Shown here: in pieces, positions 1-64,000 of the stretch
Layout of the letters: every line of letters begins with the position of its first letter
Position numbering within the stretch: the stretch's first letter is position 1
NCBI RefSeq assembly: GCF_001931675.1
Contig: NZ_CP014839.1
Location: forward strand, 310,001-374,000
DNA length: 64,000 nucleotides
Source of the DNA: Pandoraea thiooxydans
GTDB taxonomy: Bacteria; Pseudomonadota; Gammaproteobacteria; Burkholderiales; Burkholderiaceae
Reading direction: 5' to 3'
Notes under the pieces: generated by a model
Told to the model about the DNA's origin: nothing
Databases searched by the model: none
Seen by the model: only the letters and a program-made list of their open reading frames with translations
Position numbers and translations under genes: made by a program

Positions 1-639
1 GCTCAGCGCATTCAGGTACGCACCGCGATGATGGTAGACCACGCCCTTCGGGTCGCCCGTCGTGCCCGACGTGTAGTTGAGCGCAATCGCGTCCCACTCG
101 TCGGCCGGCAACTTGTATGAAAACCGTGGATCTCCTTCCTGGAGAAAGGCTTCATAGTCGATCGAGCGCGCGAATGCATGGGGATCGGCGTGCATGACAT
201 CGCTCACACTGACGATGCGCAACTGCGGGAACTCGATGGCCGCGCGACGCGCAAGCTCGCCGAATTCCGTGTCGACGATCAGCAGCCTGGCCTCGCCGTG
301 CCGCAACATGAACAGTAGCGATGCGACGTCAAGACGCGTGTTCAGCGTGTTGAGCACCCCGCCCGACATCGGCACGCCGAAATGGGCTTCGACCATCGCG
401 GGAATGTTCGGCAGCAATACCGCCACGGTGTCGCCCCGGGCGATTCCGGCTCGCTGCAGCGCACTGGCAAGACGCCTGGCGCGCTCGTAGGTCTCGCCCC
501 AGGTGCGGCGCACGTCGCCGTGAACGACCGCAAGGCGGTCTCCATAAACGTCGGCCGCTCGCGCGATAAACTCGATGGGCGTGAGGGGAACGTAGTTGGC
601 CTCCCGGCGATCGAGCCCCTCATCGAACATGTGCGTCAT
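1..639 (-). CDS. AMP-binding acyl-CoA synthetase (N-terminal part, cut by window edge)
   Basis: The visible 213 codons, starting with MTHMFDEG, encode the N-terminal half of an ANL-superfamily adenylating enzyme, which activates a carboxylic acid to an acyl-AMP and then an acyl-CoA. The P-loop-like signature NYTSGTTGDPKGV lies near residues 191-203, followed by the usual YHHRGAYL. The N-terminal segment reads like short- or medium-chain acyl-CoA ligases of the AlkK type (family knowledge), but the substrate cannot be read from this part. The reading frame stays open to base 1, so the C-terminal adenylation domain lies outside the window. It is divergent from the Crp/Fnr-type regulator gene, with about 128 bp between the two starts, so co-regulation is possible. 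Confidence 0.88.
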   Translation of the reverse strand, partial: MTHMFDEGLDRREANYVPLTPIEFIARAADVYGDRLAVVHGDVRRTWGETYERARRLASALQRAGIARGDTVAVLLPNIPAMVEAHFGVPMSGGVLNTLNTRLDVASLLFMLRHGEARLLIVDTEFGELARRAAIEFPQLRIVSVSDVMHADPHAFARSIDYEAFLQEGDPRFSYKLPADEWDAIALNYTSGTTGDPKGVVYHHRGAYLNALS

Positions 640-666
640 GACGCCGTCTCCTTATTTTTCCCAATC

Positions 667-695
667 TTGATCGACAAAGACTATCAACGTATATT
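667..695 (+). promoter_or_regulatory. Candidate sigma-70 promoter for the Crp/Fnr-type regulator
   Basis: TTGATC (667-672) and TATATT (690-695) are separated by exactly 17 bp and point toward the regulator gene starting at 768. This would leave a leader of about 65 nt. The match is by eye only. Confidence 0.4.
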
Positions 696-767
696 GCCCA
701 ACGTCTGTCATTTCGATGACAGAGCCTTCCCGAGCGCGGCAAGTGCTCTTTTTTTTGCGATTCATCC

Positions 768-1514
768 ATGAATGACGCTCCAGACACACCGTCCACCCCG
801 CTCGGGAATAGTACGCCCGAAGCGCTCGGACAGGCCGAACTGCCGCGATTATTTGAGCGCTGCGCTTGGTTTCGCGCGCTTGCCGGTGAACACCAGCGGC
901 TCGTGCTGGAGCAGGCGCATGCCGAATATCGGGAAACGGGAGCGCTGATCGCTCGCCGGCAGGCACCGTCCGACTACTGGATCGGCGTTCATTCGGGCCT
1001 GCTCAAGCTCGCCCTTTACACGCCATCCGGCCGCAGTTGCACCTTTTCCGGTGTGCCACCGGGAGGCTGGTTCGGGGAGGGGAGCGTCATCAAGCGGGAG
1101 CTTCGCAAATACGACGTCGTGGCAATCCGGCCTTCCGTCGTCGGGTTCGTGCCGTCGGCAACCTTTCACACGTTGCTCTCCGCCAGCCTGCCGTTCAACG
1201 CGTTCGTGATCCATCAACTGAACAACCGGATGGGGGAATTCATCGCGTCGATCCAGAACAGCCGTCTGCTCGACGTCGACGCGCGGGTGGCCCAATCGCT
1301 CGCGCAACTGTTCAACCCCGACCTTTACCCCGAGACGGGGCAGACACTCGCCATCTCGCAGGAAGAAGTCGGCCTGCTGGCGGGCGTCTCCCGCCAGCGC
1401 AGCAATCAGGCACTGCAAAACCTGGAGCGGCTCGGCATTGTGCGCGTCTCGCGTAACCAGATCGACGTGCTCGACGTCGACCGGCTGTGCGCATTCGGGC
1501 GTGAGCAGATTTAG
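768..1514 (+). CDS. Crp/Fnr-family transcriptional regulator
   Basis: This 248-residue protein has the two-domain Crp/Fnr layout. A cyclic-nucleotide-binding-like beta-roll spans about residues 30-150 (including GGWFGEGSVIKRE). A dimerisation helix follows, then a winged helix-turn-helix around residues 193-230 (AISQEEVGLLAGVSRQRSNQ). The N-terminus has no FNR-type cysteine cluster, so an oxygen-sensing Fe-S role is not supported, and the ligand is unknown. The start was taken at the ATG giving MNDAPDTP; no strong ribosome-binding site precedes it. It is divergent from an acyl-CoA synthetase gene and lies upstream of the giant-protein secretion locus. Either could be a target, but neither is shown. 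Confidence 0.85.
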   Translation: MNDAPDTPSTPLGNSTPEALGQAELPRLFERCAWFRALAGEHQRLVLEQAHAEYRETGALIARRQAPSDYWIGVHSGLLKLALYTPSGRSCTFSGVPPGGWFGEGSVIKRELRKYDVVAIRPSVVGFVPSATFHTLLSASLPFNAFVIHQLNNRMGEFIASIQNSRLLDVDARVAQSLAQLFNPDLYPETGQTLAISQEEVGLLAGVSRQRSNQALQNLERLGIVRVSRNQIDVLDVDRLCAFGREQI

Positions 1515-2421
1515 TCTCCGTCACGCGGCGGCAGAGGCGCGTATTTCTCAGTTTCGAGGGCGGCATCAGTCCAGAAAAATCAGCCGCGAGGCATGCCCAT
1601 TGCGCGGAAACCATTCGTCACAGGCCCGGTTGGCGACTGGTGACGCTTCCTCAAAATGCCTTGACGTGAATGCGGTCACCGTGACCAGTGTCGGCTCTCG
1701 CCTTTTCGATCGCTTAAACGATGGCGATGTCGATCAGGGTAATTACCTAGACGGGTCGATGGCATCGCGGTTGCTACCGTAGTTCTTCTAAACTAATATC
1801 CAGAACGTCTTCCCCGGTTTGCAAGGCCGGAAGAAGCTGTATACTGCGCGACCGGTTTTCTTCGTTAGTACCAAGAAATGATATCTCGGGTGGCCGATCG
1901 GGCCGGTGGCGTAGTCGACGCCATGCGGCAGTGCCGATGCGTGCACGCCCAGCCGTTCGATAACCCAGGCACTACCAGGATAGAGGGGCCTTGCATGCGA
2001 GCGTGAGCGCCGGCACAGGCGCAAGATACGTGGATCGCTCTCGGGCGCGCCGCGCGAATACGACAGTAACAACAATAGGCCGCCGTCGGAGACGCCAGCC
2101 AGACGAATAACAATCAACGAGCGGGGGCTTGTTTGCTGTTCATCCCTACCCATGCCGGGTCGCTTGCGGCGATCGGGCAACGGTCCACTTGGGCACCGCC
2201 GGCGGGCAATCCGTCGACGCGGCGCTCCCGCATGCACACCCCGGCACTCCGATGAATGCGCGCCGACAGCCACGAACAGCATGGCCGGCGCGCGTCGGCC
2301 ATGCGTGGCGTGCAACTCTGACCCCGGTTTTAACGTCGTCATCGCGATGCAAGGACGATCCCCCCGGCGCGGGCGGTGAACGCATGCCGCGTTTTCGGCT
2401 TGCCCTCGAGGACATCAAGCG
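1515..2421. other. 907-bp intergenic region upstream of the giant repeat protein
   Basis: I see no convincing gene here. Reading frames on both strands are arginine/proline-rich and lack recognisable motifs. Base composition dips around 1780-1900. The stretch presumably holds the promoter and regulatory sites of the secretion operon starting at 2422, but no promoter with good spacing stood out, and I could not match a known riboswitch core. Confidence 0.5.
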
Positions 2422-5400
2422 ATGAAATTCGCCGCCCGCCTGTCGAAACTGCTGCGCGTCATGCTCGCGCCCGACAAGAGCGCGCGCCGCGCGGTCGCCG
2501 CCATGCCCGCGCCGCTCATCGTGGCGCTCGAGCCGCGCATCGTCTACGACGCGTCGGCAGCGTCGATCGGCGCGACCGCGGTCGCGCCTCAGCATCACGC
2601 GAGCGGCGACGCGCAGCCCGTGGGCGTCATGCGCGATGTGCCGGTGGCGGCGAATCCGGCCACGGACGCTTCCGCGTCGGCGCGTACGGTGCATGGCTTC
2701 ACCGATACGGCGGCCCAGGCGGCCAACAAGCAGGTCGTTTTCATCAATGGGAACGTCGCCGATTTGCAAACACTCGTCGCCGGTTTGCCGGCGGGCACGC
2801 AGTATGTGGTGCTCGACTCCACCAAGGACGGGCTTTTGCAAATCGAGCAGTATCTGCAGACGCACTCGGGCGTCAGCGCGATCCACCTCGTGTCGCACGG
2901 TTCCGACGGCAACGTGCAGGTTGGCAGCACGTGGCTCAACCAGGGCGATATCGCGGCCTATAGCGCGGAACTCACGCAGATCGGCGCAGCGATGCGGCCG
3001 GGCGGCGACTTCTTGATTTACGGCTGCGATGTCGCCCAAAACGCCGACGGCAAGGCGCTCGTGCAGCAGATTGCTTCGATCTCGGGATTGAACGTGGGGG
3101 CATCGACCGATGCCACCGGGGCGGCCGCGCTTGGCGGCGACTGGGCGCTCGAGTACGACGCCGGCGCCGTGCATACGTCGGTGATTTTTTCGCAGGCTGC
3201 CGAGCAGCGATATGCCGGACTATTGGCCGTCACCGATGAAACATACGATGGACAGATCGGCTATGACACGGCCGGCGGTGCGGTGGGCGTCACATCGTTC
3301 GACCTGGACGGCATCCACTACACATTGGACCAGGCTGCGGAATTCGCCGTCGACAGCACGACCGTCAACCAGTTCGGCCCTCCGCCGCTCACTACAGGGC
3401 CGACCGATGGGGTGTTGTTCGGCAACGTGCAAGGCACTTCGCTGACATCGATGACCATGTCGCTGCAAAACGGCGACAAGATGGCCGTGCAGAGCTTCGA
3501 TATCGACATCAATGCGCCTTCTGTGGTCGCGGTCGAAGCGCTGAATTCCTCCGGAAACGTGATAGGCACGCTTACGCTTGATACGTCGACGAATGGCGGC
3601 AGCTCGGTGTTTCACGTCAATTTGTCGGGCAACGCTGCTTTCTCAGGCATCGCGAGCCTAAGATTCCGTGAGACGGATTCGGCGTTTCTCACGCCGACGC
3701 TCAACAACTTCGCTTACGTCGACCTGTCCTCGCCACCGGTGGTGACGGCTACAGGCGGCGGCACGCCGTTCGTCGAAGCCGATAACACCACATCGACCCC
3801 CGTCGTGATCGATAGCGGGATCACCCTGGCCGATGGCGATGCGACCACCGCGAAAGCCGGCACAGTCAGTATCACGGGCAACTTCGCGAGCGGGCAGGAC
3901 GTACTGGGATTCAACAACACGAGCACTGCGCTGTATGGCGACATCGGCGGCTCCTACAACGCGGCCACCGGCGTGATGACGCTGACGTCGGCGAGCGGTA
4001 CCGCCACGATCGCGCAATGGCAGGACGCGTTTCGCGCGGTTACCTACACCGATACGGCTGTGACACCGACCACTGCCACGCGTACGGTCAGCTTCGAACT
4101 GACGAGCGACGCCTACTACTCATCCAGCAATGTGGCCACGAAAACCGTGACCGTCACGGCAACCGATCAAAGCCCGATCGTCCGGACGACGGGCAGCACG
4201 ACGAGCTACAGCGGTGGGGCGTCCGCCATCACCATCGACGGCGGCATCACGGTCAGCGATCTCGACAATACGACGCAATTGTCGGGTACGGTGTCGGTTT
4301 CGGGCGGCTTCCATAGCGGCGATACGCTGGCGTTCAACAATACGAGCTCGGCCACGTTCGGCAACATTGTCGCTTCGTACAATTCGGGCACGGGTGTGTT
4401 GACGCTGACGTCTTCCGGCGCGACGGCCACCGATGCGCAGTGGGCCGACGCGCTGAAATCCGTAACATTCTCGAGCACGAGCACGACGTACGGCAGTCGC
4501 ACGATTTCGTTCGCGACAAGCGATGGCACGAAGACGAGCACCGCGGCGACCGATACGATCAATGTCGTGAACCCTGTGCAAGTGACGACTGACTCGGGGT
4601 CGGCGGCGTTCGTGGCCGGCGACAACACGACGTCGACGCCAGTGGCGATCGATTCCGGATTGACAGTGACGGACACCACTGCCACGACGCTGGGTTCCGC
4701 GACGGTGGCGATCACGGGTAACTTCCACAGCAGTGAAGATGTGCTGGCGTTCACCAACGACGGCGCGACGATGGGCAACATTGCGGCTTCGTACGACTCG
4801 GGCACGGGGGTGATGACACTGACCTCGGGCAGCGCCACGGCCACGCTGGCGCAATGGCAGAGCGCGCTGCGATCGGTGACTTACACCGACACGGCGATCA
4901 CGCCGAGCAACGCGACGCGTACCGTGAGCTTTGCCGTTGTCGACAGTTTGAGCAATACGAGCACCGCTGCCACGCGTACCGTCACGGTCACGGACACGGA
5001 TCAAACGCCGATCGTGACGACGACGGGCGGGACGACCTATTATGTCGGCGACGCCGCGCCGGTGACGATCGACGGTGGAGTCGCTGTCAGCGATCGGGAC
5101 AACACGACGCAATCGTCGGCCACCGTGGCGGTGACAGGCAACTTCCACAGCGGCGACACGTTGAGCTTTATCAACGACGGCTCGACAATGGGGAACATCC
5201 AGGCTTCCTACAGTGCGGGATCGGGCGTTTTGTTGCTCACGTCGATAGGGGCGACGGCCACCGATGCGCAATGGGGCAGTGCGTTGAGAGCCGTCACGTT
5301 CTCGAGTACGAGTACGACATACGGCAACCGCACGATTTGGTACCAGATCAACGACGGCACGAAAAACAGCCCGCAAGCCGCCGATACGGTCTATATGACG

Positions 5401-8400
5401 GCGCCCCCGACGATCACGACCGATTCTGGCTCGGCCGCGTTTGTTTCTGGCGATAACGCGACGTCGACGCCAGTGAAAATCGATTCTGGCCTGACGGTAA
5501 CCGACGGCAGCGCGGCGACGCTTGCCTCCACGACGGTGGCCATCACAGGCAACTTTCACGGCAGTGAAGATGTGCTGGCGTTCACCAACGACGGCGCGAC
5601 GATGGGCAACATTGCGGCTTCGTACAATTCGGTAACGGGGGTGATGACACTGACCTCGGCCAGCGCCACGGCCACGCTGGCGCAATGGCAGAGCGCGCTG
5701 CGATCGGTGACGTACACCGACACGGCGATCACGCCGAACAACGCGACGCGCACCATGAGCTTCACGGTGGTGGATGGGGCGGGCAACACGAGCGCCACGT
5801 CCACACGCACGGTGACGATCACGGACACGGATCAAACGCCGATCGTGACGACGACCGGGGGCACGACGAACTACATCGGCGGGACGTCGGCGGTGACCAT
5901 CGACGGTGGGATCACGGTCAGCGACCGGGACAATACGACGCAATCGTCGGGTACGGTGTCGGTGACAAGCGGCTTCCACAGCGGCGATACGCTGAGTTTC
6001 ATCAATACGAACGCGACCACGTTCGGCAATATCGTCGCTTCGTACAATTCGGGCACGGGTGTGCTGACGCTGACGTCTTCCGGTGCGACGGCCAGCGATG
6101 CGCAATGGGCGAGCGCGCTGTCGGCGGTGACGTTCTCGGCGGGGTCGAGCGCGACGCCGGGCAACCGGACGATTTCGTTCGCGACGAGCGACGGCACGAA
6201 GACGAGCGTGGCGGCGAGCGATACGGTTGCGGTGCTTGGTCCGCCGACGATCGTGACCGATGCGGGTTCGGCGACGTTCGTGGCGGGCGACAACGCGGCG
6301 TCGACACCGGTGGCGATCGATTCGGGGTTGACCTTGACGGATGGCGCCGCCTCGACGCTGTCCTCGGCGACCGTGGCGATCACGGGCAACTTCCACTCGA
6401 GCGAGGACGTACTCGGGTTTGCGAACACGAGTTCGGCGACTTACGGCAACATCGCCGCGTCGTACAACGCGGCCACGGGTGTATTGACGCTTTCCTCCGC
6501 GGGTAATGCGGCCACGCTGACGCAATGGCAGGCGGCGCTCGACGCGGTGACATATACCGACACGGCGGTCACGCCGAACAACGCAACACGTACCGTGAGC
6601 TTCACGGCGGTGGATGCGGCTGCTGTCACCAGCAATACGGCGACGCGCACGGTGACGGTGACCGACACCGACCAAACACCGATCGTGACGGCCACGGGGG
6701 GCACGACGAACTACGTTGGGGGCACGTCGGCCGTGACGATCGACGGCGGGATCACGGTGAGCGATCTCGACAACACGACGCAATCGTCGGGTACGGTGTC
6801 GGTGACAAGCGGCTTCCACAGCGGCGATACGCTGAGTTTCATCAATACGAACGCGACCACGTTCGGCAACATCGTCGCTTCGTACAATTCGGGCACGGGT
6901 GTGCTGACGCTGACGTCTTCCGGTGCGACGGCCACCGATGCGCAATGGGCGAACGCGCTGTCGGCGGTGACGTTCTCGGCGGGGGCGAGCGCGACGCCGG
7001 GCAACCGCACGATTTCGTTTGCGACGAGCGACGGCACCAAATCCAGTACGGCCGCAACCGACACGGTGAGCGTGCTCGGCCCGCCGACGATCACGACTGA
7101 CCCCGGTTCGGCTTCATTCGTGGCGGGTGACAATACGGCCTCGACGCCGGTTGCCATTGACTCGGGGCTGACCTTGACGGACGGCAGCTCGCCGACGCTG
7201 GCTTCAGCCACCGTGGCGATCACGGGCAACTTCCATAGCGGCGAAGACGTACTGGCGTTCACCAATACAAGCTCGACGACATATGGCAACGTCGCGGCGT
7301 CGTACAACGCGGCGACAGGCGTGTTGACGCTGACGTCGTCGGGCGCATCGGCCAGCCTTGCGCAATGGCAGGCGGCGCTCGATGCGGTGACTTACACCGA
7401 CACCGCGGTCACGCCGAACAATGCAACGCGCACGATCAGCTTTGCGGCGGTCGATACGGGCGCCGTGACTAGCAACACGGCCACGCGCACCGTCACGATC
7501 ACCGACACCGATCAAACACCGATCGTGACGACCACGGGGCATACGACGAACTACGTCGGCGGTACGTCGGCGGTGACGATCGACGGCGGGATCACGGTGA
7601 GCGATCTCGACAACACGACGCAATCGTCGGGCACGGTGTCGGTGACGGGAGGTTTTCATAGCGGCGATACGCTGGCGTTCATCAACACGAACGCGACCAC
7701 GTTCGGCAACATCGTCGGTTCATATAACGCGGCCACGGGCGTGCTGACGCTGACGTCTTCCGGTGCGACGGCCACCGATGCGCAGTGGGCGAACGCGCTG
7801 TCGGCGGTGACGTTCTCGGCGGGATCGAGCGCGACGCCTGGCAACCGGACGATTTCGTTCGCGACGAGCGACGGTACGAAGACGAGCATGGCGGCGAGCG
7901 ATACGGTGACGGTGCTCGACCGGCCACATGTCGGGATCGATCCAGGTGCTGCCTCATTCGTCGCCGGCGACAATGCGGCGTCCACGCCGATCGTCGTTTC
8001 GCCGGGCCTGAGCCTGACCGACGCCAGCAGCACGACGGCGAGCCAGGCCAGCGTATCGATCACGGGCGGCTTTCACACGGGCCAGGACGTGCTCGCGTTC
8101 GACAACGACGGCGCGACGATGGGCAACATCGCCGCCAGCTATGACGCAAGCACCGGCGTTCTGAGGCTGAGTTCGGCTGGCGGGACGGCCACGCTCGCCC
8201 AATGGCAGGCGGCGCTGGCCTCGGTGACTTACACCGATACGGCCGTCACGCCCGCTAACACGACGCGCTCGATCAGCTTCACGGTGACGGACGGTAACGG
8301 CACGGCAAGCGACATGCAAACACGCAGCGTGACGGTGACCGATACCGATCAGACGCCGCTCCTGAGCGTGGGCGGCGACGCGGCGTTTACGGCCAGAGGG

Positions 8401-9522
8401 AACGGCTCGACGCCGGCCGTGGTGGCCCCGCAAGTCACCATCAGCGACCTGGACAACACCACGCTGGCCTCGGCGCAAGTATCGATCGGCGCCGGGTTCG
8501 ATGCGGCGAACGATACCCTCGGGTTCGCGAGCGGCGCGGCGACCGGCAACATCACGGGGAGCTACAACGCTGCTACCGGTGTGCTGACGTTGACCTCCGT
8601 CGGCGGTACGGCGACGATCGCGCAATGGACGGCCGCACTGAAATCGGTCACGTACGGCAATCAGGCGCTCAACGCCGGCAGTAGCCGCACGGTAACGTTC
8701 ACGGTCAACGATGGCGTGAAGACAAGCGCGGTCGCTTCCAACACGGTGGCGATCACCAATGCGCCGGCTTTCCCGCCGATCCTGCCCGCCGAGCCTCCAA
8801 CCATCATCGAGATGCCCGCACCGACGCATTCTTCGTCGTTCACGGGCAACGACCATACCGCGCCGGCCGACGTGCTGGATGAGTTCGCTCAGCCGCTGCC
8901 GATCGGCGCGGTGCCTGTCGTGCCAACCATGACGTTTACCGATCCGAGCGCCCCGGCACATGCCTATTCGCTGGATCGCGCATCCGTGCCGCGCGCCGAC
9001 ACGACGGCACTCAACGGTGCGATCGCCGTGCTGCCTATCGACGCGCCGCTGGCGCTGCCGAACGTGTCGTTCGAGGTGACGCCGAACAATCCGTTCTCGA
9101 TCAGCGTTGCGACCTTGCTGCCGCTGTCCGAGGCAATGCACGGCGGCTCCGGCGTCACCGTCGAACTCGCCGACGGCCGCCCGCTGCCGGGCTGGATCCG
9201 CTACGACGTGGTGAATGGCGTCTTGCAAGGCAAACTGCCGCCGGGTGTCGGGGATGTCCATATCGTCGTGCTCACGCGCGATGCGGCCGGCCACCAGACG
9301 CGCCGCGAGCTGGTACTGGCTCCGCACGACGGGCATGGCGGTGAACATGGCGGCTCGCACGGCGTCGCCAAGCCGGGGACGCCTGGCCATGCCGGGCTCG
9401 CCCAGCCGCCCGTGGCGCGAGCGGCACGCCCTGCCGGCAAGCCTTCGCTCGACCAACAATTCGCCGAAGCTCGAGCGGCGCTGCACGTATCGAAACCGGG
9501 CGCCGCTGCGCGTCGCGTATGA
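2422..9522 (+). CDS. Giant repeat surface protein with LEPR-type N-terminus and DUF4347 domain
   Basis: This 2366-residue protein begins with a basic segment and an LEPRIVYDASA motif (from residue 36), the hallmark of large secreted or adhesin-like proteins annotated as LEPR proteins. A DUF4347 domain spans about residues 103-270 and contains LVSHGSDG (His159) and IYGCDVA (Cys202), a caspase/gingipain-like His/Cys arrangement. After a linker come twelve alternating beta-rich repeats of about 140 residues (about 440-2115), rich in Thr, Ser, Asp and Gly. A C-terminal Ig-like segment (about 2205-2300) and a His/Gly/Pro-rich tail follow. It has no classical Sec signal peptide and I saw no RTX nonapeptides. 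Its stop codon overlaps the start of the next gene (ATGA), tying it to the outer-membrane, adaptor and M50 genes downstream. I infer a cell-surface or secreted adhesin exported by that apparatus; adhesion itself is not shown. Confidence 0.85.
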   Translation: MKFAARLSKLLRVMLAPDKSARRAVAAMPAPLIVALEPRIVYDASAASIGATAVAPQHHASGDAQPVGVMRDVPVAANPATDASASARTVHGFTDTAAQAANKQVVFINGNVADLQTLVAGLPAGTQYVVLDSTKDGLLQIEQYLQTHSGVSAIHLVSHGSDGNVQVGSTWLNQGDIAAYSAELTQIGAAMRPGGDFLIYGCDVAQNADGKALVQQIASISGLNVGASTDATGAAALGGDWALEYDAGAVHTSVIFSQAAEQRYAGLLAVTDETYDGQIGYDTAGGAVGVTSFDLDGIHYTLDQAAEFAVDSTTVNQFGPPPLTTGPTDGVLFGNVQGTSLTSMTMSLQNGDKMAVQSFDIDINAPSVVAVEALNSSGNVIGTLTLDTSTNGGSSVFHVNLSGNAAFSGIASLRFRETDSAFLTPTLNNFAYVDLSSPPVVTATGGGTPFVEADNTTSTPVVIDSGITLADGDATTAKAGTVSITGNFASGQDVLGFNNTSTALYGDIGGSYNAATGVMTLTSASGTATIAQWQDAFRAVTYTDTAVTPTTATRTVSFELTSDAYYSSSNVATKTVTVTATDQSPIVRTTGSTTSYSGGASAITIDGGITVSDLDNTTQLSGTVSVSGGFHSGDTLAFNNTSSATFGNIVASYNSGTGVLTLTSSGATATDAQWADALKSVTFSSTSTTYGSRTISFATSDGTKTSTAATDTINVVNPVQVTTDSGSAAFVAGDNTTSTPVAIDSGLTVTDTTATTLGSATVAITGNFHSSEDVLAFTNDGATMGNIAASYDSGTGVMTLTSGSATATLAQWQSALRSVTYTDTAITPSNATRTVSFAVVDSLSNTSTAATRTVTVTDTDQTPIVTTTGGTTYYVGDAAPVTIDGGVAVSDRDNTTQSSATVAVTGNFHSGDTLSFINDGSTMGNIQASYSAGSGVLLLTSIGATATDAQWGSALRAVTFSSTSTTYGNRTIWYQINDGTKNSPQAADTVYMTAPPTITTDSGSAAFVSGDNATSTPVKIDSGLTVTDGSAATLASTTVAITGNFHGSEDVLAFTNDGATMGNIAASYNSVTGVMTLTSASATATLAQWQSALRSVTYTDTAITPNNATRTMSFTVVDGAGNTSATSTRTVTITDTDQTPIVTTTGGTTNYIGGTSAVTIDGGITVSDRDNTTQSSGTVSVTSGFHSGDTLSFINTNATTFGNIVASYNSGTGVLTLTSSGATASDAQWASALSAVTFSAGSSATPGNRTISFATSDGTKTSVAASDTVAVLGPPTIVTDAGSATFVAGDNAASTPVAIDSGLTLTDGAASTLSSATVAITGNFHSSEDVLGFANTSSATYGNIAASYNAATGVLTLSSAGNAATLTQWQAALDAVTYTDTAVTPNNATRTVSFTAVDAAAVTSNTATRTVTVTDTDQTPIVTATGGTTNYVGGTSAVTIDGGITVSDLDNTTQSSGTVSVTSGFHSGDTLSFINTNATTFGNIVASYNSGTGVLTLTSSGATATDAQWANALSAVTFSAGASATPGNRTISFATSDGTKSSTAATDTVSVLGPPTITTDPGSASFVAGDNTASTPVAIDSGLTLTDGSSPTLASATVAITGNFHSGEDVLAFTNTSSTTYGNVAASYNAATGVLTLTSSGASASLAQWQAALDAVTYTDTAVTPNNATRTISFAAVDTGAVTSNTATRTVTITDTDQTPIVTTTGHTTNYVGGTSAVTIDGGITVSDLDNTTQSSGTVSVTGGFHSGDTLAFINTNATTFGNIVGSYNAATGVLTLTSSGATATDAQWANALSAVTFSAGSSATPGNRTISFATSDGTKTSMAASDTVTVLDRPHVGIDPGAASFVAGDNAASTPIVVSPGLSLTDASSTTASQASVSITGGFHTGQDVLAFDNDGATMGNIAASYDASTGVLRLSSAGGTATLAQWQAALASVTYTDTAVTPANTTRSISFTVTDGNGTASDMQTRSVTVTDTDQTPLLSVGGDAAFTARGNGSTPAVVAPQVTISDLDNTTLASAQVSIGAGFDAANDTLGFASGAATGNITGSYNAATGVLTLTSVGGTATIAQWTAALKSVTYGNQALNAGSSRTVTFTVNDGVKTSAVASNTVAITNAPAFPPILPAEPPTIIEMPAPTHSSSFTGNDHTAPADVLDEFAQPLPIGAVPVVPTMTFTDPSAPAHAYSLDRASVPRADTTALNGAIAVLPIDAPLALPNVSFEVTPNNPFSISVATLLPLSEAMHGGSGVTVELADGRPLPGWIRYDVVNGVLQGKLPPGVGDVHIVVLTRDAAGHQTRRELVLAPHDGHGGEHGGSHGVAKPGTPGHAGLAQPPVARAARPAGKPSLDQQFAEARAALHVSKPGAAARRV
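3738..8763 (+). repeat. Tandem alternating A/B repeats inside the giant protein gene
   Basis: Six A units (core FVAGDNxxSTPVxIDSG) alternate with six B units (core GGTSAVTIDGGITVSD). Each unit encodes about 140 residues, giving a super-repeat of about 0.83-0.84 kb. The Ile-Asp-Gly-Gly anchor of the B unit recurs at 4231, 5065, 5896, 6736 and 7576; the last two steps are exactly 840 bp. The three central copies are nearly identical at DNA level, whereas the first and last copies have diverged. Confidence 0.85.
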
Positions 9523-11138
9523 ATCCCCGTCATCCCTTGAGACCAATGAGACTACAACCGTCAGTTGCCGAAACGATGCCAGCGCCCACCTTGGCACCTG
9601 CCGCAAACACCGCGCACGAGCCGCGTTCGAAGCGCGCACTGCGTCCGTCGCTGGCCGTCATCGCAGTGGCGGCGTTATGGCTTTCCGGCTGCGCGATCAG
9701 ACCGACGCCGTTTACCGACGCCGAGCGCGCACAGAGCGCGCATGCCGATCGCATCGCCATGTTCGCAAACCAGCCGCCGCTGACCGGGCCCGTCACACTC
9801 GAGGAAGCCATGGCGCGGGCGATCCGCTTCAACCTCGACCATCGCCTGAAGATGATGGAAGAGGCTCTGGCGCAGAAGCAGCTCGACGTGGCGAACTTCG
9901 ACATGCTGCCGCGTCTGACCGCCGCGGCCGGCTACACGTACCGAGACCATCCGCTCGCATCGGAGTCGATTTCGCTGCGCACGCATCAGGTGTCGTTGGA
10001 GCCGTCGTACTCGACCGATCAAAACGACCGCACGGCCGATCTCGCGTTCTCGTGGAACGTGCTCGACTTCGGCGTCAGCTACTTCGAGGCCAAAGAGCAG
10101 GCCGATCGCGTGCTCGTCGTCGAGCAGCGTCGGCGCAAGGTCGTGCAGTTGTTGATGCAGCAAGTGCGCGAGGCTTACTGGCAGGCGGTCGGTGCGCAGC
10201 GCCTGGAGAAGCAGGTCGGTCCGCTGCTTGCACAGGCCAGGCAAGCGCTGGACGATTCACGCGAGTCTCAGCAGGAAGGGCTGCGCTCGCCGCTCGATAC
10301 GCTGGCCTATCAGCATGCGCTGCTCGATATCATGCGCCAGCTCGAACTCGTGCGCGACCAGCTCGACGAGGCCAGGCCACGGCTTGCATCGCTCATGAAT
10401 GTCGCGCCCGGCACGGACATCACGCTTGCGCCGCCCAAGGGCTTTGCGGTACCGCAATTCGCCATGCCGATGGACCGGATGGAGGAGACCGCGCTGGAGC
10501 GCCGGCCGGAACTGGTCGAAGCGAGCTACAACGAGCGCATCAGCGTCAACGAAACGCACAAGGCCATTGCCAAGCTGCTTCCGGGCATCGAGGTGCAGTT
10601 GGGCACGCACTACGACAGCAACAGCTTCCTGGCCTATCATGCGTGGCGCGCGGCCGGCATCAATGTGAGCTGGAACCTGTTGAATCTGCTCAACGCGAAG
10701 AACATTCGCGGCATGGCGCATGCGCAACGCGACGTCGCACATGCGCAGCAGCTCGCGCTGTCGATGGCTGTGCTCACGCAAGTGCACGTCGCGCGCGCCG
10801 AGTTGAGCGCCAAGCAGCGTCAGTTCGATTTGTTCAGGCAGATCAACGATGTCGATGCACAGATCCTTCAGCATATGCATAACGCCACCGTCGTGAACGC
10901 GCAAGGCAAGCTCGAGGAGATCCGTGCGGCAGCTTCCGCGATGATGTCGGAGCTGCGTCTGTATCAAAGCTATGGCGAGCTCGAAGGCGCCTACGGTCAG
11001 CTGTTGGCGACGCTCGGGCTCGATCCGTTGCCCGCTGGCGCCGGCAAGCGCGATTTGAAATCGATCGAGCGGTCGATCGACAAAGAGCAAACGCGTTGGG
11101 CCCAGTTGGGCCGCGCCGACGGAGTCAAAGCGCAATGA
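9519..11138 (+). CDS. TolC/NodT-type outer-membrane channel lipoprotein
   Basis: A 539-residue outer-membrane factor. A hydrophobic segment ends in a lipobox (ALWLSGC, Cys58), predicting a lipid-anchored OprM/NodT-like channel rather than a plain TolC. Two repeated helical regions follow, as in the family (for example GPVTLEEAMARAIRFNLDH, then the QVREAYWQAVGAQR and DSRESQQEGLRSPLD segments). The first ATG overlaps the upstream stop codon (ATGA), so translation is probably coupled to the giant protein gene. A second in-frame ATG 27 bp downstream (MRLQPS) would give a more typical signal peptide. It probably forms the outer-membrane exit duct for the system built by the next three genes. Confidence 0.88.
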   Translation: MNPRHPLRPMRLQPSVAETMPAPTLAPAANTAHEPRSKRALRPSLAVIAVAALWLSGCAIRPTPFTDAERAQSAHADRIAMFANQPPLTGPVTLEEAMARAIRFNLDHRLKMMEEALAQKQLDVANFDMLPRLTAAAGYTYRDHPLASESISLRTHQVSLEPSYSTDQNDRTADLAFSWNVLDFGVSYFEAKEQADRVLVVEQRRRKVVQLLMQQVREAYWQAVGAQRLEKQVGPLLAQARQALDDSRESQQEGLRSPLDTLAYQHALLDIMRQLELVRDQLDEARPRLASLMNVAPGTDITLAPPKGFAVPQFAMPMDRMEETALERRPELVEASYNERISVNETHKAIAKLLPGIEVQLGTHYDSNSFLAYHAWRAAGINVSWNLLNLLNAKNIRGMAHAQRDVAHAQQLALSMAVLTQVHVARAELSAKQRQFDLFRQINDVDAQILQHMHNATVVNAQGKLEEIRAAASAMMSELRLYQSYGELEGAYGQLLATLGLDPLPAGAGKRDLKSIERSIDKEQTRWAQLGRADGVKAQ

Positions 11139-11986
11139 ATTCATGGTGCAGGGCAGGGCTGCGCGGCGCGGCCCTGGTGGTAGTGGCTTACAGTTGTTTC
11201 TCCGGGGGTGCCCGAGCGGCAGGATCGCAAGCCGCGGCGCCGCGCGCGTTGGCCGCCGCACCAGCGGTGCCTAATGCGCCGGCCGCGCTTGGCGTTTCTT
11301 CGTCCGTGCATGCCGAAGACGATGGCCGGATCCGGGTCCAGCTCGTCGCGCGCGACCAGGTCGATATTTCGAGCGAAATCAGCGCGAAGATCGCTTCGAT
11401 GCCATTTCGCGATGGCGATGCATTCCGCACTGGGCAGACGCTCGTGTCGCTCGATTGCTCGCTCTACCTGGCGCAATTGCACAAGGCCCAGGCGGAAGCG
11501 GAGGCCGCCGCGCAGCTCGAGCGCGTCAACGAGCGTCTCTCGCAATTGCATTCGATCGGCGAGGTCGAGGTGCAGCAGGCTCAGGCCAAAGCGAAAGCGA
11601 GTGCGGCGGAAGTGGCTTACATGCAGGCCACGGTGAGAAAGTGCAGTATTTCCGCGCCGTTCGACGGGCGCGTCGTCAAGCGCAGCGCCTCCGCGCAGCA
11701 ATTTACCGAGCCCGGCAAATCGCTTCTGACGATCATCGACACGAGTCATCTCGAACTGAAGATGATCGTGCCGTCGAAGTGGCTCGTCTGGCTCAAACCC
11801 GGCCACGCGCTCACGGTGAGTGTCGATGAAGTCGGCAAAAGCTATTCGGCCAAGGTCGTGCGGATCGGCGCGCGCGTCGATCCGGTGACGCAGACCGTCG
11901 ACGTGACGGCCGCGCTGTCTGCCCACACGCCCGAGCTGTTGCCGGGCATGAGCGGCTGGGCGCGTTTTGCCGATCCCGGCCGTTAA
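11135..11986 (+). CDS. HlyD/RND-type periplasmic adaptor (short)
   Basis: A 283-residue periplasmic adaptor starting at the ATG that overlaps the upstream stop codon (ATGA). A signal-peptide-like N-terminus (GAALVVVAYSCFSGGARA) precedes the first lipoyl half (about residues 60-105). An alpha-helical hairpin rich in Ala, Gln and Glu follows (about 110-170), then the second lipoyl half with SAPFDGRVVKRSAS and a beta-barrel domain (VDPVTQTVDVTA). It is shorter than typical AcrA-like adaptors (about 380-400 residues) and lacks a clear membrane-proximal domain. In tripartite systems this family bridges an inner-membrane protein to an outer-membrane factor; here the likely partners are the lipoprotein channel and the M50 fusion protein. 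Confidence 0.85.
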   Translation: MNSWCRAGLRGAALVVVAYSCFSGGARAAGSQAAAPRALAAAPAVPNAPAALGVSSSVHAEDDGRIRVQLVARDQVDISSEISAKIASMPFRDGDAFRTGQTLVSLDCSLYLAQLHKAQAEAEAAAQLERVNERLSQLHSIGEVEVQQAQAKAKASAAEVAYMQATVRKCSISAPFDGRVVKRSASAQQFTEPGKSLLTIIDTSHLELKMIVPSKWLVWLKPGHALTVSVDEVGKSYSAKVVRIGARVDPVTQTVDVTAALSAHTPELLPGMSGWARFADPGR

Positions 11987-12001
11987 AACGGCGGCCGCAT
12001 C

Positions 12002-13465
12002 ATGAATACCCCGCTGCGGATCGAGGCGAGCGCGCTTGCGGTGCTCTGGCAATTGTCCGCGCGCGCGCGCGAAGCGCCGAGCGAGCAGACGCTCGGCTTT
12101 GTCGTGGTCAATGAAACGCTCTCGCTCGTGCCGTACCGGCAGGCGGCATGGTGGCGTGCGCCGGCGCCCTTGCCGGGCGCGGTTGCCGCCGTCTCGGGCC
12201 TGCCGCAGAGCGACCCCGGCGCGCCGTACGTGCAGTGGCTCGGCGAAGTGTGCCGCGCGCTGGAACGTCGCGCGCAGGCAGGCTCGAACGAACCTTCCGC
12301 TTCCCAGGCCGATCAGCAGCGGGGCGCAGGCGAGGCGGGCCAGAATGCAGCGCAATCGAGCGCACCGGCGCAGAGTGCCGACGCCGCATCACCCGTTTGG
12401 CCGTATGCATTCACTGCCGACAGCCTGCCCGCCGCGCTGGCGGCCGAATGGGATGCCTGGTGGCCGACGCATGCCCTATGGGTGCCGCTGGTCGATCGGC
12501 TGGGCCGCTCGTTCGGCGGCGTGGTTTTCGCGCGTGAGCAGCCGTGGACGCCGGTGGACGAGGCGCTGCTCGCCGAACTCGCACGGGTCTGGTCGCACGC
12601 GCTCGCGGCGTTTTCTCCTCGGGCTTCCTGGAGCGAGCGCGCCAGGCTTGCGCTGCGCGCAGGCAAGTATCGGCGTCGCGTGCTGATAGCGGCCGCCTGT
12701 GCCCTGGTCGTGCCGGTGCCGCTGACGGTGCTTGCGCCGGCCGAGGTTACGCCGAAGGACCCGTTCGTCGTGCGCGCTCCGCTCGATGGTGTGATCGATC
12801 GCGTGTTCGCGCAGCCGAACCAGCGTGTCGCAGCGGGTACCCCCCTGTTTGCGCTCGACTCCACGGCGCTTGCCTCGCGCTATGCCGTGGCGAACAAGAA
12901 CTACGCAACGGCGCAGGAGGAGTATCGGCAGACCGCCCAGCTTGCAGTCACCGACGATAAGGATCGGCTCGATATGGCGCTGCGCAAGGGCAAGCTCGAT
13001 CAAAGCGCGGTCGAACTCGACTATACGGCGCACGAACTCGCACGGGTACGCGTGAGCGCACCGCGTGCCGGCGTCGCTGTATTCTCCGATCCGAACGATT
13101 GGAACGGCAAAGCGGTGTCGATCGGCGAGAAGGTGATGCTGCTTGCCGATCCGGCTCACGTCGAGCTCACCGCCTATGTGCCGGCCGCAGACAACGTCGA
13201 CGTCGTGCCCGGTGCGAGCGTCACGCTTTATCCAAAGAGCTCGCCGTTCGCCTCCTACGAGGCGCGCATCGATACGGTGGCCTACCGCGCCGAGCCGACG
13301 CCCGATGGCGTGGTGGCCTATCGCGTAAAGGCCACGTTTACCGGCAGGGTCAAGCCCCCGCTCGGCGTGATGGGTACCGCCCGCATTCATGGTCATTGGG
13401 TGCCGCTTGTCTACTATCTGTTGCGCCGCCCGCTGGCGAGCGCGCGGCAGTGGCTCGGCTGGTAG
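12002..13465 (+). CDS. Membrane-anchored HlyD-like adaptor with long cytosolic N-terminal domain
   Basis: This 487-residue protein has an unusual layout for an adaptor. About 220 residues precede the only clear membrane segment (about 227-245, VLIAAACALVVPVPLTVL). That part resembles a GAF-like sensory fold (LGFVVVNETLSLVPYRQ at the start, WVPLVDRLGRSFGGVVF later), though the assignment is tentative. After the membrane come a lipoyl/HlyD domain (VRAPLDGVIDRVFAQPNQRV), a short helical hairpin (about 290-330), the second lipoyl half (RVSAPRAGVAVFSDP) and a beta-barrel. It lies 15 bp downstream of the short adaptor gene and 39 bp upstream of the M50 gene. I infer a second adaptor whose cytosolic domain may recognise substrate or a signal. 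Confidence 0.8.
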   Translation: MNTPLRIEASALAVLWQLSARAREAPSEQTLGFVVVNETLSLVPYRQAAWWRAPAPLPGAVAAVSGLPQSDPGAPYVQWLGEVCRALERRAQAGSNEPSASQADQQRGAGEAGQNAAQSSAPAQSADAASPVWPYAFTADSLPAALAAEWDAWWPTHALWVPLVDRLGRSFGGVVFAREQPWTPVDEALLAELARVWSHALAAFSPRASWSERARLALRAGKYRRRVLIAAACALVVPVPLTVLAPAEVTPKDPFVVRAPLDGVIDRVFAQPNQRVAAGTPLFALDSTALASRYAVANKNYATAQEEYRQTAQLAVTDDKDRLDMALRKGKLDQSAVELDYTAHELARVRVSAPRAGVAVFSDPNDWNGKAVSIGEKVMLLADPAHVELTAYVPAADNVDVVPGASVTLYPKSSPFASYEARIDTVAYRAEPTPDGVVAYRVKATFTGRVKPPLGVMGTARIHGHWVPLVYYLLRRPLASARQWLGW

Positions 13466-13504
13466 GCCGTGCCGCGGCTTCCTTCATACTGACGCGGCGC
13501 ATCG

Positions 13505-15616
13505 ATGTCACACCTTCCTTCTCTTCGCCAGGAACTGAGCCTGACCCCGGGCGCGGCGACGCCCGATGGCGCGCCGACTTGGATGCTCCACGATCCGGCG
13601 GGCAATCGCTTCTTCCAGATCGGCTGGCCCGCGTTCGAAATGCTCTCGCGCTGGTCGCTCGACGACCCCGAGGCGATCGTGGCTTCGGTCAATGCGCAGA
13701 CGACGCTGCGACTGACGAGGGATGACTTCGAAGCGCTCTTGCGGATGCTGCACTATCAGCATTTGCTCGTTGCGGCGAGCCCAGCCGATACCGGGCTGCT
13801 CGAGAATGCGGCGGCCGCGCACAAGCTCTCGCGTGCAATGTGGTTGCTCAAGCACTACTTGATGATTCGTGTCCCGCTTTGGCGTCCGATGCCGTTCTTG
13901 CGGCGCTTCGCGCGGTATGCGGAAATCGCTTATCGGCCGGCGTTCTGGATGGTGATCGCGCTGATGGCGCTGACTGGCCTCGTGCTCGTGTCGCAGCGCT
14001 GGGATGAGTTTATCCACACGTTCCATGGATACGCCGACCTGCGCGGGCTGATTGCGATCGGCGCGGCCATCGCCTGCGCCAAGATATTGCATGAATTCGG
14101 TCACGCATTCACGGCGCATCGCTACGGCTGCCGGGTGCCGACGATGGGCGTCGCGCTGCTCGTGATGGTGCCGGTGCTCTATACCGATACGACCGAAGCC
14201 TGGAAGGTCCCGGGGCGCGCGCAGCGCCTGCGCATCGGCGCGGCCGGCATGCTGACGGAGCTTGCGCTGGCTGCCGTGGCGACGCTTGCCTGGAGCGTGC
14301 TGCCCGATGGCCCGCTGCGCGCCGGCGCGTTTCTGCTCGCAACGACCACATGGATCGGCACGCTGACGATCAACGCGAGCCCGTTCATGCGCTTCGACGG
14401 CTACTTCCTGCTGTCGGACTGGCTCGATATGCCGAACCTGCACGACCGGGCCTTCGCATTTGGCCGGTGGTGGCTCGCAGAACGGCTATTCGGCTTCGGC
14501 GATCCGCAGCCCGAGCCGTGCGCGGTCAAACGCCGACGCTTTCTGATCGCCTTTTCTTTCGCCACGTGGCTGTACCGGCTGGTCGTCTTTTTTTCGATCG
14601 CTTTGATTGTGTATCACACGTTCTTCAAGGCGCTGGGTTTGATGCTGTTTTTCGTCGAGTTCGGCTGGTTCATCGCGCGGCCCGTGGTCCGCGAAATCGC
14701 TGCGTGCTGGCATCGCCGCGCGCAGTTGCACTGGCGTCGCGAAACGCGGCGCACCGCGATCATCGGCGCGTTGCTGATAGGCTTTTTCGTGCTGCCTTGG
14801 CACGGCGGCGTCAGCGCCCCCGCGGTGCTTGGGCCGTTGCGTGCGCAAGGACTCTACACGCCGGAGGCCGGCTATGTGACGGCGCAGGCGCCGATCGCGC
14901 ATGACGGGCAGCGTGTGCGCGCGGGGGACGTCCTCGCGGTCCTGGCCTCGCCCGATCTCACGCATCGGCTGCAAGCGGCGCAGGCCGATGAGACCCTGTT
15001 GGGCTGGGAGGTCGCGCAACAGCCGTTCGATGAGCGGTTGCTCGAACAAGGGGCGGCGTTGCGTCGCCGATGGGACGCAGCGCGCCAGGCCGTAACGGGG
15101 CTCACCGCGCAAGTTGCCCAATTGACGCTGCGCGCTCCGTTTGACGGCATCGTGCAGACCGATGACGCGCTTGCGCCGGGGACATGGCTGCCGCGCGGCG
15201 AACACGTATTCGACGTTGTCGGGCCGATTGGCGTGAAGGGGGAAGCGTTCGTCGGCGAGGGCGACGCGGCGCGCGTCGCGGCGGGCGATCGGGTGGATTT
15301 CGTCGCAGCGGTACCCGAACTCGGTGTGGTGCACTGCCGGGTGAAGGCTGTCGATCGCGTGAACGCGGCGACGCTCGATGTCCTGTCGCTCGCGAGTGTC
15401 TATGGCGGGCCGCTACCCGTGCGGCAAGAACCGGGTACGCATCGACTCGTGCCGCTCACGGCGATCTACCGCGTACGAATCGGAGAATGTCCCGCGCACG
15501 AAGCCTGGCCCCGTGAAATCGACGGGACCGCTACGATTGGCGGTGCACGACAAAGCTTTGCGTGGCGTGGGTTGAAGTACCTCGCGTCCGTTTTTCGGCG
15601 CGAGGGTGGCGCTTAG
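13505..15616 (+). CDS. PqqD-like / M50 site-2-protease-like / HlyD-like fusion membrane protein
   Basis: A 703-residue polytopic protein. Residues 1-95 look like a PqqD-type winged-helix domain (FQIGWPAFEMLSRW, then LRMLHYQHLL). The membrane core (about 140-430) has several hydrophobic segments. It carries the metalloprotease motif HEFGH (His196, Glu197, His200) and a distal NASPFMRFDGYF motif (Asp298), matching the zinc ligands of M50/S2P enzymes. After a last membrane segment (about 420-438) the C-terminus is HlyD-like: a lipoyl half, a hairpin, then LRAPFDGIVQTDD and a beta-barrel. All catalytic residues are present, so proteolysis is plausible. Related M50-HlyD proteins occur with peptide maturation and export loci (family knowledge). 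In this operon it takes the place where a type I system would have an ABC transporter. Confidence 0.85.
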   Translation: MSHLPSLRQELSLTPGAATPDGAPTWMLHDPAGNRFFQIGWPAFEMLSRWSLDDPEAIVASVNAQTTLRLTRDDFEALLRMLHYQHLLVAASPADTGLLENAAAAHKLSRAMWLLKHYLMIRVPLWRPMPFLRRFARYAEIAYRPAFWMVIALMALTGLVLVSQRWDEFIHTFHGYADLRGLIAIGAAIACAKILHEFGHAFTAHRYGCRVPTMGVALLVMVPVLYTDTTEAWKVPGRAQRLRIGAAGMLTELALAAVATLAWSVLPDGPLRAGAFLLATTTWIGTLTINASPFMRFDGYFLLSDWLDMPNLHDRAFAFGRWWLAERLFGFGDPQPEPCAVKRRRFLIAFSFATWLYRLVVFFSIALIVYHTFFKALGLMLFFVEFGWFIARPVVREIAACWHRRAQLHWRRETRRTAIIGALLIGFFVLPWHGGVSAPAVLGPLRAQGLYTPEAGYVTAQAPIAHDGQRVRAGDVLAVLASPDLTHRLQAAQADETLLGWEVAQQPFDERLLEQGAALRRRWDAARQAVTGLTAQVAQLTLRAPFDGIVQTDDALAPGTWLPRGEHVFDVVGPIGVKGEAFVGEGDAARVAAGDRVDFVAAVPELGVVHCRVKAVDRVNAATLDVLSLASVYGGPLPVRQEPGTHRLVPLTAIYRVRIGECPAHEAWPREIDGTATIGGARQSFAWRGLKYLASVFRREGGA

Positions 15617-15807
15617 GCAGCTGCGAGCGTCAAAGCGTCGCGGATCAGCCGATCATCGAGTGCGCCCGGGGCGAGAGCTGGCCGATAGGGAACGGCGATA
15701 GCGGTTGCCGTCGTCGCGCGAGCAATGGCCGGTTGAGCTTGTGCAAGATTCACCGTAACGCGGGCAATGGCATCGCCAAGCGTTACTTGCGACAAAAGAA
15801 TTTGCAT
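15613..15807 (-). CDS. Possible small protein, 64 residues, unknown
   Basis: A minus-strand frame convergent with the M50 fusion gene: its stop codon overlaps that gene's stop by a few bases. It reads MQILLSQVTLGDAIARV and continues with an Ala/Thr-rich middle and a RLIRDALTLAAA end. Composition is protein-like rather than the Arg/Pro-rich pattern of shadow frames. A GGGGG stretch sits 3 nt before the ATG, which is close for a ribosome-binding site. I do not recognise a family. Proximity to the PqqD/M50 gene makes a peptide substrate or accessory conceivable, but this is speculation. It may also be a chance frame. Confidence 0.3.
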   Translation of the reverse strand: MQILLSQVTLGDAIARVTVNLAQAQPAIARATTATAIAVPYRPALAPGALDDRLIRDALTLAAA

Positions 15808-15825
15808 TTTCCCCCACTTCTTGCC

Positions 15826-15854
15826 TTGAAATTGCAAAACCCCGTCCCTATAAT
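15826..15854 (+). promoter_or_regulatory. groES promoter, sigma-70 with possible overlapping heat-shock sigma-32 elements
   Basis: TTGAAA (15826-15831) and TATAAT (15849-15854) are exactly 17 bp apart, a near-consensus sigma-70 promoter. The same stretch offers CTTGAAA (15825-15831), the sigma-32 -35 consensus. Thirteen bases later comes TCCCTATA, a partial match to the sigma-32 -10 box. Dual use is inferred. Confidence 0.75.
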
Positions 15855-15880
15855 TAGCACTCGTTGGCGCAGAGTGCTAA
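15854..15880 (+). promoter_or_regulatory. CIRCE element (HrcA operator)
   Basis: TTAGCACTC (15854-15862) and GAGTGCTAA (15872-15880) form a perfect 9-bp inverted repeat with a 9-nt spacer. This is the canonical CIRCE sequence bound by the HrcA repressor. It begins on the last base of the -10 box, so bound HrcA would block transcription start. Confidence 0.95.
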
Positions 15881-15955
15881 CAATCCTGAATTCAATGAAT
15901 ATGCATCGTCTTGCATATTCCGGTTTGGCAATTTCACTAGAGAAGAGGAGTTTGT

Positions 15956-16246
15956 ATGAACCTTCGTCCCTTGCATGACCGCGTCATCGTCAAGCGCCTG
16001 GACAATGAAACGAAAACCGCTTCCGGTATCGTTATTCCTGATGCAGCCGCCGAAAAGCCCGATCAGGGCGAGATTCTGGCCGTCGGTCCGGGCAAGAAAG
16101 ATGACAAGGGCAATTTGATTGCGCTGGACGTTAAGGTCGGCGATCGTGTGTTGTTCGGCAAGTATGCTGGCCAAAGCGTCAAGATCGACGGCCAGGAATT
16201 GCTGGTGATGCGCGAAGAAGACCTGATGGCCGTGGTGAACAAGTAA
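15956..16246 (+). CDS. groES: Co-chaperonin GroES
   Basis: A 96-residue protein of normal family length, starting [15 protein letters not shown]. The mobile loop segment is [15 protein letters not shown] and the end is [13 protein letters not shown]. GroES forms the seven-subunit lid on the GroEL cage and drives ATP-dependent folding of cytosolic proteins. A clear ribosome-binding site (AGAAGAGGAG) precedes the ATG. The gene is first in a two-gene operon behind the CIRCE element, so HrcA repression and heat induction are expected. Confidence 0.98.
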
Positions 16247-16258
16247 GCGTCTACTTGA

Positions 16259-17941
<1,683 letters not shown>

Positions 17942-17988
17942 TATCCGGCACGTGTCGGGGGCGTTTGGCAACAGGCGCTCCGGTCATG

Positions 17989-18022
17989 AAAAAAGCTCGC
18001 GTGCGAACGCGAGCTTTTTTTT
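17989..18022. terminator. Bidirectional rho-independent terminator between groEL and moaC
   Basis: GCTCGCG (17995-18001) and CGCGAGC (18008-18014) form a stem with a 6-nt loop. It has A-runs before and T-runs after, so it can end groEL transcripts on the plus strand and moaC transcripts on the minus strand. Confidence 0.9.
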
Positions 18023-18056
18023 CGTGTGCTGCAGCCGAGGGGCGTTGCAGCGATTC

Positions 18057-18533
18057 CTACGCCGCCACCCAATCTCCCGACTTGCCTCCGTGCTTCTCCA
18101 GCACGCGTACGTCGGTCATCGTCATCCCGCGGTCGACCGCCTTGCACATGTCATAGATGGTGAGCAACCCAACCTGCACGGCGGTCAGTGCTTCCATCTC
18201 CACCCCGGTGCGGCCCAGCGTTTCGACCTGAGCGCGGCAGTGTACGGCGCTGGCGGCCTCGTCGAGCAGAAACTCCACCGCCACGCGCGTGAGCGCCAGC
18301 GGATGGCACAGGGGGATCAGGTCGGCGGTGCGTTTGGCGCCCTGAATCGCCGCGATGCGCGCCACGCCAAGAACGTCGCCCTTTTTAGCGGATCCGCTGC
18401 GGATCAGTTGCAGCGTCTGCGGCTGCATGACGATCGTACCGCGCGCGATCGCGACGCGGTGCGTGACATCTTTATTGCCAACGTCGACCATATGGGCCTG
18501 ACCGGTGGCGTCGAAGTGTGTGAGATTTGCCAT
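18057..18533 (-). CDS. moaC: Cyclic pyranopterin monophosphate synthase MoaC
   Basis: This 158-residue protein matches MoaC in length and motifs: [16 protein letters not shown] at the start, LIPLCHPL in the middle and [20 protein letters not shown] near the end. MoaC acts after MoaA to form cyclic pyranopterin monophosphate, the first stable intermediate of molybdenum cofactor synthesis. The cofactor is needed by the CoxL-type hydroxylase encoded further right in the window, though the two loci are far apart and not co-transcribed. It is the last gene of a minus-strand series and shares the terminator with groEL. The upstream gap of 66 bp could hold its own promoter. Confidence 0.95.
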
Positions 18534-18599
18534 GTGACTGAAAATGTACAGAGACGACTCGGATGGCGAACATCATAGCAGCGCGCGTTGGCGCGCAAC

Positions 18600-19214
18600 T
18601 CATCGCGTCGTGTCGGTGTCCTTGCGCGGCTTTGCGGCAGGGTGTGGTTCATAGCCGTAGCGCGCAGGCATACTGGCACGCGTGATGGTCCGTAGCGGCA
18701 GCATCCGGCCGGTGCCCCAGTGCAGCCGCGCCTCATGCGGCGGCTCGGGCAGCTCGTCCGGCAGGGCATCGTGCTCGCTCAGCAACCCCAGATCGTGATC
18801 GTGCAGCACGCCTATGCGTGCCGGTGCGCCGGCCGTGGCCGCGCTCTCGAACAGCACATTGCCTTCGTCGTCGAGCAGGCACGCGACGGGCTCGAACGGC
18901 GAGTCCGTCTGATCGGTCAGCGCGGGCGCCTTGTCGCGCCAATCGAGCCGCAAGACGAACGGCGTATAAGCCAATTCAACGTAGACGCGCTGCGGACCAT
19001 TCTGGAAATACCACTGACCTGAATCATCGCAGCCATAGTTGCGATTGATGAAGCCGTTCAAGGCGGCATGCCGGATTGGCTCGCCCAGACTGCCGGCACG
19101 CTGTGCGGCCTCGTCGCGCATGCGCCAGATGCCGCGCCGGTCGAGTGCCAGCCAGCCGAAGCAGTGGGGGACGTTGGGCCATTTGGCCAGCGCTTGCGTG
19201 ACGATCTCATCCAT
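18600..19214 (-). CDS. Conserved hypothetical protein (DUF2944-like, uncertain)
   Basis: About 204 residues from the ATG at 19214 (MDEIVTQALAKWPNVPHCFGW), which overlaps the end of the YheT-like gene by 8 bp. A further in-frame ATG 18 bp upstream (MESSFAMDE) is also possible. The protein is soluble, acidic and has no signal peptide or membrane segment. Visible conserved-looking stretches are GWLALDRRGIWRMRDEAA, INRNYGCDDSGQWYFQNGPQ and PFVLRLD. I associate this pattern with a beta-proteobacterial family of unknown function found next to YheT hydrolases, but I am not sure of the family number. The overlap suggests co-translation with the hydrolase. Confidence 0.75.
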   Translation of the reverse strand: MDEIVTQALAKWPNVPHCFGWLALDRRGIWRMRDEAAQRAGSLGEPIRHAALNGFINRNYGCDDSGQWYFQNGPQRVYVELAYTPFVLRLDWRDKAPALTDQTDSPFEPVACLLDDEGNVLFESAATAGAPARIGVLHDHDLGLLSEHDALPDELPEPPHEARLHWGTGRMLPLRTITRASMPARYGYEPHPAAKPRKDTDTTR

Positions 19215-20214
19215 GGCGAATGAACTTTCCAAAGTAGCCCAGCACGGTGTCGGGCAGCCACGACAGGCGCCCTGGAAAGGGCGACGTCATGAACCCGACA
19301 TGTCCGCCCTGGGCTGGTTGCAGCAATTCGACATGCGCACCGACTTCGGCCGGACCCGGCAAATGCGCAGCCGGCAGGAACGGATCGTTACGGGCATTGA
19401 GCACCAATGTCGGCAAGGTGATGGCCGGCAACAGGGGTTTGCTGGAAGCCCGTGTCCAGTAGTCGAGGGTATCGCGAAAACCGTGCAGCGGCGCGGTAAC
19501 GACGTTGTCGAAGGCAGCCAGGTCGGGTGCGGCCAGCATGGCGTCGCGATCGAACAGGCCCGGATACTGAAGCAGTTTGGCGAGCGATTTTTTCTTGAGC
19601 GTGGCCAGGAAATTGCGCGTGTAAATGCGATTGAACCCTCGCCCGAGCGCGGCGCCGCCGGCATTCAGGTCGAGCGGTGCGGAGATCGCGCAGGCGGCAT
19701 CGACGATGGCACTTGCGTCGGTACCCTGGCGCCCCAGCCAGCACAACAGCACGTTGCCGCCGAGCGAGACGCCGGCCGCGAAAATCGGGCCGGCATGCTG
19801 GCTGCGCAGTCGCCGCAGAATCCAGTCCGCTTCGGCGCTGTCGCCCGAGTGGTAAAAGCGTGGCGCCTGGTTCAAGCGCCCACCGCAGCCACGAAAGTGC
19901 GGTACCACACCGCGCCAGCCGCGTGCGTTCAGGGCAGCCATGAGAGCCCGTGCGTAGTGGCTGTCGGACCCACCCTCGAGCCCATGAAACAGAACCACCA
20001 ACGGTGTTTGCGCGGTGGTCGTTCCGTTTGTTGCAAGCCAGTCGACGTCGATGAAGTCGCCGTCCGGCGTGCACCATTCTTCGCGCCGGTAGGCGGGCGT
20101 CGGCGTGCGGCCAAACAGGGCGGGGTAGATCGTCTGGCTGTGGGCCTCAGGCAGCCAGCCTGGGGCGCGATAATCGATTCGGGCCGTGAGATGCTTCGGC
20201 GGCACGCCGGACAT
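19207..20214 (-). CDS. YheT-family alpha/beta-fold hydrolase
   Basis: A 335-residue alpha/beta hydrolase of the YheT/ABHD1-like family. The N-terminal part reads GWLPEAHSQTIYPALF, typical of the family, then LVVLFHGLEGGSDSHYARAL (oxyanion region). The nucleophile elbow is AAGVSLGGNVLL (Ser in GVSLGG). An aspartate in NARNDPFLPAAHLP and a histidine in GGHVGF complete the triad. These enzymes are soluble esterase-like hydrolases whose physiological substrates are mostly unknown. It starts 1 bp after the NTF2-like gene ends and overlaps the following hypothetical gene, so it belongs to a tight minus-strand operon. Confidence 0.92.
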   Translation of the reverse strand: MSGVPPKHLTARIDYRAPGWLPEAHSQTIYPALFGRTPTPAYRREEWCTPDGDFIDVDWLATNGTTTAQTPLVVLFHGLEGGSDSHYARALMAALNARGWRGVVPHFRGCGGRLNQAPRFYHSGDSAEADWILRRLRSQHAGPIFAAGVSLGGNVLLCWLGRQGTDASAIVDAACAISAPLDLNAGGAALGRGFNRIYTRNFLATLKKKSLAKLLQYPGLFDRDAMLAAPDLAAFDNVVTAPLHGFRDTLDYWTRASSKPLLPAITLPTLVLNARNDPFLPAAHLPGPAEVGAHVELLQPAQGGHVGFMTSPFPGRLSWLPDTVLGYFGKFIRHG

Positions 20215-20215
20215 C

Positions 20216-20674
20216 TCAGTGCAACCCGTCGGGGCGTGAGCGCATCAGCGAGCCGAATTGCTCGATAGCCGGCTGCGGCAGCGGGCTCGAATGGATGTGG
20301 GCGAAGCGCCAATCGCCGCCGTCGTGCACCAATACATAGGTGGTGTGAATCAGGCGTGCGGGCGCAGCCGGCGCGCTCCCGCCAGTGCCGCTTCGCAACG
20401 CTTCGGTGGCGGTGTGAACCACCGTGCCGACGGTATCGTACTCGGCGGTCTCCACCGGCTCGATCAGAATGACGCTTTGCGCGAGTTGCTCGGCCAACCC
20501 CTGGCGGATCTGCTCGAGGCCCGCCAGGCGCATGCCGTCGGGGCGGATATAGCTGACGAAATCCTCGTTGGCCCAGAGCAGCATCGCCTGATCGGTCTGC
20601 CCGCGACGCAGTGCATCGTAGAAGGCGGTGATGGTGTCAGCGGCGGCGTCGAAGAGGCGAACGAAGCGAGGCAT
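20216..20674 (-). CDS. NTF2/SnoaL-like fold protein
   Basis: 152 residues from the ATG giving MPRFVRLFDAAADTITAFYDALRRG. The layout (N-terminal helices, then DGMRLAGLEQIRQGLAEQ, then HTTYVLVHDGGDWRFAHIHSS) matches the small cone-shaped NTF2-like/DUF4440 fold. That fold serves as enzyme or ligand-binding domain in many contexts, so no specific function can be assigned. The longer frame upstream lies inside waaF and is not part of the gene. It begins 5 bp after waaF ends and is followed at once by the YheT-like gene. Confidence 0.82.
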   Translation of the reverse strand: MPRFVRLFDAAADTITAFYDALRRGQTDQAMLLWANEDFVSYIRPDGMRLAGLEQIRQGLAEQLAQSVILIEPVETAEYDTVGTVVHTATEALRSGTGGSAPAAPARLIHTTYVLVHDGGDWRFAHIHSSPLPQPAIEQFGSLMRSRPDGLH

Positions 20675-20679
20675 GGCGG

Positions 20680-21705
20680 TTACCGTTGCGTCAGGAGCAA
20701 ATTGCGTAGGTTGGCGAATGCGTGCTCCGGTGTCAGCTCGTTCAGGCAGCGCAGGTGCCCGAGTGGGCATTCGCGTGCAAAACACGGACTGCAATCCAGG
20801 TGGAGCCAAAGCACGTGCGCGGCACTCGACAGCGGAGGCGTGTGCCGCGGATCGGACGAACCGAACAGCGCGATTTGCGGCCGCCGCAGGGCGGCCGTCA
20901 CGTGCATCAGCCCGGAGTCGTTGCTGACCACGGCGTTCGCTCGTCCGAGTATCGCACAGGCTTCCGACAAAGAGGTCTGGCCGCACAAATTTTGCACGAA
21001 CGGGGCTGCCGCGGCGATTTCCTGCGCCAACGCGCCATCTTTGGCCGAGCCCAGCGCGATGATCTGCGTATAGGGAAACGAGCGCCTGACCAATTGCGCC
21101 AGCGCGGCGAAATGCCCGCTCGGCCAGCGCTTGGCAGGACCGTACTCGGCGCCCGGACAAAACACGACCAGCGGCACGCGCAAGTCCAGGCCAAAGCGCT
21201 GGTAGACGCGGGCCGATTCGTTCAGGTCGGAGTCGATGCGCGGGGTTGGCAAGTCGGCCGGCAGGCTGGCGCCCGGCGCGAACGCCAGCGCGGCGTAATG
21301 GCGCACCATCGGCGGACGCTCGGTCTTGGGCGGATTGGCGTGCCGCACATTGAGCAGCCCATAGCGTTGCTCGCCGGTATAGCCGATGCGCAGCGGAACA
21401 CGCGCGAGCCACGGAATCAGCGCCGACTTGAACGAGTTCGGCAGCACATAGGCGGCGTCATAACCTTCGTCGGCCAGCGCGCCGGCCAATTGCCAGCGTG
21501 CGATCGGCTGCAGCTTGCCGTGCGCCAGATCGGTCGCCACCACGCGGTCGACCTCCGGCATGCGCTCCAGGATGGGCGCCACCCAGCCCGGCGCGATGGC
21601 GTCGATCTGCAAGCGGGGGTGAAGCCGTTTGAGCAGCACGAACAGCGGTTGGGCCATCAGTGCATCGCCGATCCAATTGGGGGCGATTACCAGAGCTTTA
21701 CGCAT
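20680..21705 (-). CDS. waaF: Lipopolysaccharide heptosyltransferase II
   Basis: A 341-residue GT9-family glycosyltransferase, starting MRKALVIAPNWIGDALMAQP with the family glycine-rich acceptor region. C-terminal donor-site motifs include CPGAEYGPAKRWP, NDSGLMHVTAALRRPQIALFG and SSDPRHTPP. WaaF adds the second L-glycero-D-manno-heptose to the inner core of lipopolysaccharide at the cytosolic face of the inner membrane. The motif AEYGPAKRWP is characteristic of WaaF rather than WaaC. It lies 42 bp downstream of the zinc-finger gene in the minus-strand run from ilvE. Confidence 0.95.
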   Translation of the reverse strand: MRKALVIAPNWIGDALMAQPLFVLLKRLHPRLQIDAIAPGWVAPILERMPEVDRVVATDLAHGKLQPIARWQLAGALADEGYDAAYVLPNSFKSALIPWLARVPLRIGYTGEQRYGLLNVRHANPPKTERPPMVRHYAALAFAPGASLPADLPTPRIDSDLNESARVYQRFGLDLRVPLVVFCPGAEYGPAKRWPSGHFAALAQLVRRSFPYTQIIALGSAKDGALAQEIAAAAPFVQNLCGQTSLSEACAILGRANAVVSNDSGLMHVTAALRRPQIALFGSSDPRHTPPLSSAAHVLWLHLDCSPCFARECPLGHLRCLNELTPEHAFANLRNLLLTQR

Positions 21706-21747
21706 TGTGCCTCACGGCACGTGTCTGACTGGAGGCGCGATAGGCTT

Positions 21748-21945
21748 TCAATGATGGCCTTTCACGACGGCGCCTTCTTTCAGGCGGTAACGCGTGCCGC
21801 AATAGGGGCACGCGGCTTCGCCATGCATCACGTCGATGAATACGCGCGGATGTTCATTCCACAGTTCCATGCGGGGATTCGGGCAATGTACGGGCAAATC
21901 TTCGGCGCCGACTTCGACCAGCGGCATTTCTTTTACTGCACTCAT
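21748..21945 (-). CDS. Small zinc-finger protein (zf-CHCC type)
   Basis: A 65-residue protein with the pattern C-x16-H-x14-CPYC (HCPNPRMEL, then HGEAACPYCGTRYRL), the CHCC zinc finger shared with the mitochondrial complex I accessory subunit NDUFS6. Bacterial members are widespread in proteobacteria, often between ilvE and waaF in Burkholderia relatives. Their role is unclear. The ORF is short but ends in a basic, His-rich tail (VVKGHH) and has all four predicted zinc ligands. Confidence 0.9.
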   Translation of the reverse strand: MSAVKEMPLVEVGAEDLPVHCPNPRMELWNEHPRVFIDVMHGEAACPYCGTRYRLKEGAVVKGHH

Positions 21946-22011
21946 TGGGGGCCTCGAGAAAAAGACGCAATGGCCGGCGCATCGCAGATGTCGCCGGCAG
22001 TTTGTTATCGG

Positions 22012-22932
22012 TTAGATTTTAGTGAGCCACTCTTTGTATTTGGGATTCTTGCCCCCGACCACGTCGAAAAAGGCGCTTTGCAGCTTTTCCGTGATCGGGC
22101 CGCGCCGGCCTTCGCCGATGGTGCGATTGTCCAGCTCGCGAATGGGCGTGACCTCGGCGGCGGTGCCGGTGAAGAAGGCTTCGTCGGCACAGTACATTTC
22201 GTCGCGTGTGATGCGCTTTTCAATGACGGGAATGCCATGGTCGCGCGCCAGCGTCATTACCGCGTCGCGTGTGATGCCGTCCAGGCAGGAGGCCAGATCG
22301 GGCGTGTAGATCTTGCCGTCGCGCACGATAAACACGTTCTCGCCCGACCCTTCCGAGACGTAGCCATCGGTGTCGAGCAACAGCGCTTCGTCGTAGCCGT
22401 CGGTAGTCGCTTCCTGGTTGGCCAGAATCGAGTTCGCATACCAGGCACAGGCCTTGGCGCGCACCAGCGACACGTTCACATGATGGCGCTGGAACGATGA
22501 CGTCTTGACGCGAATGCCCTGCGCCATGCCTTCTTCGCCCAGGTAAGCGCCCCACGGCCAGGCTGCAATCGCCACGTGGATCGTGTTGCCCTTGGCCGAG
22601 ACGCCCAGCTTTTCCGAGCCGACCCAGATGATCGGGCGGATATAGCAGGATTCCAGCTGGTTGGCCCGCACCACCTCGAGTTGGGCGTTGGCGATGGTGG
22701 CTTGATCGAACGGCACCGCCATCTGGAAGATCTTGGCGGAATTGAACAGCCGCCGGGTGTGTTCCTTGAGACGGAAAATCGCCGTGCCCTCGGTGGTCTG
22801 GTAGGCGCGGACGCCCTCGAAGACGCCCATGCCATAGTGCAAAGTGTGGGTCAGGACGTGAATCTTCGCATCGCGCCACTCGATGAGCTTGCCGTCCATC
22901 CAGATTTTGCCGTCGCGGTCGGCCATTGACAT
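22012..22932 (-). CDS. ilvE: Branched-chain amino acid aminotransferase
   Basis: A 306-residue fold-type IV PLP enzyme, starting MSMADRDGKIWMDG. It has HVLTHTLHYGMGVFEGVRAY, RLKEHTRRLF, GSGENVFIVRDG and the terminal GTAAEVTPI. It interconverts leucine, isoleucine and valine with their 2-keto acids using glutamate/2-oxoglutarate. A GGAG six bases upstream supports the first ATG at 22932 over the second two codons later. It heads a minus-strand run of genes and is divergent from azlC-azlD, which encode a predicted branched-chain amino acid exporter. That pairing suggests linked control of branched-chain amino acid pools. Confidence 0.95.
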   Translation of the reverse strand: MSMADRDGKIWMDGKLIEWRDAKIHVLTHTLHYGMGVFEGVRAYQTTEGTAIFRLKEHTRRLFNSAKIFQMAVPFDQATIANAQLEVVRANQLESCYIRPIIWVGSEKLGVSAKGNTIHVAIAAWPWGAYLGEEGMAQGIRVKTSSFQRHHVNVSLVRAKACAWYANSILANQEATTDGYDEALLLDTDGYVSEGSGENVFIVRDGKIYTPDLASCLDGITRDAVMTLARDHGIPVIEKRITRDEMYCADEAFFTGTAAEVTPIRELDNRTIGEGRRGPITEKLQSAFFDVVGGKNPKYKEWLTKI

Positions 22933-23241
22933 AGTGATCTCCAGTGAAAGGGGGCGGTATCTTGATCGTTGGAGCGCGCCTCACGCGCGCCATTCCGTAG
23001 ACCGCTATTGTAAAACAGCCGCCCGCCTTGCGGGCCGCTTGTCGTTGCCGTGCCGCTGCCGTGCCGTCGCCTTCTCGCGCCGCCCGCCGGGCGTTGTCCG
23101 CGTGCGACAGCACAGCAGCAAACGCTATTAAGCATTCGCTTACATTCGCTATAATGCCCGACATTCCGCTCACAATGAAACGAGACAAGCCGTCCTCTCG
23201 GCCGTGCGTGCCTGCCCGGGCCGCGCGCCGCCGGCCACCCT
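22933..23241. other. 309-bp divergent intergenic region between ilvE and azlC
   Basis: No gene is visible. The right part holds a TATAAT (23150-23155) facing azlC without a good -35. A direct repeat CATTCGCT lies at 23133-23140 and 23143-23150, ending at the -10 box. The region is the likely site for shared regulation of ilvE and azlCD. Confidence 0.5.
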
Positions 23242-24006
23242 ATGCTGAACCGCCTGCCCGAATTTGAACGCCGCGCCTTCCTGGCCGGCATGCGAGTTAT
23301 TTCCCCCACGGCGATGGCGGTTTTCTCCTGGGGGCTGGTGACCGGCATCGCCATGAGCAAGTCCTCGCTGACTTTGCCGCAGGCGATTGGCATGTCATTG
23401 CTCGTATACGCCGGCTCGGCCCAACTGGCCACGTTGCCGCTATTCGCCGCCAACCTGCCGCTGTGGATGATCCTGTTGACTGCGGCGATGGTAAATCTGC
23501 GTTTCCTTATCTTTAGCGCGGGCCTGCAGCCGCATTTTGCACATTTGCCGCTGTGGCGGCGGGTGATTCTCGGTTTTCTCAACGGCGACATTGCCTTCGT
23601 CATGTTCATGCGCCAGGGGTACGAGCCAGGTCACGTACCTGGCAAGGAGAGCTTTTACCTGGGGCTGACTTTGACGAATTGGGTTGCCTGGCAAGTTTCG
23701 TCGATCCTGGGCATTCTGCTGGCCAGCGCCATTCCGGACTCCTGGGGGCTCGAATTTGCCGGTACGCTGGCGTTGATCCCGGTGCTGGTGCACACCGTCA
23801 TTAATCGCTCCACCGCAATGGCCGTGCTGGTCTCCTCGGTGCTGGTGCTGTTGGCATTCAACCTGCCTTACCGGCTGAGTCTGCTGCTCGCGGTGGTCGC
23901 GGCAATCGCCGCGGGCATGGCGTGCGACGAGATGGCGGAACGCGTCAAGTTGCGCCAGATCAACGCGATGGCGGCGTCCGGCCGCAAGACGGAGGAGCGC
24001 TCATGA
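23242..24006 (+). CDS. azlC: AzlC-family branched-chain amino acid exporter, large subunit
   Basis: A 254-residue inner-membrane protein with about seven hydrophobic segments. It has the AzlC signature region near the N-terminus (MRVISPTAMAVFSWGLVTGI) and the YAGSAQLATLPLF segment typical of the family. AzlC works with the small AzlD subunit to export branched-chain amino acids or analogues (characterised homologues: AzlCD of Bacillus, BrnFE of Corynebacterium). The stop codon overlaps the azlD start (ATGA). The chosen ATG has no obvious ribosome-binding site, so the start is uncertain. Confidence 0.9.
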   Translation: MLNRLPEFERRAFLAGMRVISPTAMAVFSWGLVTGIAMSKSSLTLPQAIGMSLLVYAGSAQLATLPLFAANLPLWMILLTAAMVNLRFLIFSAGLQPHFAHLPLWRRVILGFLNGDIAFVMFMRQGYEPGHVPGKESFYLGLTLTNWVAWQVSSILGILLASAIPDSWGLEFAGTLALIPVLVHTVINRSTAMAVLVSSVLVLLAFNLPYRLSLLLAVVAAIAAGMACDEMAERVKLRQINAMAASGRKTEERS

Positions 24007-24326
24007 GTGCCTGGGAAGTCTGGCTGGCCATCGTTGCGATGATGGTCGTGACGATCTTGCTTCGGTCGGGTTTCCTGCTCGCGGGCGAGCGCGTGGTGCT
24101 GCCCGCGCGCGTGCAGCGCGCCCTGCGCTACGCTCCAGCGGCGGCGCTGGCGGCCATCGTGGTGCCCGATACGCTGCTCTGGCACAGCCATTTCGCATTC
24201 TCCGTCGGCAACCCGCAACTGGTCAGTGGCGTGTTCGCCGTTGCGTGGTATGCGTGGCGGCGCAATATGCTCGAGATGATCCTGCTTGGCATGGCGGTCT
24301 TTACCGTCGCTCGTCTGTATCTATAG
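24003..24326 (+). CDS. azlD: AzlD-family branched-chain amino acid exporter, small subunit
   Basis: 107 residues with about four hydrophobic segments, starting MSAWEVWLAIVAMMVVTILLR. It contains the family segment LRYAPAAALAAIVVPDTL and ends in a hydrophobic helix. It is the partner of AzlC in a two-subunit amino acid exporter in the inner membrane. The ATG overlaps the azlC stop, so the two are translationally coupled. An upstream in-frame extension would lie inside azlC and is rejected. Confidence 0.92.
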   Translation: MSAWEVWLAIVAMMVVTILLRSGFLLAGERVVLPARVQRALRYAPAAALAAIVVPDTLLWHSHFAFSVGNPQLVSGVFAVAWYAWRRNMLEMILLGMAVFTVARLYL

Positions 24327-24423
24327 CAGATTCCGGGGCGACGATACGGAGCCTAGATTCGCGTTTTATGGATAGGGGTTCAGGTAAAATGGTCGTTTTT
24401 TCGACTCATCTCCTTTCCTTGCC

Positions 24424-25617
24424 ATGTCCACTGTTTTGCGTCTTTCCGATTTGATTGCCCAGGGCAAAGTTGCCGGCCAACGTGTCTTTATCCGCGCCGA
24501 CCTGAACGTGCCGCAAGACGATCATGGCAATATTACCGAAGACACGCGGATTCGCGCCTCGGTGCCGGCCATCGAGATGTGCCGCAAGGCGGGCGCCGCG
24601 GTGATGGTCAGCTCCCACCTGGGCCGCCCGACCGAGGGCGAGTTCAAGCCCGAAGACTCGCTGGCGCCGGTGGCGGCCCGGCTGTCCGAGCTGCTGGGTT
24701 GCGAGGTCAAGCTGATCAGCCAGTGGGTCGACGGCGGCTTCGATGTCACGGCGGGACAGGTCGTGCTGCTGGAAAACTGCCGGTTGAACAAGGGCGAGAA
24801 AAAGAATAACGACGAGCTGGCCCGCAAGATGGCCAAGCTGTGCGATATCTACGTGAACGATGCGTTCGGCACGGCGCATCGCGCCGAAGCCACCACCTAC
24901 GGCATCGCCCAATATGCGCCGGTGGCCTGCGCCGGTCCGCTGCTGGCGGCCGAACTCGATGCGCTGGGCAAGGCGCTCGGGCAGCCCGCGCGGCCGCTGG
25001 TGGCGATCGTTGCCGGCTCCAAGGTATCGACCAAGCTCACCATTCTGCAGTCGCTGGCCGACAAGGTCGATCAACTGATCGTGGGCGGCGGCATCGCCAA
25101 TACCTTTATGCTCGCTGCGGGGCTGCCGATCGGCAAATCGCTGGCCGAGGCCGATCTGGTCGAACAAGCCAAGTCGATCATCGACACCATGGCCAAGCGC
25201 GGCGCGTCGGTGCCGATCCCGGTGGACGTCGTGTGCGCAAAGGAATTCAGCGCCGACGCCTCGGCCACGGTCAAGGACGCCCGCGACGTCGCGCCCGACG
25301 ACATGATTCTCGATATCGGTCCGAAATCCGCGCAAGCACTCGCCGAACAGCTCGCCAAGGCCGGCACGATTGTCTGGAACGGCCCGGTCGGCGTATTCGA
25401 ATTCGACCAGTTCGGCCACGGAACCGAAACGCTGGCGCGCGCGATCGCCGCGTCGTCGGCCTTCTCGATCGCCGGCGGCGGCGATACGCTGGCGGCGATT
25501 GCCAAATACGGGATCGCCAATCAAATTGACTATATTTCAACTGGCGGCGGCGCATTCCTGGAATTCCTCGAGGGCCGGAAACTGCCTGCCGTCGAGATCC
25601 TGGAAAAACGCGCTTGA
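24424..25617 (+). CDS. pgk: Phosphoglycerate kinase
   Basis: A 397-residue enzyme of normal length, starting [30 protein letters not shown]. It has the substrate-binding [11 protein letters not shown], the hinge region [22 protein letters not shown], and the nucleotide site WNGPVGVFE with GGGDTLAAI near the C-terminus. It transfers phosphate from 1,3-bisphosphoglycerate to ADP in glycolysis and runs in reverse in gluconeogenesis and the Calvin cycle. It is followed closely by pyk and fbaA, a glycolytic cluster common in Burkholderiaceae. Codon bias is consistent with high expression. Confidence 0.97.
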
Positions 25618-25673
25618 GCGCTCGTGTCGGTGCTTCGCGCCGGTTTCCCGCAGTGCACCATGAGGACGACAAG

Positions 25674-27122
25674 ATGGATGTTGACGTATTGAAGCGTGCC
25701 ACCAAGATCGTTGCCACCATCGGCCCGGCCTCCAGTGCGCCGGAGGTGCTCGAGCGCATGATCGCCGCCGGGGTCGACGTGGTGCGGCTGAACTTCTCGC
25801 ACGGCACGGCGCAGGACCACATCGATCGGGCCACGGCGGTGCGCGAAGCGGCTCGGCGGGCCGGGCGCGAAGTGGCGATCATGGCCGACCTGCAAGGGCC
25901 GAAGATCCGTGTCGGCAAGTTCGAGCAAGGCAAGGTCATGCTCGCGGCCGGCGCCGGCTTCATTCTCGACGCAACCTGCGAGCTCGGCAATCAGGAACGG
26001 GTCGGGCTCGACTACGTCGATTTGCCGCGCGATGTCAGACCGGGCGACAAGCTGCTGCTCAACGACGGCCTGATCGAACTGGTGGTCGACCGCGTCATGG
26101 GCAGTCAGATCTTCACCACCGTCAAGGTGGGCGGCGAGCTCTCGAACAACAAGGGCATCAATCGCCAGGGCGGCGGGCTGACCGCGCCGGCGCTGACGGC
26201 CAAGGATATGGAAGACATCAAGACGGCGATGGCCCTGCAGGCCGATTTCGTCGCGGTGTCGTTTCCGAAAAGCGCCACCGACATGGAGATGGCGCGGCAA
26301 TTGGCCAATATCGCTGGCGCGCCGCATGGCATCCGGCCACACATGATCGCCAAGATCGAGCGCGCCGAGGCGATTCCGGCACTGGCGGAAATTCTCGGGG
26401 CGTCCGACGGCATCATGGTCGCGCGCGGCGATCTGGCCATCGAAGTCGGCAATGCGGCGGTGCCGGCACTGCAAAAGCGCATGATCCGCATGGCGCGGGA
26501 GGCCAACAAGGTGGTCATCACGGCCACCCAGATGATGGAGTCGATGATCCATAATCCGGTGCCCACGCGCGCCGAGGTGTCCGATGTCGCCAACGCGGTG
26601 CTCGACGGTACCGATGCCGTCATGACGTCGGCCGAGACCGCCGCGGGCAAGTATCCGATCGAAACCGTCGAGACCATGGCCGCGGTTTGCCTGGAAGCCG
26701 AAAAATCGGAGCACGTGGAACTCGATCACGATTTCATGGACCAGACCTTTACCCGCATCGACCAATCGATCGCGGCAGGGGCCTTGTTCACCGCCCATCA
26801 CCTGCGTGCCAAGGCGATCGTCGCGCTCACCGAATCCGGCGCCACCGCGCTGTGGATGAGCCGCCACAAGATCCACGTACCGGTCTTCGCGCTCACGCCG
26901 CAGGTCGCCAGCGAACGCAAGATGGCGCTGTACCGCAACGTTCGGCCGCTGCACGCCGACGCCAGCCTCGACCGCGACGTCGCGCTCAAGCAGGCCGAAC
27001 AACTGCTGCTCGAGCATGGCATCGTGCGGCGCGGCGATACCATCGTGCTCACCGTGGGTGAACCGATGGGACAGCCAGGCGGCAGCAACACCCTGAAAAT
27101 CGTCCAGGTCGGGCGGGTCTGA
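25674..27122 (+). CDS. pyk: Pyruvate kinase
   Basis: 482 residues from the ATG giving MDVDVLKRATKIVATIGPAS. A GAGGA about 8 bp upstream fixes this start; the longer frame from 25614 adds residues not seen in the family. Motifs are LNFSHG, MADLQGPKIRVG, the catalytic KIERAEAIPAL, DGIMVARGDLAIEVG, and TATQMMESM followed by TRAEVSDVANAVLDGTDAVM. It converts phosphoenolpyruvate and ADP to pyruvate and ATP in the cytosol. It lies between pgk and fbaA. Confidence 0.97.
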   Translation: MDVDVLKRATKIVATIGPASSAPEVLERMIAAGVDVVRLNFSHGTAQDHIDRATAVREAARRAGREVAIMADLQGPKIRVGKFEQGKVMLAAGAGFILDATCELGNQERVGLDYVDLPRDVRPGDKLLLNDGLIELVVDRVMGSQIFTTVKVGGELSNNKGINRQGGGLTAPALTAKDMEDIKTAMALQADFVAVSFPKSATDMEMARQLANIAGAPHGIRPHMIAKIERAEAIPALAEILGASDGIMVARGDLAIEVGNAAVPALQKRMIRMAREANKVVITATQMMESMIHNPVPTRAEVSDVANAVLDGTDAVMTSAETAAGKYPIETVETMAAVCLEAEKSEHVELDHDFMDQTFTRIDQSIAAGALFTAHHLRAKAIVALTESGATALWMSRHKIHVPVFALTPQVASERKMALYRNVRPLHADASLDRDVALKQAEQLLLEHGIVRRGDTIVLTVGEPMGQPGGSNTLKIVQVGRV

Positions 27123-27185
27123 GACACGCGCAAGGGCGCCACTGACCGATTCGCTACTGAATTTATTTGCATCAAGGAGATAACC

Positions 27186-28250
27186 ATGCCTCTCGTATCC
27201 ATGCGGCAACTGCTTGACCACGCCGCCGAGCACAGCTACGGCTTGCCGGCCTTCAATGTTAACAACCTCGAGCAGGTGCAGGCCATCATGGCCGCGGCCG
27301 ACGAAGTCGGCGCGCCGGTCATCATGCAGGCCTCGGCCGGGGCCCGCAAATATGCCGGCGAAGCGTTTTTGCGTCATCTGATCGACGCGGCGGTCGAAGC
27401 CTATCCGCACGTGCCGGTCGTGATGCACCAGGATCACGGCCAGTCGCCGGCGGTGTGCATGGCGGCGATCCGCAGTGGCTTTACCAGCGTGATGATGGAC
27501 GGCTCGCTGCAGGCCGACGGCAAATCGGTTGCCACCTATGAATACAACGTCGAGGTGTCGCGCCAGGTGGTGGCGTTCTCGCACGCGATCGGCGTGACCG
27601 TCGAAGCCGAGCTGGGCGTGCTGGGCTCGCTCGAAACCATGAAGGGCGACAAGGAAGACGGGCACGGCGCCGAGGGCACGATGACCCGCGAGCAGTTGCT
27701 GACCGACCCCGATCAGGCCGCCGATTTCGTCAAGCAGACGCAATGCGACGCGCTGGCCATCGCCATCGGCACCTCGCACGGCGCCTATAAGTTCAGCCGC
27801 AAGCCGACGGGCGACATTCTCGCCATCGAGCGCATCAAGGAAATCCACCGCCGCATCCCGAATACCCATCTGGTGATGCACGGCTCGTCGTCGGTGCCGC
27901 AGGAGCTGCTGGCCGAGATTCGCCAGTTCGGCGGCGACATGAAGGAAACCTACGGGGTGCCGGTCGAGGAAATCCAGGAAGGCATCAAGCACGGCGTGCG
28001 CAAGGTCAACATCGATACCGACATCCGGCTGGCGATGACCGGTGCGGTGCGCCGCTTCCTGTTCGAGAATCCGGGCAAGTTCGATCCGCGCGACTATCTC
28101 AAGCCGGCCCGCGAAGCCGCCAAACAAATCTGCAAGGCCCGCTATCTGGCCTTCGGCTGCGAAGGGCAAGGCGCCCGGATCAAACCGGTGGCGCTCGAAA
28201 AAATGGCCGAGCGCTACACCAAGGGCGAGCTCGCGCAGATCGTCCAGTAA
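27186..28250 (+). CDS. fbaA: Fructose-bisphosphate aldolase, class II
   Basis: A 354-residue class II (zinc-dependent) aldolase of the Calvin-cycle subtype used by many proteobacteria. Its start [27 protein letters not shown] and the zinc-binding [15 protein letters not shown] and HGSSSVPQ motifs support this. It cleaves fructose 1,6-bisphosphate to dihydroxyacetone phosphate and glyceraldehyde 3-phosphate. A strong AAGGAG precedes the ATG. It is the last gene of the pgk-pyk-fbaA cluster and is followed by a terminator-like hairpin before purC. Confidence 0.96.
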
Positions 28251-28299
28251 GCCGATAACGGCAAATCGCGGCCGGGCACCTTGCCCGGCCATGCACGGG

Positions 28300-28335
28300 A
28301 ATCCCTCCCGGGCGGACTGCCCGCGAGGGATTTTT
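28300..28335 (+). terminator. Rho-independent terminator after fbaA
   Basis: ATCCCTC and GAGGGAT flank an inner GGGC/GCCC stem, followed by TTTTT. A second GC-rich hairpin (GGCCGGGC with GCCCGGCC) lies just upstream at about 28269-28290. Confidence 0.75.
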
Positions 28336-28383
28336 CGTCGGCGCCGCCGTCCCGGCGCGGGCGTCATTTTTGCGGCCGACGAG

Positions 28384-28389
28384 TATAAT
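28384..28389 (+). promoter_or_regulatory. Candidate -10 box for purC
   Basis: A consensus TATAAT lies 33 bp before the GTG start of purC and just after the fbaA terminator. No good -35 box is visible at the proper spacing. It implies a short leader. Confidence 0.45.
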
Positions 28390-28421
28390 TCGCTCTTTGC
28401 TCCCTCTTGAACGAGCCCGCC

Positions 28422-29327
28422 GTGACTGCCAACGCCATCCCAGCCCTCTACGAATCCCATCTCACCAGCCTGCCGCTGCTCTCGCGTGGCAAGGTGCGCG
28501 ACAACTACGCCGTCGGCGACGACAAATTGCTGATCGTCACCACCGATCGGCTGTCGGCGTTCGACGTCGTGATGGGCGAGCCGATTCCCGGAAAGGGGCG
28601 GGTGCTCAACCAAATGGCCGAATTCTGGTTCGCCAGGCTCGGGCATATCGTGCCCAATCACCTGACGGGCGTCGAGCCGCGCAGCGTGGTCGCGGCCGAC
28701 GAAGCCGCGCAGGTCGAGGGCCGGGCGATGGTGGTCAAGCGGCTCAAGCCGATCCTGGTCGAGGCGGTAGTGCGCGGCTACCTGGCGGGCAGCGGCTGGA
28801 AAGACTATCAAGCCAGCGGTGCGGTGTGCGGCGTCAAGCTGCCGGCCGGCCTGCAAAACGCCCAGCGCCTGCCGGAGCCGATCTTCACCCCGGCGGCCAA
28901 GGCCGAAATGGGGCATCACGACGAAAACATCACGTTCGACGAAATGCAGCGGCGCATCGGCCCGGCGCTGGCCGAGCGCATTCACGACATCAGTATCCGC
29001 CTGTATCGCGAAGCCGCCGAATACGCCGCCACGCGCGGCATCCTGATCGCCGACACCAAATTCGAGTTCGGTCTGGACGACCAGGGCGAGCTGTACCTGA
29101 TGGATGAGATCCTGACCGCCGATTCATCACGATTCTGGCCGGCCGACTCCTACGTGGTGGGCAGCAATCCGCCGTCGTTCGACAAGCAGTTCGTGCGCGA
29201 CTGGCTGGAAACCCAGCCGTGGAAAAAGGAGCCGCCCGCGCCCAGGTTGCCGGCCGAGGTGATCGAGAAAACCGCCGCCAAATACCGCGAAGCGCTCGAG
29301 CGCCTGACCGGCCAGGCCTTGAAGTAA
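28422..29327 (+). CDS. purC: Phosphoribosylaminoimidazole-succinocarboxamide synthase (SAICAR synthetase)
   Basis: About 301 residues. No ATG is available near the expected start. A GTG at 28422 ([17 protein letters not shown]) fits the -10 box and has a weak GAACGAG before it; a TTG 15 bp upstream is the alternative. Motifs include [28 protein letters not shown] and DTKFEFG. PurC ligates aspartate to CAIR to give SAICAR in de novo purine synthesis. It is followed at once by purE and purK, which supply its substrate CAIR, so the three form a pathway operon. Confidence 0.95.
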
Positions 29328-29341
29328 TGGGCGGCGCCGAC

Positions 29342-29875
29342 ATGACTGCTACTGAACAAGCCGCCGCACCCGCTGCCCAGTCTGCCCAGGCGCCGCTGGT
29401 GGGCGTCGTGATGGGCTCCAGTTCCGACTGGGACGTGATGCAACACGCTGCCGCGATTCTGCGCGAATTCGGCATACCGTTCGAGGCGCGGGTCGTCTCG
29501 GCGCACCGCATGCCCGACGACATGTACCGTTACGCCGAGCAGGCGCGCTCGCGCGGCCTGCGCGCGATCATTGCCGGCGCCGGCGGCGCCGCGCACCTGC
29601 CGGGCATGCTGGCGGCCAAGACGATCGTGCCGGTGCTGGGCGTGCCGGTGCCCAGCAAATACCTGCGCGGCGAAGACTCGCTGCTGTCGATCGTGCAAAT
29701 GCCCAAAGGGATTCCGGTGGCGACCTTCGCCATCGGCGAGGCTGGCGCGGCCAATGCGGCGCTGTGCGCGATCGCCTTGCTGGCCGCCGGCGACGCCGAT
29801 CTGGCCGAGCGCCTGGAACAGTTTCGCGCGCGCCAGACCGAAGCGGCGCGCGGCATGCAGTTGCCGCAGCCCTGA
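29342..29875 (+). CDS. purE: N5-carboxyaminoimidazole ribonucleotide mutase
   Basis: 177 residues from [10 protein letters not shown], with the PurE core [50 protein letters not shown] and [14 protein letters not shown]. PurE moves the carboxyl group of N5-CAIR to C4, forming CAIR. The N-terminal 20 residues are a low-complexity Ala-rich extension. A second ATG overlaps the purC stop (TAATG at 29327) and would add five residues; the data do not decide between them. It lies between purC and purK in the purine operon. Confidence 0.95.
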
Positions 29876-29931
29876 GGTTGGCGGTTTGACCGTCCGCCTC
29901 GCGGGAGGCGGCGACCCCACACGTAAAAACG

Positions 29932-31107
29932 ATGAAACCTGAACCGATTCTTCCGGGTGCCTGGCTCGGCATGTTGGGCGGCGGCCAATTAGGGCGCATG
30001 TTCTGCTTCGCGGCCCAGTCCATGGGATACAAGGTCTGCGTGCTCGATCCCGATCCGCGCTGCCCGGCCAGCGCCGTGGCCGACCGCCATCTGTGCGCGC
30101 CGTACCTCGATGAAGCAGCGCTGGCCGAGCTGGCGGCGCTGTGCGAGGCCGTCTCGACCGAATTCGAAAACGTGCCGGCCCAGGCGCTCGATTTTCTGGC
30201 GCGCCAGGTCAACGTCAGTCCTGCCGGCCGGTGCGTGGCAATTGCCCAGGACCGCATTGCTGAAAAGCGCTTTATCGCCGCCTGCGGCGTGCCGGTCGCG
30301 CCGCATCTGGTGATCGAATCGGGCCAGGCGCTCGCCGCGCTCGACGACGCGGCGCTCGCCGGCGTGCTGCCCGGCATTCTCAAGACCGCCCGTCTGGGCT
30401 ATGACGGCAAGGGGCAGGTGCGCGTCGACAGCGCGGCCGACGTGCGTGCCGCACATGCGTCGATGAACGGCGTGCCATGCGTGCTCGAAAAGCGCCTGGC
30501 ACTGGCGTTCGAAGTATCGGTGCTGATCGCGCGCGGCGTCGACGGCGCGGTGGCCGCGTACCCGCTTGCGCAGAACGTGCATGCCAACGGCATTCTGGCC
30601 ACCACCACGGTGCCGGCGCCCGATGCCAGCGAGATCGTGCGGCAGGCCGCGCGCGACGCTGCGCAGGCGATCGCCGCCCGGATGGATTACGTCGGCGTGC
30701 TGTGCGTGGAGTTTTTCGTGCTGCGCGACGGCTCGCTGGTGGCCAACGAAATGGCGCCGCGTCCGCACAACAGCGGGCACTACACCATCGATGCATGCGC
30801 CGCCAGTCAGTTCGAGCAGCAAGTGCGGGCGATGACGCGACTGCCGCTGGGCGACACGCGCCAGCATTCGCCGGCGGTGATGCTCAATGTGCTGGGCGAT
30901 GTGTGGTTCGCGCAGGGCAATCCGATCACGCCGCGCTGGCACGAAGTGACGGCGCTGCCGTCGGCGCGGCTGCATCTGTATGGCAAGGAAGAGGCCCGTG
31001 CGGGCCGCAAAATGGGCCACATCACCTTTGCCGCGCAGACGCTCGACGAGGCATGCGAGGCCGCGCGCGACGCTGCCCGCTTGCTGTGCATCCCCCTGGA
31101 TGCGTGA
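29932..31107 (+). CDS. purK: N5-carboxyaminoimidazole ribonucleotide synthase
   Basis: A 391-residue ATP-grasp enzyme, starting [23 protein letters not shown]. It has the ATP-grasp segments [14 protein letters not shown] and [15 protein letters not shown], plus [24 protein letters not shown]. It uses ATP and bicarbonate to convert AIR to N5-CAIR, which PurE then rearranges. It closes the purC-purE-purK operon; the Sua5-type gene starts 13 bp after its stop. Confidence 0.96.
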
Positions 31108-31120
31108 GCGCCGACCTCTC

Positions 31121-32122
31121 ATGATGCCGACCCAGGAAGAAATTCGCCAGGCAGCCGATCTGCTGGAAGCGGGCGAACTCGTCGCCTTTCCCACCGAGAC
31201 GGTTTACGGTCTGGGCGGCGACGCCGAGAATCCGCAGGCGGTCGCCGCGATATATGCGGCCAAGGGGCGGCCCGCCGATCACCCGGTGATCGTGCATCTG
31301 GCACCCGGCGCGGACCCCGGCTACTGGAGCGATGCCATCGGGCCGGCCGCACGGGCGCTGATCGATGCGTTCTGGCCCGGCCCGCTGACGTTGATCCTCA
31401 AGCGCGCGCCGCATATCCACCCGGCGGTCAGCGGGGGGCAGGACTCAGTGGGTTTGCGTTGCCCGTCCCATCCGGTCGCGCAGGCGCTGCTACGGGCATT
31501 CAAACAGGGCCGCGGCGGTGTGGCGGCGCCATCGGCCAATCGCTTCGGGCGCGTGAGCCCGACCACCGCGCAGCATGTGCGCGATGAGTTCGAGGGCCTG
31601 CCCGGCGTCAAGGTGCACGTGCTCGACGGCGGCGCCACGCCGGTCGGCATCGAGTCGACCATTCTCGATCTGTCGCGCGGGTTCCCGGCGCTGCTGCGCC
31701 CGGGGCACATCACACCGGAGCAGATTGCCGAGGTAATCGGCGAGGTGCCGCGCATGCCGCAGACCGACAGCGACGCGCCACGCGCCTCGGGCACCCTGAA
31801 GGCGCATTACGCGCCGCGCACGCCGCTGTTTCTGTTCGATGCGCCCGCCTTGCCGGCCGCGCTGTCGGTGCGCCGTCCCGGCGAGCGCGTCGCCGTCGCG
31901 GCATTCGAGGCAACGCTGGCAACGGTGCACGGCGATGGCATTCTCGCCGTGCAATTGCCGGCCGAGCCGGCCGCGCTGGCCAGCGCGCTCTACGCGCTGC
32001 TGCGCCAGCTCGATGCGGCCGGTGTCTCCCATATCCTGTTCGAGCGCCTGCCGGCTCGCCCCGAGTGGGCGGCGGTCGACGACCGCCTGCAGCGCGCAGC
32101 CGCGGCCTTTTCAGCCGACTGA
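31121..32122 (+). CDS. L-threonylcarbamoyladenylate synthase (Sua5 type)
   Basis: 333 residues from MMPTQEEIRQAADLL. The YrdC/Sua5 catalytic domain occupies the first 200 residues, with PTETVYGLGGDAE, KGRPADHPVIVHL, APSANRFGRVSPT and GIESTILDLS. The C-terminal about 110 residues are the additional Sua5 domain, so this is the long Sua5 form, not the short YrdC/TsaC form. It makes threonylcarbamoyl-AMP for the t6A modification of ANN-decoding tRNAs. It directly follows purK and overlaps the convergent amidase gene by 12 bp at the 3' ends. Confidence 0.94.
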   Translation: MMPTQEEIRQAADLLEAGELVAFPTETVYGLGGDAENPQAVAAIYAAKGRPADHPVIVHLAPGADPGYWSDAIGPAARALIDAFWPGPLTLILKRAPHIHPAVSGGQDSVGLRCPSHPVAQALLRAFKQGRGGVAAPSANRFGRVSPTTAQHVRDEFEGLPGVKVHVLDGGATPVGIESTILDLSRGFPALLRPGHITPEQIAEVIGEVPRMPQTDSDAPRASGTLKAHYAPRTPLFLFDAPALPAALSVRRPGERVAVAAFEATLATVHGDGILAVQLPAEPAALASALYALLRQLDAAGVSHILFERLPARPEWAAVDDRLQRAAAAFSAD

Positions 32123-33610
32123 GCGCGCCACCTCCGGCACCCGGTCGAACCACGGCCGGGCCCGCTCCAATTGTCCGGCGAGGCGAAACAGCATGCCCTC
32201 GGCGCCGGCCGGCGCGATGAATTGCACGCCCATCGGCAGCCCGTCGGCAGTCCAATGCAACGGCATCGACATCGCCGGCACACCCGTCATGTTGGCCAGT
32301 TGCGTAAATGGCACCCAGCGCAGATTGCGCAGCGCGATGTCATGCACCACGCCCGAACGCAAGATCGGACGCGCCTGCCCAAGCGCCGTCAGCAGGCGTA
32401 ACGCCGCGCCCCGCCAGGCCGGCGTGGTCACCTCGCCGATATGCGGCGGCGGGTGGGCCACGGTAGGCGTCAAGAGCAGATCGAAGCGCTGGTGGAATTC
32501 ACCCAACTGGCGAGCCACACGATTGACGCGTTCGTAAGCACCGTAATACTCATCGGCGCGCGTGGCGCGGCCCATCGCCGCGAGCGACAGCGTGTCGGGC
32601 TCGAAGCCATGACGGCCGCATCCAAGAAGGGTCTGCGCCTGGCCTAGAACATGGGCGGTGACGGCGAACCAGATCGTCATGAAATCGCGCGCCAACTGGT
32701 GTCCGTCGATTGCCGGCGCGGCCGGCTCGACGTCATGCCCCAGCGAGTCGAGCAAACTGGCGGTGCGCTCCACTGCGTCGACGGCCTCGGGATGGAGCGG
32801 CGTGTCGATCGGCGAGCGCGTCATGAAGGCGATGCGCAACGGTTCGGGCTCGCGAGATACCTCGGCCAGATACGAGCCGGCCGGCGGCGCCGGCACATAC
32901 AGCGAGGCCGGTTCCGGGCCGTGAGTCGCATCGAGCATGGCGGCGCTGTCGCGCACCGAACGCGTGAGCACGTGGGTCATTGCCGCGCCGTGCATCTGCT
33001 CGCCCAGGTCGGGGCCCCATGGCGTGCGTCCGCGCCCGGGCTTGAAGCCAAACAGGCCGCAATACGAGGCGGGAATACGGATCGAACCGCCGCCGTCGCT
33101 GGCGCCGGCGATCGGCACGATGCCGGCGGCGACCGCGCTGGCCGAGCCGCCCGAAGATCCCCCCGAGACATGCTCGAGGTTCCAGGGGTTGCGCGTCGGG
33201 CCCCAGGCCAGCGGTTCGGTGACCGCCTTGCTGCCGAATTCAGGAGAATTGGTGCGACCGAATACCACCACCCCCGCGTTCAGCCAGCGCTTGACGATTT
33301 CGGCGTGCACCGCCGGTCGGTAATCGGCGTCCTTGAAAGCGCGGCTGCCGGAGGTGCTTGGCGCGCCGGCATAATCCTGCAGCAGATCCTTGAGCAAAAA
33401 CGGCACGCCGGCGAACGGCCCGTGCAACGCCTCGCCAGTCCTCTGGCGGGCAATCTCGGTCATCGGAATCACGATTGCATTGAGTGCCGGATTGACCGCT
33501 GCCGCGCGCGCGAGCGCCGCCTCCAGCAATTCGGCCGCACTGACTTCGCGCCGGCGCACCAGATCGGCCAGCCCGAGTCCGTCGTAGCGGACATATTCCC
33601 CGTATTCCAA
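32111..33610 (-). CDS. Amidase (amidase-signature family)
   Basis: A 499-residue amidase-signature enzyme. It has the catalytic lysine region GVPFLLKDLLQDYAG, the Gly/Ser-rich signature GGSSGGSASAVAAG with the cis-Ser and nucleophile Ser, and SDGGGSIRIPASYCGLFGFKP. The Ser-cisSer-Lys triad is intact. Substrates in this family range from aliphatic amides to tRNA-bound glutamate, and nothing here points to GatA (no gatB/gatC nearby), so a catabolic amide hydrolase is most likely. Its gene tail overlaps the Sua5-type gene by 12 bp in convergent orientation. The sterol-desaturase-family gene lies downstream of the divergence point on the same strand. Confidence 0.93.
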   Translation of the reverse strand: MEYGEYVRYDGLGLADLVRRREVSAAELLEAALARAAAVNPALNAIVIPMTEIARQRTGEALHGPFAGVPFLLKDLLQDYAGAPSTSGSRAFKDADYRPAVHAEIVKRWLNAGVVVFGRTNSPEFGSKAVTEPLAWGPTRNPWNLEHVSGGSSGGSASAVAAGIVPIAGASDGGGSIRIPASYCGLFGFKPGRGRTPWGPDLGEQMHGAAMTHVLTRSVRDSAAMLDATHGPEPASLYVPAPPAGSYLAEVSREPEPLRIAFMTRSPIDTPLHPEAVDAVERTASLLDSLGHDVEPAAPAIDGHQLARDFMTIWFAVTAHVLGQAQTLLGCGRHGFEPDTLSLAAMGRATRADEYYGAYERVNRVARQLGEFHQRFDLLLTPTVAHPPPHIGEVTTPAWRGAALRLLTALGQARPILRSGVVHDIALRNLRWVPFTQLANMTGVPAMSMPLHWTADGLPMGVQFIAPAGAEGMLFRLAGQLERARPWFDRVPEVARSVG

Positions 33611-33627
33611 TCAGTTCTCCCCGTGGA

Positions 33628-34482
33628 TCACGACGGCAGGTCGGTACGCCGACGGCGCCACTCGGGCGGCCCGAACACCGCCATCCATTTATTTTTCCAA
33701 CCCGGCAACAATAGAAAATCCCGTAGCATAGCGCGCCATTCGTGGAAGGTGAGCGTCACCGGGTTGTGCGAATGAATTTGCTCGACGATGCCATACTCGC
33801 ATGGGTCGGCCTCGTTCTCTGGCACGAACGAGCCGAACAGACGATCCCAGATCACCAGCACACCGGCGTAATTGCGGTCGATGTAGCGCGGATTGCGTGC
33901 ATGATGGACGCGATGGATCGACGGCGTGTTGAACACGTATTCGAGCCAGCCGAGCCGGGGGATGGCCTGGGTGTGCACGAAAAACTGAAATGCAAGATTC
34001 AACAGCACGATGGCGACGATCTGGCGCGGTGGAAAACCCAGCAGCGCCATTGGCGCCCAGAACAGCCACATGCCGGCCACCGGGTACATCAGGCTCTGCC
34101 GGAACGCGGTCGAGAGATTCAGGCGGGTCGACGAATGGTGCACGACATGCGCGGCCCACAGCCAGCGCACGCGGTGGCTGGCGCGATGGAACACGTAGTA
34201 CAGCAGGTCCTGCACCAGGAACAGCAGCAGGAATTCGACCCAGCCCGGGCGCATCGTGAAGATCCGGTAGTGCGTGTAGATCCACGCATAGACCGGAATC
34301 ACGAAGAGCCAGGCCAGCTTGTCGGCCCCCTGATGCATCAGCGCCAGCGCCGCGTTACTGACAGTGTCGGTCAACGAGTAGATGGGCTGCTGGCGGCGTC
34401 GCCAATACCACGCCTCCCAGCCGATGCACAGCAGGAATACCGGCGCGAGGGCCAGCAAAATGAGTTCGGGGTCGAAATGCAC
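33628..34482 (-). CDS. Sterol desaturase / fatty acid hydroxylase family membrane protein
   Basis: 284 residues from a GTG start (VHFDPELILLALAPVFLL) preceded by AGGAGA. The long upstream extension is out of family and lies opposite non-coding DNA. The membrane protein carries the three histidine clusters of the di-iron hydroxylase/desaturase family: HRASHR, HVVHHSS and HRVHHAR, followed by NYAGVLVIWDRLFGSF. Bacterial members hydroxylate lipids such as ornithine lipids, fatty acids or hopanoids, and the substrate here cannot be told. It ends near the start of the amidase gene (17 bp apart), and the two could be co-transcribed on the minus strand. Confidence 0.9.
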   Translation of the reverse strand: MHFDPELILLALAPVFLLCIGWEAWYWRRRQQPIYSLTDTVSNAALALMHQGADKLAWLFVIPVYAWIYTHYRIFTMRPGWVEFLLLFLVQDLLYYVFHRASHRVRWLWAAHVVHHSSTRLNLSTAFRQSLMYPVAGMWLFWAPMALLGFPPRQIVAIVLLNLAFQFFVHTQAIPRLGWLEYVFNTPSIHRVHHARNPRYIDRNYAGVLVIWDRLFGSFVPENEADPCEYGIVEQIHSHNPVTLTFHEWRAMLRDFLLLPGWKNKWMAVFGPPEWRRRRTDLPS

Positions 34483-34612
34483 GCGCGTCTCCTGGCGGCT
34501 GGTTGTGCCGCTCGGTATTGTCGGTTTGCCCGCATGATGGCATGCGCAGCCGAGCGCGCGCGCTGCGGCATGTAGAGTAATGCTTCGAAATTTCGCCGCT
34601 CGCGCCGGCGTA

Positions 34613-36124
34613 TTACGGCGCGTGGTGGTAAACCCAGTCGAGCAGCCCATTGAGCAGCGCAATGCCGTCGCGCGCCTGCGGGTCGTTGACGATGCCCACC
34701 ACCACATAGCTGCTGCCCGCGGCGGTGCCGACGTAGCCGGCGATGGCACGCACGTCATCGAGCGTGCCGGTCTTGACGTAGGCATTGCCGCTTACGCCGT
34801 CGCCCCGGAGCCGATTGCGCATCGTGCCGTCGACGCCCACCAGCGGCAGGCTCTGCATGAACTGCTGGCCGGTCGGACGATTGATCGCGTACTGCAGCAG
34901 CCGGCCCATGTCGGCCGCGGTAATACGCGCACGGCGCGACAGGCCGGAGCCGTTGTCCAGCACCAGGCCAGGCATCGACAGACGGGCTTGCGCCAGCCAG
35001 GCGTGAACCGCCTGACGTGCTTTGTCGAGCGTCGCAGGCGGCCTCTCCTCGCGCGCGCCCAGGGTCAGGAAGATCTGGCGTGCCATCACGTTATTGCTGA
35101 ACTTGTTCATGTCGTAGATCGCCTGCGCCAGGGTCTGGCCGCGATACGACGCAACCAGGCGGGCGCCGGGCGGCACCACACCGTCGCGCACACCGCCGTC
35201 TAGCTGTCCGCCGGCGGCTAACCAGAGCGCACGGAAACCGTCGAGGAAAAACTGGTTGGCGTCAGGTGCGGCGACGTTCCACTGCTGGGCGCCGCACGAC
35301 ACCGGGTAGCCGCCCGAGAAATGTGCCACCAGTGCGCCGTTCGCGTCGGCCTCGAGTCGCGGATGGATGCGGCTGAGCCAATCGCCGCAGGGCCCGCCGA
35401 CGGCAGTCAAGCCGTTGTCGATGGTCAGTGGCGACAGCGGCGGCAGCACGCTGATATCGACGCCTTGCCCGGCGCTCGCATCGAAACTGAACGACAGCGC
35501 CTTGAATGCATACAGCAACGGATCTGGAGAAACGTTATACGGACGGTCGAGTCCGTCGTCGATCGGCCCGCCATCGCGGATGCCGGGGCCGTAATAGCTG
35601 CGGTCGAGCACCAGGTCGCCGTCGATCCGGTCGATGCCGGCATCGCGAATGTCGGCGACCAGCTTGACCATCTCTTCGGGCACCAGCTTGGGATCGCCCG
35701 TGCCCCGTACATAGAGATTGCCGTGCAGCACGCGGTTCTCGATCACGCCATCGGTGTAGGTGGCCGTGCGCCATCGATAATCCGGACCGAGCAGATCGAG
35801 CGAGGCCGCCGTGGTGACCAGTTTCATGGTCGAGGCGGAGTTGCGCGGCAAATTGGCGTTCAGGGACAGCAGGGGCCGGGGGCTCGCGCGGCGTGTCGCA
35901 TCGGCGTCGCCGATCGGTGCCACGTAGAGGCTGACGTGGGCGGCCGGCAGCCGTGACGCGGCCAGCAGGCGAGCGAGTTGCGGCGGCAGGCCGGTATGCC
36001 GCGCGAGCGCGTGAGGCGGACGATGGCGCGCCTGCTTGCCGTGGGCCTGGCTTTGCGGCGCACCGATCAGACCGAGGGCGCAGACAGCGCAGAGCAAGGG
36101 GGCAAACAGGAATTTGGAACGCAT
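34613..36124 (-). CDS. dacB: D-alanyl-D-alanine carboxypeptidase/endopeptidase (PBP4 type)
   Basis: 503 residues from MRSKFLFAPLLCAVCALG, a signal peptide ending near SQAHG. Penicillin-binding motifs are SxxK (STMK, Ser98 to Lys101), SxN (KFSNNVMA) and KTG (VKTGTLDD). The large insertion between SxxK and SxN is characteristic of class C PBP4/DacB. The protein trims pentapeptide stems and cleaves cross-links in the periplasm. The gene lies back to back with the two-component regulator (99 bp between starts), so the regulator may control it. The longer upstream frame overlaps the regulator and is rejected. Confidence 0.94.
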   Translation of the reverse strand: MRSKFLFAPLLCAVCALGLIGAPQSQAHGKQARHRPPHALARHTGLPPQLARLLAASRLPAAHVSLYVAPIGDADATRRASPRPLLSLNANLPRNSASTMKLVTTAASLDLLGPDYRWRTATYTDGVIENRVLHGNLYVRGTGDPKLVPEEMVKLVADIRDAGIDRIDGDLVLDRSYYGPGIRDGGPIDDGLDRPYNVSPDPLLYAFKALSFSFDASAGQGVDISVLPPLSPLTIDNGLTAVGGPCGDWLSRIHPRLEADANGALVAHFSGGYPVSCGAQQWNVAAPDANQFFLDGFRALWLAAGGQLDGGVRDGVVPPGARLVASYRGQTLAQAIYDMNKFSNNVMARQIFLTLGAREERPPATLDKARQAVHAWLAQARLSMPGLVLDNGSGLSRRARITAADMGRLLQYAINRPTGQQFMQSLPLVGVDGTMRNRLRGDGVSGNAYVKTGTLDDVRAIAGYVGTAAGSSYVVVGIVNDPQARDGIALLNGLLDWVYHHAP

Positions 36125-36223
36125 GAGCAAATCGCTGGATCGAACGGATTGGGTAGGGCAGCCGTCATTGTAGATAAAATGGCCGGCAACCGACGATTCG
36201 ATAAAGCAATGGGAGCAAGCGCG

Positions 36224-36895
36224 ATGCGGATTTTGCTGGTGGAAGACGATCGCATGATTGCCGAGGCCGTGAGCAAGGGCTTGCGTCAGGATGGCTGGAC
36301 GGTCGACTGGGTGGCCGATGGGCAGCAGGCGCTCAATGCCGTCGACCTCCAGCCTTACGATGGCGTGCTGCTCGATCTTGGGTTGCCAAAGCGCGACGGC
36401 ATCGACGTGCTGCGCACGCTGCGCGCGGCGGGCAAGACGTTGCCGGTGCTGGTGGTGACCGCACGCGATGCGGTCAAGGAACGCGTGCTGGGCCTGGATG
36501 CCGGGGCCGACGACTATCTCGTCAAGCCGTTCGAGCTCGACGAGCTGGCAGCACGCATGCGCGCGCTGCTGCGCCGCCACGCCGGGCGCAGCGAGCCGGT
36601 GATCCGCCATGGCGCGCTGACACTGGATCCGGCGGCGCACGCGGTCAGCCTCGACGAGCGGCCGGTGCCGCTGTCGGCGCGCGAATACGCATTGCTCGAG
36701 GCGTTGCTGATGCGCCCCGGCGCAGTACTCTCGAAAAGTCAGCTCGAGGAAAAACTCTATGGCTGGGGCGAGGAAGTGAGCAGCAATACGGTCGAGGTCT
36801 ACATTCACGGCTTGCGCAAGAAACTCGGCGGAGACTGGATCCGCACCGTGCGCGGCGTCGGCTACATGGTGGCGCCCGCCGGCGCCGCGCAATGA
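36224..36895 (+). CDS. OmpR-family response regulator (QseB/PmrA-like)
   Basis: 223 residues from MRILLVEDDRMIAEAV, with GGGAG eight bases upstream. The receiver domain has acidic residues in VEDD, phospho-acceptor Asp51 (LLDLGLPKRDG), a threonine in VVTARDA and Lys101 (YLVKPFE). The C-terminal winged helix (about 130-220) contains PLSAREYALLEALLM and the recognition helix NTVEVYIHGLRKKLG. This pattern fits the QseB/PmrA/TctD group. It overlaps the sensor kinase gene (ATGA), and a PmrA-box-like site lies upstream of the protease gene downstream. Divergent dacB suggests envelope control. Confidence 0.93.
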   Translation: MRILLVEDDRMIAEAVSKGLRQDGWTVDWVADGQQALNAVDLQPYDGVLLDLGLPKRDGIDVLRTLRAAGKTLPVLVVTARDAVKERVLGLDAGADDYLVKPFELDELAARMRALLRRHAGRSEPVIRHGALTLDPAAHAVSLDERPVPLSAREYALLEALLMRPGAVLSKSQLEEKLYGWGEEVSSNTVEVYIHGLRKKLGGDWIRTVRGVGYMVAPAGAAQ

Positions 36896-38214
36896 TGCGT
36901 GCGATGCGCTCGATCCGGCGCGAATTGCTGGTCAGCCTGCTGCTGACGATGCTGCTGGCGCTGGTGCTGGCCGGCGTGGCCATCTACCGGCAGGCGTTGT
37001 GGCAAGCCAATGAGCTGTTCGATTTTCAATTGCAGCAGATGGCCCTGTCACTGCCGCCGGAGGCGTTCTCCTCGGTACCCGGCATGCGTGACAGCGAGGG
37101 CGGGCTGGTCATCCAGATCTGGAGCCGCAATGGCGTGCAGCTCTATTATTCGCATCCGCGCGCGCCATTGCCGCACCGGGCCGAACTCGGCTTCAACACC
37201 ATCAGCACGCCCCAGGGCGACTGGCGCGTCTACGGCGCCGTGGTCGGGCACAACGTCGTGCAGCTGGCGCAGCCGATGAGCGTGCGCGATACGCTGGCTG
37301 CTGCGCTGGCGGTGCGTACGCTGCTGCCATTGGTCATACTCGTACCAGTCCTGGCGTTGCTGGTGTGGCTGATCGTCGGACGCGGCCTGCGTCCGCTCCG
37401 ACGGGTCGCGCACGCGCTCGATCAGCGCGCGCCGGGTGCGCTCGAGCCGCTACCCGACACCCGCCTGCCCGATGAGGTGCGCCCGCTGGTGCTGGCGCTC
37501 AACAGCCTGCTCGAACGTCTATCGCATGCCCTGGATCAGCAAAAGGCGTTCGTCGCCGACGCCGCGCACGAACTGCGCACGCCGCTTACCGCCCTGCAAC
37601 TGCAGTTGCAGATCGTGGAGCGCGCGAGCGACGACGAGGAGCGGCGTGGTGCGCTGGCGGACTTGCGGCACGGCATGCAGCGCGCCACGCGTCTGGTGCA
37701 GCAGTTGCTGACGCTGGCGCGACAAGATCCCGAAGCGCCCAGCAATCTTCAAAAAATCAATCTGGACGATGTGTTGCAGGCCGTTGTCGCATCCTATGCG
37801 CCGCTGGCCGAAGCGCGCCGCATCGATCTGGGTCTGGAGCGCGCCGTCTCGGATGAGATGCCGACTCAGGTGTCGGGCGATGCCGACGCACTGCGCACCC
37901 TGTTCGGCAATCTGATCGACAATGCCATCAAATACACGCCCGAAGGCGGGCGCGTCGATGTCCGGCTCGCGCCGCGGCGGGTCGACGTGATCGACACCGG
38001 GCCGGGCATTCCGGCCGACGAGCGCCCGCGCGTGTTCGATCGCTTTTATCGCCGCACCGGGCAAGCCGGCGACGGCAGCGGCCTGGGCCTGGCGATCGTC
38101 AAACGTATTGCCGAGGCCCACCATGCCGACGTCATCCTGAGCGACGGCGCCGATGGCCGCGGCCTGTGCGTGAGCGTGCGATTCGCCGAGCCCGCTGCCG
38201 CCCCGCTGCTGTAA
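36892..38214 (+). CDS. Sensor histidine kinase (QseC-like)
   Basis: A 440-residue membrane kinase. Its first segment is LLVSLLLTMLLALVLAGVAI, followed by a periplasmic loop of about 120 residues (the double PBP-like extracellular pattern of QseC/TctE kinases), a second membrane segment (LVILVPVLALLVWLIVG) and a HAMP-like linker. Then comes the His box FVADAAHELRTPLTAL with His226, the N box GNLIDNAIKYTPEGG, a D/F box DTGPGIPADERPRVFDRF, and the G box GDGSGLGLAIVKRIA. It autophosphorylates and passes phosphate to the preceding response regulator, whose stop codon overlaps its start. The signal is unknown. Confidence 0.93.
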   Translation: MMRAMRSIRRELLVSLLLTMLLALVLAGVAIYRQALWQANELFDFQLQQMALSLPPEAFSSVPGMRDSEGGLVIQIWSRNGVQLYYSHPRAPLPHRAELGFNTISTPQGDWRVYGAVVGHNVVQLAQPMSVRDTLAAALAVRTLLPLVILVPVLALLVWLIVGRGLRPLRRVAHALDQRAPGALEPLPDTRLPDEVRPLVLALNSLLERLSHALDQQKAFVADAAHELRTPLTALQLQLQIVERASDDEERRGALADLRHGMQRATRLVQQLLTLARQDPEAPSNLQKINLDDVLQAVVASYAPLAEARRIDLGLERAVSDEMPTQVSGDADALRTLFGNLIDNAIKYTPEGGRVDVRLAPRRVDVIDTGPGIPADERPRVFDRFYRRTGQAGDGSGLGLAIVKRIAEAHHADVILSDGADGRGLCVSVRFAEPAAAPLL

Positions 38215-38312
38215 GCCGATCGCCCGAAGGCGGGAGCGGTCCTGGTTGAACGCGGATGCCGGCGTGGGGGGAACCTTGGCCGTTTCATCCCCGCACAAAA
38301 TCCAAACCTGCC

Positions 38313-38329
38313 GTTAAGGTTGCCTTAAG
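38313..38329 (+). promoter_or_regulatory. PmrA/QseB-box-like direct repeat upstream of the protease gene
   Basis: GTTAAG (38313-38318), 5 bp, CTTAAG (38324-38329), an 11-bp-period direct repeat matching the YTTAAK-N5-YTTAAK box bound by PmrA/QseB regulators at five of six and six of six positions. It lies 53 bp before the protease start codon and directly follows the gene pair encoding a PmrA/QseB-like system. Confidence 0.5.
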
Positions 38330-38381
38330 TCTGCCTCGTTACGCTGCAGTCATACGAACTGCTTTGTTAGAGGAGAGGCTC

Positions 38382-39863
38382 ATGCAAACCAAGAAATTAA
38401 CGCGTGCGCTGGTCGCCGGCGGGGTGATCGCCGCGCTGTCGGCGAGCTATCTGGCGGGACGCCAACACTGGGAGACCACCATGGTCACGCCCGCGGTGGC
38501 GGCGGCAACGACCGTGTCGCAACCGGCGCCGCAGATGATGGTGCCGGACTTTTCCTCGATCGTGCAGCACTATGGCCCGGCCGTGGTCAACATCAGCGCT
38601 TTGCACGACGCCAGCGCCGCAAGCGAGTCGAATACGGTTCAAATGCCACCTGGGATGAATCAGAACGACCCGTTCTATCAGTTCTTCCGGCAGTTTTACG
38701 GCGGCATGCAGCAGCAACCGCAAAACAGCCAGCCTTCGGAGGATCTCGGCTCGGGGTTTATCGTGAGCCCGAATGGGTATATCCTGACCAATGCGCATGT
38801 CGTCGACGGCGCGCAGCACGTCACCGTCAAGCTGACCGACAAGCGTGAATACAAGGCCAAGGTCATCGGCAGCGACAAGGCCAGCGACGTTGCGCTGCTC
38901 AAGATCAATGCCACCGGCCTGCCGACGGTCAAGATCGGCAATCCGGCCGATACCAAGGTCGGCCAATGGGTGCTGGCGATCGGCTCGCCGTACGGCTTCG
39001 ACAACACGGTTACCTCCGGTATCGTCAGCGCCAAGTCGCGCTCGCTGCCGGACGAGAACTATGTACCGTTCATTCAGACCGATGTGCCCGTCAACCCCGG
39101 CAACTCCGGCGGGCCGCTGTTCAACCTCAAAGGGGAGGTGATCGGTATCAACTCGATGATCTATACCCGCACGGGCGGCTTCCAGGGTCTTTCGTTCGCC
39201 ATCCCGATCGATCTGGCGATGAAGGTCAAGACGCAGCTGCAGCAATACGGCAAGGTCACGCGCGGCCGTCTCGGGGTAGCGATCCAGGAAGTCAGCCAGC
39301 CGCTGGCCAAATCGTTCGGCCTGTCCTCGCCGACCGGCGCGCTTGTCAGCTCCATCGACAAGAGCGGCCCGGCCGCGAAATCCGGCCTGAAGCCGGGTGA
39401 CGTGATTCTCGCGGTCAATGGCAGCAAGGTCGACGACTCGACGCAATTGCCGGCGATGATCGCCGACATGCGCCCAGGCGATACCGCCGATCTGCTCGTT
39501 TGGCACGATGGTGCGAAGCATCACGTGAGCGTCAAGCTCGGGTCGTACAACGCGACCGAACTTGCGTCGAATGGCGGCAGTCAAACAACGCATACGAAGC
39601 TTGGCGTGAGTGTGCGCAGCCTGACGCCGAACGAAATGAGCGAGGCCCAGGTCTCGCACGGCCTGCTGGTCGAGCGCAGCAGCGGTCCGGCCGAACAGGC
39701 GGGCGTGCAGGCCGGCGACATCATTCTGTCGATCGACGGCACGCCGGTCAGGAGTGCGGCGCAACTGAGCGCCAAGATCAAGACTGCCGGCGAGAACGTG
39801 GCCTTGCTGATTCAACGCGATGGCCAGCAGATCTTCATCCCGGTCGATCTGGGCCTCGGTTGA
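38382..39863 (+). CDS. DegP/DegQ-type periplasmic serine endoprotease (Do family)
   Basis: 493 residues from MQTKKLTRALVAGG, with AGGAGAGG upstream; the long upstream extension is rejected. An N-terminal signal or anchor segment precedes a trypsin-like domain with catalytic His139 (TNAHVVDG), Asp169 (KASDVALL) and Ser242 (NPGNSGGPLF). Two PDZ domains follow (about 290-380 and 405-490, with SGLKPGDVILAVNGS and AGVQAGDIILSIDGT). It degrades or refolds damaged envelope proteins. The position after a QseBC/PmrAB-like pair and a PmrA-box-like repeat suggests two-component control. It may be called MucD or DegQ by others. Confidence 0.92.
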   Translation: MQTKKLTRALVAGGVIAALSASYLAGRQHWETTMVTPAVAAATTVSQPAPQMMVPDFSSIVQHYGPAVVNISALHDASAASESNTVQMPPGMNQNDPFYQFFRQFYGGMQQQPQNSQPSEDLGSGFIVSPNGYILTNAHVVDGAQHVTVKLTDKREYKAKVIGSDKASDVALLKINATGLPTVKIGNPADTKVGQWVLAIGSPYGFDNTVTSGIVSAKSRSLPDENYVPFIQTDVPVNPGNSGGPLFNLKGEVIGINSMIYTRTGGFQGLSFAIPIDLAMKVKTQLQQYGKVTRGRLGVAIQEVSQPLAKSFGLSSPTGALVSSIDKSGPAAKSGLKPGDVILAVNGSKVDDSTQLPAMIADMRPGDTADLLVWHDGAKHHVSVKLGSYNATELASNGGSQTTHTKLGVSVRSLTPNEMSEAQVSHGLLVERSSGPAEQAGVQAGDIILSIDGTPVRSAAQLSAKIKTAGENVALLIQRDGQQIFIPVDLGLG

Positions 39864-39946
39864 GCGGGTGTGAGCCGCCCGCGAAGCTTGGGGCGGGGCC
39901 GGCCCACACCGGCCCCGTGAGGCGGTGTTCTAAAAAGGAGTCGAAC

Positions 39947-40372
39947 ATGAAACAGGGAATGGTACGGTGGGCCGCATGTGCGACGTTGGTGCTGGCAAGC
40001 GGTGCGCAGATCGCATGGGCGGAGCCGGCGGCATTGCCGCAAGTGCATCACTCTGGCGCGGTGAGCTATCTGTCCGGCGGCGTCGGCAGCGACGAATCGT
40101 CGGCGATCAAGGCGGTCACGCCCGACTACCCGCTGGCCCTCGAGTTCTATGGGAAGAGGAAAAGCGGCAACGTGTACCTCGCCGACGTGCCGGTCACGAT
40201 CACTTCGAACCATGGCACGGCGGTGCTCGACGCGACGTCCCAAGGGCCTTTCATGCTGGTCAAGCTGCCGCCCGGCAATTACACCGTGACGGCGCGGCAC
40301 GACGGCAAGAAGCTCAGCCGCAACGTGTCGATTTCCAAGGCCGGACATGCCAGAGCCGCGTTCTTCTGGTAG
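39947..40372 (+). CDS. Small secreted protein with carboxypeptidase-regulatory-like beta domain
   Basis: 141 residues from MKQGMVRWAACATLV, preceded by AAAGGAG. A signal peptide ends near IAWAEP. The mature part has a GGVGSDESSAIK stretch, then an Ig/transthyretin-like beta sandwich with YLADVPVTITSNHG, MLVKLPPGNYTVTARHDGK and a terminal AFFW. Such domains occur as carboxypeptidase-regulatory-like modules in periplasmic proteins; the role is unknown. It follows the DegP/DegQ gene by 83 bp and may be co-regulated. It ends before a strong terminator. Confidence 0.82.
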   Translation: MKQGMVRWAACATLVLASGAQIAWAEPAALPQVHHSGAVSYLSGGVGSDESSAIKAVTPDYPLALEFYGKRKSGNVYLADVPVTITSNHGTAVLDATSQGPFMLVKLPPGNYTVTARHDGKKLSRNVSISKAGHARAAFFW

Positions 40373-40409
40373 GCGCGGCATATCGAATTGAGTCTCCAAC
40401 GCGAACTTG

Positions 40410-40434
40410 CGCCGCCCGCGGGCGGCGTTTTTTT
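40410..40434 (+). terminator. Rho-independent terminator
   Basis: CGCCGCC (40410-40416) and GGCGGCG (40421-40427) form a stem around a CGCG loop, followed by seven T. It ends the protease/small secreted protein unit, 38 bp after its stop codon. Confidence 0.9.
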
Positions 40435-40474
40435 GTTGGGCGGCAGCCGGCGCGCAAGCGCCGATGCGCCGCGC

Positions 40475-41482
40475 TCAAGCGGTGGTCGCGCAGGCCGTGC
40501 CAAGCGGCGCCGATTCCTTGGCGGAGAAATTCTGCAGCACCGGAATGCCGTTCTTGATGGCGGTCATCTCGGCCATGATCGCCACGGCGATCTCGGCCGG
40601 CGTGCGCGCGCCGAGATATAACCCTATGGGGCCATGCAGCCGGGCGATTTCGCTGCTGCTCAGATCGAACAGCGACAATCGCTCGCGGCGCTTTTCATTG
40701 TTGATGCGCGAACCGATCGCGCCGATATAGAAAGCAGGTGACTTGAGCGCTTCGAGCAAGGCCATGTCGTCGAGCTTGGGGTCGTGAGTCAGCGTGACGA
40801 CGGCACTGTGCGCGTCCAGCCGCAAGCGCACGATCAGGTCGTCGGGCATCTCTCGTACCAGTTCGGTATTCGGCACATCCCATTCCTCGGCATACTCCTC
40901 ACGCGGGTCGCAGACGATTACGTGATAGTCGAGCGCCACCGCCATGCTCGCGACATAACGGGAGAGTTGCCCGGCGCCGATCACGATCAGGCGAAAGCGC
41001 GGTCCATGGGAAGTGATCAGGCGCCGGCCATCGAATTCCAGCGCGGGTGTGCGATGGCCGGGCACGATGCGAACCTCGCCGGTGGCCATATCCAGCTCCC
41101 GCACCACCAACCGGTACTGGGCGATCGCCGCCAGCAGGTCCCGCAGCCGCGCTTTCGCCCCGATCGGCTCGAGCACGATCTGCAGTGTGCCGCCGCACGG
41201 CAGGCCAAAGCGCTGCGCCTGCTCGGCCGATACACCATAAGTCGTCAATTCGGGTGTGCTGCTCGGCCACTGGCCGCCGCGCACGCGGTCCATCATGTCG
41301 TCCTCGACGCAGCCGCCCGAGACCGAGCCCTTCAGGTGGCCGTCTTCGCGAATCACCAGCATCGAGCCCACCGGGCGAGGTGCCGAGCCCCATGTGCGCA
41401 CGACCGTGCCGAGGGTGACGAAATAGCCGGCCTCGGTCCATGCCGCCGCAATTTTAAGAACCTCCAGATCGACGCTGTCCAT
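40475..41482 (-). CDS. xdhC: XdhC/CoxI-family protein
   Basis: 335 residues from [19 protein letters not shown]; the upstream extension in frame is rejected, and GGGAG precedes the ATG. The N-terminal XdhC/CoxI domain has [17 protein letters not shown] and [13 protein letters not shown]. The C-terminal Rossmann fold starts [17 protein letters not shown] and has [18 protein letters not shown]. XdhC-like proteins bind molybdenum cofactor, help sulfurate it and insert it into xanthine dehydrogenase-family enzymes. It is divergent from the coxS-coxL-coxM operon that encodes such an enzyme, so it is probably its maturation factor. Confidence 0.92.
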
Positions 41483-41589
41483 GCGTTTCTCCCATCGGAG
41501 TTCGCCCGCCGATGGGCGCTCCGAAGCACAATCGACGTACGCGGCCTGACGGCCGCACGTCCTACCCGAACCAGTATAGCGGCAAATCT

Positions 41590-41617
41590 CTCGCTGTATA
41601 CCGCGGAATATACGGGG
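41590..41617 (+). promoter_or_regulatory. Candidate ModE-like operator
   Basis: CTCGCTGTATA lies left of a CCGCGGAA spacer and TATAC follows, an imperfect inverted repeat (GTATA-8-TATAC). The left arm resembles the ModE consensus (CGNTATATA); the right arm is weak. It sits in the xdhC-coxS divergent region, 120 bp before coxS, in an operon ending in a ModE-like gene. Confidence 0.35.
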
Positions 41618-41736
41618 CCGGTAGCGCGAGGCGGTGGCCGCAACCCGGGAAAATGCGCTTGCGTTGCAGCAGGCTTGGGACAACAATGAAATCTGCTTGT
41701 CGGTTCATGCCTTCACCAAAACCTGAGGAGACACGC

Positions 41737-42210
41737 ATGACAGTCAAGGTGTCCTTGACGGTCAACGGCCGCGCCGTGACCGCTGAAGTTCCTCCCGAAA
41801 CCCTGCTGGTTCAATTCATCCGCGACAACCTCCGCCTGACCGGCACCCACGTCGGTTGCGACACCTCGCAATGCGGCGCGTGCACGGTGCTGCTCGACGG
41901 CCGCGCGGTCAAGTCGTGCGCGATGCTGGCGGCGCAGGCCGACGGCGCCTCGCTGACCACGATCGAGGGGCTGGCCGCCGCGGATGGCGCATTGCATCCG
42001 ATGCAGGCGGCATTTCGCGAACATCACGGGCTGCAATGCGGCTTCTGCACGCCGGGCATGGTGATGAGCGCGTGCGAGCTGGCCGGGCGCAAGCCGGCGC
42101 CGAGCGAAGCGGAGATTCGGCGCGCCCTGGAGGGCAATCTGTGCCGTTGCACCGGTTACCACAACATCGTCAAGGCGGTGCAGGCCGGCTTGGCAGCGAT
42201 GGAGGGCTGA
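41737..42210 (+). CDS. coxS: Molybdenum hydroxylase [2Fe-2S] small subunit
   Basis: 157 residues from [18 protein letters not shown], preceded by TGAGGAG. The N-terminal plant-type ferredoxin domain has cysteines in [15 protein letters not shown] and KSCAML. The C-terminal domain binds the second cluster ([26 protein letters not shown]). It carries electrons from the molybdenum site to the FAD subunit in the L2M2S2 enzyme. It is the first gene of a tight operon (5 bp to the large subunit), opposite xdhC. The enzyme substrate is not known; see the large-subunit entry. Confidence 0.95.
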
Positions 42211-42214
42211 CACC

Positions 42215-44587
42215 ATGACGACCGATCTCGCGGGCGGCATCGGCCAGGCCGTGCGCCGCAAGGAAGACTATCGTTTTCTCACCGGCGCCGGCCAGTACAC
42301 GGACGACGTCCAGATGGACGGGCAGACGTATGCGTACTTCGTGCGTTCGCCTTACGCCCACGCGCGCATTCGCGGCTACCGGCTCGACGCCGCGCGCCAG
42401 GCGCCCGGCGTGGTGGGGATTTTCACGGGCGAAGACATCAAGCGCGCCGGCATCGGCGGCTTGCCGTGCGGCTGGCTGATTACCGACGTGCACGGCCAGC
42501 CGATGAAGGAGCCGCCGCATCCGGTGCTGGCCATCGACACGGTGCGCTATGTCGGCGACCAGGTTGCGCTGGTGATCGCCCAGACGCTGGCGCAGGCGCG
42601 TGATGCGGCCGAGTTGGTCGACGTCGATTACGAGCCGCTGGATGCAGTTGTCGCGCCCGATGCCGCAGTGCGCAGCGGCGCGCCGGCGGTCCACGATATC
42701 GCGCCGGACAACGTGTGCTACGTGTGGAGTCTGGGCGACCAGGCGGCGGTCGACGCGGCAATGGCCAAGGCCGCGCATGTCACGCGCCTGGACTTCGTCA
42801 ACAACCGCCTGATTCCGAATGCGATCGAGCCGCGCGCCGCGGTGGCGCACTACAGCCGCGCCGACGACAGCTACACGCTCTATGTCGCTAATCAGAACCC
42901 GCACGTCGAACGCCTGCTGATGGCCGCTTTCGTGCTGAACCTGCCCGAGCACAAACTGCGCGTGGTGGCGCCCGACGTGGGCGGCGGCTTCGGCTCGAAG
43001 ATTTTCCTGTATGCCGAGGAAACCGCGCTGGTATGGGCCAGCAAGCAAATCAATCGCCCGATCAAGTGGACCGCCGAGCGCTCCGAGTCGTTTCTTTCCG
43101 ACGCGCACGGGCGCGACCACGTGACCACGGCCGAGCTCGGGCTCGACGCGAACGGCAAGTTTCTCGCCCTGCGGGTGCATACCAAGGCCAACCTGGGCGC
43201 CTACCTGTCGACCTTTGCCTCGAGCGTGCCGACCATCCTGTATGCGACTTTGCTCGCCGGCCAGTACACCACGCCGGCGATCTTCTGCGAAGTCACGGGT
43301 GTTTTCACGCATACCGCACCGGTCGATGCCTACCGCGGCGCGGGCCGCCCCGAAGCGACCTATGTGGTCGAGCGCATCGTCGAGACCGCGGCGCGCGAGA
43401 TGAAGATCGATCCGGTCGAGCTGCGGCGCCGCAATTTCATCACGCAGTTCCCGTATCAAACGCCTGTGGCCTTGTGCTACGACACCGGCAATTACGGCGC
43501 CAGTCTCGACAAGGCGCTGCAACTGGCCGATGTCGCGGGTTTTCCGGCGCGCCGCGAGGCGGCCCGGCAACGCGGCAAACTGCGCGGACTGGGTTATTCG
43601 TGCTACATCGAGGCCTGCGGCCTGGCACCGTCGAATATCGCCGGACAGCTCGGCGCGCGCGCCGGGTTGTTCGAGGCCGGCGAAGTGCGCGTGCATCCCA
43701 CCGGCAAGGTGACTGTATTCACCGGCTCGCACAGTCATGGGCAGGGACACGAGACGACCTTCACGCAAATCGTTGCCGACCGGCTCGGTATCGCCTACGA
43801 GGACGTCGACATCGTGCACGGCGACACCGGACGCGTGCCGTTCGGGATGGGCACCTACGGCTCGCGCTCGCTCGCGGTGGGCGGCTCGGCGATCGTCAAG
43901 GCGCTCGACAAGGTGATCGCCAAGGGCAAAAAGATCGCCGCGCACATGCTCGAGGCGGCCGAAGGCGACATCGAGTTCAAGGACGGGAAATTCAGCGTCG
44001 CGGGCACCGACAAGGCGCTACCGTTCGCGCAGATTGCCCTGTCGGCTTACGTGCCGCACAACTACCCGCTCGAATCGCTCGAGCCTGGGCTGGACGAGTC
44101 GGCATTCTACGATCCGACCAACTTCACTTATCCGGCCGGCAGTCATATCTGCGAGGTCGAGGTCGATCCGGATACTGGCCAGACCGAAATCGTCGCCATG
44201 ACCGCGGTCGACGACTTCGGCAACATCGTCAACCCGATGATCGTCGAGGGACAAGTGCATGGCGGCCTGGCGCAGGGCATTGGCCAGGCATTGCTCGAAG
44301 GGTGCGTCTACGATCCCGAGAGCGGACAGCTGCTCACGGGCTCCTACATGGATTACGCGATGCCGCGCGCCGACGATCTGCCCAGCTTCGCGGTGGACAC
44401 CACCTGTACGCCATGCACCCACAACCCGCTGGGCGTCAAGGGGTGCGGCGAGGCCGGCGCGATCGGCTCGCCCCCAGCTGTCATCAACGCGATCACCGAC
44501 GCGCTGGGCGTGCTGCATCTGGAGATGCCGGCCACGCCCGAGCGCGTGTGGCGTGCGCTGCAAACGTCGTCCAATGGCCGTGCCTGA
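42215..44587 (+). CDS. coxL: Molybdenum hydroxylase large subunit (CoxL form II, xanthine dehydrogenase family)
   Basis: A 790-residue molybdopterin-cytosine-dinucleotide binding subunit. It opens [21 protein letters not shown], with domain motifs [24 protein letters not shown], and the carboxy-terminal [14 protein letters not shown] containing the catalytic glutamate of the family. The active-site loop is [13 protein letters not shown] (AYRGAGR, about residues 372-378). True CO dehydrogenases (form I) carry AYRCSFR with the copper-binding cysteine. The form II sequence here argues against CO oxidation and for hydroxylation of an aldehyde, purine or N-heterocycle. It forms the catalytic core with CoxS and CoxM. 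Confidence 0.93.
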
Positions 44588-44602
44588 AGCGAGGGAGTCC
44601 TA

Positions 44603-45403
44603 ATGAAATCATTCAACTACCATCGTCCGGCCGATCTTGCCGATGCGGCGAAGTGGCTTGCCGCGCACCCCGAGGCCCGCCTGCTGGCCGGCGGCCAGAG
44701 CCTGTTGCCGGCGATGAAACTGCAATTGGCGGCGCCCTCCGATCTGATCGATTTGGGAGCGCTGGCCGCGCTCAAGGGCATCCGCGTCGACGGCTCGCAG
44801 GTGGTGATCGGCGCGATGACCCCGCACGCCGAAGTCGCCGCATCGGCCGAAGTGAGACGGGCAATTCCCGCGCTGGCGGCACTGGCCGACGGTATCGGCG
44901 ACCGGCAGGTGCGCAATCGCGGCACCCTGGGCGGCTCGCTGGCCAATAACGACCCGGCCGCGTGCTATCCGGCGGCGGTGCTCGGCCTGGGCGCGGTGGT
45001 GCGCACCGACCGGCGCGAGATTGCCGCCGACGATTTCTTTCTCGGCATGTACGAGACCGCGCTCGCGCCCGACGAAATCATCACGGCGGTGGCGTTCCCG
45101 GTGCCGCGCCGCGCGACGTATCTGAAATTCCGCCAGCCGGCATCGCGCTTCGCGCTGGTCGGCGTGTTCGTCAGCGACGGGCCGCAGGGCGTGCGCGTGG
45201 CCGTCACTGGAGCCGGGCCGTGCGTGTTTCGCGCGAGCGCGCTCGAGGCGGCGCTGGGCAAGCAGTTCAGCGCCGACGCACTGCGCGGCATCACCGTCGA
45301 CCCGGCGGAGCTGAATTCGGACATGCACGCCAGTGCCGACTATCGCGCGCACCTGATTCCGGTGCTGACCGGGCGTGCCGTCACCGCGGCGCTGGCTGCA
45401 TGA
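44603..45403 (+). CDS. coxM: Molybdenum hydroxylase FAD-binding medium subunit
   Basis: 266 residues from [20 protein letters not shown]-contact motifs [12 protein letters not shown] and [19 protein letters not shown] are present, followed by the CO_deh_flav_C domain with [19 protein letters not shown]. It passes electrons from the iron-sulfur subunit to the acceptor. The start lies 15 bp after coxL. Its end overlaps the coxD start (ATGA). A typical third structural gene of this enzyme family; nothing is missing. Confidence 0.94.
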
Positions 45404-46356
45404 GCGACGCGACCGGCATGCCGGACTTGCCCGGCACGGTCGACGCGGTGCAGGCGGCGTTGGCCGGGACCGGTTATATCGCGCCGCGCAATCTGGCGAC
45501 CACGATTTTCCTGGCGCTGCGCATGGGCCGGCCGTTGTTTCTCGAGGGCGAGGCCGGCGTTGGCAAAACGGAAGTCGGCAAGGCCCTGGCCAGCGTGCTC
45601 GGGCGCCGGCTGATCCGTCTGCAATGCTATGAAGGGCTAGATATCTCGGCGGCCGCCTACGAGTGGAACTACGCGCGCCAGATGCTCGAGATCCGTCTGG
45701 CCGAGGCCACGCGTGCGGCGCCCACGCTGGACAACCATGCGCTGAGTGCGCATCTCTACAGCGAGACTTTCCTGCTCAAGCGGCCGCTCCTGCAAGCGCT
45801 GGAGGCCGACCTGGCCGGGCCGCCGATTCTGCTGATCGACGAACTCGACCGGGCCGACGAGCCATTCGAGGCCTTTTTGCTGGAGATCCTGTCAGACTTT
45901 CAATTGACCATCCCCGAGTACGGCACGATCCGCGCGGCCGAACCGCCGGTGGTGGTGCTGACCTCCAATCGCACCCGCGAGATTCATGACGCGATCAAGC
46001 GCCGCTGCCTGTATCACTGGGTCGACTACCCGAGCGCCGCGCGCGAGCTGGAAATTCTGCAGAGCAAAGTGCCGGATGCGCCGGCCGCACTGTCGCGCCA
46101 GGTGGTCGCGTTCGTGCAGCGCCTGCGCGGCGCCGACCTGTTCAAGTCGCCCGGCGTGGCAGAAACGATCGACTGGACCCGCGCCTTGACCACGCTTGAT
46201 AGCCTGGTGCTCGACCCCGACACCATCGATGCAACGCTCGGCGCGCTGCTCAAATACCAGGACGATCTGCTGCGCGTTCAGGGCCAGGTCGCCGCCGATA
46301 TGCTGCGAGACATTCAAGCCGGCTTGGCTCAGGCCGCGCCGGGCGCCGTATCGTGA
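45400..46356 (+). CDS. coxD: MoxR-type AAA+ ATPase (CoxD)
   Basis: 318 residues from [12 protein letters not shown], overlapping the coxM stop. Walker A is [14 protein letters not shown], Walker [16 protein letters not shown], the sensor region [17 protein letters not shown], and an arginine-finger-bearing segment follows. MoxR-family CoxD acts as an AAA+ chaperone that helps mature the molybdenum site (sulfuration and copper insertion in the carboxydotrophic CoxL), acting with the VWA protein CoxE. In a form II operon it presumably completes an analogous step without copper. The gene runs straight into coxE. Confidence 0.93.
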
Positions 46357-47519
46357 TGGCGGCAGCGGCACCCGCCGGCAAGCTTGCCGAGAACCTGCTG
46401 CATTTCGCCCGCGTGCTGCGCGCCGCGGGCGTGCCGGTCGGTCCGGCGCAGGTTGCCGATGCGCTGGTCGCCGTGCAGCTGATTGGCGTCGAGCGGCGCG
46501 ACGACTGGTACGCCGCGCTGGCAGCGCTGTTTTTGACGCGGCATGAACAGCGCCCGCTGTTCGATCAGGCTTTCCACGTGTTTTGGCGCGCGCCCGACCT
46601 GCTGGGCCAGGCGCAGCGCCTGCTCTTGCCGCAGATTACGGGACGTCTGCCGCGCCCGCGCGAGCTCAGCCCGCGCCTGGCCCAAGCCTTCGCGCCGAGC
46701 GGGCTCGAGCAGCCGCGCGTTGGCGCACCTGCCGAGCAGCAGGAATTCGACGCGGTGCTCGAATTTTCCGCGCGGGAACGGTTGCAGTCGCGCGACTTCG
46801 AGCAGATGACGCCGGACGAGTGGGCAGTGGCGCGGCGTTATGCGGGACGCCTCGCACTGCCATTGCGGCCCGTGCTCACGCGCCGCTGGCGACCGGGCGA
46901 GCCGGGCGCTGTTGACATGCGGCAGACGTTGCGCGCGAGCCTGCGGTGCGGCGGCGAACCGGTGCTGTTGCGCCGTCGCCGCCAGGTGCGCCGAACTCCG
47001 CCGCTGGTGGCGCTGTGCGACATTTCCGGCTCGATGCACCGTTACACCCGCGTGCTGCTGCATTTCCTGCATGCGCTGGGGCAGCAGCAGAAGCTGTCGG
47101 TGTTTCTGTTCGGCACGCGCCTGAGCAATATCACGCGCTGTCTGCGCGCGCGCGACGTCGATGACGCGATGCGCGCGGTGAGCCGCGCGGTGCCCGACTG
47201 GTCGGGCGGTACACGGATCGGCCCCTGTCTCGAGCAGTTCAATCGTGTGTGGGCCCGGCGCATGCTCACGCAGCGGGCCGCGGTGCTGCTCGTGACCGAC
47301 GGTCTCGACCGGGCCGAACCGGGCGTGTTGCAGGCAGCGATGCAGCATCTGCGACTGGCCAGCCGGCAAATCCTGTGGCTCAACCCACTGTTGCGGTACG
47401 AGGGGTTCGAACCCAAGGCCGCCGGCATTCGTGTCATGCTACCGTTGGTCGACCGGCACCTGCCGGCGCACAATCTCGACTCGCTCGCGCAACTGGCGCA
47501 AGTGCTGCGCGGCGCCTGA
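46356..47519 (+). CDS. coxE: VWA-domain protein (CoxE)
   Basis: 387 residues from [18 protein letters not shown]; the ATG begins on the last base of the coxD stop (TGATG). The N-terminal half is helical. The C-terminal von Willebrand factor A domain has the metal-ion site LCDISGSMHRY and the family segment SGGTRIGPCLEQFN. CoxE proteins pair with MoxR ATPases (CoxD) as metal-dependent scaffolds in cofactor maturation. The conserved coxD-coxE order supports this role here. Confidence 0.93.
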   Translation: MAAAAPAGKLAENLLHFARVLRAAGVPVGPAQVADALVAVQLIGVERRDDWYAALAALFLTRHEQRPLFDQAFHVFWRAPDLLGQAQRLLLPQITGRLPRPRELSPRLAQAFAPSGLEQPRVGAPAEQQEFDAVLEFSARERLQSRDFEQMTPDEWAVARRYAGRLALPLRPVLTRRWRPGEPGAVDMRQTLRASLRCGGEPVLLRRRRQVRRTPPLVALCDISGSMHRYTRVLLHFLHALGQQQKLSVFLFGTRLSNITRCLRARDVDDAMRAVSRAVPDWSGGTRIGPCLEQFNRVWARRMLTQRAAVLLVTDGLDRAEPGVLQAAMQHLRLASRQILWLNPLLRYEGFEPKAAGIRVMLPLVDRHLPAHNLDSLAQLAQVLRGA

Positions 47520-47564
47520 GCGGCGTGCCGGCGCCGCAACCCGTTCAAGCCAAGGAGGTTGGTC

Positions 47565-48164
47565 ATGGAAATGCAGAATTCCCGCGTGCTGCCCGTGTCG
47601 CAAGAGGCCGTGTGGCAGGCGCTCAACGACCCGGCCGTGCTGCGCCAGTGCATTCCCGGGTGCGAGTCGCTGGAGCGGGCCGCCGACGACACCTACGACG
47701 TCGCGATGCTCGCCTCGGTCGGGCCGGTCAAGGCCCATTTCAAGGGGCGCATGACGCTGGCCGACGTGGTGCCCCCTACCTCTTACGTATTGCGCTTCGA
47801 CGGGCAGGGTGGCGCCGCCGGGTTCGGGCGCGGCGAGGCACAGGTCACGCTGGCCGCGCAGGGGGCGGCCGAGACATTGCTGACCTATCACGTCAAGGCC
47901 CAGGTCGGCGGCAAGCTGGCCCAGCTCGGTTCGCGGCTGGTCGATGGGGCTGCACGCAAGCTGGCGGACGATTTTTTCTCACGCTTTACCGACGCGCTGG
48001 GCGTGACGCCCGAGGCGCCGGCACCAGCCCAGGCCGACGCTGCCTCAACGGTGGCCGAGCCGGCCGCGCGCCAGCCTACGCCGGCGATGCGGCGGCTATG
48101 GCTGTGGGTCGCACTGGCTGCTGCCGTAGTCGTCGCGGTGCTGTATGGCGGCCACGTGGGCTAG
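47565..48164 (+). CDS. coxG: CoxG-family SRPBCC protein
   Basis: 199 residues from MEMQNSRVLPVSQEAVWQALNDP; an AAGGAGG six bases upstream fixes the ATG at 47565. The SRPBCC lipid/ligand-binding fold fills residues 1-145 (CIPGCESLERAADD, HFKGRMTLADV, GGKLAQLGSRLVDGAARKLADDFF). A proline/alanine linker and one C-terminal membrane helix (LWLWVALAAAVVVAVLYG) follow. In carboxydotrophs CoxG anchors the dehydrogenase to the membrane and helps electron transfer to quinone. The C-terminal helix supports the same anchor role. Confidence 0.92.
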   Translation: MEMQNSRVLPVSQEAVWQALNDPAVLRQCIPGCESLERAADDTYDVAMLASVGPVKAHFKGRMTLADVVPPTSYVLRFDGQGGAAGFGRGEAQVTLAAQGAAETLLTYHVKAQVGGKLAQLGSRLVDGAARKLADDFFSRFTDALGVTPEAPAPAQADAASTVAEPAARQPTPAMRRLWLWVALAAAVVVAVLYGGHVG

Positions 48165-48176
48165 GGGCGCGGCGCA

Positions 48177-48548
48177 ATGAGCGAGATCGGCTATGACCTG
48201 CGGGTACGGATTCGTTGCGGCCAGACCCGCGTGCTCGGGCCCGGCAAGGTGCAATTGCTGCGGGCCATCGAGCAGACCGGGTCGATCTCGGCCGCGGCGC
48301 GGCAACTGGAGATGTCGTACCGCCGCGCCTGGCTGCTGGTCGAGGCGATGAATCGCGATTTTCGCGAGCCGCTGGTGACGCGTCACATCGGCGGCGCGGC
48401 CGGTGGCGGCGCCAACGTCACCCCGTTCGGTCACACGGTGCTCGAGACTTACGCGCGCCTCGAGACCGATCTGCGCGAACAGCTCGACGCCCGCGCGGCG
48501 GTGTTTGCGCCGCTGCTCAATCAGGCGTGCGCCGACCGGTCGCCGTGA
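48177..48548 (+). CDS. ModE-like molybdate-type DNA-binding regulator (HTH domain only)
   Basis: A 123-residue protein consisting of the ModE N-terminal LysR-type winged helix: RIRCGQTRVLGPGKVQLL, then QTGSISAAARQLEMSYRRAWLLVEAMN, and GGAGGGANVTPFGHTVLETY. The MOP molybdate-binding domains of full-length ModE are missing, so it may regulate without direct molybdate sensing or rely on other partners. It is 12 bp after coxG, so likely the last gene of the cox-type operon, and its target could be the operon itself through the ModE-like site near 41590-41617. Confidence 0.9.
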   Translation: MSEIGYDLRVRIRCGQTRVLGPGKVQLLRAIEQTGSISAAARQLEMSYRRAWLLVEAMNRDFREPLVTRHIGGAAGGGANVTPFGHTVLETYARLETDLREQLDARAAVFAPLLNQACADRSP

Positions 48549-48554
48549 ATTGCA

Positions 48555-49202
48555 TCAATTCGCCGTGGCCACACGCAGTGCCGGACTGTAGCGCAGCATG
48601 TCGAAGAAGCCGTCGGCCATTGCGCTGGCCTCGGCCTCGAGATCGAAGCTGCGCGGCAGGAACAGCCAATTACTGATCAGGCCGGTGAGCATCGCGTGCA
48701 TCAGCACGGCGGCGCGGCGCGTATCGAGGTCGGCCGGCAATTGCCCCAGGGATACCGCGTCGCACAGACAACGCTCCATGCGGTTGCGCCCGTCGGCGCA
48801 AGCCTCCTGGTGGCGCTCCATCACCGGACCCATTTCCTCGGTGTATTCGCACTTGTGAAACAGGATGTCGAGCACCCGGCGGCGGTGCGGATTGCGCGCC
48901 GTCTCGCACAAAACCTGGGTGAATACGCGGCGTAGCGTCTGGGCGGGATCCGGGTCGGGATCGCTGATGCGGCAACGCTCGACCATGGTTTCCATCGGCA
49001 GCCGAATGCGGTCGAACATGGCCGTGAAAAGATCCGCCTTGTTCTTGAAATGCCAGTAAATCGCACCGCGCGTGACGCCCGCGGCCGTCGCGATATCGGC
49101 CAGCGAGGTGCGCGAGACACCCTGCTCGAAAAACACCTGTTCGGCGGCATCGAGAATCTGGTGACGGGTTTCGAGAGCCTCTTCCTTGGTTCTGCGGACC
49201 AT
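48555..49202 (-). CDS. TetR/AcrR-family repressor of the adjacent RND pump
   Basis: 215 residues from MVRRTKEEALETRHQILDAAEQVFFEQGV; the long upstream extension in frame is rejected. The HTH is RTSLADIATAAGVTRGAIYWHFKNKADLF, typical of AcrR/AmeR/MexZ proteins that control efflux pumps. The C-terminal ligand-binding domain is not specific by eye. It is divergent from the efflux genes, and an AcrR-like palindrome lies in the gap. It ends 7 bp from the convergent ModE-like gene. Confidence 0.92.
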   Translation of the reverse strand: MVRRTKEEALETRHQILDAAEQVFFEQGVSRTSLADIATAAGVTRGAIYWHFKNKADLFTAMFDRIRLPMETMVERCRISDPDPDPAQTLRRVFTQVLCETARNPHRRRVLDILFHKCEYTEEMGPVMERHQEACADGRNRMERCLCDAVSLGQLPADLDTRRAAVLMHAMLTGLISNWLFLPRSFDLEAEASAMADGFFDMLRYSPALRVATAN

Positions 49203-49564
49203 TTTTCTGGTTCTCTGGAGCGTTTCAGAAAGCCGCCGGCGCAGCCTTGCGGCGCGGGGCGAGCGGGCATGCGATCGGCGAATTTTTACTATGTGGAACC
49301 GATCATTACAACGTATTTCAATTAAAACATTCATTAATGAATGTATATATAATAGCAGCCGCACAACGGACTAGCCACACCGGTTGCCACACGTGTGACG
49401 GCGTCGCCGCCAGTGGGCGGATTGCCAGGAAAGCCTGGGCAGCGCCAAGTCAGGCGAGGCACGTCCCATCCTTTGACGTCGCGGGGCCGGGCGCTGCCCG
49501 GCGATCACGATGCCGCCGCTTACCCCGTTACCGAATGACTCAGCCTAGACACAGAGGTCGCTCC
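49203..49564. other. 362-bp divergent control region between the TetR gene and the RND adaptor gene
   Basis: No gene is visible. The region holds an 18-bp perfect palindrome (separate entry), a TATAAT (49348-49353) facing the pump genes, and an AT-rich stretch just upstream of it. The remaining about 200 bp before the adaptor start contain nothing recognised. Confidence 0.6.
49327..49344. promoter_or_regulatory. AcrR-like operator palindrome
   Basis: ACATTCATTAATGAATGT is a perfect 18-bp inverted repeat with the half-site ACATTCATT. Its core resembles the E. coli AcrR operator (TACATACATTTGTGAATGTATGTA). It lies 4 bp before a TATAAT toward the efflux operon, so a bound TetR protein would block RNA polymerase and also its own divergent gene. 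Confidence 0.7.
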
Positions 49565-50755
49565 ATGCGTTTTGGTCGGAATTCCACGCGTTTGATCTAC
49601 GCCGTTGCTGCGGTTTCGGCGCTGCTGCTCGCCGGCTGCGCCAAGAAACAGACGCCGTCGCCGAAGCCGTTCGAAGTCGGCGTGGTCACGGTACATGCGC
49701 AGAGCGTGCCGGTTACCACCGAATTGCCTGGGCGCACGTCGGCGTATCTGGTTGCGCAAGTGCGCGCCCGCGTCGATGGCATCGTGCTGCATCGCGAGTT
49801 TACCGAGGGCGGCCAGGTCAAGGCCGGCCAGCGTCTCTATCAGATCGATCCGGCGCCCTACCGGGCGGCTTTGGACAGCGCTCGCGCAACGCTGCAAAAG
49901 GCGCGCGCCAACCTGAGCTCGACTTCGGCCCTGGCGGCCCGCTACAAAGTGCTGGTGGCCGCGCATGCGGTCAGCCAGCAGGATTACGACAACGCCGCGG
50001 CCGCGCAGGCACAGGCGGCCGCCGACGTCGCCGCGGGCAAGGCGGCGGTGGAAACCGCGCGCATCAATCTTGGCTACACGGACGTGATCTCCCCGATCAC
50101 CGGCACCATTGGCGTGTCGAACGTCACGCCCGGCGCCTATGTGCAGGCGAGTGCCGCGACACTGATGGCGACCGTGCAGCAAACCGATCCGATCTACGTC
50201 GACGTCACGCAATCGACCGTCGATCTGCTGCGCCTGCGCCGCGAGCTGGCCAACGGCCGGCTGCAATCGGCCGGCCCCAACGAGGCCAAGGTCAAGCTCG
50301 TGCTGGATGACGGTTCGATTTACCCGCTCGAAGGCAAACTCGAGTTCACCGACATCACGGTCGACCAGACCACGGGCACGGTCACGCTGCGCGCGGTTTT
50401 CCCAAATCCGAAGCATGAGCTTCTGCCCGGCATGTTCGTGCGGGCGCGCCTGGAGGAGGGCGTCAACGACCGCGCGATCCTGGTGCCTCAGATCGGTGTC
50501 ACGCACGATGCGAAGGGCACGCCGACCGCGTTGGTGGTCGGCGCCGACGACAAGGTCGTGCTGCGCACGCTGAGCGCGAGCCAAACCTACGGCAATGACT
50601 GGATCGTCAACAGCGGCCTCAAGCCAGGCGACAAGGTGATCGTGGCCGGCGTCCAAAAAGTGCAGCCCGGCATGACGGTCAAGCCGGTCGAGCAGCCGAT
50701 GCCGCCGGTGAACGCTTCCGGCGCGGCGGCTGCCGCGGCCGGACAGGCCCAATAA
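49565..50755 (+). CDS. RND efflux periplasmic adaptor lipoprotein (AcrA/MexA type)
   Basis: 396 residues from MRFGRNSTRLIYAVAAVSALLLAGCAKK, a lipoprotein signal peptide with Cys at about residue 25; the longer upstream frame is rejected, and AGAGG precedes the ATG. A lipoyl domain, helical hairpin (DSARATLQKARANLSSTSALA), beta-barrel and MP domain follow in AcrA order (GRTSAYLVAQVRARVDGIV, SPITGTIGVSNVTPGAYVQ). It bridges the permease and outer-membrane factor of the pump encoded next. The operon architecture adaptor-permease-channel matches CeoAB-OpcM/AmrAB-type pumps of Burkholderia. Confidence 0.95.
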   Translation: MRFGRNSTRLIYAVAAVSALLLAGCAKKQTPSPKPFEVGVVTVHAQSVPVTTELPGRTSAYLVAQVRARVDGIVLHREFTEGGQVKAGQRLYQIDPAPYRAALDSARATLQKARANLSSTSALAARYKVLVAAHAVSQQDYDNAAAAQAQAAADVAAGKAAVETARINLGYTDVISPITGTIGVSNVTPGAYVQASAATLMATVQQTDPIYVDVTQSTVDLLRLRRELANGRLQSAGPNEAKVKLVLDDGSIYPLEGKLEFTDITVDQTTGTVTLRAVFPNPKHELLPGMFVRARLEEGVNDRAILVPQIGVTHDAKGTPTALVVGADDKVVLRTLSASQTYGNDWIVNSGLKPGDKVIVAGVQKVQPGMTVKPVEQPMPPVNASGAAAAAAGQAQ

Positions 50756-50770
50756 GCGGGAGCGCGGTCC

Positions 50771-53700
50771 ATGGCCAAGTTTTTTATCGATCGCCCCATT
50801 TTTGCGTGGGTGATCGCAATCGTCCTGATGCTGGCCGGCGCGCTGTCGATCAAGACACTGCCGGTCGAGCAGTATCCGACCATCGCGCCGCCCGGCGTGC
50901 AGATTCGCGCGTCCTATGCCGGCGCCTCCGCGCAGACGGTGGAAGACACGGTGACGCAGGTCATCGAGCAGCAGATGAACGGCCTCGACAATCTGCTCTA
51001 CATCGCCTCGACCAGCGACGACTCCGGCACGGCGCAGATCACGCTGACCTTCGCCCCGGGTACGGATCCGGATATTGCCCAGGTGCAGGTGCAGAACAAG
51101 CTGCAGTTGGCCACGCCGTTGCTGCCCCAGGCGGTGCAGCAGGCGGGGGTGAGCGTGACGAAATCGCGCACCGGCTTCCTGATGGCGATGGCGTTTGTCT
51201 CGACCGATCACAGCATGACGAAGTACGACCTGGCGAACTACCTCGTCTCGCATGTGCAGGACCCCATCAGCCGGGTCAACGGCGTTGGCACGGTGACGGT
51301 GTTCGGCACGCAATATGCGATGCGCGTCTGGCTCGATCCGAACAAGCTGGCTCGTGTGGGCCTGACCCCGGTGGACGTCGTCAATGCGCTCAAGGAGCAG
51401 AACGTCCAGGTCGCCGCCGGGCAACTGGGCGGCACGCCGGCGGTGCCGGGCCAGTCGCTGACCGCGACCATCAGCGAGGCGACCCTGCTGCGCACCCCGG
51501 CGCAGTTCGGCAACGTGCTGCTCAAGGTCAATCCGGACGGCTCCCAAGTTCGCATCAAGGACGTCGCACGCGTTGCGTTGGGCGGCGAAAACTATATTAC
51601 GGCGACTAAATACAATGGCGCGCCCGCGGCCGGCCTGGGCATCCAGTTGGCCACCGGCGCCAACGCGTTGCAGACCGCCGATGCGGTACGCGCGAGAATC
51701 AACGAGCTGTCGCGGTATTTTCCGCATGGCCTGAAAGTCGAGTATCCGTACGATACGACGCCGTTCGTGAAAATCTCCATCGAGGAGGTCGTCAAGACGC
51801 TGCTCGAGGGGATCGTGCTGGTGTTCCTGGTGATGTATCTGTTTTTACAGAACCTGCGCGCCACCCTGATTCCGACCATTGCGGTGCCGGTCGTGCTGTT
51901 CGGCACGTTCGGCGTGATGGCGTTGGTCGGCTTCTCGATCAACACGCTCTCGATGTTCGGCATGGTGCTGGCGATCGGGCTGCTGGTCGATGACGCGATC
52001 GTGGTGGTGGAGAACGTCGAGCGGGTCATGGCCGAGGAGGGCCTGTCGCCGCGCGACGCGACACGCAAGGCCATGGGGCAGATTACCGGAGCGCTGGTCG
52101 GCGTGGCGCTGGTGCTCTCGGCGGTATTCGTGCCGATGGCGTTCTCCGGCGGCGCGGTCGGGGCGATCTATCGGCAATTCTCGCTGACCATCGTGGTGGC
52201 GATGATTCTGTCGGTGCTGGTGGCGTTGATCCTCACCCCGGCGCTTTGCGCGACGCTGCTCAAGCCGATTCCGAAGGGGCATCATGCCGAAAAGCAGGGC
52301 TTTTTCGGGTGGTTCAATCGCACCTTCGACAATGGCCGGCAAAAATATCACGCCGGCGTGCACCACGTGCTCAAACGCTCGGGCCGCTGGCTGCTGCTGT
52401 ATCTGTTGCTGATCGGCGCGGTCGCGCTGCTGTTCGTGCGCATGCCGACTTCGTTCCTGCCCAACGAAGACCAGGGCACTATGTTCATCCAGGTGCAGAC
52501 GCCGCCGGGCACGACGCAGCAGCGCACCGAGCAGGCGCTCGACGACGTCAGCCACTACCTCCTGAATCAGGAGCGTGACGTGGTCCAGTCGACCTTCGAG
52601 GTGGCGGGCTTCAACTTCGCCGGGCGCGGCCAGAATTCCGGGTTGGTATTCGTGCGGCTCAAGGACTGGAGCCTGCGCACGGCCGACAAGGACAAGATGC
52701 AGGCACTGATCGGACGGATCTTCGCGCATTTCTCCTCGTACAAGAATGCGGTGGTGATCCCGATCAATCCGCCGCCGATCCCGTCGCTGGGCACCGCATC
52801 GGGCTTCGACTTCGAGCTGGAAGACCGTGCCGGCCTCGGCCACGCGGCCCTGATGGCCGCGCGCAACGAGCTGCTGAGAACGGCCGCGAAAGACCCCGAT
52901 CTGTCGCTGGTGCGGGCCAATGGCCTGGACGACCAGCCCGAGTTCAAGGTGCATATCGACCGCGAGAAAGCCAGCGCGCTGGGCGTGCCGCTCGCCTCGA
53001 TCGACCAGACCTTCTCGATTGCCTGGGCCTCGGCCTACGTCAACAACTTCCTCGACACCGACAACCGCATCAAGCGTGTCTATGTGCAGGCCGATGCGCC
53101 GTATCGCATGAATCCCGCCGATATCGACCGCTGGTACGTGCGCAACACGCAAGGAAAAATGGTGCCGTTCTCGTCGTTCGCCACCGGTTCATGGACTTAC
53201 GGATCGCCCAAGCTGGAACGCTATAACGGCGTCTCGTCGATCGAAATCCAGGGTAGCGCCGCGCCCGGCAAGAGCTCGGGCCAGGCGATGAACGAAATCG
53301 AAAAACTCGCCAGCAAGTTGCCCAAGGGCATCGGCTACGAGTGGACCGGGCTGTCCTATCAGGAGCGCCTGTCGGGCTCTCAGGCGCCGGCGCTGTACGC
53401 CATCTCGATTCTGGTGGTGTTTCTCAGTCTGGCGGCGCTGTATGAAAGCTGGTCGATCCCGTTCTCGGTCATCATGGTGGTGCCGCTTGGCATCATCGGC
53501 GCCTTGCTGGCGGCGACCGGGCGGGGCCTCTCGAACGACGTGTACTTCCAGGTCGGCTTGCTGACCACGGTGGGGCTATCGGCGAAAAACGCCATTCTGA
53601 TCGTCGAGTTCGCCAAGAGCCTTCAGGAGCAGGGCATGTCGGCGATGGCCGCGGCCATGGAAGCGGCCCGCCTGCGGCTGCGGCCGATTCTGATGACGTC

Positions 53701-53941
53701 GATGGCGTTCATTCTCGGCGTGTTGCCGCTGGCCATCAGTAACGGCGCGGGGTCGGCCAGCCAGCACGCGATCGGCACGGCCGTCATCGGCGGCATGGTG
53801 ACGGCGACCTTCCTGGCTATCTTCATGATTCCGATGTTCTTCGTGGTGATTCGCGAGAGATTCTCCAAACGCAAGCCGGACTCGCGGGGCGCATCGGCTG
53901 TCAATGGCGATGCGCAGGATTCCGAAGGAGATCAATCATGA
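50771..53941 (+). CDS. RND multidrug efflux permease (AcrB/MexB type)
   Basis: 1056 residues of full HAE1-RND length, starting [27 protein letters not shown]. Twelve membrane segments flank two large periplasmic loops. The proton-relay pair lies in the TM4 segment [24 protein letters not shown], and the sequence ends in a hydrophilic tail after [12 protein letters not shown]. It exports drugs from periplasm and inner membrane by proton antiport, working with the adaptor encoded 15 bp upstream and the OprM-like channel encoded downstream, whose start overlaps its stop (ATGA). Substrates cannot be told from sequence. Confidence 0.96.
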
Positions 53942-55434
53942 ACCGGCTTTCTCTGCCGCTCGCCCTGGGAGTCGCCGCCCTGATGGCGGGCTGCTCGCTG
54001 CAGCCGCATTATGAGCGTCCGGCAAGCGGCGTGGCCTCGGCTTTTCCTACCGGCGCCGCGTATCGGAGCGGCGCGCCGGCCGATGGCGCCAAGCAGCTTC
54101 CGGCGATCGACATCGGCTGGAAGAATTTCTTCGGCGACCCTCGCTTGCGCGCATTGGTGGCGCTGGCGCTGCGCAATAACCGGGATCTGCGCGTCTCGGC
54201 GCTCCAGGTGCAGGAAGCGGCAGCGCAATACCGGATCGTGCGCGCCGGCCTGTTTCCGACCGTCAACGCGACGGCCAGCGATACGCGTTCACACGTTCCT
54301 GCCGACTTGAGTTCGTCGGGCAAGCAGGTGTCCGGCGCATATTCGGTAGGGTTGGGCGCGGCATCCTGGGAGCTCGATTTCTGGGGCCGCATCCGCAGCC
54401 TCAAGGCACAGGCGTTGGCTCAATATCTGGCGAGTGCGCAAGCGCGCAAAGCGGCGGAAATCTCGCTGGTATCCCAGGTCGCCGACCAATACATCACAGT
54501 ACGTGCCTACGACGAACAGCTCGAGGTCACGCGCGAGACGCTGCGCAATGCCCAGGCGTCCTACCAGTTGGCCAGGCTGCAGTTCAACGTCGGCACCGGT
54601 TCGGAGCTCACCCTGCGCGAAGCCCAGGGCGTGGTCGAGCAGGCCCGCGCCAGTCTGGCCAGCCAGGTGCGTTTGCGTGCGCAGGCTGAGAACGCCTTGA
54701 CGCTGCTGGTCGGCGAACCGCTGCCGGCCGATCTGCCGGCCCCCATGCCGCTCGACGACCAGCATATCCTGGCCGACATCCCGGCCGGGCTGCCGTCCGA
54801 CCTGCTGGTGCGCCGGCCCGACATCATGGCCGCCGAACAGCGGTTGCGCGCGGCCAATGCGAATATCGGCGCGGCTCGCGCGGCATTCTTTCCGAAGATC
54901 GCGCTGACGGCCCAGTTCGGGACCGAGAGCGCGACGCTCGGCGGGCTGTTCAAGGCCGGCTCGGCGGCATGGACGTTCGCGCCGCAGATCACCTTGCCGA
55001 TCTTCGATGCGGGCACCAACCTGGCCAATCTCGACCTCGCCCATCTGCAGAAGAACGTGGCGATCGCGCAGTACCAAAAGACGATTCAAACGGCTTTTCG
55101 CGAAGTCTCGGATGGTCTGGCCGCGCGCGGCACCTACGACGATCAGATCGCGGCGTTGCAGCAGTACGTCGTTTCTCAGCAGCGCCGGCTCGACTTGTCG
55201 AATCTGCTTTACAAGAACGGCGCCGCTAGCTATCTGACGGTGCTGACGGCACAAACCGATCTGTACTCGGCCCAGCAGTCGCTGATTACCGCCCGCATGC
55301 AGCGCCTGACCAATCTGGTCGATCTGTACCAGTACCTCGGCGGCGGTTGGATAGCGCATACGGGCGATGCGCCACGGCCGCCGGATGCGCCGCTACAGGT
55401 CGGCGCATCCGGCACCGGCGCGGCGTCCGACTAG
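53938..55434 (+). CDS. RND outer-membrane channel lipoprotein (OprM/NodT type)
   Basis: A 498-residue outer-membrane factor of NodT family. A lipobox ([11 protein letters not shown], Cys about 21) is preceded by the signal peptide [18 protein letters not shown]. It has two OEP repeats with [42 protein letters not shown] and the second-repeat [21 protein letters not shown]. It forms the trimeric exit duct of the pump. The C-terminus carries a variable proline-rich tail ([12 protein letters not shown]). It starts inside the permease stop codon and ends the efflux operon. Confidence 0.95.
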
Positions 55435-55529
55435 AGGCATGCGTCTAGCCGCGCGCTAGGTGCGCGCGGCAATCGCAGCTATGCTCGAACTCATCGCATC
55501 CGTTCGATTCTTTATGGAGGAAGTTTGCA

Positions 55530-55787
55530 ATGAGCGATTTGAAAGCGCGTTTCGACGACGCGGTGGCCGCGTCCAAGGCACTGTCCGAGCGCCCCGATAA
55601 CCTGACGCTGTTGCGCATCTACGCGCTGTACAAGCAAGCCACTCAGGGCGACGCGAGCGGCGAGCGTCCCGGCATGACGGCGATGGTCGAGCGCGCCAAG
55701 TTCGACGCCTGGGCCATGCTCAAGGGCGTCACGCCAGACGCCGCGATGACGAGTTATATCGAACTGATCGAATCGCTCAAGCGTTGA
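55530..55787 (+). CDS. Acyl-CoA-binding protein
   Basis: 85 residues starting MSDLKARFDDAVAASKAL, with the ACBP features RPDNLTLLRIYALYKQATQGD and FDAWAMLKGVTPDAAMTSYIELI. It binds long-chain acyl-CoA esters in the cytosol and buffers them for beta-oxidation or lipid synthesis. ACBPs are mainly eukaryotic but occur in some Burkholderiales and mycobacteria. It is a separate unit: it starts 95 bp after the efflux operon and has its own terminator-like hairpin downstream. AGGAAG precedes the ATG. Confidence 0.94.
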   Translation: MSDLKARFDDAVAASKALSERPDNLTLLRIYALYKQATQGDASGERPGMTAMVERAKFDAWAMLKGVTPDAAMTSYIELIESLKR

Positions 55788-55814
55788 GAGATCGACGCCG
55801 CCCGTCTCCCCGCT

Positions 55815-55843
55815 AACGGCAGCCTCGGCTGCCGTTTTCCTTT
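55815..55843 (+). terminator. Rho-independent terminator after the acyl-CoA-binding protein gene
   Basis: AACGGCAGC and GCTGCCGTT pair around a short CTCG loop, followed by TTTTCCTTT. It lies 28 bp after the stop codon. Confidence 0.75.
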
Positions 55844-55960
55844 GCATTAACATCATTCACTCTGAATGCCATGCATTTCGGAATCTTCACCTTTGACGAA
55901 GATTCCGCTTCTCCGCACAATGCGCGTTCCTGAACCAGTCCAGTCGGAGAAGAGGCGTCA

Positions 55961-56443
55961 ATGCAAGGGTTCTCGCTGATCGAGATTCTGATCGCGATGG
56001 CGATCATGACGGTCGGCCTGCTGGGCGCCGCAAAACTCCAGGCGCTGGTTCTGCAGGCTCACCGCGATGCATCCCACCACATGACTGCGGCAGAGCTGGC
56101 CGGCGATCTGGCCGAGGCGATGCTCGTCAACCCTGCGCTGGCGCATGCGGCCGCCCTCGGTGCCCATGGCGATTCCCGGGCTGGGTGCCATACCGGCCCC
56201 TGCCAACCCGATGTCCTTGCAGCCGCACAGTGGGCTTCGTGGCAAGCGTCGCTGCGCACGCGGTTGAGCGGCGCACGCGGCGTGTTCTGTCCGCGAGGCA
56301 AATTGCTCGTGTCGGGCGCTCAATGGCGGTGCGGCGATATCGGCGCGTCGGCGCCCTCGCTCGGCATCGGTTGGCGGGTTGGCACGCAATCCGAGCATTT
56401 GCGGGTTTTCTATCTGCCGGCGCCCCATTATTTTTCGAACTGA
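55961..56443 (+). CDS. pilV: Minor type IV pilin PilV
   Basis: 160 residues starting MQGFSLIEILIAMAIMTVGLLGAAKLQ, a type III signal with prepilin peptidase cleavage after Gly3 and the hydrophobic N-terminal helix including Glu5 of the mature protein. The rest has several cysteines (CHTGPCQPD, FCPRG, RCGD) able to form disulfides. Minor pilins prime pilus assembly at the inner membrane. It is the first gene of a cluster in the order pilV, pilW, pilX, pilE, fimT. It is shorter than many PilV proteins but intact. Confidence 0.88.
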   Translation: MQGFSLIEILIAMAIMTVGLLGAAKLQALVLQAHRDASHHMTAAELAGDLAEAMLVNPALAHAAALGAHGDSRAGCHTGPCQPDVLAAAQWASWQASLRTRLSGARGVFCPRGKLLVSGAQWRCGDIGASAPSLGIGWRVGTQSEHLRVFYLPAPHYFSN

Positions 56444-56449
56444 TACCGC

Positions 56450-57325
56450 ATGATGCGAGCGCTTGGGCAATCGCACTGGCGAGGTGCGTCGCTGATCGAA
56501 CTGATGATCGCGCTGAGCCTGGGATCGCTGCTGATGCTTGCCGCCACCGCCATGCTGCTCGCCTCGAAGCGAGCTTACGTGCACCAGATGGAGCTTGCCG
56601 CGTTACAGGAGCGAGGCGCCTTCGCATTGACGATCCTCAGGCGCGTGGTGCGCATGGCAGGGTATCGCAACTGGGATCTCGACGCTGGCCGTGTCGTCTG
56701 GCCGCCGCCGCGCGAGCGGGTGCCGGCCATTCGCGGCAAGGATAACTGCGCGCTGGCGTTTGCCGCCTGCGGGCCGAGCGTGAGTGGCAGCGATTTGCTC
56801 GAGGTGCGGCACGAAGGCAGCGGCGCGGGCGACGGTGACGGCGGCGTGCTCGACTGTGCCGGCCGGCGCGTGCCGGGCCCCCGTGCCAATGGCGCGGGCT
56901 CGGCCGACGAGCGCGGTCGCAGCGTCTTTTATGTGGCACGCAGCAGCAGCGGCGAGCCAGCATTGTATTGCCGCTATTTCCGCGCGTCGGGCGGCAGCCG
57001 CGCCGAGGCGCTGGTCGAGGGAGTCGAGAACTTTCAGGTGATCTACGGCATCGATGCGAACGGCGATGGCGTGCCGGAGCAGTTTCTGCCGGCGCGTCGG
57101 CTGCAGGCTGCGCAATGGCGGCAGGTCGTCGCCATACAACTGGGCCTGGTGTTGCGCAGTCCGATCGCGCTCGGCTCAGCGGAGCCGCCCGGCGTGTTTT
57201 ATCTGTTCGGGCGAGATTATCCGGAGGCGGACGGCATATACCGCCCGGCTGCCGACATACCACGGGCGCGCCATCAGGTGAGCGCTACGATTCAGTTGCG
57301 CAATGCAATGCGCCAACCATCGTGA
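56450..57325 (+). CDS. pilW: Minor type IV pilin PilW
   Basis: 291 residues starting MMRALGQSHWRGASLIELMIALSLGSLLML. Prepilin-type cleavage is expected after Gly12 (RGASLIEL). The body matches PilW length with ALQERGAFALTILRRVVRMAGYRNW near the N-terminus. The protein is part of the minor pilin complex that initiates pilus fibres. Its stop overlaps the GTG start of pilX (GTGA). Start and gap (6 bp after pilV) support one operon. Confidence 0.9.
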   Translation: MMRALGQSHWRGASLIELMIALSLGSLLMLAATAMLLASKRAYVHQMELAALQERGAFALTILRRVVRMAGYRNWDLDAGRVVWPPPRERVPAIRGKDNCALAFAACGPSVSGSDLLEVRHEGSGAGDGDGGVLDCAGRRVPGPRANGAGSADERGRSVFYVARSSSGEPALYCRYFRASGGSRAEALVEGVENFQVIYGIDANGDGVPEQFLPARRLQAAQWRQVVAIQLGLVLRSPIALGSAEPPGVFYLFGRDYPEADGIYRPAADIPRARHQVSATIQLRNAMRQPS

Positions 57326-58059
57326 GCGAGAGCGGGGCGGCGCCTCGCGCGACGTTCGCCCAGCGCGGCATGGCTCTGGTCGTAACGCTGTTGACGCTGG
57401 CCGGCATGATGATGCTTGGTATGTCCGCGCTGCGAGTGGTGCAACTGAGCACGCGCATTGCGCACGCCGAGCGTGAGCGCACTCACGCGTTTTACGCGGC
57501 CGAAGCGGCGTTGGCCGATGCCGAGCGCGATATCGCACTCGGTTCTCGGGCCGCGCTGTTTGCGACGTCGCCGGCGATGCCTCGCCGGCTTGCCGAGCGC
57601 GCGCGTGAGTCCTTCGTGCCCGGCGTATGCCAGCGCGGGGGTATGCGGCAGGGGCTGTGTCAGAGCGCGCCCGGGCAACCTTCCGTTTGGCTGACGGTGG
57701 ATTTCGACGACGTTACCGCGAGCGCAGCGAGTGTCGCCTACGGCACCTTCACCGGCGCGCGGCTGTCCGTCGCCCGGTTGCCGCGCTACGTTATCGAGGC
57801 ATTGCCGGCGGTCGCGCGGGCGCGCGGCGCGGCGCCGCTCGACGCGCTATATCGGATCACCGCGGCCGGCTACGGGCCGACACTGCGGCAACCGGTGATC
57901 CTGCAAAGCGTGTATCGCCTGGCGCGGCCGGACGGCGAGGGAGCGACAGTCGAGCAGCTCCCGGCGGGCCGCCTGAGCTGGCGAGAGATCACCACCTGGG
58001 ACGAGATGCGGGCCGGCATGGCTCGCGCGGTCCGGCCGATCGACGGCGCAACCGATTAA
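57322..58059 (+). CDS. pilX: Minor type IV pilin assembly protein PilX
   Basis: 245 residues from a GTG overlapping the pilW stop (GTGA); the longer frame upstream lies within pilW and is rejected. A short hydrophilic leader (VSESGAAPRATFAQRG) precedes MALVVTLLTLAGMMMLGM, the inner-membrane helix, then a Glu-containing HAFYAAEAALADAERDIALGS typical of PilX (DUF4900/PilX_N family). It works with PilV and PilW to promote pilus assembly. In most beta- and gamma-proteobacteria the next gene is pilY1; here pilE follows directly. Confidence 0.88.
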   Translation: MSESGAAPRATFAQRGMALVVTLLTLAGMMMLGMSALRVVQLSTRIAHAERERTHAFYAAEAALADAERDIALGSRAALFATSPAMPRRLAERARESFVPGVCQRGGMRQGLCQSAPGQPSVWLTVDFDDVTASAASVAYGTFTGARLSVARLPRYVIEALPAVARARGAAPLDALYRITAAGYGPTLRQPVILQSVYRLARPDGEGATVEQLPAGRLSWREITTWDEMRAGMARAVRPIDGATD

Positions 58060-58074
58060 CGAGATCGACGAGAG

Positions 58075-58536
58075 ATGAAAAGACATACCGCAACCGCCGG
58101 ATTCACGCTGATCGAGTTGCTGATTGCGATGGCCATTGTCGCCGCGCTGGCGTCATTCGCATACAGCGGCTACGCGACCTATGTGCTGCGTGCGAAGCGC
58201 GCCGAAGGCCAGGCCGCGTTACTGCGCAATCTGCAGCGACTCGAACTGCACTACCTGACGAGCGGCACCTACGGTCATGACCGTGACAAGCCCGAGGATC
58301 CGTGGCAGGGCCTCGATGCCTATTCGTCCGACACGCCGGCGCGCAGCGCTTACCGGTTGGCGATGGCGAGATGCGCTGCCGCGGCGTCGGGCGAGCAGAC
58401 CTCCTATCGCCTGTGCGTGCGTTTGCGCGCGATCCCACACAGGTTCGACGACAGCATCTGTGGCGAGCTGCTGCTGCAAAGCGACGGTCAACGTGGCGCG
58501 GCAGGGCGCCTGCCTGGCCCGGCCGGCTGCTGGTGA
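58075..58536 (+). CDS. pilE: Type IV pilin-like protein PilE
   Basis: 153 residues starting MKRHTATAGFTLIELLIAMAIVAALASFAYSGYATYVLRAKRAEG. The cleavage site is after Gly9 (AGFTLIEL), with the N-terminal helix and the YxxYVxRxxRxEGxxALL pattern of minor PilE proteins. The C-terminus has paired cysteines (CGELLL, AGCW). It is likely a minor pilin or pilin-like protein, not the major pilin. It lies between pilX and fimT, 15 bp and 5 bp away. Confidence 0.88.
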   Translation: MKRHTATAGFTLIELLIAMAIVAALASFAYSGYATYVLRAKRAEGQAALLRNLQRLELHYLTSGTYGHDRDKPEDPWQGLDAYSSDTPARSAYRLAMARCAAAASGEQTSYRLCVRLRAIPHRFDDSICGELLLQSDGQRGAAGRLPGPAGCW

Positions 58537-58541
58537 GGCCG

Positions 58542-59123
58542 ATGCGCAATGCATGGTGGCGCGCAATCCCCCGGGCGAGCGGCGTGACCCTGGTCGAACT
58601 CCTGATCGTGCTGGCCATCGTCGGCTCGCTCGCCTTGGCCGTGACACCTTCGCTGCAAGGTGTGATGGGCCGTCTGGCCCTGCGCAGCGCCGCCCGCGAT
58701 TTTCTGGCGACACTGCACCATGCGCGCGCTGCCGCGCTTGCCCGTCAGGCGCGCGTGGTGGTCGCGCCGCTCGATGGCGCCGACTGGTCGTCCGGCTGGA
58801 TCACGTTCGTCGACAGCAACCTGAACAACCGGCACGATCTGGGCGAGGCCATATTGATACGCCAGTTGGCGCTGCGCGGCGGGATCGTTGCGACGTCGCG
58901 TCAGAGCGGTGGTGAGGCGATGCCCTTTATCGCTTACGCGGCCAATGGCTACACCCGCGCGGGTCGTTGGAACTGGCTGTCGGGAACGGTCACGTTTCGG
59001 CAAGGCGACGAAGCCCGCGCCATTGTGGTGAATGCGCTCGGACGGGCCAGACTGACCGATGCGGCGCCGGCATCGCCACCGGTTGCCCCGGCAACCTCCA
59101 CGGACAGGTTGCGAGCCTCATAG
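58542..59123 (+). CDS. fimT: Pseudopilin FimT (GspH/FimT family)
   Basis: 193 residues from MRNAWWRAIPRASGVTLVELLIVLAIVGSLAL. Prepilin cleavage is predicted after the Gly of SGVTLVEL. The GspH domain shows RSAARDFLATLHHARAAALARQARV and SSGWITFVDSNLNNRHD. FimT-like proteins bind DNA or support pilus assembly in related bacteria. The C-terminal tail is proline/alanine-rich. It ends the minor pilin cluster; the convergent reductase gene begins 8 bp later on the other strand. Confidence 0.88.
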   Translation: MRNAWWRAIPRASGVTLVELLIVLAIVGSLALAVTPSLQGVMGRLALRSAARDFLATLHHARAAALARQARVVVAPLDGADWSSGWITFVDSNLNNRHDLGEAILIRQLALRGGIVATSRQSGGEAMPFIAYAANGYTRAGRWNWLSGTVTFRQGDEARAIVVNALGRARLTDAAPASPPVAPATSTDRLRAS

Positions 59124-59130
59124 GCCGCGC

Positions 59131-60462
59131 TCAGCGCATTTCGAACCATTCACGGTGAAAGCGCCGGCCAGGCAGCCCGGTGGCGCGCCAGGCACGCTGC
59201 AGCGCCGCGCCGAAGCGGGCCGGGCCGCAGAACCACAGCTCGGCACCGGCCGGATCGTGCAGTCCCGCGGTGATCGCTTCGAAGTCGAGCGGTCGTTGGC
59301 GCGCGCTGTCGACCAGCACGAGCGTCACGCCCGTCTGCGTGCAAAGCGCGCGCAACCGCGGTACGTAGGGATCCTTTGCGGTGTCGCGCGTGCAGTAAAA
59401 GAATGTCACCGACGGCGAGCGGCGGCCGAGCCAGCGCAAATATTCGAGACGCGCCAGAAATGGTGTCAGGCCGATGCCGCCGGCGACCCAGACCTGCTCG
59501 CTAGCCGTGCCGCGAAAATCGAAGCCGCCATAGGGTCCTTCGATCGTGACCGGCTGTGCGAGCGCCAACCGTCTGGCGAGCTGCCCGGTGTAGTCACCGA
59601 GCGCCTTGATGACAAAACGGATTTTCCTCGCCTGCGGGTCGGCGCCGGCAATCGTGAATGGGTGTGGTCCCTCGGCGGGATCGAAGCAGACGTAGGCGAA
59701 TTGCCCCGGCCGATGCGGCAGGCTGCGTGTGTCCAGCGTGCACTCGACTTCCAGCATGCCATCATGGGCTTCGAGCCAGGTGATCGTTCCGTTCACGCGC
59801 CGGTGCCGCCCGACTCCGCCAGTGGCGGACACGGCGGCCGCGGCGCCCCCCAATAATGCGCTCAGCCCGACCAGCGCGCCGAGCGGTGTGAGGCGCAATT
59901 GCGGCGGCAGTAGCAGCAGCGCATGCCAGGTCGTCGCCAAATACAGCAATGCCGATAGCCGGTGTGTTTTGCGGAACCAGCGATAAGGAATGCTGCGCAA
60001 CAGCGCAATAGCAATCAGCGCGCACAGCAGCGTACCGTTGGCCAGTTCGGCCATTTCCTGCGTCGCTGCGTTCCAGTCCAGGCCAACTTGTCTCGACGCG
60101 TCGGCCGACTGTGCGGTGCGAATTCGGGCGAGTCCATCGGGAAGCCATTCCAGGATGCAATGGAGCAACACCACTGCGCCGGTCGCAATGCCTGCCCATT
60201 TGTGCAGCCGGTAGCACCGGTCGAGTCCGCCCAACGGTTTCTCGATCCAGCGCCAGCGCATTACCACCACGATCGCCAGCGTCAGCAGCACGTAGGCCCA
60301 GACTCCGCTGAGCACGATGGCTTCGCGCGCCAGCACGGCAGTGCTTGGTGGCGCGGAGAATAGATCGCGCGGAGCGCTGAGCGACCAGAGCACGGCAACC
60401 AATAAGGTAACGCCCAGCAGAAGTCGGCCCAGGGATTGTTCAGCGGCTTTCGTTGGAAACAT
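59131..60462 (-). CDS. Ferric-reductase-like flavocytochrome membrane protein
   Basis: 443 residues from MFPTKAAEQSLGRLLL; the longer upstream frame is rejected. The N-terminal half is a ferric-reductase-like transmembrane domain with heme-ligand histidines in HKWAGIATGAVVLLHCILEW and KTHRLSALLYLATTWHAL. The C-terminal half is a ferredoxin-NADP reductase-type module: RPGQFAYVCFDP (FAD), HPFTIAGADP, GGIGLTPFLARLEY (NAD binding) and ELWFCGPARF. It would pass electrons from NAD(P)H through FAD to heme and across the membrane. Acceptor unknown; NOX/FRE-like or iron-reductase roles are possible. It is divergent from a cytochrome b561 gene, with a 355-bp gap between. Confidence 0.9.
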   Translation of the reverse strand: MFPTKAAEQSLGRLLLGVTLLVAVLWSLSAPRDLFSAPPSTAVLAREAIVLSGVWAYVLLTLAIVVVMRWRWIEKPLGGLDRCYRLHKWAGIATGAVVLLHCILEWLPDGLARIRTAQSADASRQVGLDWNAATQEMAELANGTLLCALIAIALLRSIPYRWFRKTHRLSALLYLATTWHALLLLPPQLRLTPLGALVGLSALLGGAAAAVSATGGVGRHRRVNGTITWLEAHDGMLEVECTLDTRSLPHRPGQFAYVCFDPAEGPHPFTIAGADPQARKIRFVIKALGDYTGQLARRLALAQPVTIEGPYGGFDFRGTASEQVWVAGGIGLTPFLARLEYLRWLGRRSPSVTFFYCTRDTAKDPYVPRLRALCTQTGVTLVLVDSARQRPLDFEAITAGLHDPAGAELWFCGPARFGAALQRAWRATGLPGRRFHREWFEMR

Positions 60463-60817
60463 GGTGAGTGGTTCGGATGGACTGAGTCGGCACGACTGTA
60501 TCGATATCCGCTGCCGGGCGCGGCGGGAAGGCGTCACTGGAGAGATAAGAATTTGCCGGCCCTGGCTTCGGAATGTTTCCGACTCCGCCGATCGGGCGTG
60601 GGCTCGCCCGATCGGCCTGTCGGGATTGCCGTGGGACGGGGTGGTGGTGGGAATTGTCTTAACGTGCGGCGGCGCGGTTCTGCCACGGCCGCCTCTTTTT
60701 CTCGTTCAGCAGTCTCGCTCCCGGCAGCACAATGCAGGCGGTGAAATCACTGACCTGTTGCCCGCGCGTGCGATTGCAGCCATTACGGCTTCGCCCATGG
60801 GGGTAACGATTTTTTGG
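60463..60817. other. 355-bp divergent region between the flavocytochrome and cytochrome b561 genes
   Basis: I see no gene. The main structure is a perfect inverted repeat at 60587-60616 (separate entry), with nothing else recognised. Confidence 0.5.
60587..60616. repeat. Perfect 12-bp inverted repeat, hairpin-forming
   Basis: GCCGATCGGGCG (60587-60598) and CGCCCGATCGGC (60605-60616) around a TGGGCT loop. No T-run follows, so it is not a normal terminator. It sits midway in a divergent control region. Confidence 0.85.
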
Positions 60818-61345
60818 ATGAATCAATCGATCATGAAGACTCAAAAATTCCCGCCGCTGGCGGTTGTGCTGCACTGGCTGTTTGCCGCTCTGATTATCTG
60901 GGGCATTTTTTCCGGCTTTTACGCGTCGTTCGGCAAGCCGAGCCCGGCGGTGTTCAATTGGATTTCATTTATCAATGTGTCGGCCACCGCGCTGTTCACG
61001 CCGCTGTTTTTCTTCCGCGTCTTTTACCGCATGACTTTTCGCGCGCCGCCGCTGACCGAGCTCAGCGTGCCCAACGTTGTGGTGGCCAAGGGGGTGCAGG
61101 TCCTGATTTATTCGATGGCATTGGTGTCGTTCGTATCGGGCTGGCTCATGATGTCGCGGCCCGTGAACGTCTTTAACCTGATTCACATTCCTCAGCCGTT
61201 GCACGATCCGCGAGTCCTGGCGATGTGGGTGAGTATCCACTTCTACTCGAACGCCTTGCTGGCCGGATTTGTCTTTCTGCATGTCGCCGGCGTACTCAAG
61301 CATCAGGTGATGGGCAAGCGCATTTTGCAGCGCATGGCATTCTGA
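60818..61345 (+). CDS. Cytochrome b561-family membrane protein
   Basis: 175 residues from MNQSIMKTQKFPPLAVVLHWLFAALII; a start at the second Met (60833) is an alternative. Four hydrophobic segments carry the heme-ligating histidines in VVLHWLF, HIPQPLHD, VSIHFYSNALL and VFLHVAGVLKH, as in the bacterial cytochrome b561 (YodB/CybB) family. It is probably a quinone-linked diheme electron carrier in the inner membrane, perhaps in superoxide handling. It is divergent from a flavocytochrome gene, so the two could be in one redox context. Confidence 0.9.
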   Translation: MNQSIMKTQKFPPLAVVLHWLFAALIIWGIFSGFYASFGKPSPAVFNWISFINVSATALFTPLFFFRVFYRMTFRAPPLTELSVPNVVVAKGVQVLIYSMALVSFVSGWLMMSRPVNVFNLIHIPQPLHDPRVLAMWVSIHFYSNALLAGFVFLHVAGVLKHQVMGKRILQRMAF

Positions 61346-61394
61346 CCGGGATCCACCGCGGTGCCACCCCGGCCGACCAGGCGCGGCGCGTCGG

Positions 61395-61862
61395 TCACGG
61401 CGGGGAGAAATCGTCGTCGCTGTTCGGTGCGCCACGCGTTGTGCCGGCGGTGTCGCCGCCGGCGGTCGCGGCTTGCCACAGCGCGTAGCCTTTCCATGCG
61501 AGCATGCCGAATGCGCCCCATTTGGCCAACGGCCGCGCGAATTTACCCAGCCGGGTGCGCGTCAATCCGGTCAGGACGAGCGAGGCAACCGAGCTCAGGT
61601 ACGGATAACGCTGCAACAGGCCACTGAGCGTCAGCAGGCGCTGTGCGGCGGATTGCCCGCGACCGCGCGCCAGCAGGCGCACCCAGCCAAAGCCGCGCGC
61701 GGCGCTGCGCCATTGGTCGAGGGCCTCGCCAAGTTCGGCGCGCTCGACGGTGATGCGGGTCAGCACGATCTCCTTGCGCAACGCCAGCAGGTCGCGCCGA
61801 GCGTAATGCGAACGGTGCGGTCGCGGCCGCATGCGAGACGGGTCAGGCGAGCGGGGTGCCAT
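61395..61862 (-). CDS. Hypothetical small membrane-associated protein (YqjK-like position)
   Basis: About 155 residues from MAPRSPDPSRM to the end FSPP. The N-terminus is basic (RPHRSHYARRDLLALRKEIVLTR), then a hydrophobic region YLSSVASLVLTGLTRTRLG and GAFGMLAWKGYALWQA. Length and position after the YqjE- and YqjD-like genes resemble yqjK of enterobacteria, but the similarity is weak, and I cannot assign a family. It starts just after the YqjE-like gene ends on the same strand. Confidence 0.65.
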   Translation of the reverse strand: MAPRSPDPSRMRPRPHRSHYARRDLLALRKEIVLTRITVERAELGEALDQWRSAARGFGWVRLLARGRGQSAAQRLLTLSGLLQRYPYLSSVASLVLTGLTRTRLGKFARPLAKWGAFGMLAWKGYALWQAATAGGDTAGTTRGAPNSDDDFSPP

Positions 61863-61867
61863 GGCGT

Positions 61868-62251
61868 TCAGTCTCCGCGCAGTGCATCGCGATCTTTCTG
61901 AAATTCGTTGAGGGTTGCCTCGAACGGCAGCGGCGCCTCGCGCAGCATGCGCCGCGCCAGCGCCGCGCAGATCAGCCCGGCCACCAGATAAATCACCGCG
62001 ATCGCGCACAGGGCTTGCCAGCGGTAGGTGTCCCAGAACAGTACGGCGACCAGCGCGGTCAAGGTGATCAGCGCCAGCAGGCCGAACAGCATGCCGGTGA
62101 GCCCGAGAAAGGCGATTGTCAGCAGGCGATCCTTTTCCTCGCTCAGTTCGATGCCGATCAATTCCAGCCGGGATTGAACGATCTCGAGCGCTACGCCGAC
62201 CGTGCGGCGCAGCGAGGGACGGCCCGCAGCGGAGCGGTCGTTGTCGGTCAT
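61868..62251 (-). CDS. YqjE/phage-holin-like small membrane protein
   Basis: 127 residues from MTDNDRSAAGRPSLRR, with RLELIGIELSEEKDRLLTIAFLGLTGMLFG and a second hydrophobic pair (ALCAIAVIYLVAGLICAAL), the DUF1469/YqjE pattern (superfamily annotated as phage holin-like). It is not a phage gene here: neighbours are the ElaB/YqjD-like and YqjK-like genes. In enterobacteria this group is stress-linked and associates with the inner membrane. Role unknown. Confidence 0.85.
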   Translation of the reverse strand: MTDNDRSAAGRPSLRRTVGVALEIVQSRLELIGIELSEEKDRLLTIAFLGLTGMLFGLLALITLTALVAVLFWDTYRWQALCAIAVIYLVAGLICAALARRMLREAPLPFEATLNEFQKDRDALRGD

Positions 62252-62273
62252 CGGTGTCGGCCGCGTGCCCGCT

Positions 62274-62582
62274 TTATTTGCGATTGATCAGCAAGCCGAG
62301 CAGCAGGCCGACGCCGGCGGCGATACCAACCGCTTGCCAGGGATGGTCATGCACGTAGTCATCGGTGGCGCGCGCCGCCAGCTTGCTTTTCTCCACGACC
62401 ACGACCTGGACATCGGAGGCCTTCTCCTTCGCCTGCTTGAGCAGGGCCATGGCATTTTCGCGCAATTCGGTGGCACGCTCGCCAGTGGCGTTGGTGGCTT
62501 GTTTGAGCAGATCTTCCGCGTCGGCGAGTACCGCCTTGATATCGGTCATGAGCTTCTCCTTATTGGCTTGCGATTGCGACAT
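62274..62582 (-). CDS. ElaB/YqjD/DUF883-family inner-membrane protein
   Basis: 102 residues. AGGA with six bases spacing picks the ATG at 62582 (MSQSQANKEK) over the ATG two codons upstream. A long charged helix (LMTDIKAVLADAEDLLKQATNATGE, KEKASDVQVVVVEKSK) is followed by the C-terminal anchor WQAVGIAAGVGLLLGLLINRK, as in ElaB/YqjD. These tail-anchored proteins bind ribosomes or sit at the inner membrane in stationary phase in E. coli. It leads the minus-strand YqjD-YqjE-YqjK-like trio. Confidence 0.92.
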   Translation of the reverse strand: MSQSQANKEKLMTDIKAVLADAEDLLKQATNATGERATELRENAMALLKQAKEKASDVQVVVVEKSKLAARATDDYVHDHPWQAVGIAAGVGLLLGLLINRK

Positions 62583-62674
62583 GGTCATTCCTGCATGAAT
62601 ACGAATACGTCAGTGTCTATGCTACCCCGGGTTGGCATGCGTTGCCACGAAACGACAACCGGCGGAGACCCATA

Positions 62675-62694
62675 TAGCAAAAAATTATTTGCTA
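62675..62694. promoter_or_regulatory. AT-rich inverted repeat upstream of the peroxiredoxin gene
   Basis: TAGCAAA and TTTGCTA (62675-62681 and 62688-62694) with a 6-bp spacer, in a strongly AT-rich block otherwise unlike its GC-rich surroundings. A LysR-type regulator site such as OxyR is possible (ATAG-N7-TTAT is a partial match) but not shown. Confidence 0.4.
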
Positions 62695-62730
62695 CTGATT
62701 TTATATTCCTTTTGCCGGCCTCCCGCATCC

Positions 62731-62736
62731 TATAAT
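62731..62736 (+). promoter_or_regulatory. Candidate -10 box of the peroxiredoxin gene
   Basis: A consensus TATAAT lies 40 bp before the ATG; a -35 at proper spacing is weak. The upstream AT-rich block could serve as a UP element. Confidence 0.45.
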
Positions 62737-62776
62737 CTTCTAAGACCGCAATGAAGCACCTCAAGGAGACCATGTC

Positions 62777-63415
<639 letters not shown>

Positions 63416-63458
63416 TTCGGCATCGAGTTTCGCGGCGTGCGATCCATGCCGTATTTCG

Positions 63459-63490
63459 GGCCCACCGCTGACACGGTGGGCCATTTTTAT
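63459..63490 (+). terminator. Rho-independent terminator after the peroxiredoxin gene
   Basis: GGCCCACCG (63459-63467) and CGGTGGGCC (63474-63482) around a CTGACA loop, followed by ATTTTTAT. It lies 44 bp after the stop codon and faces the convergent dehydrogenase gene. Confidence 0.9.
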
Positions 63491-63497
63491 TGGTGCT

Positions 63498-64000
63498 TCA
63501 GAAAAACGCCTGGATGCCGGTTTGCGCGCGCCCCAGAATAAGCGCATGGATATCGTGGGTGCCTTCGTAGGTGTTGACGACTTCCAGGTTGACCAGATGG
63601 CGTGCCACGCCGAACTCGTCGGAGATGCCGTTGCCGCCCAGCATGTCGCGCGCCAGGCGGGCCACGTCGAGTGCCTTGCCGCATGAGTTGCGTTTCATGA
63701 TCGAGGTGATTTCGACGGCCGCCGTGCCTTCGTCTTTCATGCGGCCCAGCCGCAGGCAGCCCTGCAGACCCAGCGTGATCTCGGTCTGCATGTCGGCCAG
63801 CTTTTTCTGAATCAGCTGGTTGGCCGCGAGCGGGCGGCCGAACTGATGCCGGTCGAGCACATACTGGCGAGCCGTGTGCCAGCAGGCTTCGGCCGCACCA
63901 AGCGCGCCCCATGCGATGCCGTAGCGCGCCGAATTCAGGCACGTGAACGGACCCTTGAGGCCACTCACGCCGGGCATCAGATTCTCTTCCGGCACGAACA
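63498..64000 (-). CDS. gcdH: Glutaryl-CoA dehydrogenase-like acyl-CoA dehydrogenase (C-terminal part, cut by window edge)
   Basis: The C-terminal 167 residues of an acyl-CoA dehydrogenase reading on the minus strand toward 63498. Motifs include [20 protein letters not shown], the [24 protein letters not shown] helix, and [17 protein letters not shown]. The catalytic-region [20 protein letters not shown] follows. The pattern fits glutaryl-CoA dehydrogenase, which makes crotonyl-CoA from glutaryl-CoA in lysine and tryptophan catabolism. The N-terminal FAD domain lies outside the window, so the call rests on C-terminal motifs only. Confidence 0.85.

Follow-up and report, generated by a model that had tools for sequence, protein, structure and literature searches.

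Five same-strand genes of Pandoraea thiooxydans appear on balance to constitute one dedicated machine that would recognize, cut and export a giant LEPR/DUF4347 repeat protein without an ABC transporter. They encode this giant, a lipoprotein resembling TolC, one HlyD and one GAF-HlyD adaptor, and a fusion of M50 with HlyD. The broader proposal, that such sets form a separate class of secretion system, is put forward tentatively, with our judgment leaning slightly against it. In this class, a peptide-reading intramembrane protease-adaptor fusion would replace the ABC motor, no dedicated ATPase would be involved, and giants chosen by the motifs LExRxxFDG and GKxxLxxQL would reach the surface by way of three adaptors and a channel like TolC. 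No published description of the five-gene set was found among the literature listings searched. Should the set export its giant, more than 2000 residues of one protein would cross two membranes with no dedicated ATPase, making it necessary to look for what supplies the energy. The machine would then be a new secretion route, one that has an intramembrane protease in place of the conventional ATP-driven pump. The two terminal motifs offer a handle for finding further substrates and a direct test of recognition.

The window, meaning the whole 64,000-nt stretch that was analyzed, covers positions 310,001-374,000 of the forward strand of NZ_CP014839.1 (assembly GCF_001931675.1). The five genes lie at 2422-15616 on the plus strand (Table 1), and open reading frames and profile matches confirm the gene content that a first-pass annotation had read from the letters: a giant, a TolC-like protein, two adaptors and an M50 fusion.

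Table 1. Features of the five-gene set, in window coordinates.
Feature	Position	Strand	Basis
Giant repeat protein, proposed substrate, 2366 aa	2422..9522	+	ORF; DUF4347 186.3 bits
N-terminal motif LEPRIVYDA	2527..2553	+	Sequence; L36, E37, R39, D43 invariant, 14/14 giants
DUF4347 domain; set membership does not need it	2734..3225	+	Invariant Cys; missing from L137 giant
C-terminal tag GKPSLDQQF	9436..9462	+	Sequence; regex 58/68, held-out 10/13
TolC-like outer-membrane factor, lipoprotein	9519..11138	+	OEP 97.3 bits; LSGC lipobox by eye
HlyD/RND-type periplasmic adaptor, start ATG	11135..11986	+	HlyD_3 73.2 bits; RND_mfp 126.6 bits (cut-off 94.9)
Membrane-anchored adaptor: GAF fold (about 12011-12625) + HlyD part	12002..13465	+	
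RRE-like / M50 site-2 protease / HlyD fusion	13505..15616	+	Profile matches; model pLDDT 88.3
Predicted RRE (PqqD-like) peptide-binding domain, residues 3-90	13511..13774	+	
Site-2 protease core, residues 129-370	13889..14614	+	
Zinc-site motif HEFGH	14090..14104	+	H196, E197, H200 invariant, 23/23 and 64/64
Second site-2 protease motif NASPFMRFDG	14372..14401	+	N290, P293, D298 invariant, 23/23 and 64/64
MacA/MexA-like adaptor part, residues 424-687	14774..15565	+	

The set is conserved across loci, which rules out chance or artefact as its origin. GAF-HlyD adjoins M50 in 92 of the 93 loci with enough upstream DNA, and within the stretch examined at 79 loci HlyD is found in 71, OEP in 69 and both in 68, with OEP absent from the stretch in 10. 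The hosts belong to the beta-, gamma- and alphaproteobacteria, Desulfo- groups and Nitrospira; with at least 595 loci in all, the 80 that are named have the best scores and so form a biased sample. One of them, L088 of the plant-associated Paraburkholderia kururiensis, has the same five-gene arrangement and an M50 protein that is 89% identical. Among the sampled genomes of the phylum, 84/299 (roughly one in four) have a relative of the M50-HlyD protein at 1e-60, in 73 of them a close one. DUF4347 tracks the M50 gene and not LssB-type ABCs. Among 200 genomes, M50 is present in 27/32 with DUF4347 versus 15/168 others (P 6.5e-18, kinship ignored), whereas a LapB/LssB-type ABC occurs in 6/32 versus 34/168 (P 1, kinship ignored).

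Modeling predicts that the M50 fusion joins a peptide-binding-like RRE domain to a site-2 protease and an adaptor resembling MacA. The window protein matches PF02163 above its cut-off, the domain is found at E 0.01 in 23/23 members, and the catalytic residues of HExxH and NxxP...DG are invariant in 64/64 relatives, a site-2 protease signature from which proteolysis is predicted. It shares this fold and these motifs with RseP and SpoIVFB, but differs from them in its extra RRE-like and adaptor domains and in its gene set. Its lineage is that of EpeP/YydH and the daptide RiPP proteases: the daptide M50 model NF041824 matches 23/23 type A members and the YydH/LiaK epipeptide model NF058609 matches 13/23, although the window protein, at 162.4 bits, lies below the curated daptide cut-off of 300. 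Unlike these proteases, it carries an RRE-like domain and a HlyD adaptor in the same polypeptide, is encoded beside a TolC-like channel, and has a giant protein rather than a short peptide as its partner. PMC10885120 describes EpeP as a protease that presumably both cleaves its peptide and exports it. Structure alignments covered 63/69 eligible M50 and 61/62 eligible GAF-HlyD relatives. The second adaptor was also considered as the site of a hidden NTPase, in its N-terminal part, but this was rejected because the predicted fold is GAF; no NTPase is among the matches listed, although that listing by itself does not rule one out. The GAF domain is plausibly a sensor and not an engine.

Two terminal motifs are common to the giants, LExRxx(F/Y)D(G/A) near the start and (G/A)(K/R)xx(L/F)xxQ(L/F/M/I) near the end, and this pairing is new in this analysis. 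The expression for the C-terminal tag matches 58 of 68 giants versus 3.7% of interior windows, and is absent from the other 10. This count drops 34 of the 102 type A loci (26 where no giant adjoins the genes within the stretch, 8 where the 3' end of the giant is missing). As the expression was picked after reading the tails, the independent test consists of 13 later loci only, in which 10 giants carry the tag and 3 do not. A matrix trained on 14 tails placed 18/33 and 9/18 other loci above the 99% null, weaker than the expression because the matrix leans to betaproteobacteria. Of 59 ORFs selected automatically, 24 contain the N-terminal motif; visual inspection shows that 31 of the remaining 35 are antisense, out-of-frame or unrelated, and that four are giants without it (L059, L116, L124 and L150). 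The conserved C-terminal motif is a candidate secretion signal. DUF4347 was dropped in this role, as the giant of a Pectobacterium locus (L137) has both motifs and no DUF4347; moreover, 3/21 type A genomes are without any DUF4347 match, and neither motif is present in five DUF4347 proteins whose genes do not lie near an M50 gene. Three of these five were scanned and all end in DUF4214, two of them with RTX repeats. The first-pass annotation had taken type I secretion to be the normal export route of giant LEPR proteins; these proteins without the LEPR motif, and the association of DUF4347 with M50 and not with LssB-type ABCs, speak against that part of its reading.

In the proposed machine, the RRE-like domain would bind one of the two terminal motifs on the cytosolic side, and the M50 core together with the GAF-HlyD protein would form an inner-membrane base, joined to the TolC-like channel by the three adaptors. 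The giant would exit with its C-terminal tag first and its LExR segment last, and an M50 cut at or near a terminus would release or anchor it. It counts against this machine that site-2 proteases are not known to act as protein-conducting channels. As in type I secretion (HlyB-HlyD-TolC, or LapB-LapC-LapE with LapA), a HlyD-type adaptor and a TolC-like channel accompany a giant repeat substrate that has a C-terminal motif and no evident Sec signal by hydropathy. In contrast to type I secretion, three adaptors are present, two of them membrane-bound, the operon encodes no ABC ATPase and no type I ABC was found in the genome, and the window giant has a different C-terminal motif and no match to the RTX nonapeptide repeats (HemolysinCabind, Pfam, E 0.01). 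Nor do the five genes include an ABC, MFS or RND transporter, as would be found in MacAB-TolC, EmrAB-TolC or MexAB-OprM, or, by Pfam, a periplasmic cysteine protease and c-di-GMP receptor of the LapG/LapD type. The giant resembles the LEPR-XLL proteins, large repeat proteins with LEPR near the N-terminus, but no NCBIfam model matches it at E 0.01, and in its case the motif goes together with a C-terminal tag and with genes that look like an export set.

By Pfam, none of the five genes encodes an ABC ATPase, and no energy source for export is visible. The absence of such a gene from the operon and its surroundings, which the first-pass annotation had reported, extends beyond this genome, as 101/102 type A neighborhoods are without a type I-like ABC gene. 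The exception is L057, where an LssB-like ABC (622.6 bits, cut-off 693.1) lies at a distance of 12 kb from the M50 gene, which there has no GAF-HlyD and OEP neighbors. The earlier reading had also been staked on there being no type I ABC elsewhere in the genome, and it holds here: the six ABC_membrane genes encode MsbA, a CphA-associated ABC, an MsbA-like protein, a broken one, CydC and CydD, and none scores above the LssB, HlyB or PrtD type I cut-offs (for the broken one, a 411-aa piece was scanned). On the whole, the earlier reading is supported in part. An ABC encoded elsewhere could nevertheless power export in trans, with M50 acting as a maturation protease, and 13/21 type A genomes do carry a type I ABC above one of the three cut-offs. 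Help of this kind may apply in those genomes and in L057. As a general account it is very unlikely, as this genome has no such ABC, none passes any of the three cut-offs in 22/42 M50 genomes, and DUF4347 is not associated with LssB-type ABCs. It is also rather improbable that the M50 complex is a retention or release device for a giant that it does not move and that is exported by another route. In Lap systems, adhesin release is under a protease switch, the GAF domain might serve as a signal sensor, and the conserved N-terminal segment of the giant could be the plug; however, a dedicated channel and three adaptors exceed the needs of a release switch, and this genome lacks a type I ABC to perform the export.

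Alternatively, an atypical signal around LExR might direct the giant to Sec, or to some other general pathway, for its passage through the inner membrane, with the M50-HlyD complex only processing it and, with the TolC-like channel, carrying it over the outer membrane. The missing energy would then come from SecA; the LExR motif lies near the N-terminus behind basic residues and a short hydrophobic stretch, and site-2 proteases usually cut membrane-embedded segments. The best 19-residue Kyte-Doolittle mean near the N-terminus of the window giant is only 1.37, in a segment spanning E and R, and ranges from 0.42 to 1.53 in 26 relatives, but this measure separates Sec signals poorly, given that the HlyD protein, expected to have a signal, scores only 1.26. 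As the Sec route also leaves the conserved C-terminal tag and the RRE-like domain unexplained, it is considered unlikely. That RiPP proteases are the nearest M50 families and that an RRE-like domain is present would fit a complex exporting a small epipeptide- or daptide-like peptide cut from the giant or another precursor, the giant being a carrier only. The conserved partner is nevertheless a protein of about 1,100 to more than 3,000 aa that bears a motif at either end, and a Pfam search of the five proteins revealed neither a short precursor nor an enzyme for RiPP modification, making this highly improbable.

No claim is made for a type-B-specific C-terminal motif, WxxDFV...PNxxLxV (2/4 by regular expression, more by eye), because type B loci are heterogeneous. 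DUF4347 may be a caspase-like peptidase: a PDB sequence search produced only weak matches, including one chain labelled DUF4347 (9qpe_G, E 0.005), and in the alignment the Cys of the domain is invariant and its His is lost in 2 of 14.

The gene set that the first-pass annotation had described, five same-strand genes with the first three (giant, TolC-like lipoprotein and HlyD adaptor) joined by ATGA overlaps, is borne out by ORF reading and profile searches in a genome that consists of a single contig of 4.46 Mb, of which the window covers positions 310001-374000. The catalytic residues of the M50 protein are in place, and the folds of its proteins are predicted. Among the matches listed, the closest named M50 proteins are those of Trinickia, Burkholderia and Paraburkholderia.

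Features in and around the five-gene set (positions in the window)
Feature	Position	Strand	Remarks
ORF	382–771		129 aa; without Pfam match; overlaps the CRP/FNR-type regulator gene
CRP/FNR-type regulator	768–1514		Pfam; upstream of the giant gene
Five-gene set	2422–15616	+	
Giant	first gene of the set	+	2366 aa; bears DUF4347
DUF4347	2734–3225		alignment A4
TolC-like lipoprotein (OEP)	second gene	+	
HlyD adaptor	third gene, start ATG 11135	+	
Adaptor with long N-terminus (GAF-HlyD)	fourth gene	+	
M50-HlyD fusion	fifth gene	+	
groES- and groEL-like genes	15956–17941	+	named by eye; start ~340 bp after the M50 gene

The M50-HlyD protein is widespread. At a match threshold of 1e-20 it was found in 42 of the 200 genomes sampled from the order, 21 of them with a close relative (type A, E < 1e-115), and at 1e-60 in 84 of 299 genomes of the phylum (73 close, 11 distant), or 65/239 when only good-quality genomes are counted. 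Hosts among the best 80 of at least 595 loci include Burkholderia, Pandoraea, Chromobacterium, Duganella, Variovorax, Pectobacterium, Brenneria, Phytobacter, Pseudomonas, Azospirillum, Skermanella, Marinobacterium, Desulforhopalus and Nitrospira. GAF-HlyD lies next to M50 in 92/93 loci; HlyD was found in 71 of 79 loci, OEP in 69 and both in 68, and the giant gene varies in position, preceding OEP, lying between HlyD and GAF-HlyD, or following M50. Genomes with three M50-HlyD copies in the phylum search include G205, G213, G251 and G301, and some genomes possibly hold more, because that search scored three candidates per genome. The set is also carried by L128, a locus that bears the label of a Mycobacterium MAG and is probably a mis-binned contig. 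In the more distant type B family (L070-L087, L188-L207), the partner is a longer HlyD protein of ~620 aa, and some of the giants that go with it show N-termini of the LEPR..(S)AD type and different C-termini.

Type A giants share motifs near both ends. The N-terminal motif, LExRxx(F/Y)D(G/A) in 14 aligned giants, is borne by 24 giants of another set and missing from 4; its regex fits 8/10 held-out giants, the remaining two reading LEARMMFDGA and LERRIAFDAA. The C-terminal tag, (G/A)(K/R)xx(L/F)xxQ(L/F/M/I), starts 12-48 residues from the end, and is GKPSLDQQF, 28 residues before the end, in the window giant. A tag regex chosen after the tails had been read ([SAGTNP][LF]..Q[LFMVI], last 75 residues) fits 58/68 giants, with background rates of 3.7% in interior windows and 4.6% in shuffled tails; unchanged, it fits 10/13 giants of a later sample versus a 3.7% background. 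Within the giant's first 80 residues, hydropathy means over 19 residues peak at 1.37, in a measure that separates poorly (OEP 1.65 and HlyD 1.26, both expected to bear signals). The peak stretch includes both the E and the R of LEPR, and its charged core argues tentatively against a classical signal peptide.

DUF4347 itself is present in 32/200 genomes of the order, and M50 in 27/32 of these versus 15/168 others (P 6.5e-18, a statistic that ignores shared ancestry). The five DUF4347 genomes without M50 include G038, a weak hit, and G159, in which a small contig bears three of the set's genes, those for OEP, HlyD and GAF-HlyD. Away from any M50 gene, five DUF4347 proteins with both ends available (one in G015, and four in two genomes devoid of M50 matches, G056 and G094) lack LExR and have tag scores at background. 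Those scanned (L168, L170, L177) have DUF4214 ends in 3/3 and RTX repeats in 2/3; they make up a second class of DUF4347 giants, lacking LEPR, and by resemblance look like type I substrates. A sixth such protein, in a type B genome (L187), has the type B form LEPRWLLSAD. The other off-locus DUF4347 genes are cut by contig or stretch ends; three of these truncated genes (L176, L180, L186), all from type A genomes, have the type A motif. Conversely, a Pectobacterium giant (L137) has both terminal motifs and no DUF4347. From this contrast between L137 and the M50-remote proteins, we infer that it is the terminal motifs rather than DUF4347 that identify a giant as partner of the M50 system. Within DUF4347, a Cys is invariant in 14/14 aligned sequences and the His of a His-Gly motif is found in 12/14, a pattern that we take to be reminiscent of clan CD cysteine peptidases.

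A type I ABC exporter encoded elsewhere in the genome, which the first-pass annotation had set against its ABC-free reading, was not found: none of the six ABC exporters recovered by ABC_membrane profile search (MsbA, 813 bits; a cyanophycin-associated ABC, 1442 bits; an MsbA-like protein; a broken one, scanned as a 411-aa piece; CydC; CydD) passes the LssB, HlyB or PrtD cut-offs. The broken gene (L015, near 2995146 of the contig) is interrupted by an in-frame TAG and has likely decayed. The absence of a type I-like ABC gene in or near the operon extends to its relatives, with such a gene in 1/102 type A neighbourhoods. There (L057), the ABC gene (G180:C16:286944; LssB 622.6 bits, cut-off 693.1) is separated by 12 kb from an M50 gene without GAF-HlyD and OEP neighbours. 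An MsbA-like exporter lies 4.4 kb away at L119, and the remaining matches, apart from edge fragments at L067 and L224, look importer- or MacB-like from their starts. Across the order, an LssB-type ABC over cut-off occurs in 40/200 genomes, 6/32 with DUF4347 versus 34/168 others (P 1, again ignoring shared ancestry). Among the 42 M50 genomes, the sole sample for these two models, HlyB is found in 6 and PrtD in 10, and none of the three cut-offs is passed in 22/42 and in 8/21 of type A. Four of these eight (G012, G060, G180, G181) encode LssB-like proteins of 620-640 bits, and the type A genomes firmly without a type I ABC by these models are therefore 4/21, namely G000 (the window's own), G062, G093 and G120.

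Type A M50 members match the daptide model in 23/23 cases and the YydH/LiaK model in 13/23; YydH is another name of EpeP. The EpeP lineage of M50 proteases is nearest to the M50-HlyD proteins of this set. According to a review (PMC10885120), the M50 protease EpeP is thought to perform both cleavage and export, and some product was still made after its deletion. In the present system, a terminal motif of the giant may be read by the RRE-like domain, the M50 core would do the cutting, and the giant would be carried out via the three adaptors and the TolC-like channel. The energised partners given for tripartite and type I systems in a 2021 review are ABC, RND and MFS (PMC8277102). A literature search by title and abstract opening, mainly over open-access papers, found no description of the five-gene set. 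A DUF4347 protein of Burkholderia thailandensis, BTH_II1339, is listed in PMC12322963 among the proteins raised most in stationary phase.
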